A stretch of 64,000 bases of DNA, taken from Coffea arabica. Lineage: Eukaryota; Streptophyta; Magnoliopsida; Gentianales; Rubiaceae. Shown here in pieces: positions 1 to 64,000 of this stretch (positions are counted from its first letter, which is position 1; each line of letters opens with the position of its first letter). The position numbers were made by a program, and so were the translations under genes. The DNA lies in NCBI RefSeq assembly GCF_036785885.1, contig NC_092312.1, positions 10,930,001 through 10,994,000 of the forward strand, written 5' to 3'. Below the pieces are notes generated by a model. The model saw only the letters and a list, made by a program, of their open reading frames with translations. It did no database searches and had not been told where the DNA came from.

Positions 1-97
1 ATTTACTACTGGAATCAGAAAGATATTTCACTGAGAAAACAGATCTTTTTCTCAAATTAGCAACTTCTTTGATGGGAGCTTTATGCACCAAATTTAC

Positions 98-1680
98 CTT
101 GATGATAAAAAATTTTAGTTTCTACATTTTCCAGTGGTGAATTTGAGGCCAATGCCATTGGCACACCATGACCCCTTAAATGATTGATTAACCGGTTTGC
201 ACCAGGTTGAGCTTTAATATTGCACCACCTGCAATGATAAGAGGTGACATGTATTTCAGAGCTTGAATAAAAACTTAGGGACACCTAAAAACTAGAGATG
301 AATATACAAACGACACAGAAAAATCTTCCAAAAACAAAAATTAAGATGATAACTTTTTAAGAGCCTGCGCATTGTATCATTTAACAATAACAAGTATATT
401 ATGAGCCCTATGATAGAAGCAAATTGTCAGACTAAGTACAACTTCCAAAACCAACCTGACAGCAATATTGGAGAAAAGTATTTGTTGAATAAAGTGCAAC
501 ATATCAGAAAAAGAAATTCATACTAGGAGAATTTAATCATCACCTCCTCGAACTTAGTTGCTTAGTCAATAAAACTTCACAATAGTAAATGTCAAAAATG
601 TAATGTAACCGGAGACTATCTCCAGGTTATTCTTCTGTTTTTGAACATTCACCCAGGATGGTCTTCCAGAGGGGCGGGGGCTCTAGAACACTCAATGACC
701 AACTGATAAGAATTTACTTACAGATACAATGTGCATCATGTTTTACTCAAATTATTTGGCTGAAGAACATGGAATGCTACTGTTTACAAACAAAAGGAAG
801 TTGCTCCCTCTTAAGCCAGATGAAAAATTACTAGTCAACATAGTAAATTCAAGGCTATGTTTCTTTCTATCTAATATGTCAGATCAAAGTCAAAAAATAA
901 AGTCAAACACACTTGAAATAGTGACATTTTGTTTTTCTTTTTCCAAAGCCAAAAACATTGGCGAACATAATGCATAAAAGACTGGGTATACAGTGCCATT
1001 ACTGCTCAGAGAATATTGGATTAAGTTCAGCAAGAAATACATCAGGTGACATTGGAAGCTCATAATCTTCTACAACTGCAGCAGCAGCCTCCAGAGGTGT
1101 CTTTCCTACTATCCTATGAGCATTTCCCGCATCCCATTGCTTCCCGTACTTAACCAGGTGAACTTTTAAGATATCATTTACAATTCCATCTGTTCACAAA
1201 ATCAAACTCAAATTACAAAAGGAGTGAAATTAAAAAAAAAATGTTCACAAGACAATATCTGAAGCAAAACTTTCTAAACTCCCAAAGATGTTGATTGTTA
1301 CAAAAATGTGAAATAATTCTTTTACCATAAAAGCAGACAACAATGCGCAAAACCCAAAAAAAGGACAACAAAGACAAAATTCAGGCATTACAAGTGACCG
1401 ACATCTTCTATACTTGAGATAGCGAAGAGTATTGAACTTCTATGGCTACAAAGCACTTACATAATTAAGCAGAAACAGGAGGTCAAAATAATTCTTGTCT
1501 CATTAAACCATGATTAATCAGATGTACGCCACTAATTCTAAATTAAGGTGTTAAAGAATAGCATAAAAAGTGCAACAGTAATACAATAAAGAGCAAAAGC
1601 CCACCTGTGTTTAGAAGTGTACCGTCCAAATCCAGAATGACACCTAATACTAGCTTCCTTAGAGTTCTTGCCATTGACAT
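98..1680 (-). CDS. FMN/FHY: Bifunctional riboflavin kinase/FMN hydrolase, 5' part (partial)
   Basis: This plant enzyme has an N-terminal HAD-type FMN phosphatase domain and a C-terminal riboflavin kinase domain, so it both makes FMN and breaks it down. Three coding exons are visible, read right to left: 1605-1680, 1003-1189 and 98-228. All have GT-AG borders and matching phases. The start at 1680 gives MSMARTLRKL, like the family start, with an in-frame stop four codons upstream of nearby reading. HAD motif I (DLDGT, residues 17-21, Asp17 nucleophile and Asp19) is in exon 1, the cap region (KYGKQWD, VGKTP, VEDYELP) in exon 2, and motif II (ALASNS, Ser116) with PGANRLI in exon 3. The last exon stops at HQ plus one base, so the rest of the HAD domain and the whole kinase domain lie left of the window. 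Nothing seen is broken. Identification rests on family similarity recalled from memory. Confidence 0.85.
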
Positions 1681-3310
1681 AGGAACAGGTATGTACCAAC
1701 GTCAAATAATTATTTCTCCTAATCGTCTTGTCAACAGCAAACCTGAAATTCCGGTTGGGCAAAAAGCAAAATGACTCATCAAATTGTGTGCATCCTAAAC
1801 CAACAATAGAAATATTTCACTGAGGACAACCAGACGAACGAATGAATATATTAGCAGACATAAATAAATTCACACACGGTTAAACAGATGAGTCTGAGAT
1901 GAATGGGCATGTCACTGAACCTAATAACCATCTAAACAAAAATTTAAATCATCTGGATGAAATATCTTATTTTCATTATTTCTATCAAATTCTCTCTCAA
2001 CTTTTGAATCACTGGGAAAACTCATTATGCATTAAAAATTGCCTCCGAGCCCATTTGTTCTATTTGGATTGATGGCATTAGATTTGACAGAGGATTTCGA
2101 ATCTGGTCACTTGAAATACACATTGATTGGAGTGCAACGTTTGGGGAAAAAATTTGAATATTAAAAGATGATTTCAAATTCCAAAACACTAATTGTTCAG
2201 GAAAATAAACAAACACTTCATAGGCAGATTATTGAAAATCATCAGTAACAAGACTCTTGGATCCCAAGGCCAGCACCAAATCACACAACAACAATGCTGA
2301 CTTCCGTCTAGTCTTTAAAAGCAGAGAGATAGCACTACTTTGTGCTATGGAAAAAGGTGGGGAATCCAGGCTTGGGAGGAGATGGAGAGGGTGAGGAAAG
2401 GAAGGAGGAAAAGAAGAGACATGACTGAAATTGCAATCAAGAGAGCTCAGGGGCCCGCCACTTTCTGGAGAAATTTCAAATAACAGACTAGACAAGTGAA
2501 ATTGATATAAGCTGGCTTTTAAGTCCCAGAAGAAGTTTAACTTTGTTGTCCTCAAACACTATGCTATCCAACTCAGGATTATATGAATTGAGGATGTGAA
2601 ATCCAAATTAACTGAATTTCATCAATTTAAACAATGAGATGCTCCATTACTTGCTTCAACAATGGAACATTAAAAAAGAAACTAAATCATTCTAAAATAA
2701 AACGTTAACACAGTTTTTTTTTTATTTACTTCTAAGCTAGAATGAATATTTACCAAATTATATTACTACTAATTACCTGAAGGTAATCAAGAAAACATTT
2801 TTAGCATAAAAATTCAGGAAACAGAAATAGGATAAAACTAAACTAAATTAGGAAGAAAGAATATAACAAGATAGGATACCGGCCAACTGTTCATGTCCTC
2901 AGTAGCAATCTAAATTGATCATCAAAAATAACCAACGGAAATCCCAAATCATAAGTAATAATCTGCTTTTAATACCACCATTTAAGCTAAGGATTGAAGA
3001 TTCGGATTAAAGTCTACCTTCTCATGAATTTCGAATTAGAAAGAAAAATAAATTAAGATCAATCAATTTTTACAAGCAAATATGAGAAATCAGAGAAATT
3101 AACCCAAAAAAATTCTCTAAGTTACAGTGAGAAAATAGAAGAATTACTTCAATTTGCCTCAAGGGCTCAGTGTTGAGGAGGACAAGAGAAATTTACGAAT
3201 AATCCGACCAAGAAAGTTTTTTTCGTGTGGAGTAGGGCAAAGAAAGTACGAGGCTAGCGGAGCAGGAGCAGAAGTTTAGCAGTGACGTTTGGCACTTGAG
3301 CTTGGTGCTG
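1681..3310 (-). other. Leader and 5' region of the riboflavin kinase/FMN hydrolase gene
   Basis: No coding exon is recognisable here. The stretch is AT-rich and probably holds the 5' untranslated region, possibly with a leader intron, because the nearest TATA-like motif is about 1.7 kb upstream of the start codon. Exact leader exons cannot be set from sequence alone. Confidence 0.4.
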
Positions 3311-3344
3311 CTGCGTTATTCAAAAAGCTTCCTGCCGCTGCGTC

Positions 3345-3357
3345 GTTTATATATGTA
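3345..3357 (-). promoter_or_regulatory. Possible TATA box of the riboflavin kinase/FMN hydrolase gene
   Basis: On the minus strand the sequence reads ACATATATAAACG, a good plant TATA box, set in an otherwise GC-richer stretch (3290-3400). It faces the FMN hydrolase gene. The assignment is positional only. Confidence 0.35.
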
Positions 3358-5399
3358 ACGGGGACCTGAGACGTCGATGCTAATTGCCATCTCCGGTTTG
3401 TTTGGGTTATATTTTATTTTAGACCCCTACAAACTTATCCACGTGAAAAATATCCCCACCATATCCTAATCTGATGAATTTTCGAATATCAGAAATTAAT
3501 CTAATAGATAAACAAAGAATTAAACAAATAAAATACAACGAAACTCAAAAATAAAGAAAATTTTCGTCTTCACAAATCCCCAAAGAGTAGAGAGTCGCCT
3601 ATGTTGTCACAGTGTCACCTAGACTTATGTCACCTATGCTGTCACCTAGACTTACATGACGAGATAGATTTACTAATTGATTAAAATGAAAAAGAGGTAG
3701 CTACTTTTGATTTTCTCTAATTTTTTTTAGCTCTTCGTGTGCTGTTTTATACTTATATATGTTTTCATTTGTATTCAATTTTAAATATGACTAGCAGTTT
3801 TAGCTCTACAATTCCTAACCACCTTGGGCATGTTTACAATTTTTTTGAAAAATTGAGTAGTAAATGTGCAACAAGGATCCTAAAATCTCTTTGTTTTAAT
3901 AATAATAATAATAATGCTATTTTTAATTCTCTTCTGTGATTGTTAATGCTGAATATGCTTTTGATGATGACTTCACTTTCTTTTCTTTTTTTATCCTTTT
4001 CTGCTTTCTTTTGTTTCTTTTCTGTAGTTGAAGATTTGGCTAGGACTCAAAGTCATAAGGTTGAACCTCTTTATTTGTTATTAATATCTGTCTTGTTCGA
4101 CCAAAAAGAATGAAGTCCAGCATATCAATTGTTACTTTACTACTTTGTATTATCATTTGTACTATTTATTGTAAGGCCTTTGTGGTATATATTTAGTGAA
4201 TGAAATAAGAATAATGGTCACAAAAAATAAATATGTGGGCAATTTTCTAACCAATTCAATTGAAGTCTCAAACATGGCTCTCGAATGTGCTAACTCATGC
4301 GACAATTTAGCCGTGCAAGTTTTTAATAATCCCACTTTTAGTTGGCAACAATTATGCAGACAGCGCTAGAAAAAGATGGAAAAAATTGTGCATACAATTT
4401 TGCAAGACCACTAGCACATACATATATCTTGATGAATTTTAAGGAACCGCAGAATTTCTATCTAATTTAGTGTGAACTTCAATTCTTATTAGAAAAATGT
4501 GCAATATATGTCGAGCAAATTCGTAATTACCACAATTTATTGAGTTTCATATGGTTGAGAATTGAAAAGGGATCTTGCAGATTGAACATAGAGCATTAGC
4601 AGAACGCAGGGGATTCAATGTCTGCTACAAGTTTTTTAAAAACTTTAGCTACAATAACCTCAAAAAACTTTTCAGGGTTTTTAAACTATACATTTCAAAA
4701 TATATATAAAAAAAAACATACTTCAAAATTTTTTTTAAAAATTCTACAATAAACTACAGTAAAGTTTTACACAAGCACATAAAAAACTCACGTTCCAAAC
4801 GGGGGATAAAAGGCACATAATTAGCTAACAACGTTAAAATTCAAATTATAAAGTCCTAATGACATCATGCAATTCTAACACAACTAATTTATACGAACCC
4901 ACACGAACGGCATATCTCTGTTACAAGGTTACAGACTTGCATGGTGAATTACAATGATTTGAGTTGGCGTTTTCTATCCCAAATGTTTAAAATTTGGATC
5001 AATATAGTCCCATAAATTTTGAATAGTTATATATAATGTTTTAAGATAAAATAGAATCAAATATACGGCATAGATATTCTAAAATCCCTAAATAAATCGA
5101 AACATGGAAAATCTGCACTTAAATCATAGCAGTGTCGCAAACAAGTTTAGTGTGCCACATATCAGACCTTGACAACTAAAGTTCAAGAGAAAAACCACAC
5201 GGCATATACAAGTAAATTAATTTAATCTAATCACAAGACTCAGGGCCCGACGAAAATTGCTGCTTGTCGGGACGATCTAGGATAATTTATCAAGGTTTGA
5301 GCTACCTCGGCAAATCACCAAGTGTAGAGCATCTTCTCATCAATCCATCACCTTCAATAACTAATTCTTCCAAAATATTTGCATTGGAAAGTAGAAATT
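3358..5399. other. Intergenic, AT-rich, no gene seen
   Basis: No convincing gene. Around 3600-3660 there are short repeats of GTCACCTA-type words. The stretch 4620-4805 (TACAGTAAAG near the right end, GTTCCAAACG at the border) resembles the MITE remnants found again near 59.6 and 60.8 kb, but no clear terminal inverted repeats were found. Confidence 0.4.
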
Positions 5400-6130
5400 T
5401 TATTGGCCCCAGATAGAATGCCAGCTGTTCTTTTTCTCTTTTGTGTACGAGTCTATGTAAAATTTGCAAGCTTGACTGTTTTTAGACGAAGAAGAAACAA
5501 GTTGTTGGACATCCATCCTTGAGACGTCCGTCCAGAATCTCTCCCAATCGATGTCCACAGATTTAACAGCTTCAGAGGATAAAGCAAGAAACCTTCTTGA
5601 GAAATATGATTGATTATGAAGTGCTCCATTCACCATCAAATGCTGAAGAGAGAAGAAATACAACGGATCTGAAGGAAGTGCAAGAATTCGTGGACCACAA
5701 ACATTTCGCAAGCTAATCCTCTATAGGGAGTTAAAAAGAAAGTTCATAAAACTGCCCAATAATTAAAATGATTAGGCTGGTTGAGTTTATAATCAAACTT
5801 TCAAGCTCAATTTGTGTTAGCATGAGCCATCTCCAGGGATTCCAACGCGGCACAAGTAGATAATATCTTCTCAATCGAACCCCCCCCCCCCTGCAGCCGT
5901 ACATGTTTTACTGATAATCTCCTGAGAGATTTCCATTTGATCATGCTAGAAGCAGATGGTATTTCCCACCTTTTCAATCTCAACGATTTCGAACTTGAAG
6001 CAAGGAATAGATGGCTTGGCAACACATAATCATCAGCCCCGTATGCATGGCTGCTGTTTAAATTTAAAGAAAAGTTCTCAACGTTGTTTTCGGAAACAAA
6101 TTCAACACAGCGATCAACACATTTTTCCAA
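5400..6130 (-). pseudogene. F-box/LRR (FBD-type) protein relic
   Basis: Two open segments look like consecutive pieces of a plant F-box/leucine-rich-repeat protein. The first (6130 down to 5807) has the pattern of this family: a DRCVEF segment, NVENFSLNLN, a YVLPSHLF segment, SKSLRLKRW, then WKSLRRLSVKHV and ALESLEMAHA. The second (5711 down to 5400) continues with LRNVCGPRILAL and further LRR-like text. About 100 bases with stops and no obvious splice sites separate them. The reading frame of the first piece is preceded by a stop and has no ATG; the F-box itself (about 130 residues) is absent. A run of C (5881-5892) lies inside the coding part and adds glycines. I read this as a truncated, frameshifted relic. 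Confidence 0.6.
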
Positions 6131-6363
6131 AAGTTACTTTCCTGGCTTGTCTCCTTTGAACTTCTCGCTTCTTTTGCAGCCGTAGCACTCCCACCGCCGG
6201 CCGGCCAGGGTGTCTCTCTGGTTTTTCATTAGAGTTCCGAGTTGTATTTAGGCTATGCCTTGGGAACTACGGTTGTTTGCCCTTTGGCCATTTACTTTGG
6301 AGAGTCCAAAACATAAGTCACACAAATTTGTGAGTGTTAAATTTTCAACTCTTAACAAGATGG

Positions 6364-6435
6364 GTCGTTGTAGTATAGTGGTGAGTATTCCCGCCTGTCA
6401 CGCGGGTGACCCGGGTTCGATCCCCGGCAACGGCG
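6364..6435 (+). tRNA. tRNA-Asp (anticodon GUC), copy 1
   Basis: A 72-base cloverleaf. The acceptor stem GTCGTTG pairs with CAACGGC, followed by discriminator G. The D-arm holds box A (TAGTATAGTGG), the anticodon arm is CCGCCTGTCACGCGG with anticodon GTC, and the T-arm holds box B (GGTTCGATCC). No intron. A short T-run (6442-6445) follows and could end RNA polymerase III transcription. All stems are complete, so this copy looks functional. Confidence 0.97.
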
Positions 6436-6445
6436 ATTTACTTTT

Positions 6446-6589
6446 ACATCCATCATACATTTTTCTTTTGTAGGAATTGAGAGTGTGTTTGATAAAATTG
6501 AAATTTAAAATTTAAAGACATCCATCATACATTTTTCTTTTGTAGGAATTGAGAGTGTGTTTGATAAAATTGAAATTTAAAATTTAAAG
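6446..6589 (+). repeat. Perfect 72-bp tandem duplication
   Basis: Bases 6446-6517 are repeated exactly at 6518-6589. The unit starts ACATCCATCATACATTTTTC and includes the left end of the adjacent MITE (GTGTTTGATAAAATTG). With no mismatch between the copies, the event is recent. Confidence 0.95.
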
Positions 6590-6860
6590 TGATAAAACTG
6601 AAGTCTGAAATCTAAAATTTGAAATATGAATCCATTAAGTTATTACATTATTAAGTTGTAAATCGATACATTTGAATATATATCACATTAAATGATAAGT
6701 GAATAGTTTATCACTTATTTTTTGGAGCAAGTTTTGCCTACAAAATTTAGCGTCACTTAATTAATTTAGATATTCAATTTTTCTTTATCAAATACGTCTA
6801 AACATATTAAGATTCGAATCCATTAAATTTAAATATTAAATTAAGCTATCAAATAAGGCC
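6485..6860. mobile_element. MITE, copy A of a family also at 14.4 kb
   Basis: The element runs from GTGTTTGATAAAATTG to CTATCAAATAAGGCC, so its ends are short inverted repeats around TTTGATA/TATCAAA. Interior blocks (CATTTGAATATATATCACATTAA, shortened here to the shared CATTTGAATATATAT; TTTTGCCTA; TTAATTAATTTAGATATTC) match the copy at 14416-14704. It has no coding capacity. Its left end is doubled by the 72-bp duplication. The small size and inverted ends suggest a hAT-type MITE; a target duplication was not identified. Confidence 0.6.
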
Positions 6861-7084
6861 TAAATCCGGATTATTGTAAGTTAGTGACTATATACTACTT
6901 TTTTTTCCTATACACCCCCAAACAAAAACTGTCTTTTCTGCTAGTTATCTGCACATTCTGGTGTTGTTGGGCCTAAACTCCTGGTTAGGTTATGCCCTGG
7001 GAACTACGGTTGTTTGTCCTTTGGCCCTAAAACCTAAGTCAAACAGGTTTGTGAGTGTTAAATTTTTAAGTTTTAGCAACACCA

Positions 7085-7156
7085 ATCGTTGTAGTATAGT
7101 GGTGAGTATTCCCGCCTGTCACGCGGGTGACCCGGGTTCGATCCCCGGCAACGGCG
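7085..7156 (+). tRNA. tRNA-Asp (anticodon GUC), copy 2, mismatch at 1:72
   Basis: It is identical to copy 1 through the D, anticodon and T arms, with anticodon GTC and intact boxes A and B. The first base is A instead of G, so position 1 cannot pair with C72 and the acceptor stem opens with an A-C mismatch. A T-run follows at 7162-7165. It may still be transcribed, because the internal promoters are intact, but RNase P trimming and charging could be impaired. It is a possible early pseudogene. Confidence 0.9.
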
Positions 7157-7256
7157 ATTTGCTTTTGCACCCTTGGGTGAAAGAGATTGTTACACATGTA
7201 GTGGTTTTTCCTTGTCAGTCACAGGATTTTTTTGCTGATACATTGATCTGGAACTG

Positions 7257-8006
7257 AGTAGATAACAGCATAAACTAATGTAACATCAGATCAAGTGAAT
7301 AATCTCATCTAGGCTATCCTGATCTTATTCCAAAAAAATCTAGTTTATGAGACATAAATCTGGGAACATGGCTTGCAGACATAAGACACTCCACTGCATA
7401 TCCCATTGAAATTAAAGCTGGAGACGACAATGGCCCTTTATTGTGTGAAGGTCTTTTAACACCAAGCATAAGCCAGAAACATTTTTTTATCATGAGGATT
7501 TATTCTTAAGGTTTGCTGAAAGGGAAGAGAAATTACGCACCAATATAAGTTCCTATTTTTCTTCTTCGTCCAGGGTTTGTTTTATTTCAGTTTTGCTTTT
7601 TTGATGTGTGCTCCAATTTGTCAGAAAAAAATTGGAAAATCTCCTTATCGATATCATTCTCACCTAGTCAATAGCAAAGAATATTGACACGGAAATCTGA
7701 AAGTAAGCAGCTGCACTAGCACATATAACAGGTCGAGTATGCGTTAGTTAAGTTCCAGAGAAATACTATGCTCTGAGAGAGGATCTTTTAATGTAAATGT
7801 AAGGACACTAGAAGAATATGTTGACATGGAAATCTACAATTAAGCAAGAGAACTGCCGGAATGAATGATCTCAATGGTTGCTCTTGGAAGGATATAGGGC
7901 TAAGTAGATAAAGATCAAGTAATAAAATCCTGATCTTTTTCCAACAGAATCTTTTATATTTTTTTCAATAAAAGCATGCAGACGCCACTCCATTGTCCCC
8001 CTTTGT
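7257..8006. other. 3' flank of the motor-less myosin gene; nothing else seen
   Basis: AT-rich non-coding sequence between the second tRNA and the stop codon of the minus-strand gene. It probably contains that gene's 3' untranslated region. No other gene is supported. Confidence 0.5.
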
Positions 8007-8908
8007 TTATCTTCCCCACCATTTCTTATGACTATTTTTCCCTGTTTCAGAGTTGCCAAGCTTCTTGATTGTGGTTTTTGCTACCATCAACTTATTCTTG
8101 AAGTCTTTCTTCCAAGTTTTAAACTTGAACTTCAGTCTCTCGAGCTCCTCTTCTGGATTGGTGCTAGAAGCCATCCTTCCAGGTTCAATGTGAATAAAGA
8201 TTCCAGTATCTTCATCCAAAATCCCTTTCTCATGATCAATGAGCTGATCAGAATTTGATCTGCCATTTAATTGAAACCTAGATGTAGGTGATGGATCAGG
8301 TGCATCTTCGTCCTGAATTTCAGGTAAAGCCAAAAGTAGGCCGAGTTTGCCCACAGCATGTTTAGAAGAGCTCTTTTTAGTTGCTAGATTCATCTGCAAT
8401 AATATACAAACCAAGATGCTTGTCATCAGAAACATTTGCCTACTTTCCCTCAGTTTCTTGATGCATAAAATTTTCATAGGGCATCATTTTCTCAGAAGGC
8501 AGCCTAAGGGAGGGAGTTGTCTAAGTGCAGTACAAGTTTATTGCGTATTCCAGTTCCTTACTTAGCTACTCTTGAAATAAATAAAATACCAACCTGTACA
8601 TATTGAAGTCATCCAAGTCAGATATCATATGACATTCTGATGACAAAATCAGAATCAGATACTAATTTAGCAAGCTAATAGGTTTTATTGGGATTAGGAG
8701 AATGATTTACTCAGAAGAGAAAAGAAGATTCCAAAGGTCTCTTGCATATTTGTATTTTCTGCCAAGTGATACGACACTCAGGTCATCCATAGTGAACTTT
8801 GTATTGCCTAAATCGCTATGAGATGCTAATGTTATAAGGCATCAGGTTCTATTTGTCACGGGCAACCATATGTAATTTGAAAAGGGTGATTCCCACACAC
8901 GCACTCAG

Positions 8909-8961
<53 letters not shown>

Positions 8962-11168
8962 CTGAAACTCACTTGCATAGATGTTAACTGATCTTGCCAT
9001 GTCTTCTCCATCAATTTCATTTTTGTCTCATATTGCTGCCTTTTTCTCTCGTGTTGCTTTATTTGTAGCTTTAAGGTGGCATTTTCCTCTTTCTTCTTGT
9101 CTAATAAGGCCTCTGTTTTCAGAACTCGTCTTTGTAGATCAACTAAAACCGAGTATGGAACCATAATTTGATCCTGACAACAAAAAGACCGAATGCGTCT
9201 ATCACGCTTCCCATGGAAATCACAATCTACCATTGAACTAGTAATATGAAATGGCAGGATAGCTTTATTAGATAACATTTTGGATTATGAGATACGCTAT
9301 ATCAAAATGCAGATCACCAAAACAGGATTGAGGACAGTGGCTATGATAGTAAGAACAAAAATACCTTATTTTCTAGGTTTTTCACATTCCTTGCTTCCTC
9401 ATTGAACTGTCTCTCTCTTTTGTCTGTGGAATTGTAGTGCCTCCATGCCAACCAACCACGGATGCCTGAAATGCAAATTAGCCATCAAGGCATATTGCCT
9501 AACAACACAAATGAATTCTCATCCAAAATTCACATTTTCTTACTTGCTTGCAAGAATATTGCTGCCTGATCCTTTTCGTCTAACATGGTACTTCTGAGCT
9601 GACTTTTTACACATTTCTGTATGGCTCGAATGGCTTTCATTTTTTTCATGAAACATATTCTTGCATTTTCACCACGAACAACTGCAATGCAACACAAAAT
9701 TGAGTTAGGGATCCCAAAGTGATGTTTTCTTGACTTCAAAAGTTCTCAGCATCGGCATTTTTGCACGTAATATGAAATTCCTGAGTTTTTCCACAATAGC
9801 TCTAAAGGACGTTCGGGACTAGCATCTTAGAAGAGATAAACATGAAAAAACTATTCTGAAGAAAAACATTCAGGCATTCTGAGTAGAAGAAAAGATGACA
9901 ACACTTGCATGATTGCAGTGTAATTACTCCTATTTTAAGCTCATCATACTGGCAGCAGGTTTGACGACCATGCAGGCGTTTCCCCAGCATCCACTGCAGT
10001 GCTATTTCCTTTGCCTCGTCAAAGTTACCAACCTAAAAGTTACTTATTTTGTATCAGAAAACAGAAAATGTTTGTAGAAGTAACTGATTCATAGAAAGTA
10101 CAAAAACATAAACGCTAAAACAAGTCATGCATCAGACTTTTGTTTCTCGCGACAAAATCTCAAGAAAAATATTAGGATTGGAAAAGATGATTTCCATGTT
10201 CTTAGTCACGTTTGCAGTTCTTTGCCCAGCAGCAGAGACAGTTTAGTGTTTGTAAATATCTCATGTTGTTAAAGTTTGCAGTAAATGATGGATGAGAACA
10301 AAAGGTGATCTTTTGATGATTAAATTGAACAGCTAGAACGAGAAACAAGTTAAATCCATGTAACATAAAGATAATTCAACAAGTTATAAGACATGAATTT
10401 ACCGAAGTATAAGTTAGATCCGATAAGGATCCTTTAAATACATAGATAAACATACTTCTTGTGGGATTGCCTTGTCCGTCCCAGCAACAACAATAACTTA
10501 GAATCACAGTCACTATGCCGTTTTTACTTGGATAATCTGTCTGACGACCAACGCTAAGGGCATCAGGCATGAAGATCACAATTTTAAAATTCCTGCTACT
10601 GTCGATAGTAATTAGGAATGAACGCATGCTCTTTTATCATAGCCTAAACAAGTAATCGAGAAAGAAATATAGTCTAATCGTTCACATTAAACAATATACA
10701 CACCAAAAGAAAACTCAGACGGCCAACTTAAAAAATTAAACTGATGTATGCAGAAAGCAAGCTAATTGGAACGTAAGCAGCCAAAATTATCAGTGTATTA
10801 GCGCACTATACCTTATCTGCATTACCATTTTCTTGGTTTCCGTGGCCACATCCCGCAAGCGAGCCATTCGCAGACTCAACTACAAATGCTGGTGCTCCCA
10901 CATCAGGCCTTTCTGCAGACTCAAAAGAATCACCGCTCATTGCTCTTCTTCTCCCAATCATCCTCTCTTCACAACTTAAAGTGATATCTAGATCACTTTT
11001 CTGGGAGCTAAGTGATAGTTGCCTTCTTGACCGAGGCAGCCGAGCCCTGATTACTGGACGAGTTGGTAAAGCAGGAGGCTCATCCGCTGGCTGATCCTCC
11101 ATTTGCTGGAGTTGTTTCAGCATAAGCTCGAGGGAGCTAGGAGTCACCATTGTGTTTGTTGCAGGCAT
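8007..11168 (-). CDS. Class VIII myosin-like protein lacking the motor domain
   Basis: Six exons (10812-11168, 9909-10032, 9544-9681, 9365-9465, 8973-9173, 8007-8393) join in one frame: 1308 nt, 435 residues. Residues 1-119 match the N-terminal extension of plant class VIII myosins (SSLELMLKQL, PPALPTRP, RARLPRSRRQL). Residues 120-240 hold degenerate IQ motifs (ITLQSFVRGENARICF, AIQKCVKSQLRS, FLQASIRGWLAWRHY). Residues 250-306 form the coiled coil typical of the family (SVLVDLQRRVLKTEA, WQDQLTSMQ). Residues 308-435 are the basic tail. The motor of about 700 residues is missing: exon 1 splices in phase 0 to the IQ exon across a 779-base intron with no P-loop or other motor motif. Intron 2 uses a GC donor (GCAAGT). 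If expressed, it could bind calmodulin-like light chains and dimerise or bind cargo without moving on actin. Alternatively it is a decaying gene that happens to keep its frame. Confidence 0.72.
8911..8960. repeat. Compound microsatellite (TA)n-(GA)n
   Basis: About 24 bases of TA followed by about 26 bases of GA, lying in intron 5 of the motor-less myosin gene a dozen bases past the splice donor at 8972. Confidence 0.95.
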
Positions 11169-13085
11169 AGTTGATTACGAGTGGTTCATAAAAATTTCAG
11201 ACCTTGGCCATCACAAGTGTATATTTCCAGACAAAGTAACCAAATTCTTACACATGAAGACAAGGTTTGCTGACATATTCTTGGCTTTACTTGTAGATAC
11301 AGAAAGCTAGCACAGTCATTTAACTACTTTTATTGGTGGAATAACAGTACAAGACTCAGAGTACTCCTGCATCTGTCACCTGCAAGAAATCTTGCTTTGT
11401 TCTGCTTTTGCTTTATCTGAATCTCAAATTTAAGGTGGGGCCCTGGTCCTGCAGCTTTGTTGATGCAAGAATAGTTGAAGTTCTGCTGGGTTAGGACCAT
11501 AAACCCTATGCTAAATCAAATGAAAATGATGATGAACAGTTTTCCGAATTAGCTAATGTAAATCAGTATATATAAAGCTTCTTGGAGCACGAGTGTTTAA
11601 CAAGTAGGAGTGATTAAATGATTAGTAAGATAGCAAAACCTAATTATCTAATCCCACCTTTTTATTTTGATCAAAAAGAGGGAACTTAAATTATGAACGA
11701 TCAAATTGTTTGATCATTTTGATCATTGATGAGCCCAATTAATTATATCTACATGTAGATCATGTTCATCCTATCAGAACAGTTGCACTAAACTCTTAGA
11801 TTTGAGCATGTTAAAGAGATATAGGGATTTGGGGGAGGTCTTTGGGGGGGTTTTTGCGATCATCAATCACAATTGCATGGTAACATAATAACCGTAAACA
11901 TAAATATAATAATATATAAACGAGTTAATCTTGTATATATTAATACTGTATATATTATGATGATTGAATACATAATATGTATATATAAATTTTAAATTTA
12001 AATCATATATCATACATTTAACGGTAACTTCACAATACACAGCATGATTGTAGAAGCGGCTCGTAGCCTTAGGCCATATAATCTATATCCTAGAAGAAGG
12101 TGGGGATAATGATGAAGAGGACCAAGAGGATTGCTTTGCATGACCGCATTATCATGGTTATTCGCTTTGGAAGCACCACTATTGTCAAAAAACAAACAGT
12201 TTAACTCATTATTGTCATTCAGTTTTCCATTCTTCATAATAAATTATCTCCATCTTGACCACTGAACTTCCTCAGATGGAGTGGGGATTGGAAAACTCCT
12301 GTGTGCTTTGTCTTCATTGAAGGGTAAAATAATGAGAAAATAAGTGTCCGAGCATTTCATATGAAAAGCTGCCTCCTGTGGTGGCTGGCTCCATAACTGC
12401 AGAAGGAATGATGTCTTGTGAAAAGGATGCCTCCATCAAAAGACTTGTCACATGGGGCAAATATTATTGATTTTCTATACCGAATGATGCTTTATCAACC
12501 CATCTCTACCAGAACCACAAATTTAATTCCATAACCAATAAGTAGTGATCATATTAGCCTTCGGAGCACATTCTCGAGTCGGATATGCAGCAAGCATGCA
12601 GTACGAGACACCATCCAAAACAATAGAAATAAAGCAAAGCTGATAGTGGCAGCCAGTCAAAGGTGGGGCTGATATCTGGTCTCCAAATAGGGGAATTAGG
12701 AGTCTCAAAATCTGAAAAAAGAAAAAGATACTACAATTCTGTCCCACTAATTGCTTCTCGGCCATTTCAACTACAGGGCAAAAATAGAATAGTAGTACTA
12801 TTTATTAACAGTTAATTAGTCCAAGACTTCAAACCACCAACATTCTTTTGTGTTTTTTTCTTTTTCCTTTTTTTTCCCCAAAAACAGCAGTATATTTTGC
12901 AACATACCCTAACACGCGTCTAATGGTTGCGGATTAAGGGGGACGGTAAACACAAGTATCTAATTGCAGAATCAATCACCTTATTAGAAAACTTTTGGGC
13001 TTTTCTTCCCCTTATTTGTCTGTGAAGAACGGTTAATTAATAAAAAAAGGGTTTCACGATATTAAGATTTAAAAGGCAGATGCAG

Positions 13086-13089
<4 letters not shown>
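11169..13089. other. Intergenic upstream of the motor-less myosin gene
   Basis: This should hold the promoter of the minus-strand gene. No clear TATA box was fixed. Short open frames near 12010-12237 and 12523-12765 (minus) resemble no family I recognise and lack splice or codon support. The rest is AT-rich with homopolymer runs. Confidence 0.4.

Positions 13090-13119
<30 letters not shown>
13090..13119. repeat. (CT)n microsatellite
   Basis: About 15 uninterrupted CT units. Confidence 0.95.
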
Positions 13120-13121
<2 letters not shown>

Positions 13122-13674
13122 ATAGTTTATAGGCGGTAGAATCTGAACTCATGTAGTTCAGAAAACATTTTCTTTTAATGTAAATCAATGTAAGAGGTGG
13201 ATGGAGTGGCAGGTTTTTTTTTATAGATAAGTGCGATGTTTTAAATCAGAATTATATATTTATAATTTTTCTCACTTTATCATTCAATTCAATTATTACA
13301 ATCCCTCTTTTTTTATCGTTCAATTCAATTCAATCCTTTTTTCTAGAGCCAATTTTTTTGTCTTTATACATTTGAAAATTTGAAAATAGTGTGTTTTTAA
13401 CTTTTATGCCGGTCAATGGTCCTGATGGAAGCAAATAATGACCACATACCAGTAATCAAGGTTTGACTTTGCACTTTAGTACACTGGTCTTGCCCAAAAC
13501 CCTAAACACTAAAACAGGCTTTTGCGTTGAATTTTAAACAAAAGAGAATTATTTTGAACCACTGGGCTTTTGGCAGTGGCCACCACCTACTTGGTGGTGG
13601 GTTGGGAGGCAAGGGTATCAAAAATATCATATTTTTATGATTTATCTCCAAAAGAATTCAGATGAATGTGCTGT

Positions 13675-13800
13675 GCATCCGTTTGGTTCGGTGGTAGTTC
13701 AATCCCCTCCGACTTATTCTTGCGCCTTCTTAGATCCGTCCCCTTCCCCTTAATATATGATAGATTAGATTTATCGTCTCCGACAAAAAAAAATATATTT
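13675..13800 (+). mobile_element. Possible SINE 3' end
   Basis: A GC-richer block with a box B-like stretch (GTAGTTCAATCCCC), then TTAATATATGATAGATTAGA and ATCGTCTCCGAC followed by nine A residues. This order resembles the 3' half and A-tail of a tRNA-derived SINE. Box A and a target duplication were not found, so it may be truncated or another kind of repeat. Confidence 0.4.
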
Positions 13801-14415
13801 TTTGATCTGACAGTCACCGTACTAACTGCGGAAACAAATCAGACCTACGCTGCTCCTCCCTAAAACCCATGCAGTGGAACTCCAAGAAGTAGGCTTTGAC
13901 CAACCCCTCGTGGAAGTGGATCTGACATACTTCGTCACCTTTTTGTGGCAGCCCAAAAGGGTTCTACCTAAGAAAGTTTTGGGCCTCAAAGCTACTCAAT
14001 CTGCAGGGGCACTCGTTAACAACGAGGCGGCTTCGACAAATGTTTGTGCTGTAATTTTTTTTTTTTTAAGGAAAAAATTTGGGTGGATTCATCTTCTATC
14101 ACATATCAAAATATACCCCCAAAATTATAATTCACTTTCGAAAGTTCTTACATATCATTCGCCAATATAACCCTCGTATCGACAGCGAAATAAATTAGTT
14201 TGTTCTTACCAATTAAAGATATCTCACAAATACTAACTTTTTCAATTTCCTTCTGAAAATAGAAATATATTCACCGGTCTAAAATATTTTCAACAAGTCA
14301 AATAAAATTTACAAGTTCGGTGATATGCACAAGCTAACATAGGAAAGCTTCAACCAAGTGCTTAAGTTTGGCCACTCATAGGTTTGAGTGTTCATATTCC
14401 CCTTCCAATAGATTT
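13801..14415. other. Unannotated stretch, no gene supported
   Basis: An open frame at 13874-14170 (plus) covers a GC-richer island (13870-14045), but I recognise no domain and see no splice context. The rest is AT-rich. Confidence 0.3.
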
Positions 14416-14704
14416 AGGATGCGTTAGATAAAATTGCAATTTTAAAATTGAATTTTGAAGTCTAAAATCTGTATGCATTAAATTAGTTAATTGTTAAGTA
14501 TTAAATTTCACACATTTGAATATATATTACATTAAGTGCTAAATGAATAGCTTATCACTTTTTTTTTGAAACAAATTTTGCCTAGAAAATTTAGTAGCAT
14601 TTAATTAATTCAAATATTCTAGTTTTAGTTATCAAATGCATCTAAACGTGTTAGAATCTGAGTTCATTAAATTTAAACATTGAATTAGGTTATCAAACGG
14701 CACC
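14416..14704. mobile_element. MITE, copy B of the 6.5 kb family
   Basis: About 290 bases bounded by GATGCGTTAGATAAAATT and GGTTATCAAACGGCACC. The right end read in reverse is GGTGCCGTTTGATAA, matching the left-end type. Interior blocks (CATTTGAATATATATTACATTAA, in part CATTTGAATATATATTAC; AATAGCTTATCACTTTTTTT; TTTTGCCTA; CAAATGCATCTAAACGTGTT) align with copy A. Non-coding, probably a hAT-type MITE. Confidence 0.65.
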
Positions 14705-15491
14705 TTAATCTAGAAAATGCAAAAATGATACTACTATCATGGTCAAAAATTGGAAGTTCGGTTCCCATCTCGTAAATTTATTCACTTATTTATCTGTCTA
14801 TTTGATAAACTCGTCAAGCTAAACAAGAAAGTGCAAAATTAGCACTACTTTGCAATCCAGGCAGGATTTCACATTTTCACTCCGTCTGATTTCATTCTCC
14901 AATATACAGTTTGAGTCCTCCTAAATGTTTATACAGTAGAAGTAGGTTGTCATCTTTGTTTAAAAACCACCAGAAAAAAAAAGAATAAGAAAAGGTTTGT
15001 AGCTTTCTCTATAACAAGATAGATATGGACCATTTTAGGTTTAGCCCAATCAAATTTTTAGAATAATATGTGGCATTTTTTGTGATGCGATTGAAGTGAA
15101 ATAAAAAAAAAATATTAAAAATAAATTTGTGGTATAATAAAAAATATTTTGAAAACAAAAATCACTATCCAAACATGACCACCTCGAATTCGATCAATTG
15201 GGAATCATAATCATCGGTAAGTGAACGGATCTTATTTGGTCTTTAGTGGTTCAACAGAAATTTGGCACTTGATAATCGCAAAATAATACTAGGTTTGTTC
15301 ATCTTGGTCATTGTTACGGCTATGATTTTTTTCTTTTTTCTTTTTTGGGGACAACCTATAAAAGTACTGCTAAATGCCAATTAAGTAAATAGCTAAAATA
15401 AATTTAATAACAAAAAACAACGGATCAATAATCGCCATTAATTGAACCTAGATGGGCAGACTGGTCTTTCAAACAATAGATATATTTTTTT
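14705..15491. other. Unannotated AT-rich stretch
   Basis: No gene. Around 15070-15180 (GTGATGCGATTGAAGTG, then AAAATCACTATCCAAACATG) it resembles an eroded end of the TTTGGAT-type MITEs seen at 53.8 and 56.5 kb. Confidence 0.3.
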
Positions 15492-16839
15492 AAGGGAAAA
15501 TCGTTCAAAACGTTCCTTCTATTTTGCAAAATAACTTTTTTCATCTCTTATTTTTAAAAATGTAATTTTACGTCCCTTACAAATTCGCATTGGTCAAATT
15601 TGGCCCCTATTTAGGTTTTCGATTAGTTTTTTGTCAGAATTCACCACGTGTCTTACACATGATCATATTTTAAGGGTAAAATTGTCAAATCAAATTTTAT
15701 ATAATTCGATTCATAATCCCTCACATTTCATAAAATAAATTTTTTCGTCCCTTACATTTCACAAAATGAATTTTTTGATCATTCACATTTTTCAAAATGA
15801 ATTTTTTCATCTTTTATTGATCATGTGTGTGAATAATTTTTGTTACTATTCGTATTGTTCAGGTGAAATCAAATAGATACATACATGGATTTAAAACTTT
15901 TGTTAGTTTTTTCACATATATTCATTTTCCTTTTACTCGAAATTTGAAAATAAAGAAGACATTTAATCATAAATATTAGCGAGTGTTTATATCGAATTAA
16001 ATTTGGACAGAAAAAATAAACAAAAGAAAAGCATGACAAAAAGAAATAAGTGATTGGCATTTTCAAATTTTAAAACAACTATAAGGCAAGTAATTCAACT
16101 GTTGGTCTTAAAAGTGCTGAGTAGAAATTTCATATTTAAACTGAAATTTGTTAGTATAATTATGGAATTCGAGTTATGACCCATTAATTAGATGACCTTA
16201 TTATACAATTCAATAAATAAATTATTACCAAAAGAGAAATGTCACAAATATTGAATAGGTTCAAATGGTAAAATCATATAAATACATACATCGGTTTCAA
16301 ACAAAATTATTAGTTTTAAACCCCTATATATATATCTATTGAATAGCATGTGTATAACAACAATTAATATGTTTAGATGAAATCTAATAGAAATAAATTA
16401 CATGTTATTCGTATTGTTTAGGTAAAATCAAATAGACATATACATGGGTTAATAGAAAAAAAATTATTCATACACATGATCAATAAGAGATGAAAAAATT
16501 CATTTAAAAGAATGTGAGAGATGGAAAATTCATTTTTTGAAATGTGAGGAACAAAACAATTCATTTTGTAAAATGTTAGGAACAAAAAAATTCATTTTAT
16601 GAAATGGGAGGGATTATGAATCAAATTATGTAAAAATTTGACTTGACAATTTTGCCCTTAAAAAGTGATCACGTACAAGTCACGCGGTGGATTTTGACCA
16701 ACAACCAGTCAGAAACCTAGGTGGGGATCAAATTTGGTCAATGTGAATTTATAAGGGACGTAAAATTACACTTTTTAAAGTGAGAGACGAAAAAAATCAT
16801 CTTGTAAAATGTGAGGAACGTTTTGAACGATTTTCCCTT
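15492..16839. mobile_element. Long-terminal-inverted-repeat (foldback/MULE-like) element
   Basis: Left end AAGGGAAAATCGTTCAAAAC and right end CGTTTTGAACGATTTTCCCTT are near-exact inverted copies. The inverted repeats continue for about 350 bases each (15492-15842 and 16459-16839), including blocks such as TTTTACGTCCCTTA/TAAGGGACGTAAAA and TGATCATGTGTGTGAATAAT/ATTATTCATACACATGATCA. The centre of about 600 bases has no open frame of note and carries a direct repeat (ATTCGTATTGTT with AAATCAAATAGA at 15848 and 16406). Such long arms fit non-autonomous Mutator-like or foldback elements. A target duplication was not clear. A 220-base member of the same family lies at 57.4 kb. Confidence 0.8.
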
Positions 16840-17679
16840 TTCTTAATGCTTAATGCCCTTTTTAAGCATTATTGATTAGCCATTGGCACCCTATTCCTGA
16901 ACGGTTGATCAATTCTACCTTAAACGATCAAATTTGTTGCATATTAATCAAATTTCATGGATTGGCGGATTTATCTTGCTAGATTTGTTGCCCAACATGT
17001 CCTCCCATATGCATTCAACCTATATCACATGTCACCATAACAATCTAAATTAATAATTGTGTCACATTATTATTCGTGTCATTAGAAACACATGTTATAA
17101 GAAAATGGGAGTGAATGAAGGAATGGGAGACAAGGAATTTTTTTATGAAAGGCATTTGAAATATGTTTTTAGGGAAAAAAAATCATGCTATAGATTTGCT
17201 TTACTTTGTAGGCAAAATTTTGATTGCTTTACAGGTGGTAAGGTTATCGTCATATATATTAATACTTGTTTTTAAATACAATTGGGTGGGTTATTATAAA
17301 TCAATAATTTGAGATCTTAAAATATGCAATTGATATTAAAACGGATAAATCATGACTTTATAAATAGTTTAGAAAATACTTTTTCTTATTCGAGTATTAA
17401 TTTAGAAATTTTTTTTAATAGACTAGTACATGAACTCGACATCACTTTCTTGCATATTATCTATTATTTCATAATTATATGACTCTTGAATGTATGACAT
17501 GATTCAGAAATGAGGCCATACAGTGATTATCGAGTAATGCTTAATAAACTACAAGAAAATTAATGTCCCTAAGGAATAGACTAATAATCTGCACCAGTGA
17601 ACCTTATACCGAATCCCTTTTTTTTAAAAAAAAAAAAAAAAAAAAACTTACACCGAATAAAACGAAGTATTTTCCCAAA
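16840..17679. other. Unannotated AT-rich stretch
   Basis: No gene supported. A poly-A run (17627-17646) sits about 40 bases left of the hAT element. Confidence 0.4.
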
Positions 17680-17687
17680 CTCCCAAT
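17680..17687 (+). repeat. hAT target-site duplication, left
   Basis: CTCCCAAT, identical to 23053-23060 on the other side of the element. Confidence 0.92.
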
Positions 17688-17696
17688 TAGGGGTGA

Positions 17697-17862
17697 AATC
17701 GAGCCGAGTCGAGCTCGAGTAGTGGCGTACTCGAGCTCGAGCTCGACGCAGACCATCAGAGCTCGAGCTCGAGAAACAAAAGATCGAGATCGACTCGACA
17801 CAAGCCTACGGAGGCTTGAATTTGACTCGATCGAGCTCTACATGTATCTCGAGCTCGAATGA
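17697..17862. repeat. Left subterminal repeat array of the hAT element
   Basis: At least eight GAGCTCGA-type palindromic words within about 160 bases, some overlapping. Known hAT transposases bind short repeated motifs near the ends; that role is inferred here. Confidence 0.75.
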
Positions 17863-18559
17863 GCTCGAATTGCTCCTGGTTCTTGCACAATTCCAAAGAA
17901 TCTAAAGAATTCTCAACGATGGGCACTGAGCACTACTAATTTGTATTAAACAATAAACTAAATTGCACTAAACATTCGAATTAAAGTACATTAATATCAA
18001 TTGAACAAGATTAATTGCAATGCAAAGAAATCAAACTTAGAAGCCATAAAGTCCTGGAGCCAGAAAGTCTTGCAGACTTGCACTAAACATAAGGTCAGAT
18101 GCAATCTTGCACTGCACAGCAACATGAACGACAAGGGAGAGTGGAAACAAAGAACTTCATTGCTCTACGCCTCTACATCCACAAAAGCTAAAATTTACAC
18201 CACAACTCGGTGGCATATATGTATATATATTACACCACAAAAGCTACTGATAGAACTCAATATGAGCAAGTTTTAAATTTCTCCTTGAAGAAGTAAACCA
18301 AAAAGTCAATCCAACCCATTTGGAATTCCATGCAGCAACATTTTGCATAAATGAACACAAACAAAAATTCACCTCTCTGTTTTATGAAGCAAGTTTTCCT
18401 ATCATGGTTGGTATACAAACCATTGATTGTAAGATATTAGGCACCAAAAAATAAAAGGGAATAAAAAACCCAGCAAACGTCTTCACTAACTCAAAATCAG
18501 CAAATAGGAATTTCCACTTGCAAATCATCACAAAGCCCAGATTGAAAAGCAACACATGC

Positions 18560-18968
18560 TTCTTACCCATCCAAATAATTGTTCTTTGGACATTCTTAAC
18601 ATACAAGTCCTTTTTCTCTACCGGAACATAGTTAGGACCCATGATTCTAATCTTCATGCCAGTAGCAGTTTTTTCAGAAAACACACGGCCAAAAGCAAAG
18701 AATCTACCTTTGTCAGATGCTGGAATCATCTTGGATACATAGAGCATAACCTGTTCCTTGGGACACACCTGTCCATCTTGTTCACAGGTTAAGACAGGCC
18801 GAATCCTTTCTCCCAGAGCCTGTCCAATGACAGTTTCTGTTTAGACACACACACACCCTCAATACAATCAACCACCACAAATGCACCATCAGTAATACAA
18901 AGGGCAGCAGCAGCAGTCACCTCAGATGAGAAATCAACATGCCCAGGGGAATCAATAAGATTAATAAG
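18560..18968 (-). pseudogene. Captured, internally deleted elongation factor 2 fragment
   Basis: On the minus strand the GTP-binding part of eEF2 is readable from 18968: [20 protein letters not shown] (the DxPGH G3 motif), then [17 protein letters not shown], after a frameshift [17 protein letters not shown], then NKMDRC (the NKxD G4 motif) in a third frame. It jumps directly to a later part of EF2: [48 protein letters not shown]. More than 300 residues of the normal protein are missing between the two parts, with the join near a cysteine codon common to both. After WMGKK similarity is lost, perhaps at an exon border. The fragment lies inside the hAT element, between the transposase gene and the left end, so it moved with the element. 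It cannot make a working EF2. Confidence 0.85.
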
Positions 18969-19607
18969 GATTCAAGATTCAAGAATTTTAGCTTCCAAAA
19001 TTCAGAAATTTCGCAAAAGAGAAGCCAATGAGAAACAAAAGGATAGGCAGATTAAAGAAACACCATACGCATGCAGAAACTAAGTGGCCATGATCCACAT
19101 TAACATTTCAGCAATATACATAAGCAACAACATGTTCTCAACATCATCAGAATTTCACGAAAATAGAAAAAAGAGTGCAGCCAATTGAAAAGGAAAATTT
19201 AGGGAAATTTAGGAGTGCAGCCATCAGAATTTCTGGAGTCTAATAAGCATTTAGAAGCTCATGTTTGTAATCTGGTAAATGAAACAGCTTGTTTGCTCCT
19301 TATGCATCTTCAAACTTCGGTGTATAATCTACGATACCTAGCCATACACAATAGACAAATCAACCAACTTATGTACAATATAAATTTAAAATTTGAACAC
19401 AACTTAAAGCAAATTAAGAATAAGAAAATAAGAATTCACAAAAAAGATGGACCTGATTTCCAGCAAGTTATTTGCTCCTTATGCAACTTCAAACATTGGG
19501 CAGTTCATATTCAAGGACAACTTTTTGTGGCTGCATTTAGGTGGTGGAAATGCAAATAATGTAATACTTTAAAATCAATAAACAAACTAATAAATACTAA
19601 TTTATTT
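18969..19607. other. hAT interior of unknown origin
   Basis: AT-rich sequence between the EF2 fragment and the 3' end of the transposase gene. An open frame at 19215-19559 (plus) has no recognisable domain. Confidence 0.35.
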
Positions 19608-22281
19608 TTACAATAACAAATTTATATAGATATAACTTACTTTCAATTTCTTTTTGAGCCCGTGTAAATTTCTACACCAATCGCCTGCACACATTAACGT
19701 CTGAACTGTCTCCGGAGCAAGTGAAGCACGGTATGAATCAATCACCCTAGTTCCAGCACTAAAGGTGGACTCAGATACGACGGTAGTGATAGGAATGGCC
19801 AATACATCAGCTGCTAGTTGAGAGAGTACCGGGTATGCTGATCGGTTAATTTTTCACCAATCAAGACATTTGAAATCCTTTGAATTTTGCCCAATAGGTT
19901 GGCGAGGCTTGTCTAGGTAATCCACCAACTCGCTCTTATGGGGTTCATCAGATTCGAGTTCACCACAATACTCATCCAAATCATCCCAATAGTCAGCACT
20001 TGCTCGAGGTGGACACACTATTTCAGATGCAAGATTTAATGAACAACCTTCCCCTGCATTTCCACTTGTACCCATAGCAACGTACTCCTCATAAAGCTCA
20101 AAGATGGCTTTTCGAACATATGTGATATTCTCTTGAGTTTCATATGTGGAATACATCTTAGGGAAGACAAACTCTATTGCTCGCATTTTCTGTCTGGGAT
20201 CCAAGATAGCTGCAATGGACATCAATAAATTGCACTCTTTCCAGTATTTGTCAAACTTGAGCTTCATTCTTGTAATCATATCCCGGACAAAATCATCTTC
20301 ATCATCTACTCGTGCATCCAAGAGTTTCTTCACCTTTAGAATCTCAGGGAGGAATAGATTGTTAGTTGGATACTCACTCCCCGAAATTATGTGCGTGGCT
20401 GTGTAGAACTTCTCTAAAATGGTGCAAACTTTCTCAACTTTCTCCCAATCCTCTGAAGATGGACAAGACAATTAAAGGGGCTCTCGAACTTGAAAACGAG
20501 GAAAAACCTCTTTATATTTTATAGCACAATTCAACATTTCATATGTTGAATTCCATCTCGTCCTACAATCATGGAGCAATTTTTTTTTCCCTCAATTCCC
20601 CATTCCTTTGCACACTTAAAAACTGCATCCGAAATCTCAACTCTTCGACGTGGTGGTCGAATATGAACAAAATTTAACACCCTTTTCTGAAGCTTCCAAT
20701 TTCCATCAATCCAATGTCCGGTCACCACCATTTTCTGATTCTTTGATTTTCACATATCAGTGGCCAAGCTCACTTTCTGTACTTGCCTCAGCAAGTTCTT
20801 CAACTTTTTTTCTCTATCTCGTACACCTGTGTACAATCCTTTTTTGTTGTCATACGTGAGATCTTCTGCCACTCCGGCCAGCCGCGTTTCATCATTAGGT
20901 TGAAACCCTCTTCCTCCAAAATTGTGAAAGGATGCTCGTGCATCAAGATCCAATGTGCAGCAGCCTCTCTCATTGCTTCCATATCAAATTTGCCCGTGTG
21001 CAATGGTGGTACAGTTGAAAAACGCTCATCCGCCGGCTGAAAGTTAATCTTTGTTTGCTGCTCAGCCATCCTAAGCTTGGCTTTTCTAACGGAACAGTTT
21101 TCTCGATGCCTCCACATGCTGCTGGTTTGTTTAGTTTTTCCCCGATTTAGTTTCTTGCTACAATGTTTACAAATGGCATAATATATGCCATTTTCTTCCA
21201 AATCGTCGAAATCTTCCCATGCCTCTGATGTTTTATTCCTTTTAGGTATTCGGAATTTACCATCATCTTCAGCCGCGTCTCCTTGGTGCCTATTGGTGTT
21301 TTCGGTTCCCCCTTCTTGTGTTTCACCACCCTCCTGTGTGGGATCGCAGCCATCACGGCTTACAAATATTGGGCTATCAATCATGACTGGTGTGGATGAA
21401 TCAGCCCCAGACACACGTGGTATTGAAGTAACCTCGGGTGGACTAATAGACATGCCTTTAATAGAAAAACAAACATTTGCATTGAAATGAGTTCCAGTAC
21501 AAACATTTGTAGCATGATACAGAGCTTAAAATAGGCCAATCATACTAAAGATTGCTCATATTTCTGCTGCACAGATAATTTTCAGCAACTGGAAGAATAA
21601 CAGTCATGTGATTTAAGTTGATAGGCATCAAAACATATTTGCATTGAACTCTTAGTGTTTCTTATTCCTATCATAAGCACAAGGGTTAGATCTTATGAGC
21701 ACTTACCAACCAAAAAAAAAATTCAAACACGGTCACCATCACCAAACAATATATTCCAAGCACAATTTCTCAGATTGAACTCCAACCATCAGGATATTTC
21801 AGATTAAAAGTTGCAGAAGAATTAAGAAATCAAACCATAACAAGCAACAAAATTAATCAAGCAATTGCAAGCCAACTCCTGCAAGAGTACACACACTAAA
21901 ATGGCAAAGAACCATCTAAACAGCATGAACTACTAGCTGCCAGGTTAAGAGAACTACCAAAAAGGAACTACCAACAGTAATGAAGATTGTCTTTAATTTT
22001 TCTAATTCCTGGAATAATTTGTTACGTTAAATAAAACTGCATAGGATAGCATCAAAATTATTCTCTAAATGACCAACTTAAGAACATAACTGAATATTCT
22101 CATTAATCTTATTAATATACTAGCTAGGTAACACTTAATAATCCAACTGAAATCAGTGCATTTTCACATCAAAGAAAAACCCACAAACATGTTTAGAGCC
22201 AATGTCAAGAAACTTACCAATTCTTGGAGCTGTAGCGCCAACTGCCGAATCACTTGTTGAAGGAATCGAGCTGCCCTCCAT
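19608..22281 (-). pseudogene. hAT transposase (BED zinc finger type), broken
   Basis: Exon 1 (22218-22281, MEGSSIPSTS...) splices in phase to exon 2 at 21455. The BED zinc finger region (WEDFDDLEENG, AICKHCSKKLNRG, TSSMWRHRENC) is intact, followed by the hAT core (AAAHWILMHEHPFTILEEEG, KKDCTQVYEIEKK). An A-run frameshift follows near 20807, then a TGA replacing the expected Trp after SLATDM. After KCAKEWGIEGKK there is another A-run frameshift and a loss of roughly 100 residues of the catalytic core, resuming at LLHDCRTRWNSTYEML. A TAA interrupts REPL/LSCPS near 20472, and a TGA replaces Trp in LDWWKINRS near 19855. The C-terminal dimerisation region is recognisable ([43 protein letters not shown]). 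With these lesions it cannot give a full transposase, though the N-terminal DNA-binding part (about 230 residues) could be made. Confidence 0.9.
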
Positions 22282-22869
22282 TTCCTCAAAGGTCCAATGC
22301 AGCAATGGAGAGCGAATGAGATACGCAAATGGAATATATTGAATCGCAGGCTGCAGCCCCCAATTTTTTTGGTTAGGGTTTGGAGATTAAAAATTAATAT
22401 TAGACTTATCAAATTTAACCTCATAATGCACATATTTACTACACAAATGCACAATAAGTACCTCAATTTGTCAAATGCAGCTGTTGAATTTGGTGGGTTT
22501 TGATTTGATTTGAAATTGTTCGGCTACTGAGCTGCTACTGCTACCTACTCCATTTTGAGCTCCAGGAGAAGGAAGAAAGAAGAGTAGCTTGAACTGCGGA
22601 AGTGTTTAAAGCTTCAGATGTCTCTACTGTGACAGTTGAGAAGATGAGCCAAAGACTTGAGAGATTGGGATTTGAGAGTGAAGGACTGAAGGCTGAAGAG
22701 TGAAGTACCGAAGACGAATGAAGGACGGATTCATTATTTCATCGTTTTTAGTTTTCAACCAAAATTACATATTCACCCTTCATTATTATTACAATATAGC
22801 TGACTAAGCCCGTAAATATTCTAACTAACAAACCTAAAATGGTAAATTGATATATAAAATATACATATA
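22282..22869 (-). other. 5' region of the hAT transposase gene
   Basis: Non-coding sequence within the hAT element upstream of the transposase start. It probably holds the promoter and leader. No certain TATA box was set. Confidence 0.4.
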
Positions 22870-23042
22870 TGTCACCGAGCTCGAGCTACTCGACGAGCTA
22901 AAATTTATTGTTCCTAATTACTCGAATCGACTCGATTTACTGTAGCAATTAGCTCAAGATCGACTCGAGATCGATTTTTCTCGAGCTCGAGTCGAGTACT
23001 TAGTCAAGTTACTCAAGCTCGATTCAAGCTACTCGAATTCTC
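22870..23042. repeat. Right subterminal repeat array of the hAT element
   Basis: Repeated GAGCTCGA, ACTCGAG and GATCGACTCGA words close to the right end, counterpart of the array at the left end. Confidence 0.75.
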
Positions 23043-23052
23043 TGCACCCCTA

Positions 23053-23060
23053 CTCCCAAT
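23053..23060 (+). repeat. hAT target-site duplication, right
   Basis: CTCCCAAT, identical to 17680-17687. Confidence 0.92.
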
Positions 23061-23213
23061 AATTTGGGCGGGCTTTTGCAACTAACCCACAAAAATTAGG
23101 AAGTAAAACAAGGCGGGGGGTAGATCAACCGGTTTTTTAAGAAAGCGTGGTCCTTAACGAAAATCGAAATTGGAATCGTCTTCCAGGGAATAGTAATAAA
23201 TACTGCTGCTACA

Positions 23214-23932
23214 GTGCTACTACATGAGCTGCATAAAACGACAGATTTAACCCTAAACTCCATTTTCTCTGGTTTCTTCCTTTATTCTTTGTCCCTTTTC
23301 TGGAAAATTTCCGCTTGGATTTCTGTCCGTTACCCTAACAGAACCCTAATCGAGCAGCTAGGTTCCAAGATATCGACTGGGAATTTCTCGCCGGCCACTT
23401 TAACCTTGAAACTTACTGGGCCGCTCAACTCTCCGTACTCATCAGACGGTAATATCATCGGTTTTTCTTTTGCTATTTTTTTAATGCTTTCTATACTTGC
23501 CTGCCAGTTTTTTTCATGTATTATTGAATCCATAACATTTTGAGATATCAATTCCCGAGTATTTTTGGCTATTTGTGGCTGATTGGATTGGAATCTTGGC
23601 CCTTTTTTTAATTCTAAATTTCGGCTAGTGGGCTTCTAGTTTTTATTACTAGAATACTTGAACTAGTTTTCTTGTGTCTGCTTTTTCAATTAATCGATAG
23701 ATTTTGTTTTGTTGGAGGTAGTTTTCTGTCTATTTTGACGGTCAAATATGAAGTGATTTTTTCAATAAAATTTCTTTTGTGGGTTTTGATGTTAACTGAT
23801 TGCTAGCTATTTCAGTCATAATGATGGAACTCCCTTTTTTTTTGTTCCTCCTTTTGCCCATTTGGATTGATATATGAAACTAACGCAGGCATTTGAAGTT
23901 GCAAATCTATTCAAAATCAGAATCAACAGAAG
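23214..23932 (+). promoter_or_regulatory. 5' leader of eIF3j with a leader intron and telo-box motifs
   Basis: The first, untranslated exon appears to end at about 23447 (CAGACG before GTAATA). It joins AG-GCATTTGAAG at about 23889, so a leader intron of about 440 bases precedes the coding start at 23933. AACCCTAA occurs at 23249-23256 and 23342-23349. This is the core of the telo-box often found in leaders and promoters of plant translation genes. The leader starts about 160 bases from the hAT element. Confidence 0.55.
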
Positions 23933-26900
23933 ATGGATTGGGGTAATGTTCTGTCTTCTTCTTTCCTCTTTAGAATCATGCTAGTCCTTGAACTAATTGC
24001 CATTTGGTACTCTTTGGGATTCTGTTGAGTGTTCATGTCTTTGCTTTAATAAATATCGTGTTCATCCTGCATTTCAGCTTTGATTTGCTCAATATTGATT
24101 CGCTGTAAATTTTCAATTCAGTTTGACGAGTGGCTATTTTTTAGGTCTCTGCGTCGTAGATTGGAGTCAGCATGAGTATGGTTGACTGAAGTGTTATTTT
24201 TTGCTTAATGGTTGTGATATACCTTTTTTCGAGGGGGTTATAAGATGTAGTTTTGCTTCATCTTTATATGTTAATTCCTGAAGTGACCATCTATTCCTTT
24301 AGACCAACTTATGGTATTTTCTTCATATTCATGTGATGTCATGTACTTGTTTGTGTTGTTGCCAAATGGTCATTTCATCTTGCTGACTTTGGAATTTGGT
24401 TAGAGTTGCAACTTATATTTATCTAGGATTGGCTGTAAAATGTTCATTGTCCATTACCCTTTTTTTAGCATTTTGTTGTTAAATTGCACTCAGAAAATTC
24501 ATGTCATTTTTAATATACTTTGTGACCACCAATATCTGCTCTTTCTTTATTAAGCTGTTGGTCATATGTTGTGTTTCAGAGGATGAACCTATTCCAGATA
24601 TTTTGAAAAAGGAACAACCTAAGACTAAAAGTTTGTGGGATGATGAAGACGTAGATGACAATGATGTGAAAGAGTCTTGGGAAGATGAAGATGAGCCTGC
24701 TGCGGTATTTTCGTTTTCTTTCTCTGTTCTGTTCAATCAATGTAAGATATATTCAGGTGTTGAATTAGAATGAGGGAATGCCACCTTAGCTAAACCATAT
24801 GCACAAAATTCCAGATAATTGTTTGTTCCGTTACTTAGCATGAGTGATAACTACATTCTTGATTTTTCTTAGTTATGTACTTTTGTCTTCTATTATTGAA
24901 GATTCTTCTAACCTTCTTCCATGGGGATCTGTATTAAGTTGCTTGAGTTATGATACTATCTTTTGGGTTTATTGATATGTTTTCCAGTTGAGTGCTTAGT
25001 TATCTTTAAAACTTGTGACACCGATTTCGTTCACCCTTGTGCTGCAAAATGCAATTTATTGTTTTTTATGTCCAAGCTAATCACTGATTGAGCTTTATTG
25101 GATTTACATACGTTTTGAACAAAATTGGATCTTTGAAGAAAGATGCAAACTTCATGCCAGAATAAGAACCGTGCAGCTTTGGTTTAGATTCGTCTGATTT
25201 ATGTATTTGCCTCTGTACTTCTGTCTTATACCCATCCTCAGGGAGTGGTCTCTGCTTTATGCATTAACCTTTTCTCCCAACTAGAAGAGTAAAACTTTTG
25301 GTGCTATTGTAGTACTTTTACCAGTAGATATCGATGGAAACATATTGTAGGATCTTCTGCTTTTGTTACCCTCTTCCATCAGCAAGTTTCTTGATGTCAT
25401 AGGAATAGATGACATGCGGCCATGTAGGTCCAAATGTTGCATGATGAGTAGAGATCACCTTTTCATATCCAACTTGAGTAACTAATTGATTGTTGATTAG
25501 AATGAATAGATGATGGTTGTTGCTTAGAAAGTCATAGCATGAGTTGCACCAAAAGCAGTTATAGGCGCCCACTTAGGTACAAATGCTGCCTGATGGCTAC
25601 AGATCGCCTTCCAATTTTTTCATTCATTTGGCTTGCCAAACTAACTGATTGTCGCTAATAAGAAGTAGATGACATTTTGTTACTTGGAAAGTTGAAGCAT
25701 GAGTTACACCAAAAGCAGCTATAGGTGTATGTAAAACTAATAAATTGTCCTGAAAATGGCTTAAGATAGGATATCTTAGATTGGAATGGTTGTGTGCATC
25801 AAGAATTCAGAATTTTGACTGTAAATGGAGTTAAAACTTTCCAGTACATCAATCCTAGGGCTTAAGTTAAACAATGTGTGGACTAGTCTATACGCGTGTT
25901 TGTACCGCATGTGGTTTAGGATGTTATGTCACTTGGGATGCATGATGTTTACAATAGTTGCTTTCGAATTGTTTATGTGCTTTATCTTGATGTATCAGGC
26001 ACCCATAGTAGAACCACCTGCTGCAAAGGTCCCAAAGAAGCCAACAGCAAAATCAGGTGAGCAGAAAGAAAAGAAAGGGAAAGCTACTGAAGTTGCAAAG
26101 GAGGAGCCACTAGATCCTGTAGAAGAAAAACTTCGCCAGCAAAGGTAATGCTTCTAAAATCTTACTTTTATTGTTTTCATAATTTCATAAATAAAGAGTG
26201 AGATGTATTTCAAGAATAAGCTTTTAAGGAAATAGAAAATGGGGCTTCAGAGATACAGAATTAGTTGGGTTGACAATGGTCTCCATTGTTGAAGGAGTAA
26301 ACATGATGAAGTGTATTTTTTGGGCGAGTTCAATCATACTTGATCCTATTTTAGCTCTAGTGGAGTGGTAATGGAAGTGCAGGTTTGACTGCCACATGGA
26401 GTCTTTAAGTGGAAAATTTTGCTTTTTATGTTTAAATGGATCTTTTGTCTGAATCATACAGCAGGAGGTATTTAGTCTGGCTGTGGTCAGTCAACTGGAG
26501 TCTTACTGTCTGCTTGATTGCTTCTAATTTCTTACTAAATGCACAGTAAATTTAGTGATACATGTACTTCAATCTGAAAAATATATTATATCGTTGCAAT
26601 GGGAGATAGTTTTTATTTATTTTCTTGAGACCATTGAAAAACAAATTTGGCTCGAGCTTATAAGCTAATTATGTTTTGTCATTTCTAAGGTCTTGTATGC
26701 CGAATTGTTTTTTTTTTTTTAAATTCACAGTTTTGTGCGTCCTCTCTTATTAGTTATTCTACTGTCTTGAAATTCACTGGTTGGTTTCTCTTTTTCTCCT
26801 CCATGTGATGATTGATCAAAATGAAATTAATAGTAAAAACATTGGACATCAGGTCAAGGAATTTGAAATTTTCTTAATCTATTGACTCATTTAAATTTTT

Positions 26901-28228
26901 GTCAGGGTAAATAACATTTGTGTGTGTGTTTTTTCGGAAATATTCAAGATGCAAATGTTGAAGAAGAAGCAACAATGAAGAAAGAGCTAACTTTGTTTAA
27001 GAGGGTTATACAATAGATTTTCTCACTGTGGGGCATCCATTAGTATACTTAGTGAGGGACAAATATAATCCTTTAATGAGCCTCTTCTACTGTAGGAGAT
27101 ACAGGTGGTTTTGCTAGAACCCAAACATCTTTCAATGGACATGAAGGACTTCTAAAATTAAGATTGTAGCATTCAAAGAAGCTAGAATAAAATGTATGTA
27201 AAATTATACATTATATGGTGTCAGCATGCTTGCTTTTGTTATGCTATCTGAATCTTGCTTCCCCCTAGATTTTAGCAGTGGAGAAGAATTCTGCTTTAGA
27301 GATGAACTTTCGAGCAGTAATTTTGTGTGTGTAGCCCTAAACCCTAAAGCATCCTTTTCCTGTGCCACTCTTTTCTTGAGAAAGCATATGAGTTTCCTTC
27401 TTTGCAAATTGAGCCTGATGAAACCAAAAGAATTATCCCATCAGGATGGAATCTCAATATCTCATAAAGAAGCCATCATGGAGCAGTACACATGTATGGA
27501 ACATAATTTGTGAATATTGTGACTTGCACATGCTCACGGTGACTTAATGAAGCATCATTCTGTCTCTTGTGCTTACTTGATCACTGGCCACTGAGTATCA
27601 TGTTTTCAATGTCTGTTCATTGGGTTTAAATATTTCTATTGCAGGCTAGTAGAAGAAGCTGATTATAAGTCCACAACTGAGCTATTTGGTAAGAGAGGTG
27701 ATGAGAAGACCCTGGACAATGTCATTCCCAAATCAGAAGGTGACTTTGCAGAATATGCAGAACTCATTTCCCACAAGCTGCGTCTTTATGAGGTCTGTTG
27801 AATTTGCTCTGCTTATGATTTCACCTTGTTGTACGATTTACTGACCATTCTGTGTTGCAACCAAATTGGGTTGATTGCAGAAAAGCTACCATTATATTGG
27901 TTTGCTCAAAGCTGTAATGAGATTATCAATGACTTCACTGAAAGGGGTGGATGCCAAGGATGTAGCCTCTTCAGTCACTGCAATTGCAAATGAAAAGATA
28001 AAAGCCGAAAAAGAAGCAAATGCCGGGAAGAAGAAGACAGGAGGTATGTTGGTCATTATCTTCTGGTTTGTTGTTAAGTAAATTGGTTTTAAACTAGTGG
28101 TGGGTTGTGAGAGACTTTTTCTCATCTCATCCGCAGGTGCAAAGAAGAAACAGTTGCATGTTGATAAAGATGAAGATGTTGGGGTTGTTGATGCATACGA
28201 TGGCTATGATGATTATGATTTCATGTGA
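23933..28228 (+). CDS. EIF3J: Eukaryotic translation initiation factor 3 subunit j
   Basis: eIF3j binds the 40S decoding centre and helps mRNA loading and start selection. Six coding exons (23933-23942, 24580-24704, 25999-26144, 27645-27792, 27881-28043, 28137-28228) sum to 684 nt, 227 residues, with no internal stop. All introns are GT-AG and phases match. The first coding exon carries only ten bases (ATG GAT TGG G). The acidic N-terminus (MDWEDEPIPD, SLWDDEDVDDNDVKESWEDE) is typical, followed by a Lys/Ala/Pro-rich linker, the conserved core (EEPLDPVEEKLRQQRLVEEA, ATTELFGKRGDEKTLDN, EYAELISHKL, YHYIGLLKAVMRLSMTSLK) and the C-terminal KKKQLHVDKDED...YDDYDFM. Length and end match plant eIF3j. 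An AATAAA signal lies at 28398-28403. No defect is seen. Confidence 0.95.
25425..25726 (+). repeat. Diverged tandem duplication in eIF3j intron 2
   Basis: The block 25425-25566 (AGGTCCAAATGTTGC to ACCAAAAGCAGTTATAGG) recurs diverged at 25574-25726 (AGGTACAAATGCTGC to ACCAAAAGCAGCTATAGG). Confidence 0.75.
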
Positions 28229-29260
28229 GCATACTTTTGGCGGACCATGTTTAGATAGGCCGATTGTTGTCAACTTTTGAGTGTTTCACACATAGAATTT
28301 TAGGATCTTGCATATACAAAGTGGAGGAGGATGATCCTGCGGCCTGTTTTCTCTCCCAATTGAGGAGACTGATTGAGTGCCATATTGTTGTCTTTTGAAT
28401 AAAAAGTTTTAAATAATTTTGATCAGTTTATTTTCTTTTTCCTACTGCTTGCTTACTGGATCGATGGATTGTTTGCTGAAGCTCGAGGAAGTATTTATAT
28501 GTTGTTACAGTAGTAAATATCATTGTGCAGTCAACTGTTAAGCATATGTTTCTGCAGTTGTTTCTTTACCTATGATTTACATCTTTTCCTCCCTGGATCT
28601 GTATTTTGCAATAGTCTTGAGCCAGATACAAAATGCTTGACTTAAATGGGAGCAAACGTTATCAAATGTTTAAGCAAGTACCGGGTGTTATCGACTGGGG
28701 AGTACTGTGGTTTTTGGCCAACAGGATTTGTGTGCAGCTACTACCACGCACCCCAGTGATGAAGGGAATACGACGGATGCCTTGTATCTCCGGTGTCCTC
28801 TCGGCCATTGCTGACTTTTGTAAAATCATGAACTTTCTGTAAATTTCCAAGCGTAACGCGATAGTTTGTCTAAAATAACGAGAAAAGTCATCTAGTGTTA
28901 TGAGAGGAGAAGAGTTCGAACTTAGAAGGGCCTGGTAGGTTTGTTCCTGGTTGATAAGATTGAGAGGCAGCTTAACGTAAGCATATCGTGATTGAGAACA
29001 ATGCGGAACGTTGGCCCCAAAAACACAATAGAAACAAGAACTACTGCAAGAATGAAAGAAAACACATTGCTACAATTGACACTGAACCTGTGAAAAATTA
29101 AACAATAGAACAGTTAAACTTCAGAATGAATAGTCATTGCTTAAGAATGGAATTTATCCTTATAGTCTTGCATCATTGTTCATCAAAAGATTGGGAATTA
29201 GATATTTATGCATACGCCATTTTCTTGATGCAGACATCTTTCTTTCTCTGTGCATTAAAA
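28229..29260. other. eIF3j 3' end and intergenic region
   Basis: It contains the eIF3j 3' untranslated region with the AATAAA at 28398. Beyond about 28450 no gene is supported. Confidence 0.5.
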
Positions 29261-29487
29261 TTGTTTCATTTTAAACCCGAGGAGTTGGGGCCAGTGGTAA
29301 GCGACTGGTAATGCGAGCAGGACGACCAAGGTACGATCCTTGCTACGCTCCTGCGATAGCTCCAGGGCCAAGCCTTCACCCTCGAGTAAGAGTCAAACTC
29401 TGCGGGCGCTCCCCGGGCCGAATCCGGATTAATCCGAAAGGGATATCGGGGGGTTAGACCAAAAAAAAAAAAATTTTGTTTCATTTT
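29261..29487 (+). mobile_element. SINE with A-tail and target duplication
   Basis: The body (29273-29475) starts with a tRNA-like promoter: box A (GCCAGTGGTAAGCGACTGG), box B-like GGTACGATCC. It ends GGGTTAGACC followed by 13 A residues. The direct repeat TTGTTTCATTTT at 29261-29272 and 29476-29487 is the target-site duplication, so the copy is full length. Its ends differ from the SINE family at 53 and 55 kb. Confidence 0.88.
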
Positions 29488-30008
29488 CTTTTTTTTCCGT
29501 CATTATTATTATTTTATATTATCTCTTAGACTTTCCAACTGAAATTTATCCATTCATTTTTTTTGGGTACAGCATTAACGCATTAGCAAATTTAAAAGGC
29601 ATTCAATGCTCTGGTCTTGAATCGATCTATTAGCGAACCATAATTTGTATATGCAAGATCCACTACCAAACATTCTATTCTACGAGTAGACCAAGCCACA
29701 AGATGTCGGCGCCATAATGGTTACACTTTTGATGAGTCTTTGGCATTCTATGTAATAGTATATAGGAATAGGACCTTTCCAAATTAAAGCTAAAGGAGGT
29801 AACTCAATTTGAGGGCACAAAATAGAATATCAGAGGCTTTGGGGACCAAGATGCGATATGCCGTGCCAGCAGTGAAAGACTACCAAATAGAGAATTCACA
29901 ATTCTCAAAAGCCCGCCACCTCCATTTTCAGCCTTCTCTCAGGTTGAAGTTGGGGAGTCTTGGTACCCCGAAAGACCAAAGCCCTGGCATTTCGGACAAC
30001 ACAACCCA
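29488..30008 (+). other. Upstream region of APC4
   Basis: It should contain the APC4 promoter and leader. An open frame from 29809 runs over the APC4 start in another frame and looks accidental. Confidence 0.4.
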
Positions 30009-33000
30009 ATGGAAACAGATGAAGCTCAGGGAATTGCAGTACCCTTCCAGCTACAATTCGACAAACCCATTGCTTCTCAGGTCCACTTTTTTTTTTTTCA
30101 CTACACTTCACTATAAACCCACGGACACTTGCAAGTTTATTCCATTTTTTCCCCTGCTTATTGTTCTGACAAAAGATTGTATTTTTATCGAGCTTTTGTA
30201 TAGATTAAAATTGCTGAATGGAACCCAGAAAAAGATTTGCTGGCCATGGTCACAGAGGACTCAAAACTCCTCCTTCATCGTTTTAACTGGCAGAGACTTT
30301 GGACCATTTCCCCCGGTATACATTGCAATCCCCACTTTTTATCTATTGATTTATTTATATCTTTTGCTTTTAGCATTTTCATCTGTCCACTTCCACTCTC
30401 CTTTTATGTACTAAGTTGTGGTCTCAGATTATGCGCGAATAAATTTCGCCGAAGTTGTTGTTGGAATTTCCCAGTTATGGATTTTTTAAATGCATTATTA
30501 GTTCAAATTATAAACTTCAAATTAAGCGAGTTACCGTCAGTTTAAATTTTTGAACTTTAGGCTTTTCAAGGTGGATCAGTTAACTAATTGTATGACGAAC
30601 TACATTACTTTGGGCCGTTAGATTGATTTAATGTTCATTTCTTGGAAATGAATGATAAGTGTTCGATAGAATGTCTGGTAGTAGCCTGCTTTTACTTGTC
30701 CCTTTTTGCTTGAGATGTTCAAGAAATTATAATAGTGTAGTTGTTAGGTATAATGTGGTAAGGAATCTAACATTTTTCTTTCTGAAGCTTATATGAAAAG
30801 AAGCTGTTTTTGTTTTTGAGGAACCCCAACATTAGATGGGACAAATAATTTGGAATTTTGAATTAAATATACTGATCATTATTTCAAAACTTGTAGTGGA
30901 ATAAGAACTTTCTTCATCTTATGTAGAGAGGTGCATCACATCCTTGTGTTGGCGTCCCGATGGTAAAGCAGTTGCAATTGGCTTTGAAGACGGAACAGTG
31001 TCATTGCATGATGTGGAGGTGAGTTAGTTTGAATTTTGACATTTTTTTTGGGAAAGATCATCCAGTTGAAGATATCAATTTTGATTAGATTGCTTCCCGA
31101 TGTAAAACTGTATCTACTAGGTTTTATACCTACTTGACTGAACTTCATATAGTTTTGAAATCCTGGATCAGACGAGATATTAGTTTTCTATGGTTTAATT
31201 TGTCCCAAAACTATGAAACAAGCAGGACTTGGTTTGATTGAGGTAGAATCCCCTTCTTCAGATAACTATGTCTATCAACTATCATGAATAGAAGGCTGGT
31301 AAACATCATTCTTTTACTGTGGATTCAGAAATTACCCTGAGGCTAAAAGTGAAGGTTCCATAATAGACCACAAATTTATTGCATCAATAAGTTGTTTGTA
31401 ATTTTACCTGGTTATGAAAACACAGTCATCTTCTACACTGGAAACTTTGTGGGTACATATTTTTGTATATATAAGTCAAGCATTTTAAAATATATCAGAC
31501 CTGGGATGAACCAAATTTGTGGCTTTCCAAAAAGGGGTTATTAGGTTTTTTAACATCTCTTTAAGAAGCATCGCAAGAATTTACTTTTGGGGAGTTATGG
31601 ATGTTTCAATTAGTTTAGTATAGTACTCTAAGCTACAATTAGCAGATAATCTCTCTTCTGTGTTAGAGGTAAGAGAAGGAATTCGGGCTCTTGCGACCGG
31701 AAGTGACAGACCTTAATTCTTGTTAGGGTTCATGAGATTAGACCATATTGGATTACAAATCCAGTTACTCGATATTTGCTTTGTTCTTGAACATGGAACC
31801 AATAATTATACTCAAAGATTTTGTTCCCTGTTACAGGGATAAAATAATGCCATGCCTGAGCATTATCTGTCCTAAGATAGCTAGTGAGTTGGTAGATTTT
31901 GACATTGACTTATTTGTTCCAAAATGGGACATATATTTCTCTATTTAAATTTATTCTAAAACAACCCTGAAATATGCACAACCTTCATTTCTAGGAAATA
32001 TGGTCAATTAGGTAATGCATATTCAATATTAAATACCTATTTGCAAATGAATAGGAATTTCAGATGTGTAGTTGCATGATTTCAAATGCCAGGATAATCA
32101 AGTTCACCTAATCTTATTCATGAATAGAATTATATGTAGATTTTTTAGAATAAAGTGGATGCCTTCTTACAGATAGTTCATCCCACTGGTTACACCCTAT
32201 ACATGGCTCTAGCGTAAGTTAGGACCATTTTATGTTATGTGTTGTTTACTTTCTGAAAGACAATTCAGTTTTTTCTTTTTTTGTCCCCTCTCAAGTTTGA
32301 GGAATTGTTAACACCATTTCATCTTGAAAAGAAAAAGCACGGAGTTGTTGAAACATTATGGTTGTGTTTGAATATGGAGAAAATGGGTCCTGGCAAAAGC
32401 CTATGGAAGCGAAATTTGATTATAGTGTAAATGGTCTGGAATCATCAGACCATAGCTGTCAAAGGCTTAGTTTATCGAATAATTATCCTTGTGATGAAAA
32501 TTTATTGCCTTTACTGCTCTCTCTGACATTTTAGCATGCACATACGCTTTGCAAGCCTAATGTAATCTGTTGTAACTATCTTTCTCATGGACATCTCTTG
32601 CTTCTTGCTTGCTGTGTAAAGCATATCTTCTTCTTTTCTTTTGGATATCATGTACTTAAGTTATCCATTTTGTATTTCTACACTAATACTGAATTGAATT
32701 TGATATTTTGGTGATTTATGGTACACATGAGCCTTCTTCATATACATCTGTCCTATAATGATACAGCAGTTAGTTATCAGATTATGTTAACACTATTACC
32801 TTGTTTCACTCAATTGATTTCTTATTTGGAATAGGGTCGAATCTAGTCATCTCTACCCTGTTCTACATATCATGGTGTATGCTCTATCTTTAACTTTATC
32901 ATGTTCTGATCTTTATGCATGTCATTTTGCTTGGGATGCATGTTACTGGAACCAGAATGGAAAGTTGTTGCGGAGCATAAAACCACATACAGTTGCTGTC

Positions 33001-35006
33001 GTGTGCCTCAGCTGGGAGGAGGATGGACAAACTATTGCAGTATGGTTTCTTTTTTTACCTTTTCTCTTTCTGTTTTCTTGTCAAGTTAATGGCATACTTT
33101 CATTGTATACTGAACACAATTAAATGCTGATCACTTTTAATAGCCATTCCATTCCAATATAATATGAATACAGGTCTATTCATCATATAGTAGCCACTTT
33201 TAATGCTGATCACTTGGCATTCCATTCGAAAACTATTATGTTATTCATTGTTGTTATTGATGTGTTCTAAACTAATTAAACTTCACCTGTATGTTAAAGA
33301 AAAACTTCTTTAAAGAAACTTGTTTCTTTATTGTGCAATGAGGTCTGGCCTACTTAAGACTTCTTTTATTTGCATGTTTTTCCAGAAACATTACGGCATC
33401 ATCAGTGGTTTACACACACTGACATACTGAAGCAAATGATTTTTTTTTTGGGAGCTATAACTTCTCATGTAATAACAATACCTTTAGACCACAAGTCAAA
33501 TCCTGTATGACTGCTGAGTATGGAGGGCTATGGATCCCGCACATGTAGGTGCAGAAAGAGAAGTTTACCCCTTTCCTTGACCTTGAGCATCTGTATGATC
33601 CTGTTGACTTTCCTAAGTTGCATATTGTTGGAAAAAAATTGTATTGCTGATATATATACATTAGGTTACGAACGGATAGCTTACTGTCTTACAAAAGAAA
33701 TAATCCTTCTGTAATGTTGTTAGCACGAAAAAATAATTTTTGAGCAAAAACAACAGGAAAGCATTATAAGATGTATTTTCCAATAAAAGCTTAAAAAAGT
33801 CTTAGCTTTTCATGAGCGAAACATTCTTCTGCTGCCGGGCTCCTAAATGAATTGCTAGGAACAGTGAGAATCTTTGTCACGCGGTACTTTTTAACAAGAT
33901 TAATTTCTCCAAAGAGTGATATGTTGTGATTCATCCTTTATTGTTGCCAATTAGCAGACATTCTGTTGCCTGTTTTCCATGTTAAGACTAGTCGTGGACT
34001 AAGGATATGCGGCATCAAATCAATGATACGTGATAGCGTTATTCACTTTAATGTGTAGCTGCTTCACTCTGGATGTTGGCGACTAATGCAATTTACTAAA
34101 GCTTGTATTATATCATTGTCAATCTATTGAAGAGCAAGCTTATCTTCTATGGGTTCACCATTTTTATCTGATTCATCTGCACTTGAACTATGGTAGTTCA
34201 ATGAAAAAAAGTGGTATAACTTCGATGAAGCTTCCTGACTCAGTGATATGGAATATACCTTAATTCTGGACTTGATGAAAATACTTGATGTTGTGTTTTA
34301 CAAGTGGTACGTGGCAATGGTGATGTTCATGTATAAAATATGGGTTTGTTAACTCAATGCTGTGACAGTATTTAACAAGCTATCTTTGCATCTCAAGTTA
34401 TGTAGACATGCATTGTCAATTTATATTTTCTGAAAATTGCTAGATTGAGCTTTCCTTTCTTTGAAGTCTTGTATGTATCTCATTTAGATTTTCATGTTAT
34501 TGTATCAGTTGGCTTTTTAAGAATAAATTCCTACGTACTGTGTTTAAATGCTTTATAATTTTTTCCATTTGTTTTCGTTCTCTTCTGGCCTATTTTATTC
34601 ACAAATATATTTGTCATTCATATTCTCTCGGGTCTGCATGAGTCCACTTCTGTACCTTTTTTTATTCCTTCTTTGTATATGGGACTAATTTTGTTCTCAT
34701 TCTTCTACAACTTTGTTATTCTCTTAATAACTGGTATTAGGATGGTAGCAATACTGTTTCAACTTATGAGGACCGCACTTCCCGTTTCTTTCCTCCTCCC
34801 CCAAGAGCTCCTAGGATGCCTGGAGTAGTTCCTGGAGACAGTGGCTTCACGGATGATAGCGAGGATTCATTCCAGGATCTATCAAACACATCGTGCCGAC
34901 GTTTTAACATCTTATGCAGTGGGGACAATGATGGAAACCTTTGTTTTAGTATTTTTGGCATATTCCCAATAGGAAAGATTGTGAGTTTATTCATCCTATG
35001 ACTGAA

Positions 35007-35040
<34 letters not shown>

Positions 35041-36756
35041 AATACACTAGAAATGTTTCATCTATTTATTTATTCGGTCAAGTTATTTTTAAGAAACTTA
35101 CATTTTTTCTGTTTTTTATATGTTTTTACTTGATATTACACCCAAGAACATTCATTGCTTCAGTCTTTGCCGTCAAATTCAGCACAGCCAAGTTAATTGT
35201 TGTCTGCAGAATGCTTCCATTCATAAGGTAGGATTACTTTGTCATTTAGCATCTTCTTCATTGCATTCTTATAGATGTATGCATTTCATAGTGGTTCTTG
35301 ATATAGTTATGTGCATCAAAGCATGGTATTTGATTTATCTGAATTATTCATCCATATTTTGCCAATACAAGTTTGAAAGTCTTGTACAGTCGTCCAAAAG
35401 CAGAACTTTAAGAGGGCTTGAAATAGTGCATATACAACTCAGGAACTAACAAGATTTTTGTGGTAGCAAAAGTGCACGAAGTGTCCCATGATGTCTTCTT
35501 TCCTTTCCTATATTGGGACTCTATTCATTTGGTGCATATTGCATGAAAGATGTTAGAACATGATTAACAAACCACAGTTGTCTAGTCCAATATGTGAAAG
35601 ACTAGTTCTTTTATTTATCACCTCCCTTTTCTGGTGTCTCAAGATTAACATGGATGACAATTGCTTCTTAGGCATATAGATCTTGTAATTTTTTGATAGC
35701 TTTATACATTCTTTGAAAGAATTTCATAAAGGAATTCATATCCTAAATAACAGTAGGTGCTTTTATGGAATCTTTCACAAGTGAAAGAACAAAGAGGTGA
35801 AGGGAGAAATAGAAGGGCTTTTGTGAGAATTGCATCCTTGTTGTAAGACAAGGAAATGGAGCCTTATCTCTGGTCTATTCCGTACAGTGGTTGCCCTCCT
35901 TATATCTTGAGAAAAAGCAAATCTCATTTGCAAGGGGAGCAATTCCACATTTTCTTGTGAAACTAATACATTAGATTAATGGCCAGCTGCAAGAATATAT
36001 GATTGGGAACCTATGCAGCTCCCTGAGTGTTTGCCATGGAATGCACAGAGTTATAAAGAAATAACAAAGTTAAGTTGGTGAATCACTGCACTTCATTAGG
36101 TCGTATAATGATGAAAAGATTGGTGACTTTTGGATTCTGCTAGATTCTTTACTTTTGTTTCATTGGGTGTCATTTACTGAATAATAGTAATTAGTGGAAA
36201 TCTGATGGGTATGTTAATTGATCAAAATTGAGAAGTTTTTAGTTTTCCATTCACTTGGGGAAAAATCACTGAGCTCATCTTATAAAACCTTGAATGCTTT
36301 TCTCTTTTCTAAATTGACATTGTAGCTTTTCCTACTCAACTGCTCTGCCGGAGCATTCTGACATTGTTCATGGGACTGTTATTAGGTGGGGTTCTCGAAA
36401 GATCTTTGTGATTTGATAGTCATGTGCTCTGGGGAACTTGTTGAAGTTGGGGTTGAATCAAGTCAACTTGGTTTTCACTGCTTAGTTCTTGATACTTCAA
36501 TATTTTGGAAAAGGTAACTCTATCTAAATGCAATCCTGGAATATTTAGGGGCTTCCATGTCTTTCATTTTCTTTTCATGCTCAATTTGCTTTTGCCTTGG
36601 TATGGAAACCTACCTAGTGATAGCTATTAATCTCAGATACACCCTAGCATTAATAAGAAGGGAATGAAAATGCCTTCGTTTTTGTTATTTTTCTTGCATA
36701 ACGACCAAAACATGATCTTTTATAATGGGATTTGGATTACAGCATTCACCTCCTAC

Positions 36757-36791
<35 letters not shown>

Positions 36792-39700
36792 ATCCATCTT
36801 TACTAGTTTGGCAGTTTTTTAGAAATCTGCCGAAACAGTCTACCACATTTGGATCATAGCCTTGAAAATTAGAAATCTCTTGCTGACAAGGAAACGGCAC
36901 AAAGGTGAAATCTTACTTTTTATTCTTCTCTGAATTAGGATAATCAAGTTCTGGCTTTGTTCTTAGAATTGAAACCCTTATTTAGTTGATCATGATGATT
37001 AATTTTCAAACCTAAATTATACGATTCAACTCTGAAGGAAACACAGTTTGTGATATTCTGCTTGATCTAATAAGTTTTAATCACTGCTTCATTTGTTGAA
37101 GCCATTATATATATTGGGCCTGTGTCCTTCTCTGTAGGATTGCTGGTATTGTTTCTTCCTTATTTGGGTCTAGGTAGAGGTGGCAAAATGGACAATCGGT
37201 TAGTTAATGGTTTTACTTGAATTATGGATGAAATTAATCCAATTCAATTACAACCAATTAGAAAATGGATCTAAATGGATTGGATCCGGATGGATAAAAT
37301 AAAACTATCATCCATCCAATTCTGCATTTAATTCTCCTACAACTAAAATTATTCATTTTTCTCCAGCCATACACATTTAGATATCTTTAGTTTTTCTCAG
37401 TCATGTGCTCCATATCATTTCCACATGCAGCTTCTGTTTTAGTCCCAAGTCAAGCTAGGTTCCAGTTACTCAAACCTGGCTGAGTGTGATCCTCTCCCTG
37501 TTTGTGAACCGAGCCACCCACAAACTTGAGCCTCTATTTTGTTTATTTAGCTCTTTGCTTCTCTTTCACCGAGTCAAACTCAACTCAACTCACCACTTTC
37601 TCTTGCCACTTGCAGGTTGTTACCATTATGCCTCTTTCTTCTTTCTGTTTTGCATGTTTGGCTATGATTTAATTTCTGATTCACCCCTTTGAGAGATCTT
37701 CTTGTACTTGTATTGCGGCATATGGAAATGACCAAATCCAAACACTTTTTCAAGTGGGTCATAAACCCGACTCAATTCAAGTTAACTTTGCATTTCCCCA
37801 AGTGATTACACTCAAGTTTTGCAACTTACAAGCTTCGAATAGCCTCAACTCCACACTTATCATCCTCAACAACACTAATATCGTACCCAAGTTGACTTAA
37901 AAACTTGACCTGATTAATTCCTCAATTGGACTTCAAAACCATCACAAACACAAAATTCAGATATAAAAGCTTAGCAAAGTCATGTACACGGTTTTAGTGG
38001 CCAAAAGAGCAGCAATGGAGACTCTCCCATAGGTGGAATTAGAATTTCAAAGATTCGGGTTTCCAAATGGGTTGAATGGCTAAAATTTAAGCAATATATT
38101 TTGTGGTTATTACATGTTTGAGTGTGTGGGTTAGTTATCATTTGAGTGTGAATGTGTGTGCCAGCATGGCTGTACAGCAAGGCTTTTGTGCTCATATTGG
38201 GTTTGTTTTTTGGATTATTGGTTTTACATGGATGACATGGATAATCCATTTAAATCCACAAGCTTAGGTGGATTTAAATGGTTATCCATTTAAAACCATC
38301 AAAAATTTCTTACTCATCCAAATCCATTAAAGCTAGGATTAATTGGATGGATAATTGGATATGGATCCAAATTGCCACTTCTAGGCCAAGGAATGTTGTC
38401 AATTTGCATAGAGTGACAAATGCAGAAAGATTAAAATTTGCAGAACTTTTGCAAACTCCAAATACATAATTCATGTGCCATACTTTGTGCAGTTAGATAC
38501 TTATTTTATTGTGAAATGGCTGTTTTGTTCACAATGAAGAGCCTACAATATTTCCACCACCAGTTTATCAAGTTTGTGGGCATCCCTCCTGTCATCAATT
38601 GCAGCTGTTGAATTTGGAAGTCAAGGATCTCTTGTTCTTTTGACTACTTGCTAGTTGAACAACTTTAGGTTGACTCTCATTTTAGTTTCACTTCATTTGC
38701 CATGTAAATTAGGAAATATGAACTCCATCAGGTGGCTCAACAAGCTTCTAACATTGAGGATCTAACGCAAGTCATCCGCACATCACTATCAGTCATGTTG
38801 AAGCAGTGGAATGATGCCATGCATACATTCCATGAGAAATTTAACTCTATATCTTCCCTGATTGCCGATCACGGTAACTATTTAATGAAGTCAATGGTTT
38901 TCAGTTCTCATTCTTAGACACTTACTGTAATGCAACTATTCGAATATAGGACTGGACTCGACCCCTCAAGAGGAGTTTCTAAGCCTTTTAGGTGGTGCTA
39001 GGACAAGTCCACCCCTTCATCAATTTTTAGTCAATGCTCTTGGAGAAGTGGTATGTCTCGTTTGAGAAAATGTTAACACAAGGCTTGTGATTCAAAGTCA
39101 TTGCTAAGTTTTTTTTAGTTTGCAGGGTCTCAAGCGGATGGTGAAAGTGGTTTGTGGTGCTGGAAAGGATCTTCAGCTGATTGTTCTTGATCATCTACAG
39201 GTGCACTTCATGCATTTTATGTTTGCCTAAGTAGAAACTGTCAACTTAATTTTGAGTTGGCTACCAATAATTGGTCGTGGAGTTTTTATTTTTTAAGCGC
39301 TTTATTCTGATTATTCTTCTAAAGTTTCTAAGAATAGTTCTTCCTTGAAATGCACGTAACCATGAGGCCAACACCTAAAGAATAGTTTTTTTTATCTGAC
39401 TTATTGATGCAGCAATATCTACATGTTTCTTTTTTTTTCTTTTGACTTTTTTAAAGTTACTCATTTGACTGCTGAAGCTAACCTCTGCATAAAGTGGGAA
39501 AGCAAAAATCCACATTTGGCAAATAGTTTGTAGCTGTTTAGGGTTAAAAACAAAAAATCCTCCTGTGATATATCTAATACACAGAAAAGCCCCCTGTGGT
39601 TTCAAAACATACAAAACCACACCTCATGTTTTGAACAAAATTGTAAACTAACAGAATTCGTTAAATTTAACGAAATCTGATAAATTTAATGGAAAACTTA

Positions 39701-42700
39701 GCAGAATCCGGTAAATTTAATGGTAAACTTAACGGAATCTGGTAAGTTTAATGGCCTAGACCGTCATTTTTGTTAAGTTTAACGAATTCTGTTAGTTTAC
39801 AATTTAGTTCTAAATATGAGGTGTCGTTTTGTATGTTTTGAAACTACGGGGGGCTTTTTTGTGTATTAGGTATACCAGAGGGGGTTTTTTTGTTTTTAAC
39901 CCAGTTATTTATCATTGTAGATATATAACTTCCCTTGATATTTATTTAGCCTTGTTTTGGTTTAAAGTGTGCTCCATAGATTATTGTATTTTTGCAAAGG
40001 GTTTTAAAAATAATTTAAAGGTCTATGGCCATATTCTCCAGCCGGCTGCAGAAATTATAGGCTTTAGAATGGGAGAGCTTAGAGGCCTTTCAAGATGGCG
40101 TGCACGTTATCAAAGTATTGGTTTAGAAGAGAAATTGATTGAGAATGCTGCAGAAAAAGCTGGCATGTTCCTTGTACAAGTTGAACGATTTATGAAAATC
40201 CTATCTTCTGTGGTGCAGCAGGTATGTTGCAGTTAATTGCTGTTTCTGTCTTCTCACTATAGATCTTAACTTTTTCATGTGCAATAAGTTTTCTACCCTT
40301 TAAAAAATGTACTTGTTGATGCCACTTTTCTGCCTTCTCAACCATGCACTCGTTGCAGCTAACTTTTTCTTTCAGTTTTCTAATTTCTTCAGCTGGCTGC
40401 TGAAATCATTTAAGATTCTAATGTCGGAACCCAGTGATCAGCTTCTACCCTTCAGTAGGTTTGGGTTTATATGATCTACAAATTGACTGATCTTCCTTTC
40501 TACATTGGTTTGAAGTTTTTCTTCTTCTTATATTTAGTTGCTTTTGACAGTGAACTCATCATCATATTCTTGAAATTTTTATACGATCAAGATCCCGTAA
40601 GGAAACTACTGGAGTTATCTGATGTTGAAAACCCTATTGAAGTTGACTTGTAAGTGTACTTTCAGGACATGATATTCTTGTATGATATAATATGTGACTT
40701 CCAATTTCTAGAGTCTGGTGCTTTGGTTTTCTAGTTTATGTTCTTTTCTATGACTTCCTCACATGAAATCCACACTTCAATAAATGTGGTTATTGTTGTT
40801 TTTCTCCATTTTTTCTGGTGTTTTGAAGGTTGAGTAGAAATCCAAACTCTTGTGTGTCCAAGCTGTAACATGATACAGAACATTGGTGGTTAATATGAAA
40901 GAATTAAAAGAGAAGTGTTCTGCAGTATTTACTTGGTTCATTAACATGGTTAATGAATCAGTTAGGTCATTCATCTGCTGATAAGTCATTTCAATTGGAG
41001 CCTTAGGAGTAATAGACAAAAGTTTGGGGATTTCCTTCGCAGAAACTGTCCCCAGTTTTTATGGTCAGTATTAATTGATATATAGTTAGTGATCCACCGC
41101 AGTTTGCTGATGGAGTTGGAATTCTGTAATTCTTCCTTTACCTATTAATCATAGAGAAGAAGAGACTCACGCCTCTGCTTCTTCCCCTGAGTAGGACATA
41201 GGAAAGAGGTGGGGTGACCAGTAATTTGCCCTGTTAAATGATTGCTGCAAACCAGACTCAAACTGAAATTTTCTTTTGTTCTCAATTATATATAGCATTG
41301 TGCACCTGCTTAGCAGACAGAGGTTATACTCCCTCCATCCTCCTTTAAGTCTGCTCAAATGTAATGTCACCTCTTCTGAAGTAGGAGCTTTGAAGCATAT
41401 ATTGTTTCTTCCCTTTTTATACTTTAAACACAATAAGTCAGTTGCACCACGTGTTCCGTCGTAGCCCTTAGATTTGAATTAATTGATTCAGTAGATCTTA
41501 CCTATTTCCAATTTTCTCTTTAATTTACTACATGGATTCCTTAGAACCTGTACACTTCCCATTAAGACAATCACTTCGGTACAAGTAGAGATCTGCTTTA
41601 GTTGCATGCTGATATATATGTCAGAAATGTGTAGGGATCTCTGAACTAGGAGAAAAAGGAGGACACAGCCCCTCAACCTCGATAATCAGTTAAGTTTTAA
41701 ATTTAGTGTCCATATAAAAATTACACCATTGACATGATGTTTCCGGGGCAATATCCCTACACCCCTTTCCTCACACTTCATATAAGAACTTTGCCATTTT
41801 TCTTTGAAATGCTAAATATTTGGGAATATATAGAAGTGTCTTAGGAAGATTGTTGAAACTGGCCAAGCTTCTGGTTCCCCATTAATTTGTGAGGGAAGAA
41901 AACACTTCCAGTTTCTTTACTCATAAATTTTGTCTATAAAAGCTGCAACTTTGTTGATAGTCCAGAATATTTGTTCTTTTTTATCCTAGATTAATTGATT
42001 GGTGGTACCCCCTCCCCCCCCTCTTTTGAGTGTACTTGTGAATTCTTTGATAAGTGCATCTTGTTTACTTTATATGCTGTCATCTTATTATATATCAGCT
42101 AAGTTCATCATTTTGGTTCTACAGGGAAACAATGCAAAGAATCAAAGAATTGGCACATTTTGGAGGATTTTCAGATTCTGAATACTTGAAAAGAACATTA
42201 GCAGAAGAATTTCAACTGATGGTGTGCTGGTAGATATTTTTCCCTTGCTTTGTCATTCTTTTGTACTACTATTGATATTGTATTAGAATCTTGGCATGTC
42301 CTGTTGCAATAACTGATAAAAATGTGTAGGTTTTTTATTTCCTTGTTTGAAAGTTTACTTGTTCCCCTCATCAGGCATCCATGAGGATGATGCATACAAT
42401 AACTAGGCTTGGTTGAACTAATCTGTATTTATGTATGGAAGAGGTAATCAGAATTCCTCTTATTAAAGGTGTCACTAGTACAGTAGAATGGTCAATACAC
42501 ATACCAAGTGGGTTTTCTTGGAGCTAACGTATCATATTTGTTCACATGAAATGTCTACTGCCATATTGAATACACTTTGCCGAGGACTGCATAATCCATT
42601 TGTTTGGACTTACCTACTTCAAAATGCCCTCCCCTGTCCCACCAAAATAAATAAATTAAAGATCTCTTCTATTTATTCTTTTCATCGTAGTTGAACTTTT

Positions 42701-45700
42701 GGGATTTAAATCTGTATACAGTTTAACAAATAGCAAGTTTGATAAATGAGCTCATTTATAGAATCTTCTTTTATTTCAGGCTCTGGGTCATTGTTGGCTA
42801 TCATTCTTTGTTTATTTTTTATTTTTCAATTATTGTCTGATAATCATCTCTATTTCCTCGACAAAATAATCTCTTGATTAGCAAGTATATTTGATTTGAC
42901 TTTCAATAAATTTTTCTTGGGAATATTTCATCCTCTTGATTGCAGCACATCTCCTGATTAATGAAATTACGTAACTAGCCCAGAGCCAGCACAAGACATT
43001 CATATTGGCCACTTCACAGTTCACAGGGAATTTTTTTTTTTTTGCTCGACTAATTCACTACCATTTCCATTTATATTCCAGGGTTATGCCTTAATTTTTT
43101 AAACAAGAATTTGTTGATACCATATCGCAGGCATAATGTTGTCATGTGCTCCATCTATTTAGAGCAATGTAGTTGCCCATTTAAGTGCACTTTTCTTACA
43201 TAGGATCTAAAGAATTTTGTTTTATTTGCAATTAACTTAATTATGTGGCTTCACAATTGCAGTTTCAATGAAGCTTTTGATGTGCCTTTTGCTACAATGT
43301 CCAAAAAGATCCTATGTAAGGATTTGTTTCCACTTTTTCCTTTGGAGTCTTTTCCAAGGGAGGTCTCCTCTAATATTGCTGCGTCGGTATCATATTACCA
43401 GGTAAGTTAGTTAAAATGAGCATACTGTCTAATTTGGAATAAAAAATTCAACATTGTCCCGATACAAAGTGGCTGCTTTTTACTTTTACAAATTCCAAGA
43501 GGTTGAATTGGCACTTATGTGAGATCCTTGAAACTTATTCAATTGTCTTGTACGGTTAGTTAGAGTGAGCATATGGTCTATTTTGATATATTGAATTCAA
43601 GATTAAACCTTTGAAGCAATTTATTTGAGGACAAATGATTTGATAAAGTATGCTAATCAATCACAAACTTGATTCACTTCACCTGGCAATGTGCTTGACT
43701 TTATGATATGGAGAAGTTGAGAGGTTATATGTACACCATATTCAGAAGCTTGAATAGAAATTTTTAAATCAATGTGACATAAAGAGGAACTTTGGTTTAT
43801 TCAGGGGGCTAAAGAGAGATAGAAAAGGACATAAAATTTTGCAAATTCTAATCCTGATGATGGAAGCAGATATTGGTTAAGGATGCAGTACACTTGGACA
43901 GAATAGGTGTAATTGGTGCTTGTGATTGATAGGAAATCTGATCAAAATAATGTGAAAATCTCAATGACAGAAAAGTTTCATGTATGTTGATCAAGTAACG
44001 TATAAATCTGTATCTATGTGTGGACATATATATTGCTACCAGTAAATGTAAGGGAACATTTGCTGATTCTTCTTGATTTCTTTCTATGTTTCATGCTGGA
44101 GTTGATTCTTTTTCTTCCACTTTCTAGGGTGCTTCAGATGCTGGCTCTAATCATGATACTTGCGGGCAGAGGATGACTGGTTACATGTTGTTCAAGATAC
44201 CTGATGAATCTTTTTCAGATATTTCAAACTGCATTGGCATAGCAAGGGGGCTTATTCATGATTTTGGCAATTCAGCAATGGGTCAACTCCCATTAGAAGC
44301 TGCACTTTTTTCTGTTCCTAATGGCTATACCTGTGTAGATCTTTCTCTATATAAAGTAAGTATCTGAAGTTCAAAATATTCATGGTTTCATATTGCCAGT
44401 CCTACTATTCCATCGAGCTTCTCTTATGTGATATATTTAATCTGAACAGGAAGGTCAGCTTGTTCTTTTGCTAAATGAAACAGTTACAACTTGCGAGAGC
44501 TCTGGGAATGCTTACCTGATGATCATTCAAGCATGTGACCTTCCATTTGTGCCTCTTTCAAGATCCACAAGTTTGAGCTCTTGGAGACTTGATCAACTTA
44601 CGGTACATATCTGGCTATCTTTCGTGCATAAGTTAAACATTTGACATAGATTAGTTGAGACTCTTCATGGTCGTAGCCTGATTAGAGTCATTTAGTTCTT
44701 TCCAAATGGGTTCTCTGTTTTTGAGTAGCATTCTATTGCTAGGAGCAGCACAAAATACAGCAACAATTTGATAATATGGACTTTTGACAAGTGTATTGAT
44801 TCATCAGTCTCTACCACCTTTTCACCTGTAGAATTTTAAAACCCAATCTTTCACCAATTAAATGTAAATTTAGAACTTCAAAGTGGTTGTGTTCTCAAGA
44901 CCACCGTCCCCTTTCTCTTGATCACATGCAGTGTGTTTGATTTGTAGCTTTTCTTCTAGGATTCTATTGTGAACTTACAGTTGGATAATGAAAGGGTTCG
45001 AGATATTCCTCACTGTGTGGTTGCTCCACTGGCAGTTAGTGGTGAGTCTTCTCATTTGTATCTGGTATGGTTGTTGGTTTTTCTGTGTACTTTATATCCT
45101 GTTATGAAGTGATTGTAGATCCACAGAATCACCTAATGCATCTTCAATAGACCAGCTAGGTCAATTAATTTTAAATGAAGCAAGGTTTTAGATCTCATTA
45201 TTTTTTAACTGCATTCGTATGCTTGCCCTTGCCTTTGCCTCCTGCGTCGGAGTGCAAATTTTGAAGGCACGTATGGTTAGTTGGTCATTGAAAACAATAA
45301 TATTTAGGGGTGTTTGGTAAATGGGTATGAGGGGCAGGAATGGGTATCAGCGATGTCATACAAGCATGGAAGCAGTATATATGTTATCGTACTGGGATAC
45401 ATAAAATGTTGTAAGAATAGACAACGAAGTGCATTTATGAGTTTGCAGTAATTAGACAGTTATTCAGCAGCTTTTTCTCTGGGTTTATTTTATATGCTTT
45501 ACATGTGCATGAAAAGAAAAACAATATTCAAGGGCATGTCTAAAATTATTGACATAATTATTAGCAAAATTTTACAAGCTATACCAGTAAATTTTGTATT
45601 ACGTTGTATTTAATATATGTCACAAATCATTTCTAACTATTGGATAAAACATTATAGCACACAGTACGAAAAAGGATACCAAATTTGTTTTTGTTTCATT

Positions 45701-46173
45701 CTGTAGTATTATTTTGCATTATTGGTTTCTTGTGTTAATTTCCATTAATGGGTCAACCACATTCGATATTGAGCTGAATGATTATCTTGTGCATTGTTTA
45801 ACTAGACTTTTGCGTTTTGGATATCAATCAAAACAAAATGCTGACGTTTAGCTCATATAATAGTTAATTGTTTCTTAGATTATTTGACCCAAAAAAAAAA
45901 GTTCACTGATTAAGGGAGTCTTATTGTCACTATTTAGATTTGTGAATAAACAATAGTACAATTATAAAGCCACGAGCTGTCTACGTGAAAGTAACTCGTC
46001 TATTGCATTTAGTAGCAGGATAGATTGTGCTGTTGAGAAACACTCTGGATTTGACATTTTTATATCTTGATTATTCAGCTTCAAGAGGTGTTGCTTGTGT
46101 CTTTGCTGCAAGAAAGCGTGCACTGGTTTACATTCTGGAGGAAGATGAAGATGAAGTGTCAAATTCAGAATGA
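30009..46173 (+). CDS. APC4: Anaphase-promoting complex subunit 4
   Basis: APC4 is a scaffold subunit of the APC/C ubiquitin ligase that drives mitotic exit. Nineteen exons: 30009-30080, 30204-30315, 30927-31018, 32956-33039, 34741-34980, 35147-35227, 36386-36513, 38713-38873, 38950-39050, 39126-39200, 40042-40221, 40376-40458, 40551-40649, 42125-42229, 43263-43401, 44128-44355, 44450-44602, 44960-45041, 46079-46173. They sum to 2310 nt, 769 residues, no stop. The N-terminal WD40-like part shows [54 protein letters not shown]. The middle holds the APC4 domain ([69 protein letters not shown]). The end is [15 protein letters not shown]. The exon 14 donor was chosen at 42230 because it alone keeps the frame into FNEAFDVPF. 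Large introns hold transposon-derived elements at 37.2-38.4 and 39.5-39.9 kb. The model looks intact. Confidence 0.95.
35008..35034. repeat. (TA)n microsatellite in APC4 intron 5
   Basis: An uninterrupted run of about 13 AT units, 28 bases after the splice donor. Confidence 0.95.
36760..36789. repeat. (CT)n microsatellite in APC4 intron 7
   Basis: About 15 CT units. Confidence 0.95.
37175..38383. mobile_element. Non-autonomous hAT-like element in APC4 intron 7
   Basis: It starts TAGAGGTGGCAAAATGGAC and ends TCCAAATTGCCACTTCTA; the right end reversed is TAGAAGTGGCAATTTGGA, so the ends are inverted repeats of hAT type. Subterminal parts are rich in GGATGGATAA and ATCCATTTAAATCCA words on both sides. 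Flanks GGTCTAGG and GGCCAAGG match at six of eight bases and may be an eroded 8-bp target duplication. The 1.2 kb interior has no transposase. Confidence 0.75.
39541..39902. mobile_element. Near-palindromic MITE in APC4 intron 10
   Basis: A 362-base element from GGGTTAAAAACAAAAAATCC to TTTTTTTGTTTTTAACCC. The two arms are inverted copies for well over 100 bases each (CAAAACATACAAAACCAC with its partner GTTTTGTATGTTTTG; GTAAACTAACAGAATTCGTT with AACGAATTCTGTTAGTTTAC). Flanks AGCTGTTTA and AGTTATTTA agree at seven of nine bases, which would suit an eroded 9-bp Mutator-type target duplication. Confidence 0.8.
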
Positions 46174-47508
46174 GCAACTTTATTCTACCATCCATCTTAA
46201 ATTTCTTCAATCCGTACATTTGAATTTTAATCTCCTGTTTTGTTGCCAGTGGGTTCTTTCCAGGAATCAGAGTGTATCTTTCAAGTCTGTAAGAGGCATT
46301 TAATGGAGATGTGCGGTGGTTTTATTTCTTGAGCAACATTCGTAGAACTGCAGTTTACATGAATACATTGGAGAATGCAAGGGTGAGGTGGTTTAATAGT
46401 CATACAATGTGCGTTTGTCTGTACATGAGTTTGCATGATGCATCTTTATCTGGAGTAGAATACACGATATTTCCATATGCACAGATACCAAATTTTTCCA
46501 TGCGAGGACATTTCTTATGGTAATGATTCTTCATGAACTATTATCCTTAGTAATCCAGCTAGCCAGTCACCTCTGGTAGAGAGCTGAAGTATCCGAATCT
46601 TGTGCCAAGTTGGTAAAGAGTATTGCTGCTTTTCCCCCCTCCCATGGCCAAAGAATCTATTCTATCTTCTAGGCCTCTGCATGATTTCATATGATGATGT
46701 GCGCATGATTACAACCCAGACTACAAGGCTGTGAATTTCGGTTACATCTGTAAATCTTCTTGAAGACTAACTCTCTATAACCATCCCCCAGAGAGGGGAA
46801 AAAAGGGCCCTCAAAATTATTCCCGTTTGGATTACTCTGCTTTGCTGGCTTAAGTATGGTTTCTCTCTATTTTCATGGGCGCTTAATCTTAACAATTTAT
46901 GATTTTTCCATGATTTGAAGTCTGAATTGGAACAAAAGTCAGATTTCTTACTGTTGCAGAACTTGAGATTCGTGATGCCATGAAGAAAGTTGGAATCAAC
47001 TTAATTTCAATTCTAAAGAGAGCCACTGGATATGCGAGCGATATTCACGTTTAGTACTTCCATTCATAAAGTTACAAAAAATAACGTGTGTGTGGATAAG
47101 AAATTATTTGGAATAAGTTTTTGAAAAAAAAATACTATAACACTTTTTTAATGTGATATACGTCAGATAAAAAGATGACTGAAAAATGTTTTAAAAAAAA
47201 CACACAACACTAGCATTTAAAAATAGGGAAACTTTGCCTGCTTCTACACTGTTAGGCCAAGGAGGAGAAAACTCGCATCCTTCCAAAGAGGTTAACGTGC
47301 CAGTAAAATTTGGAATAGCTTCAGCTCAGGACAATGCACCATGGTGCTCTACAAGCAGCAACTGTACATTTAGATGGGCTTCCCTAAATCCAGAAGAAGT
47401 GCAGCTGCTATAGAACCGTTAACCAGACTCAACTGTAAGGCAGCTGCTAAACTCATGATAAAGAAGCCTCAGTGCCAAAATCAACCGGTTTCATTTGGAA
47501 AGGAGACC
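46174..47508. other. Region between convergent APC4 and CBP60 genes
   Basis: Both 3' ends meet here. No gene is supported. At 47095-47215 (ACTATAACACTTTTTTAATG, GTCAGATAAAAAGATGACTG) there is a worn copy of the TTTGGAT-type MITE family seen at 53.8 and 56.5 kb. Confidence 0.5.
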
Positions 47509-50500
47509 CTATGACTCTTCCAATTCAACAATTTGTGCTCTTCTCTCAGCAGCTTTCTTCCTGATGAAGATGCCCCATCTCAGGGCTGCTTTGAGTTTTA
47601 GCCATCCAACAACAGCTTTACCTGATGGACGTGTTCGATCCTCATCAAAAGCATAGCCTGAAGATGTACCAGCCATGTATCCCAGTGGGTATTGGTAGTT
47701 ATTTTCTGTCCCATTTACAGGAGTGTGACCATAACCTCCCATGTTGAAGATGCGAAGTAGATTCTGCATGTCTTCATTTTCAAGCATCTCATGACTCCTT
47801 AAGCGGATGTCTTCCTCACTGAAAACATCATCAAATCCCCTGTAATTGGAAAGATTGGATGGGCCAGGTGCATGGAAGCTTGACATGGAAGACTGTAGTG
47901 GTCCAAGGGCCAGCAAATTTGTATTTGTTGGAGAGTGAACTTGTGATGATGTAGTAATCATCTGGTTATGCAGAGGTAATGAAGAGCCATGGATATGAAT
48001 AGTTGGATTGAGGTTCATGCTCTGAGATTGCATTTGAAATCTACTGCCGCCATTCTCATCGTACCCTAATGAAAGAGTCAGCAATCAAGCATCAGTGACA
48101 GGTAAATTAAAGCAACACAATTTAAAATGGTTCCAATGAAACTAAACATATCCAAAAGGAGGGTGAACAATACATCACAGTAACTGATCTAACAAGCACA
48201 AATAAAATAAAGGAGTTTGATACATCACATTTCTAGATACCTGATTCTTAGTGGCTTGCCTTTTGTGTTAGTAATTTAATTGCCCATCTCATTTTGTGCT
48301 TGTTAGCATGCCATGTTCAAAATGAACTTATCCTCTATTGAAATGTCCACTCTTTACCCAATTTTATGTATGTTTGAAAATTTAAACACATTTATTTTGT
48401 GATCCACAAACAGAAACCAAAATCATAACAAGATAAAGAAAACAACATTATATACCACCTATGGTCTGTACTGGACTGATTGAAGGCTGCTCTGAAGGAA
48501 TCAAGGGTGGAAGACTTGGTAGATTGACTTGATAATCAAAAGAATTTGAATCGTTTTGTGATCCAGTAGCAATATCACTCTGAGGAGCACTTGAACTTTT
48601 ATTTTCAGCGAAGCTAAGGAGAGCTTTGCCATCATACTCAATAACATGCATCCAGTTTTCATACGCCTTCTTCACCAAGGTATCAACATAAAGCTGCAAA
48701 AATTGAAAAAATTGGGGTTCAAAATGGTCTGATTCTTCCAAAAAAGTTCTAACATCTATGTATATCAGCAGGAATTGAACAAGAAGAGGGTCAGCAGTGG
48801 CATGCAAGTGTGATGATGTTCAACCATTTACCAAGACTGGTCGCCTACAAGATTTATTAGCGAGACACAGATACATGTCCAGACCAATAATGTTGCATGT
48901 AACGCCATTAGCATTAAACAACACATCTGACCTTGACGACAGGTAATGAACAGTGAGAATACCAGAATATGCATGGTACAGAATCTTGCTAGGCAAAAGG
49001 ACTGCAAAAACACAAACCTTCTGACTGTCAGAGAGAGTGTCAGCTGGATGGTATTGGTCACCAGCAATCAAACCAGTCAATTCATAGATATTGTTAAACA
49101 CCACTCCAACATGTCTGAGATCATCTGGATAGTAAATATAGTGATTCCCACTCAGAACACAAGTCTTCGCATGCTCCACCAGAACGTCCCACATTTTATT
49201 TGACATTCCACTTCCCAGTATCTGAGACAATCAAAGTGAATGCTATGTAAGTATACCACTTCAAGTAGAGAAAAAGAACCCAAAAAAAAAAACAGTTTTC
49301 TGTGATTCTTACATTTCGAAGCTTCTGCGAATCTCTTACTACAAGTCGTAGGAAGTCTTCTACAGTGTATAGTCCAGCTTTATTTAGCCTCTTGTGGAAT
49401 GATCCATCTTTTCCAATCTTCTCTAATCTCCAAACTTCATCGTGCAATGCTGGTGGATAATGTTTCTTGTACACTGCAAACCAAAGTGGTCACATATTTA
49501 ATACAAATACCAATACAAAACAGCAGCTTACAGAAACACATGCTGAAAATATTTTACTTCTATATTTTTATCTTGTACACATGCTGACAGTCATAAACAA
49601 AGTAGCAGCACGAAAGCTTGAAATGATGTAAACTTACATTCTCCTCTATGATCCTTGACGGTGAATGCATCTGTTTTGGCTTCACGGATACGAATGGCCT
49701 CACAGCAACCCAAAGCAACCTTCAAACCTAATCTAAATTTTCTGCTCCTAATCCAGCTAGAGTTGTCTGTGAATGTCAAGTCCCCTAGTGTCCCTACACC
49801 ATCCTTCAAAGTTACTTGCAAGTCCCCAGTTAGAAGTGGCCTCTTTCCTTCACGCTCTTTCACTACGTGGGAATCAAATTCTTCTTGAGTCCATCCATCA
49901 TCATCTTCATTGTTGAAATCACCTTCAAGAACAACAATGTCCAATTTTGCTGAGGACTCTGGACCAGAAGTTACAACATGGCCACTAACAGCATCAACCA
50001 ATACTATGTGAATTGCAGCACCTTGCTCCCCTTCTACTTTCCCTCCTGTAAATAGAGGTAGGGACAACTTTGTTCTGAACTGCAGCTGTAGGTTTCTTCC
50101 GTCAGGCCCTTCTATTCTTTTTGGAGATGTCCTGAAAATTTATGAAAGTTTAATGCCACAGAGGATATAATATGACCAGGGTTGCACTCCCCTTCAAGCA
50201 GCACAAACTCAAGTATAAATGATCATCCAGCAACATGATACTAGGAAGTTACAGAACAAAATTCTTGAGTGAGGCTTCTAAATTGAACACAACGAACATA
50301 ACAAGAAAGTGATGTTCATTTCAATTAGCATGCATTTGATTTGATTAAATAAAAAAAAATTTCTTTTTAAAGAGATAAATAAATAAAAATAAACCAAAGA
50401 CAAAATTCAGTATAAGGGAACAAACATAAAATCTATCCAAGAGGTATTCAAGCCCTGTACATTTCAGAAGTAACTTTGCTCTCTTTAAAGAAGTCTGCAG

Positions 50501-52862
50501 GGTCCATAGGATGCCACCAAAAGAAATGAGATGGCTTGAAAAACAATTATTTCAAGTAATTAACATTTAAGTTCATACCTTCCATTAATTTTAGCGGGGC
50601 CCAACTTCGCCAAAGCTCGCTCCACTTCTTCACTAACCTGGTCAGTTGAAGAAATATTCATAGACACATTAGACATGATAATGCCAGATATACTTCTAAA
50701 GAGAAATCCACAAATTCATTATGCATGCTTTAGTTGTGTCACTCATTCCAAGAATTAGCAAAGGCAGGAGACATTTTCTTACATAATGGAAGACATTAAC
50801 TGAAGAAACACAATTTTAAGCACATAAAGGATCTGGATATGGTCCATGTGGAATGACTTAACAGTAATGCTATTCAGAGATATTGCCTATTTGACAAATA
50901 TGACCTCTTACTTCCCGGTATTAACAGCAAGAAGTGAAAAGTCAAGAAATTGGAAAAGGCCCAGTACAATAACTGTTTGGAGACCAAACCATTGAAGGAT
51001 TGAAGAGAATACTAAAGTAGGCTGTTAAAGATCAAGTTGGAAAAAAGGCATGACATTCATCTGAAATTCTCTAAGCACAAGCAAACCATATCTCATCAGA
51101 GACAATATTCTCTATGATGCATGAAAACTAGGATCTCCATGGTTTCAGGAATTATAGACTGTTTTACATACTGATATACAGAGAGGAAGGTATATAGAAC
51201 TAGGATGAAAGAAAGAAGTTCACATACAGAACTTTTTTAGCAAAAGAAAGTATTGCATTATGTCAATAGGGAAAAACTAAATTATGAGACATCCTCTTTG
51301 TGTCAATGACTTCTTAAGTGGAGCATCCAGAGGCACTGTTCTATAGGTTGTCCTTAGTCAGATAAAAGGCCATCAAGTCAAAAACAAAGACAGATGCATG
51401 CAAAATAAGTCTTCATTAATTATTTTCTCTCATCTCTTGAGAACTATCAATCATAATTCTTCAATTTTGTGATGGACAAACTATTACTAGACACAGGCAA
51501 AAAAAAATTTTGCAAAGCAAACTACACGTGGAAAACGTGAGACCCTGATCAATTCAACAAATTAATTTCTAGGACTTGCTTCAGCCGTTTATATGGGAAA
51601 TAAAGCTGGTATGTCAATAATCAAATCGTTTCTGAATTGGAGTATACAAGGAAAAAAAGGCATAATTATCTTACAACTCTTCGAAGAATGGGCTCTAGCG
51701 ATGAGCAAAGTTTCTGCAGACTGTCCACCTTTAGAGCTTCAACAATAACACTGCATAAACCATTTGTAGTTTTCCCTCATAAAGCAGTTTATAAACCAGG
51801 AATGCTTTGCAAGGTTGAGATAAAGGCTTAAACTTTCGGCAGTTAAAATTCTCAACTTCTCTGACATTTATTCAGTGATAAAGACAGATAAGTATGCTGC
51901 AGGATTTCTTTCCCAGTGTGTCAATTCATACTTGAAAGAGAGTTAATTTACAAGAGCAGGCAAAAGTGTACAAAAAGGAATATGGCAGGCAGCATACTAG
52001 AGTTTGTCAACCTTGGAAGTATCGGAGCAGTCTGGCCTAACTCTAAAATATATGATGGGAAGTTACTTATAAATTTCTTTTGAAAGAACCACCGTGATGG
52101 CAAATGATCATATCAATGACAAACTGACGACCAACATGAAGCTTAAAGATGTAATGAGATGTGAAATAAGTGATGAAGGTCATGAAAGCAGATAAATAGA
52201 CTATTGGCGTGGGAGGGAAGGTGGTCACAGAAAAAGAAGAAAAACAAGTCCATTATTGTCAAACTATCTGGCAGAAACCAAAACCCCATCCATATTTGTC
52301 GCTTATACCGAAATCCAAATCCACAAACCTTCCAACTCCAACAACACCGCTCCCCCCCCCCCCCTTCAAAAAAAAACCCAACACAATGAAAGAGCACAAT
52401 ATTTATGAATTATTGCCTACCAAGCACGAAAAAATCATTCCCTTCATCCTACAAGCCTCGACCTTTTTGAGAAATTAATCGTAAATTTAAAAAATGGTGA
52501 AGACCGGATTCATAGGAAAACTCGAGAATATCTTGGAAGAACATATAGTTGGTGTATATCTGGATGGCATAACACTTGGCAAGGTCAAACAGCCCTTTTC
52601 CAACCAAAACCAGCAGCTCCTTTAGCCCGGACAGGAAAAAAAACAAAAAAAGGCTACAAACTTAATCCAAAGATAACTAATTGAACTAGAATGCAGAAGA
52701 AAAAATAGAAGCGACCAAAGAGAAAAGAAACTCTGGGGGAATTTACCTAGCAAGAGCGGGCCTTTTTCTTTCAGGCTGACCATCATCACTACTTGTGGAT
52801 TGATCCAAACTGCGTTTTTCTCTGGCCATGCTATTTGATTTCTGAAAAATCCGAGCTTGCAT
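47509..52862 (-). CDS. CBP60: Calmodulin-binding protein 60 (CBP60 B/C/D-like)
   Basis: CBP60 proteins are plant nuclear DNA-binding regulators of immunity and salicylate synthesis; most bind calmodulin. Eight exons (52747-52862, 51675-51750, 50579-50637, 49638-50131, 49313-49473, 49018-49221, 48459-48693, 47509-48065) sum to 1902 nt, 633 residues, without stops. The first in-frame ATG gives [20 protein letters not shown], the family-type start, rather than the internal ATG at 52829. Then come [40 protein letters not shown], the conserved core ([79 protein letters not shown]) and [20 protein letters not shown]. The C-terminal amphipathic [20 protein letters not shown] (about residues 597-616) is the calmodulin-binding segment of the A-D type members. 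SARD1 lacks it and CBP60g binds calmodulin through its N-terminus, so this belongs to the other clade. The exact paralog is uncertain. Confidence 0.93.
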
Positions 52863-53313
52863 TTTGAACCTTTGGTTACTTCAGATGCCCGAGAAAATAA
52901 ACAACTCAATCTTTTCTTTCTCTATCTGCAAAGCTCGGAGACTCGAGATCTGATCTGAAATAATAATGTCAAATACCAGCAGAGGAGTACTTGAATTAGT
53001 AATTAATTAATGGATGGTGGTAGTTATTTAAACTAGCCACTCCAAGCTCCAACTGGTAGAAGTATTTTGGATATCAGCTTCGGTTAAAGTCTACATTCTC
53101 AACGGGAAAAGCTGTGAGTTGGAGAATCTTATAAAAAGGGAAGGGGAAAAGAGAGAATTAGGAAACATGATGGAAAGCGGGAAAATTGAAAGTTCTGAGA
53201 AATGTTACAGAGGCGTCAATGAAACTTCAAGGAAAGATCAGGGAATTTTCTTTGATTTGGAGCTGATGGGCCCTCTCAGCACTCTGCTAAAAAAGTACGC
53301 TAGGAAGGGCACA
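52863..53313 (-). other. Leader and promoter region of the CBP60 gene
   Basis: Upstream sequence of the minus-strand CBP60 gene. An open frame at 53119-53361 (plus) has no recognised domain and runs into the SINE T-run. No clear TATA box was fixed. Confidence 0.4.
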
Positions 53314-53328
53314 AGACTTTGGCTTTAT

Positions 53329-53521
53329 CTTTTCTTTTTTCTTTTTTTTTTTTTTCCCTGATGGAGGGGGTATCCGGACTATCGGGTAGATCAGACCCGA
53401 CTAATTTCCCATCGGCTCGAAATGAGAGGTCCTATCTCCCTGAATATAATTACCTGGGACTCGAATCTTGACGCACATTAAACAACGATTCCTTAAGAGG
53501 CGTGCCGTGACCAATCGAGAG
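53329..53521 (-). mobile_element. SINE, family 2, minus orientation
   Basis: Read on the minus strand: GATTGGTCACGGCACGCCTC (box A side), AAGATTCGAGTCCC (box B), a body with ATTAGTCGGGTC, then ACCCCCTCCATCAGGG and an A-run. The same order of blocks occurs at 55138-55330. Flanks GACTTTGGCTTTATCT and GACCTTTGGCTTTTTCT form an imperfect target duplication. Confidence 0.82.
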
Positions 53522-53784
53522 AGACCTTTGGCTTTTTCTACTCCAATCACTTTATTACTAGTACTATGCTTATCATGAGGGAGTTCTTTTACGGTCCTTT
53601 AGGTAGTGTACCATATGGATGAGGTGGAGTTTAAATTCACCGTTAAATATAAAAGAAGAGTTATTAGCCCTTAAATTTAGATTTTAAGAATTTAAATCAC
53701 CAAATGATATAGCAAGATGTGTACCATACCAAAAAGGGAATGTAGCGTTTTCCCTATTTATGGGAATAGGATTGCATAGTTGGG

Positions 53785-54086
53785 GCGGTATTTGGATTGT
53801 AATTTTTTAGAATTTTTGTAAAAATATACTGTAACGATTTGATATATGTGAGATAAAAAGATGATTAACAAATATGTTTATGGAAAACGTATAAATTTTT
53901 TTATGATAAATCCCTTTCTAAATAAGGGACAGGAGATTATTTGTCCAAATTTATTTGCTTATATCATCATTACAATTTCCAATATACATTTTTATCTTTC
54001 AAATTATCTTTTTATTTCATATACATCACATCATAAAAAAGTACTACAGTAAAAATATCTTAAATAGTTTACAATCCAAACACACT
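53785..54086. mobile_element. MITE with TTTGGATTG ends
   Basis: About 300 bases between GGTATTTGGATTGTAATTTT and AGTTTACAATCCAAACACAC, which are inverted copies. The left part (ACTGTAACGATTTGATATAT, GTGAGATAAAAAGATGATT) and right part (TCACATCATAAAAAAGTACT with ACAGTAAAAAT) are also related by inversion. No coding capacity. Same family as the element at 56.5 kb. Confidence 0.72.
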
Positions 54087-54872
54087 GGTAGGTAAGTTTC
54101 TAACATACCCCTATTTTACATAGTTGGAGCTCTTTGACACGGCTTTAAACCACATAGTTTGACTATTAAGTATTGTACGTGTCAAAGCTCCCCTATAACT
54201 TATCCTCAACTTATCCTATCATAAATGTATGTCTTTTGTGTTATGGTAGCATAATTCATGGGTACTGCTGGTTTGTTATTACTATATTGATTTGCATAGA
54301 AATAAGACCTATGAGCACAAATAATTTCCAATTAAATACTATATTACTTTTGATCATTGGTGAGTCATCAACTAACTTATCTTATAATAGAATTGCATTA
54401 AATGTTGATATAACTCATTCTATTTAAAAACAAAAAAAAATGTTTAACTTCTGCATGATACATATAAATGATGAGTTTAGCACGTCATTGCATCACAAAA
54501 TAATTTTTTTATGTGAAGGAGAGTTGGGTTAGATGATAAGAAGAAAGAGATTATAAGTAGGAGAACCTATACATTTATAAAAAAAAAATTCAAAAAATAT
54601 AAATTTTTTTATATTTATGAAAAGAAACATGTTCTCTTTACTAAATAGTTCATATGGCAAATTGCCATTGACCCTTAAAATTAAATGCAAGAATGATCCT
54701 CTATGCAATTTTTATGATGAAAGTACAATGTAACATGTACCTAAATAGAATAAAGTAATGGGGATTAAATAAATTTAGTTGAAAATTCTAATAGCATTCC
54801 CAAAAAAAAAAAAAAACTACTACTCCTCGTTCTTGTGTGTTCATGAAAATGGATAACTTTTGGAAAGAAACA
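54087..54872. other. Unannotated AT-rich stretch
   Basis: No gene supported; only short accidental frames and A/T runs. Confidence 0.4.
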
Positions 54873-55104
54873 AGTAGGAGAAATGCTCCCTCCCACATCG
54901 GTTGGATGTGGGTCCTTTAACCTGGATTTAAGATCTATAGAACTCCCATCTTGTCACCAATTGGTTGGACGTGAGTTTCTTGTAGGTTCTCTTTAGATTA
55001 CTCTTAACTGGGTCATTTAATCGCTAACCTCCTCAGTATTTCTAATATAATTGGGTGTGTGAGTTTCTATCTATTGACAGAAAAAAAAAAGTAGGAAAAA
55101 TGCT
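54873..55104 (+). mobile_element. Retroposed element with A-tail and target duplication
   Basis: The body (54888-55089) begins CCTCCCACATCGGTTGGATG and ends in an A-run. AGTAGGAGAAATGCT (54873-54887) and AGTAGGAAAAATGCT (55090-55104) differ at one of fifteen bases and form the target duplication, so this is a complete retroposon copy of about 200 bases. The inverted words CCACATCGGTTGGATGTGG make a hairpin at its 5' end. I do not see tRNA boxes A and B clearly, so its RNA source is unknown. Confidence 0.75.
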
Positions 55105-55120
55105 TTAAAATGCTAAATAC

Positions 55121-55347
55121 AAGGTCAATATTGTCAAGTTCCTCATGGACAGATCAATTGGTTACGACAAGCCTCCTTAGGAGTCATTGTCCATTCCCAC
55201 CAGGGGTCGAGTCCCATGGTTATTGTACTCGGGGAGATGAGGCCTCTCCTTTCAGGTCGGTGGGGAATTAGTTGGATCCAATTTATCCGATGACTCGAAT
55301 ATCCCCTCCGTCAGGAAAAAAAAAAAAAAAAAGGTCAATATTGTCAA
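55121..55347 (+). mobile_element. SINE, family 2, plus orientation, perfect target duplication
   Basis: The body (55138-55330) has a tRNA-like 5' half (GATCAATTGGTTACGACAAG, box B GGGGTCGAGTCCC), a shared central block (GGGGAATTAGTTGGATCC) and the 3' end ATCCCCTCCGTCAGG plus about 18 A residues. The 17-base repeat AAGGTCAATATTGTCAA at 55121-55137 and 55331-55347 is a perfect target duplication, pointing to recent insertion. It lies just 17 bases past the neighbouring retroposon. Confidence 0.92.
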
Positions 55348-55660
55348 CCACCAACCAGCTTGGTGTAGAGGAGCGTCGGCTGGACGGCTTCGGGGCTAAT
55401 CGTTAATGTTTTGATGTTGCTTTTGGTTTCGTCGCTGACATTTCTCTGAATTTAAGGATTAGGCACGTGCAGTACTTCTGGAATTCTGCTTACGTCTCAT
55501 AGCTGACGTTGGATTTCGCTGGTTTTTATATACAGTAGAATTTAATAATTACTAATATAAATTATTAATCTACACATAATCCTTTGCCAACCTAACCCCC
55601 CGCCCCAAAAAATATTCCTTTTTCTAGATTAAGTAAGCATTGAGATTGGGCATTGGCGTG
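55348..55660. other. Unannotated stretch, no gene supported
   Basis: A GC-richer patch (55360-55500) with no recognised coding or RNA content, then AT-rich sequence. Confidence 0.35.
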
Positions 55661-55915
55661 CTCCCTCCGTTCCAAATTATTTATCACATTTTGGGATATA
55701 AGTTTTTAAAAAATAGTGGTGATGTTAGTGAATTTATTTCTTAAGTTGTCATTGAAAATATAAATTTTAATTTTGAATTTAATATGAAATATAGATAAAA
55801 GTGAATAATATTAAAAGAAATTATCAAAACTAATTTTGACTTTAATAAGGTGACAGGTATTCTAAAATATCTCAAAATAAAAAAAATGACGTTTTTTACA
55901 GGACGAATGAAACAT
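55661..55915. mobile_element. Stowaway-like MITE
   Basis: The left end GCTCCCTCCGTTCCAAATTA is the common Stowaway-type start. The interior CACATTTTGGGATATAAG mirrors ATTCTAAAATATCTC and the right end ACAGGACGAATGAAACATT. About 250 bases, non-coding. The right end is worn. Confidence 0.6.
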
Positions 55916-56219
55916 TGGTTGGACAAAAAAAAAAAAAAAAGAAACATTGGTTATCTTATAGCTTATCTTCTACTTTTAAGTGTGTTGTCGGCCAATTTGC
56001 CAATTAGTTGACTTGACATGGATAGACGGGAGGTAGCAGGTGACCTAAACGCGCATTTGTGGAAAGCTTTGGCATTTCTCATGGTGATGCTCAATGTTAA
56101 AGCCCAAGTAAGACAGCCACGTGAATGTAGAGTATAATGTCCTTGCTCAATGATGATGGTACTAAAAAAAGTGCATAGTGTTCAACCAACTAATGTAAAG
56201 AAGTGATACACTTTGTCTC
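55916..56219. other. Unannotated stretch
   Basis: No gene supported. A short duplicated GAAACATTGGTT word flanks an A-run at 55925-55941. Confidence 0.35.
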
Positions 56220-56796
56220 TGGGGCCGCAAACGAATCGAATCGAATCAAATTTTGACCTAATCAAGTCGAGTTTTAACTTAATTTTAATGAACTCGAGGT
56301 CGAGTTCGACGAGCCGACAATTTAAAGTTCGAGCTTGAGCTCGAAAAAAATAAAAAATAATTATTTTATTTTTTTAAAAAATAAATAAAATAATATTTTT
56401 TCTTAATAAATAATAAATTATTAAGGATATATATATATAATTTTATTATTAAAATATAAAATAAAAAATATATATACTTAAAATAAAAAAATAAAAAATA
56501 TATATATATATATTCGAACTCGCGAGCCTAACGAGCTTAGGTTGTGTTTGGATTGCATTTTCCGTCATTTTTTTATGAAAAAATTACTGTAGTGATTTGA
56601 TATATGTGAGGGAAAAAGGTGATAGGAAAATGTGATCACAGAAAACGACAATATTTTCCGACGGAAACAAGTAATCCAAGCATGGCTTTAATATCTTGAG
56701 CTCGAGTTCAAGCTCGATTTCGACTCGAACCAGCTTGAGTTCGAGTCGAACTTGACTCAAGCCGCTCGCGAGCATTTTAATTCGTTTGCAATCCTA
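56220..56796. mobile_element. hAT-like MITE rich in TCGAGCTC words, host of a nested MITE
   Basis: The left end GGGGCCGCAAACGAATCGAA and right end TTCGTTTGCAATCCTA are inverted copies around GCAAACGAAT. Both subterminal parts carry TCGAG, GAGCTCGA and TTCGAGTCGA words, in the style of the 17.7-23.1 kb hAT element but with different ends. No transposase. The element is interrupted near 56535-56693 by another MITE. Confidence 0.65.
56535..56693. mobile_element. Nested MITE with TTTGGATTG ends
   Basis: About 160 bases from GTTTGGATTGCATTTTCCGT to CAAGTAATCCAAGCATGGC, inverted at the ends. The interior ACTGTAGTGATTTGATATAT and GTGAGGGAAAAAGGTGATAG match the element at 53785-54086. It lies inside the hAT-like MITE, so it came later. 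Confidence 0.7.
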
Positions 56797-57390
56797 GTTT
56801 GCACGTTGTAAACCTTTTTTGCCCATGGATGTATGAATTTTGTTAGTCCCCTAGTTATATTTTCCCGTTTCTTAGAAAAAGACGTGAAACTCTTTTAAGT
56901 CCAATCGCATGATGACAGTATTGTAAATATGTTTTTGTTTGATAATGAATAATGAAGTCTTCATATCCTTTCCCGCCCAAAAAAAAAAAAAAAAAAAAAA
57001 AAACGATACACTTCTAAATAGTAAAAGGGAGACAAGTTATCTTCAAACAGCCAAATGTTGGGTTTAATATTGGAAATTAAAGAGATTAAAATCAATACGT
57101 CTAAATCCATGTTAATTCTTGACTCAAAGAATCAAGCTTTTTTTATAGCAAAATGCCACAACTTTCATAGAGCTAGATATGCCAGCTCCATAATTTGGTG
57201 TTCCTCCGGAACATGGTAGAACTAAAGGGGAGATGCCAAAAGAACAAAGGAAAAGGTTTACGGCTAATGCTTTTTATTTTTGCTTTTTCTCCTTCCTCTA
57301 ATCCCGTTTAATTTATGGCTTTTGATGAGTCTATTCCTTTTTCCGTTCTTGAAGTATTTTCTTCTTGCAAATAGATACATGGTTTTCTTC
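56797..57390. other. Unannotated stretch with long A-run
   Basis: An A-run of about 26 bases (56978-57003) follows TCTTCATATCCTTTCCCGCC and may be the tail of an unidentified retroposon. No gene supported. Confidence 0.35.
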
Positions 57391-57611
57391 TCGAGAAAAT
57401 GGTTCAAAACGTCTCTCACATTTTGTAAAATGACTTTTTTTGTCCCTCAATTTAAAAAATGTACTTTTATGTCCCTTACAAATTCACATTGGTAATAATA
57501 AATTCGTAAAAATTTGAATTTGTAAGGAACGTAAAATTACATTTTTTAAAAATGAGAGATGAAAAAAGTCATTTTATAAAATGTGAAAAACATTTTGAAC
57601 GATTTACCCTT
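57391..57611. mobile_element. Short foldback MITE, same family as 15.5-16.8 kb
   Basis: About 220 bases made of two inverted arms: GAGAAAATGGTTCAAAACG and AACATTTTGAACGATTTACC at the ends, ACTTTTATGTCCCTTACAAA and TTTGTAAGGAACGTAAAATT inside. The text matches the outer 100 bases of each arm of the 1.35 kb element, so this is a deletion derivative of that family. Confidence 0.8.
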
Positions 57612-59534
57612 TCTCCTTTTCTGACCCTCCAACAAGTTGCTGAGGCACTTCTAGTTAATGCCTGGCAATGGCGTTTTATCTAGAAATCCAAGTTTCCCGC
57701 CTAGAATTTTACTCAAGGATTTAATTCTACAATTACATTTTCCACGATGTCAAATAACAAATCGAAGTAAAGGATTTCAAGTTCTTCAGTAGTATGCTAT
57801 ACTTGGAGGGGGTGTTCATCATAGAATTGGATAAAAAAACGTTTGTTTGGACAAATTTATTGGAAGTCAACCAGAAGAAAACAAGCATGCATTTGCACAT
57901 TCAAGTGTACAAAATTAGGGAAAGAGAACCCTTTCCCTCAAATGAATTTTATTTTACAGTAGAGCTTATAACAAGAAGGGAAGGTTAGGTTAAATTGTAA
58001 AGTGTAAAGAATGACCTTGGGTTCAAGACCTCCCAACTTATAAAATAAATAAATAAAGAGCTTAAAACGACACTTTTGGTGTTAGAGGTTTAAAAAAAAA
58101 AAACCTCGAGACCGAAGCATAACTCTAATTAGAATGCCCTTATGATTTCTTCTATTCAGTTAAGAACCCAATTTTCTAGAGGCAATATAGCACATATCAA
58201 AATACTAAGATTAATGCAGTTAATTCAATGTCGTTGACATTCTCTTCTTTTTTTAATGTTTAAAATGGGTGTCTAATTTTCCTAAAATATCTAAATAAAC
58301 TACTAATGCAATTATGAATATTGATTTACAGATTCATTTTTGTTTCTTTTTGCATTTGTCTATTCTTTAAAAGATGAGAAGTCAAAGAACTTCTCTCTAT
58401 TTTTCTTTGCCTCCAATTTCTTTTTACTTTTTCTCATCTTTTCAGTAGATTTTCTTGTTCAGATCGAATTTATTTCAAATATGATTGTCAAATCTAAAAT
58501 ATTTTTGAATCTTGGATCTATCTCGACAAATCTCATTATCATTATTGGAGGTTAAAACCATTGATTAGCATGTCTATCTAGCTATTGGAACATGTGCAAG
58601 GAAGCTGCAATAATTTTATCTTATTAGAAGGCAAATTGAATATTTCTTGTATATTTCAAATATGTTCAAAATCATTCCGATATCTGTTATTAAATTGTAC
58701 ATCTATTATTTCAAGTGCTTGTTTAACTTGCTACTAAGACAAAGATGTAAATCAAATTGTACTGGACGATTTCCAGCAATTCGTTAATAAAATTTAATTT
58801 TTTATAAAAAAAAAAAAGATGGGAAGTCAAATATTTGGTGGCCAAAGATGTCATATTAGCATCATCTTGTAGAGACCGTCGGGGGAAAGGACCAATGCTC
58901 CTGTATAAATAAAAACAAAAATAAAGGAGAGAGAAGAATTGCATGTTTTCTTCTTTATCCCAACACATTGGCTCTCAACTGTATTCACGAATTTAGGAGG
59001 AATGATAGGTCGAGTGAAAGGTCATATTCGAGACCTCCCCTTACGTTAAAATAAAAAAACACTGTATCCACGAATTAATTGATGTGAAAATTCTGTAAAA
59101 CATAATACTAGTAGGACATCATTAAATCTCAAGTAGACAAGTGTTAATCAGGCTAGTGTAAGAGCAGGAAAAAGTTAAGAAAGAGCTTGGATAACACTTA
59201 GTATTTATAAAATCAAATTATTTTAAAAGATTTATTCCTGTTATATATTTTTTGTCTCATACTATAGTATACAACAAGTGTTACAGTGTTATGTATCTAC
59301 CTAGGAAAGAGTCCCACACAATGCGTGGGAGTTGATACCTGTGTTGTGAATGAGTAATTGGAGTAACAATCAACAAATTTGTAATATTTATCTGAAAAGA
59401 ATATGGAACAAAGTAAAAGAAAATTGTTAAAATGTAATACTCTAATTTATTTTTCTAAATATATAGAACTCATCATTCATAACAAGTGAGTGCTTTAATC
59501 GGTAAATTCACTATGAAATAAAGCATGATTTTGT
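57612..59534. other. Gene-poor stretch with short retroposon-like tails
   Basis: No gene supported. Two short blocks have a box B-like GTTCAAGACCTCCC or TTCGAGACCTCCCC followed by an A-rich tail (about 57980-58062 and 59000-59060) and could be 5'-truncated SINE fragments. The rest is AT-rich. Confidence 0.3.
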
Positions 59535-60925
59535 ATAGATTCAAAAACATTTTGAATTCCTTGTTTTTGCCTCTGTTTTTGAAAAACTGTTTTTCACATT
59601 CCAAATACTACAGTAAATGTGTATTTCCAAAACAACTCAAAAAATACCATATCCAAACATTATATCAAAAACAACTCCATATGTATATTTCAATTTGTAT
59701 ATTTCAATTATGTATATTATATATATTATATTAATATAAATTAAAATATACAAATTGAAAATAATATATTTATATATTTATATATTATATAAATATTTAT
59801 ATACATTAATATTATACATAATATAATATAATTTACATAATGTGTAATATTGTATACATAAATGTATAAATATTTATACATAATATATTATGTACATTAT
59901 ATTATAATATATACATTATTAATGTATAATATTATTATGTACATTATTGTGTATAATAATGTTATGTATAATATATAATATACATAATATGTAATAATGT
60001 AATAATGTATATTATGTATAATATATTATGTTATGTATATTATATTATATATATACAATATTATGTATATTATACAAATTGAAAATTATATATTATATAT
60101 TTATAAATTATATAAATATTTATATAATGAAATATACAGTAAATATTACAAATTGAAATATTATATAAACACCATATTTATAATATTATAATATTTATAA
60201 TTAATATTAATGTATATTATATATACTAAATATTTATATATTTATTTATACATATTATAAATATTTTATTTTATTTAAAAAATATTTTTATATATTTATA
60301 ATATATTTATATAAATATTATATATTATATATAATATAATACATAATATAATACATAATATATATTATATATATTATACATTTATAATTATACATTTATA
60401 AATATATTTATATTATGTATTATATATAATATAATACATTTATAATGCATTTATATATTTTTATATAAATATATTTATTTATAAATGTTTATAAATGTAT
60501 TATAAATGTATAAATTTATATTTATATAAAAATTATAATTTATAATTTATACATTTATACATTTATATAATATTCATTTAAAGTTTATACATTTATAATA
60601 ATATACATTTATAAATATATTTATGTTATGTATTATATATAATATAATACATTTATATATTTTTATATAAATATTTATAAATGTATTGTAAATGCATAAA
60701 TGTATATAAATATAAAAATTATAAATTATAAAAATACTCAAAAATATGTTTTAAAAATGCCTCTAGAAATAATCCAAAAAACATCTACAGTAAAAGTTTT
60801 TCATATAGTTTTTTAAAATAACCCCAAAAACAACTAATCCAAATGGACTTGTATTTCAAAAACGAAATGCTATAGCACTGTTTTTGAAAAACAACCCCAA
60901 AAATAACTAATCCAAACGGAGCAAT
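59535..60925. mobile_element. MITE-like ends enclosing a hyper-AT tract
   Basis: The left piece (59535-59660: TTTTTGAAAAACTG, ACTACAGTAAATGTG, ATATCCAAACA) and right piece (60735-60925: ATCTACAGTAAAAGTTTTTC, CTAATCCAAATGG, GTTTTTGAAAAAC, CTAATCCAAACGG) look like parts of one MITE type. Between them lies about 1.1 kb of nearly pure A/T. The right piece contains two similar halves, so the structure may be composite. Confidence 0.5.
59640..60735. repeat. Hyper-AT low-complexity tract, about 1.1 kb
   Basis: Almost only A and T, with recurring words such as ATATTATGTATAATATA, ACATTTATAAATATAT and TTATATAAATATTTATA. Several longer blocks repeat with changes: compare 60365-60440 with 60600-60665, both ACATTTATAAATATATTTAT followed by the same TATGTATTATATATAATATA. 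It grew at least partly by local duplication. Confidence 0.9.
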
Positions 60926-61146
60926 TGTTTTCTTAAAAATGAGGGAACCTAGTGCAAAAAAAAAAAAAAAAATAGAGAAGATCAAGGCTACTAAAGTGAT
61001 GATATCACATTGGTACTATAATAATAATACCAAACAAAGCCCTTGCATCAAATTATTTTGGAATGAAATGAAACTTTTGAAACAGTTGCATTGACACTCT
61101 CATAGGGTGAATAATAATAAGTTGAGTTCTCAAATATATAGATTAC

Positions 61147-61425
61147 CTGTAGGTCATTGCACAGCATGCCTGGAACAATATCATCGGCTGAACCAATGAT
61201 TATAATAGGAAATTTAGGATGAAAGCACATGACTCAAATACTATGGCCTTCAAGCATTCGGAGACAATTTTTGACTTGATCATCCCACAGGTAATTGAAG
61301 TAAGACATGAAAAGGAGATCAAAATTGTATATAAATTTCGACTATTTAATATATCATAAGTATATGAGGATATGAAAAGCAAACCTTAATAGTGGGATCA
61401 TCAAGATCCAATGATTAGTTAAACC
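61147..61425 (-). pseudogene. Relic of a coatomer beta-prime (COPB2) WD40 exon pair
   Basis: On the minus strand, LIIGS with a one-base shift into DDPTIK corresponds to the WD40 text LITGSDD.TIK. After a gap, W-DDQVKNCLRMLEGHSI, a stop, then VMCFHPKFPIIIIGSADD match the coatomer beta-prime segment with LEGH...VCFHPELPIITGSED. It has an in-frame stop and a frameshift, and no neighbouring exons could be found. Donor-like GTAATC follows at 61146, so it is probably a genomic fragment, not a processed copy. Confidence 0.65.
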
Positions 61426-62346
61426 TTGCTTCCACCAAAACTGGAACAATTAAAAAAAAAGTAGCTTCTAAAAAAAAATACAATCCATTGATATCTTATC
61501 ATACATATATAACAATGCTAATATGGAAAAAAGAACATCAGATTTTTGAATCAAAGAACTTAAATAACAAAAGACAAGCTTTAACAAATCTAATCAAGGA
61601 ACATAAGAGGGAGTAGGGTAGCAAAATAAGGATACCTTCACGAAGGATTGAAATGGAAACCACAAGGAAAGGAAAGGGGAAGAGGAACAACCTATGGTAT
61701 GAACCATAACCAGCTGAACCAATGATATTTTGTATTAACAACCCCCGTTATTGTAGCTACCTCAAAAATCAGCTCAACAAATGCTATAGAAGGGAAAAAG
61801 TTTTGCAGTTACACTTCAAAGATGCTTTCCAAGAGGTTCCTCATCTCTCATGCATTACTCCTATCTTAAAGATGCCATAATTGCTCATTCTAATTAATCC
61901 ACTATTTGTATGAGTTCAATTGCACATGTAGAAGTTTAGGAGAGGAAACAATTACACCTCCACTATGGAGTAGTCAATTAATCATCATCTTGATACATTC
62001 ATATAGTCTGAATGATGCTTCGATTATTGAATTTAATTAGTCCCACTCTTTGCCCAGTTCAATTGCTTGACTTACCGTTTGCAATAATTCCAAGTTCACC
62101 CAACTATCTTTTTGTGTTAACTACAGATCTACGAATGGTTAAAAAGGTAAAACTGTCACTACTACCACATAAGTAGAATTTGAGAATATAATCATCATCC
62201 CACCAAGGGTACGCTTGTCAACTCACATAGCAATAAGTATAGCATGCTTGCACTCAAAGCTGAATCAATTGTGCTATGACGACATGTTACCTAAATTGCC
62301 CCTAAAAAAAGCAGATGAAAAATAAACAACAGTCAAACACCAACTC

Positions 62347-62349
<3 letters not shown>
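61426..62349. other. Unannotated stretch, no gene supported
   Basis: AT-rich. May include further worn pieces of the coatomer relic, but nothing can be read in frame. Confidence 0.35.

Positions 62350-62399
<50 letters not shown>
62350..62399. repeat. (TA)n microsatellite
   Basis: About 25 uninterrupted AT units. Confidence 0.97.
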
Positions 62400-62401
<2 letters not shown>

Positions 62402-62734
62402 ATACAATTCTAAGACTGCTTCCACATTGTCAAACCCACATATTCAGCTTAACTGATTGGTTTATATCAATGATGTTTGTCATGCTCCAAATTAATGGGT
62501 TTTTTTTTTTTTTTTTTTACTAAGCAGATTGTAATCATTTGTTTACTGAGAAAATTACACCTTACAGAAAGCTTTTAGATTTTTTTTCCAATTTCAACTT
62601 CATATATCTTAAGTTGCAATAGAATCAGAAATACACCGTCTTAATCACTATCAAGTCAAACCACCCACTCGCAGGCTACGCGTGGACCGCTTCAAGAAAA
62701 AAAAAAAAATATATATATATATATATACATAAAC

Positions 62735-62842
62735 ATGCGTCTATTCAATATTCATTATTATATCTGTAATGTATTTCTGTGACCTCCAATGCGTCTATTC
62801 AATATTCATTATTATATCTGTAATGTATTTCTGTGACCTCCA
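62735..62842 (+). repeat. Perfect 54-bp tandem duplication
   Basis: The unit starting ATGCGTCTATTCAATATTC occurs at 62735-62788 and again without change at 62789-62842. It follows a (TA)n run at 62709-62727. Confidence 0.93.
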
Positions 62843-62950
62843 ATGTCTAGTTTGCGTCCTGCAGAGAATAGCAACGGCCATGCTACGTTAATTGAGACTT
62901 GACTTCTCTCTCTTTAATGTTGCAGAACAAAACCATGTCAAAGGAACTTG

Positions 62951-63236
62951 GGCTGCGGTTAGATTGAAAATTTTGACAAGAGATTTGAATTTCTCATAGA
63001 CTTCATTTGGATTGAAATTTTTCATTAAGGATTTGAAATCCACTCAAATCACTCTCGTTGTTTAGATGTCTTAAGAGGCATTTGGGTGCATAATTTATTT
63101 ATTATATAAATACATTTTAAACTCTAGAATAATTGATAATTTATAAATCCAAATACCTTGTAAGTAATCTAAACAAACAGAGAGATCTAAGAGAATTTCA
63201 AATCTTTTGTCAAATCCCTCAACCCAAACGCAACCA
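62951..63236. mobile_element. MITE with GGTTGCG ends
   Basis: The left end GGCTGCGGTTAGATTGAAAA with ACAAGAGATTTGAATTTC, and the right end TTCAAATCTTTTGTCAAATC with CAACCCAAACGCAACC, are inverted copies. About 285 bases, non-coding. A second, partial copy of the right arm occurs at 63390-63420. Confidence 0.72.
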
Positions 63237-64000
63237 TAAATTCTTATAATTTTCCACGTTATCTGGAAAGTATTTAGATTTGTAAATTTTCAATTATTCT
63301 AATATTTAAAATATATTTTAAAAATTGATATATTACAAAGCCAAATGCCTATCAAGTAATAAAAACAACTAGAGCTATTTTGAATGGATTTAAAATCTTT
63401 CATCAAAATTTTCAATCCAGTCTTGTATTGTTCTTCGCAGTCTCATGCAAACAAATAATGGGTTTGCTCCTCAACTGATTATTTTAACTAATGATAGATT
63501 CTGATTTTGGACAATCAGTTCTTGCTATGTTCTTGAGTGCTCTTGTATTCTAATTATATATCTTTTCAATGACCAAGAAAGCTAAAGCAATTATATATCA
63601 TCTAAGAGTAGCTTTTGCTGGACCTGATTATTTTCTATAATCAATTTTTATAATCAAATTTTGCAAATTCTAAAGCAACCAAGAACAAGGCCAATATCTT
63701 CACCAACTTTTGCGCGTCCTGTGCCAATTCAAAGAGTGAAAGCAATACAAATTTGGAGACAGGAACACAACCTATTTCCCAAAAAACCAGTAGAGGGAGA
63801 AATCAAATAATTTCGCTTGAAACCGGCAAGGCCATCCCAATAAATAGAAATGGCCCTGGACTACTAATTGCTCCCAGCAACCCCACAAAGAAGAGGGATG
63901 TGGCACTGAGCAAACAAGTAACTTCAATAGACTAAACGAGAATGAAGCCGTCTGGAAGAGCAGCCTTTCGCATGAGGGTTGAGAGGCTCGTGGGCCTGAC
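63237..64000. other. Right edge, partial MITE copy then unclassified sequence
   Basis: 63250-63420 (ending AAAATCTTTCATCAAAATTTT) repeats the arm of the preceding MITE in part. From about 63690 the sequence becomes GC-richer, and an open frame at 63753-63935 (plus) has no domain I recognise. It could be the edge of a gene or element outside the window. Confidence 0.35.

What the first reader, a model, noticed from the sequence alone, without database searches (positions are those of the whole stretch)
8007..11168. A class VIII myosin gene without a motor that still reads as one protein
Seen: six exons on the minus strand join in phase into 435 codons with no stop. The N-terminal class VIII extension (119 aa) runs straight into IQ motifs, coiled coil and tail. 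The 779-base intron where the motor exons should be contains no P-loop, switch or actin-binding text. Known: class VIII myosins normally have an N-extension, a motor of about 700 residues, IQ motifs, coiled coil and a tail. Inference: loss of the whole motor at phase-0 borders left a possible headless protein. It could compete with full-length myosin VIII for light chains, dimerisation or plasmodesmal cargo. It could also be a decaying duplicate.
Basis: partly seen in the sequence, partly recalled or inferred. Interest (0 to 1): 0.8.

Follow-up and report, generated by a model that had tools for sequence, protein, structure and literature searches.

The report
Motorless class VIII myosin gene
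This plant appears to carry, on both copies of a chromosome, a myosin gene that has lost the whole engine part yet still reads as one intact protein, a natural version of the truncated tails that biologists build to block such motors; whether the plant makes and uses the protein is not yet known.

Summary
Six minus-strand exons (11168-8007) join in phase into 435 codons; the 779-base first intron holds no detectable motor. Tools added four things. (1) The window lies in what looks like a phased diploid plant assembly. Contig C4 carries the same motorless gene, intact, so a local misassembly is unlikely. (2) The genome has at least two class VIII genes with motors, A type (C9/C10) and B type (C21/C22). 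Against A, the gene keeps exons 1 and 20-24 and lacks exons 2-19 (18 exons, 2145 nt, 715 residues), at phase-0 borders. (3) It is very diverged (36% identical to A over neck and tail), but patchily. IQ2-IQ4, the coiled-coil exon and the WW terminus keep 50 of 65 sites invariant in four motor-bearing sequences (two typed from recall); the motor-proximal IQ1 and the middle tail keep 6 of 32. Long selection on the retained modules is the best reading. (4) Against that, amino-acid differences between the two alleles are about as dense as silent and intron differences, and one intron needs a GC donor. It is either a motor-free class VIII protein under weak constraint or one recently released. The headless plant myosins I found in print are class XI.

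The parts
8007..11168 (-). Headless class VIII myosin gene, ATG 11168 to stop ending 8007, 435 codons in six exons
   Evidence: allele on C4:10775420-10778677
10812..11168 (-). Exon 1, 119 codons (149 in the A gene): MyTH8-type N-terminal extension. Residues 1-52 keep 23 of 37 sites shared by the A gene and recalled ATM2 (SSLE.ML, PPALP.RP, RARLP); residues 53-119 keep 6 of 28, and the stretch that leads into the motor in motor-bearing genes is mostly lost
   Evidence: definition of MyTH8 from PMC3850447
10033..10811 (-). Intron 1, 779 bases, phase 0, in place of motor exons 2-19 of the A gene; the genome search matched only this locus and its allele; the C4 copy carries an 85-bp tandem duplication
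9909..10032 (-). Exon 2, 124 nt (homologue of the 130-nt exon that follows the motor in the A and B genes): degenerate IQ1, 2 codons shorter in the IQ1 core
9682..9908 (-). Intron 2 with a GC donor (CAT|GCAAGT), same on both haplotypes; the A and B genes have GT there
9544..9681 (-). Exon 3, 138 nt: most of IQ2 (canonical) and a B-like IQ3 stretch that the A gene lacks
9365..9465 (-). Exon 4, 101 nt: IQ4 (IRGWLAW) and linker
8973..9173 (-). Exon 5, 201 nt: coiled-coil exon; keeps 21 of 28 sites invariant in four motor-bearing class VIII sequences
8007..8393 (-). Exon 6, 387 nt with stop: tail; middle part eroded (4 of 21 invariant sites kept), C-terminal WW region kept (16 of 22). The intron before it marks subtype A
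   Evidence: for the intron rule

Best explanation
A class VIII myosin gene, probably of subtype A, lost all its motor exons (2-19 in the numbering of the A gene) by a DNA-level loss between intron 1 and intron 19 [the absence is shown by comparison with the genome's own A gene; the event is inferred]. The remaining exons still join in phase on paper into N-extension + IQ2-4 + coiled coil + WW tail [shown as open frames on both haplotypes; splicing itself inferred]. The protein was kept for a long time without a motor: the lever-arm IQ1 and the lead into the motor eroded, while the light-chain, dimerisation and C-terminal modules stayed [erosion shown; its order after the motor loss inferred]. 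It most likely works as a motor-free class VIII tail: it binds calmodulin-like light chains, dimerises with itself or with the motor-bearing proteins, and sits at class VIII membrane sites (plasma membrane, plasmodesmata, endosomes) as a passive anchor or competitor [inferred]. Present constraint is weak.
For: Intact on both haplotypes: 17 codon differences, 0 exon indels, against 6 gaps in 1854 aligned intron bases. Exon order and phases match exons 1 and 20-24 of the A gene; lengths without stop are 357/124/138/101/201/384 against 447/130/114/104/204/402 (numbering). Branch of 1.11 substitutions/site over 272 sites, about 300 replacements, with no stop: chance under neutrality 6.6e-9 from nonsense alone. 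Codon model on 277 codons: omega of the headless branch 0.24, and omega = 1 costs 2dlnL 6.39. Retention of sites invariant in A, B and recalled ATM1 and ATM2: IQ1 2/11, IQ2-4 13/15, coiled coil 21/28, middle tail 4/21, WW 16/22; permutations as uneven 0 of 20000. Own-genome sequences only (A=B sites): 5/20, 17/28, 25/36, 7/32, 19/28, chi-square p 4e-5. Control: A against the other three keeps 11/13, 15/16, 28/39, 21/26, 22/25. Published ATM1 IQ-tail fusions without a head go to plasmodesmata and plasma-membrane spots and stop associated ARA6 organelles (PMC2275265, abstract and one section); class VIII tails act as dominant negatives (PMC4199776, passages).
Against: Between alleles 11 replacement and 6 silent differences: N/(S+intron) ratio 0.92 (0.40-1.84), against 0.26 (0.11-0.44) for the homologous parts of the A gene; allele omega 0.85, not distinguishable from 1. 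Intron 2 needs a GC donor with T at -1; none of the other in-frame donors listed looks good by eye. The constraint on the long branch includes the time before the motor was lost, and silent sites look saturated (branch lengths 5.3-10.6). Module borders were drawn after seeing the alignment; by whole exons, exon 2 against the rest is 5/14 against 51/83, Fisher p 0.086. Recalled ATM2, which has a motor, is itself less complete in IQ1 (11/18). No transcript evidence.
Confidence: 0.55

Rival explanations
1. Recently released relic: the gene was selected in the past (with a motor or headless) but is now unexpressed or unneeded and simply has not yet acquired a stop.
For: Allele differences accumulate in codons as fast as in introns and silent sites; allele omega 0.85; GC donor. 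From nonsense alone, about 5% neutral divergence is needed before a stop is expected at the 95% level, and the alleles differ at 17 of 1308 coding bases.
Against: Exon indels 0 against 6 gaps in introns, a small sample. By simple pN/pS the headless alleles (0.58) are not far from the homologous parts of the A alleles (0.42). IQ1 keeps only 2 of 11 invariant sites while IQ2-4 keep 13 of 15, too much patchy change for so short a neutral time if IQ1 decayed after the motor loss.
Confidence: 0.3
2. Two transcription units: exon 1 gives a short MyTH8-only protein (its frame runs one codon past the splice site into TAG) and exons 2-6, or part of them, belong to a separate tail transcript.
For: Unspliced exon 1 is an open frame that ends in DKV-stop; nothing here shows the exon 1-2 junction in RNA.
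Against: Exon 1 ends in a GT donor in the right phase for the exon 2 acceptor on both haplotypes, as in the A gene, where exon 1 also ends in phase 0.
Confidence: 0.1
3. Assembly artefact: the motor exons were dropped by the assembler.
For: No reads could be inspected.
Against: The same structure stands on two contigs, C3 and C4, which differ by single bases and an 85-bp duplication inside intron 1; no N in the window.
Confidence: 0.03

Closest known systems
Class VIII myosin of subtype A in the same genome (C9:52017291-52026620 and C10)
   Same: Exon 1 and exons 20-24 correspond in order and phase; PPALP.RP/RARLP extension; tail intron of subtype A; WW terminus
   Different: The A gene has motor exons 2-19 (715 residues), an intact-looking IQ1, no IQ3 stretch, a GT donor where the headless gene has GC; only 105/294 residues identical over neck and tail
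Headless class XI myosins: Arabidopsis 11E2 (HDK) and Poales 11E4
   Same: Natural plant myosin genes without a motor, from (potentially partial) duplication; 11E4 keeps 3 IQ motifs (PMC3850447 section 9)
   Different: Class XI with coiled coil and DIL tail and with new N-termini; here class VIII, with the class's own N-terminal extension kept and joined to the neck
Maize O1 short transcript
   Same: Predicted headless plant myosin (PMC3935558, passages)
   Different: A transcript from within a class XI locus that also makes the whole myosin, protein not detected; here a separate locus with its own N-extension
Artificial ATM1/ATM2 IQ-tail and class VIII tail constructs
   Same: IQ + tail without a head (PMC2275265, PMC4199776)
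   Different: Man-made truncations (IQ-tail by the abstract, so without the N-extension); here a natural gene with the extension and with IQ1 and middle tail eroded

Membership tests
Class VIII myosin | Motor domain | tested here: not met
   No motor match in intron 1 or the window; no Myosin_head match listed at the locus; Pfam on the protein finds IQ and nothing else above its cut-off
Class VIII myosin | MyTH8 N-terminal extension in a single exon | tested here: met
   Exon 1; residues 1-52 keep 23 of 37 sites shared by A and recalled ATM2; E 7e-9 to recalled ATM2
Class VIII myosin | Three to four IQ motifs | tested here: inconclusive
   IQ2 canonical, IQ4 found by Pfam, IQ3 B-like, IQ1 degenerate
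Class VIII myosin | Coiled coil after the IQ motifs | tested here: inconclusive
   Exon 5 conserved, 21 of 28 sites; simple heptad score reached by 36 of 500 shuffles, against 9, 13, 35 and 72 of 500 in four motor-bearing sequences
Class VIII myosin | C-terminal WW motif | tested here: met
   Ends KKWWGR; WW region keeps 16 of 22 sites
Class VIII subtype A | Conserved intron in the tail (absent from B) | tested here: met
   Intron between exons 5 and 6 as in the A gene; the B gene has one 651-nt tail exon
Class VIII subtype A | Groups with A in a tree; third IQ missing | tested here: inconclusive
   Third IQ stretch present; three placements not distinguished, AU 0.27/0.55/0.54
Plant headless myosin (HDK/11E4 kind) | Separate locus, motor exons lost, remaining introns in position and phase | tested here: met
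Plant headless myosin (HDK/11E4 kind) | Class XI origin with DIL tail | tested here: not met
   No DIL match in Pfam; class VIII tail
Plant headless myosin (HDK/11E4 kind) | Transcribed | not testable with these tools
   No RNA data

The most novel reading that the evidence does not exclude
An old, selected headless class VIII protein: after losing its motor it was remodelled, shedding the lever-arm IQ1 and the middle tail and keeping extension, light-chain sites, coiled coil and WW terminus, so that plants of this lineage carry a natural built-in regulator or passive anchor of class VIII myosin at plasmodesmata or plasma membrane.
Probability: 0.45. Interest if true: 0.68.

Novelty: new variant of a known kind. 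Interest (0 to 1): 0.52.

Why it matters
The headless plant myosins described in what I could search are class XI. A class VIII one that keeps its N-terminal extension would be a natural counterpart of the dominant-negative tails used to study plasmodesmata, and would let the poorly understood extension and tail be studied apart from the motor. It would also show which parts of a class VIII myosin matter when motility is gone.

Tried and rejected
Motor hidden elsewhere in the window: rejected. The sensitivity control limits this: of 16 motor exons of the C10 model (the 28-nt one left out), mutated at random to 0.1, 0.2, 0.3, 0.4 and 0.5 substitutions per site, 15, 9, 4, 0 and 0 were found at E 0.01, so far-decayed relics would be missed; but 2145 nt of motor exons cannot fit into 779 bases.

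Intron 1 as a mobile element or repeat: no support; the genome search matched only this locus and its allele, though that search skips very common words.

Dating by tree: left open; the three placements of the headless gene are not distinguished, and silent sites look saturated. Origin by whole-genome duplication: not settled. A CBP60-like neighbour has an 83% copy on C11/C12 without a headless copy found there; eIF3j- and APC4-like pieces match only C3 and C4. Nothing found links the locus with the A gene on C9.

In-frame retention of intron 2 on C4: looked at and rejected; both haplotypes meet the same stop.

First gene model of A: the model guided by recalled ATM2 missed a 14-nt motor exon and gave 17 motor exons on C10 and two odd exons on C9. 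The model guided by the genome's own B protein finds it on both, and I use 18 motor exons and 2145 nt (2148 less 3 nt at the first border, placed as). The motor query was the older 708-residue model.

Rows dropped before counts: A introns 7 and 8 and B intron 14 in the allele comparison; alignment columns with a gap in any of the compared rows (277 codons kept; 272 sites kept); B has no N-extension in my models, so it enters no MyTH8 count.

Structure prediction was not tried: the protein exists only after splicing, and the tool takes letter-for-letter translations.

Literature: no headless class VIII gene seen (search listings) nor in the passages read; one search gave no papers. Peremyslov 2011 is not held and is known to me only through citing papers. 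Most subscription journals are not searched.

Full report
What is there. Six minus-strand exons between 11168 and 8007 join into 435 codons and a stop, with introns GT-AG in 4 of 5 cases and GC-AG in one. The conceptual protein begins with the class VIII N-terminal extension (called MyTH8 in PMC3850447), passes straight into the neck, and ends with a coiled-coil exon and a tail finishing KKWWGR. Pfam finds IQ motifs and nothing else above its cut-off, and among solved structures the one match is a weak myosin Va neck match (E 0.023). No motor is detectable in the 779-base first intron. The genome's own A and B motors match nothing in the 64 kb better than E 0.57, and a genome search with the intron matched only this locus and its allele.

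The genome. The window is G000:C3:10930001-10994000 in a 1.198-Gb assembly of 131 contigs, whose myosin matches fall largely in pairs of contigs, as in a phased diploid; that reading is mine. A search with the 435-residue protein gave 18 matches. Twelve are the six exons at the window and on contig C4; six are tails of two other genes, each on two contigs. The C4 copy has all six exons, the same donors (the GC one included) and AG acceptors, no stop and no exon indel. It differs in 17 codons, 11 changing the residue, while the introns show 20 mismatches in 1854 aligned bases and 6 gaps. An 85-bp gap in intron 1 is a tandem duplication on C4. A misassembly would have had to happen twice.

The relatives with motors. 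Spliced alignment, guided by recalled Arabidopsis proteins, gave an A-type gene on C9 and C10 and a B-type gene on C21 and C22 whose N-extension was not recovered. A second pass guided by the genome's own B protein added a 14-nt motor exon to A on both contigs, so A has 24 exons in my model. Exon 1 of A ends in phase 0, and the 130-nt exon after the motor begins in phase 0 with IGALEDTR; the headless exon 2 begins VGNFDEAK at the same place. So exons 2-19 of A are missing: 18 exons, 2145 nt, 715 residues. The intron between headless exons 5 and 6 lies where A has one and B has none, the mark of subtype A in PMC3850447. Yet the headless exon 3 keeps a third-IQ stretch like B's, which A lacks. 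The tree does not place the gene (AU 0.27, 0.55, 0.54).

Selection, for. The headless branch is long, 1.11 substitutions per site over 272 sites against 0.41 for A. That is roughly 300 replacements without a stop, for which chance under neutrality is 6.6e-9 from nonsense alone. A codon model on 277 codons gives omega 0.24 for that branch and 0.09 for the others; fixing it at 1 costs 2dlnL 6.39, and making it equal to the others costs 3.10. The change is patchy. Of sites invariant in four motor-bearing sequences (two of them recalled) the C3 copy keeps 2/11 in IQ1, 13/15 in IQ2-4, 21/28 in the coiled-coil exon, 4/21 in the middle tail and 16/22 in the WW region (C4: 2, 13, 20, 5, 16); 0 of 20000 permutations are as uneven. 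With own-genome sequences only, the counts are 5/20, 17/28, 25/36, 7/32 and 19/28 (p 4e-5). Scored against the other three references, A keeps 11/13, 15/16, 28/39, 21/26 and 22/25, and the headless gene 3/13, 13/16, 27/39, 4/26 and 17/25. So IQ1 and the middle tail have largely gone, while the coiled-coil exon is about as well kept as in A. In exon 1 the distal motifs stay (23 of 37) and the stretch leading to the motor is mostly lost (6 of 28). Erosion on both sides of the missing motor is what a long headless life would leave; that the erosion followed the motor loss is inference. Limits: module borders were set after viewing the alignment; by whole exons the contrast of exon 2 with the rest is 5/14 against 51/83, p 0.086; and recalled ATM2, with a motor, keeps 11/18 in IQ1 and 15/22 in IQ2-4.

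Selection, against. Between the two haplotypes replacement differences (11 of 993 sites) are as frequent as silent plus intron differences (26 of 2166): ratio 0.92, interval 0.40-1.84. The homologous parts of A give 0.26, interval 0.11-0.44 (introns 7 and 8 left out), and in 0.8% of resamplings the headless ratio was no higher. Simple pN/pS is less clear: headless 0.58, homologous parts of A 0.42 (neck and tail alone 0.61 against 0.65), neck and tail of B 0.16. Allele omega is 0.85, not different from 1. Present constraint is therefore weak, absent or too small to see with two alleles. The long-branch figures include the time before the motor was lost, and their silent sites look saturated. 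The GC donor of intron 2 with T before it may splice poorly; if the intron is retained, the frame stops within it on both haplotypes.

How it would work. Published head-less ATM1 IQ-tail fusions go to plasmodesmata, ER and plasma-membrane spots and stop ARA6 organelles they sit on (PMC2275265, abstract and one section). Class VIII tails expressed in Nicotiana displace a viral movement protein from plasmodesmata (PMC4199776, passages). A natural protein with IQ2-4, coiled coil and WW tail would be expected to do likewise: bind calmodulin, pair through the coil and occupy class VIII sites. Whether it competes or anchors is unknown, and no step of this was tested here; a simple heptad score does not prove the coil (36 of 500 shuffles reach it).

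Known or new. PMC3850447 (section 9 read whole; other passages) reports two types of headless plant myosin in its survey, both class XI (11E2, 11E4), and PMC3935558 (passages) a class XI transcript. My searches listed no paper that I recognised as reporting a headless class VIII gene; I read only the papers named, and the library lacks most subscription papers. I file it as a new variant of a known kind: not a class VIII myosin by definition, since the motor test fails, but derived from one.

The motor-exon count went from 17 to 18; a statement that the protein search excluded an unplaced motor block was withdrawn, since that query has no motor; the pN/pS and whole-exon results were added. None of these moved the odds.

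Noticed in passing
6364-6435 and 7085-7156: Two tRNA-Asp (GTC) genes about 720 bases apart inside a local duplication; the C4 haplotype also matches both copies.
   Followed up: no
6446-6589 and 62735-62845: Head-to-tail duplications of 72 and 54 bases with 100% matches, suggesting recent events.
   Followed up: no
around 11700: Haplotype divergence rises from about 1% (7200-11700) to 2-9% further upstream (11700-13500).
   Followed up: partly
5810-6133, minus: Frame matching the LRR part of FBD-type F-box proteins by Pfam.
   Followed up: no
19611-21525, minus: hAT transposon remains: BED finger, RNase-H-like and dimerisation domains by Pfam.
   Followed up: partly
18385-18840, minus: Frame that resembles elongation factor 2 to my recollection; Pfam gave no match.
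   Followed up: no
24483-26145 plus, 30204-30542 plus, 49594-50139 minus: Neighbours: eIF3j-like (Pfam match below its cut-off), APC4 WD40, and a calmodulin-binding protein (CBP60 name recalled) with an 83% copy on C11/C12.
   Followed up: partly
59709-60799: AT-rich tandem array of about 1 kb with many overlapping periods.
   Followed up: no
B gene, C22 and C21: Intron 14 of my B model is 379 bases on C22 and 1079 on C21.
   Followed up: no
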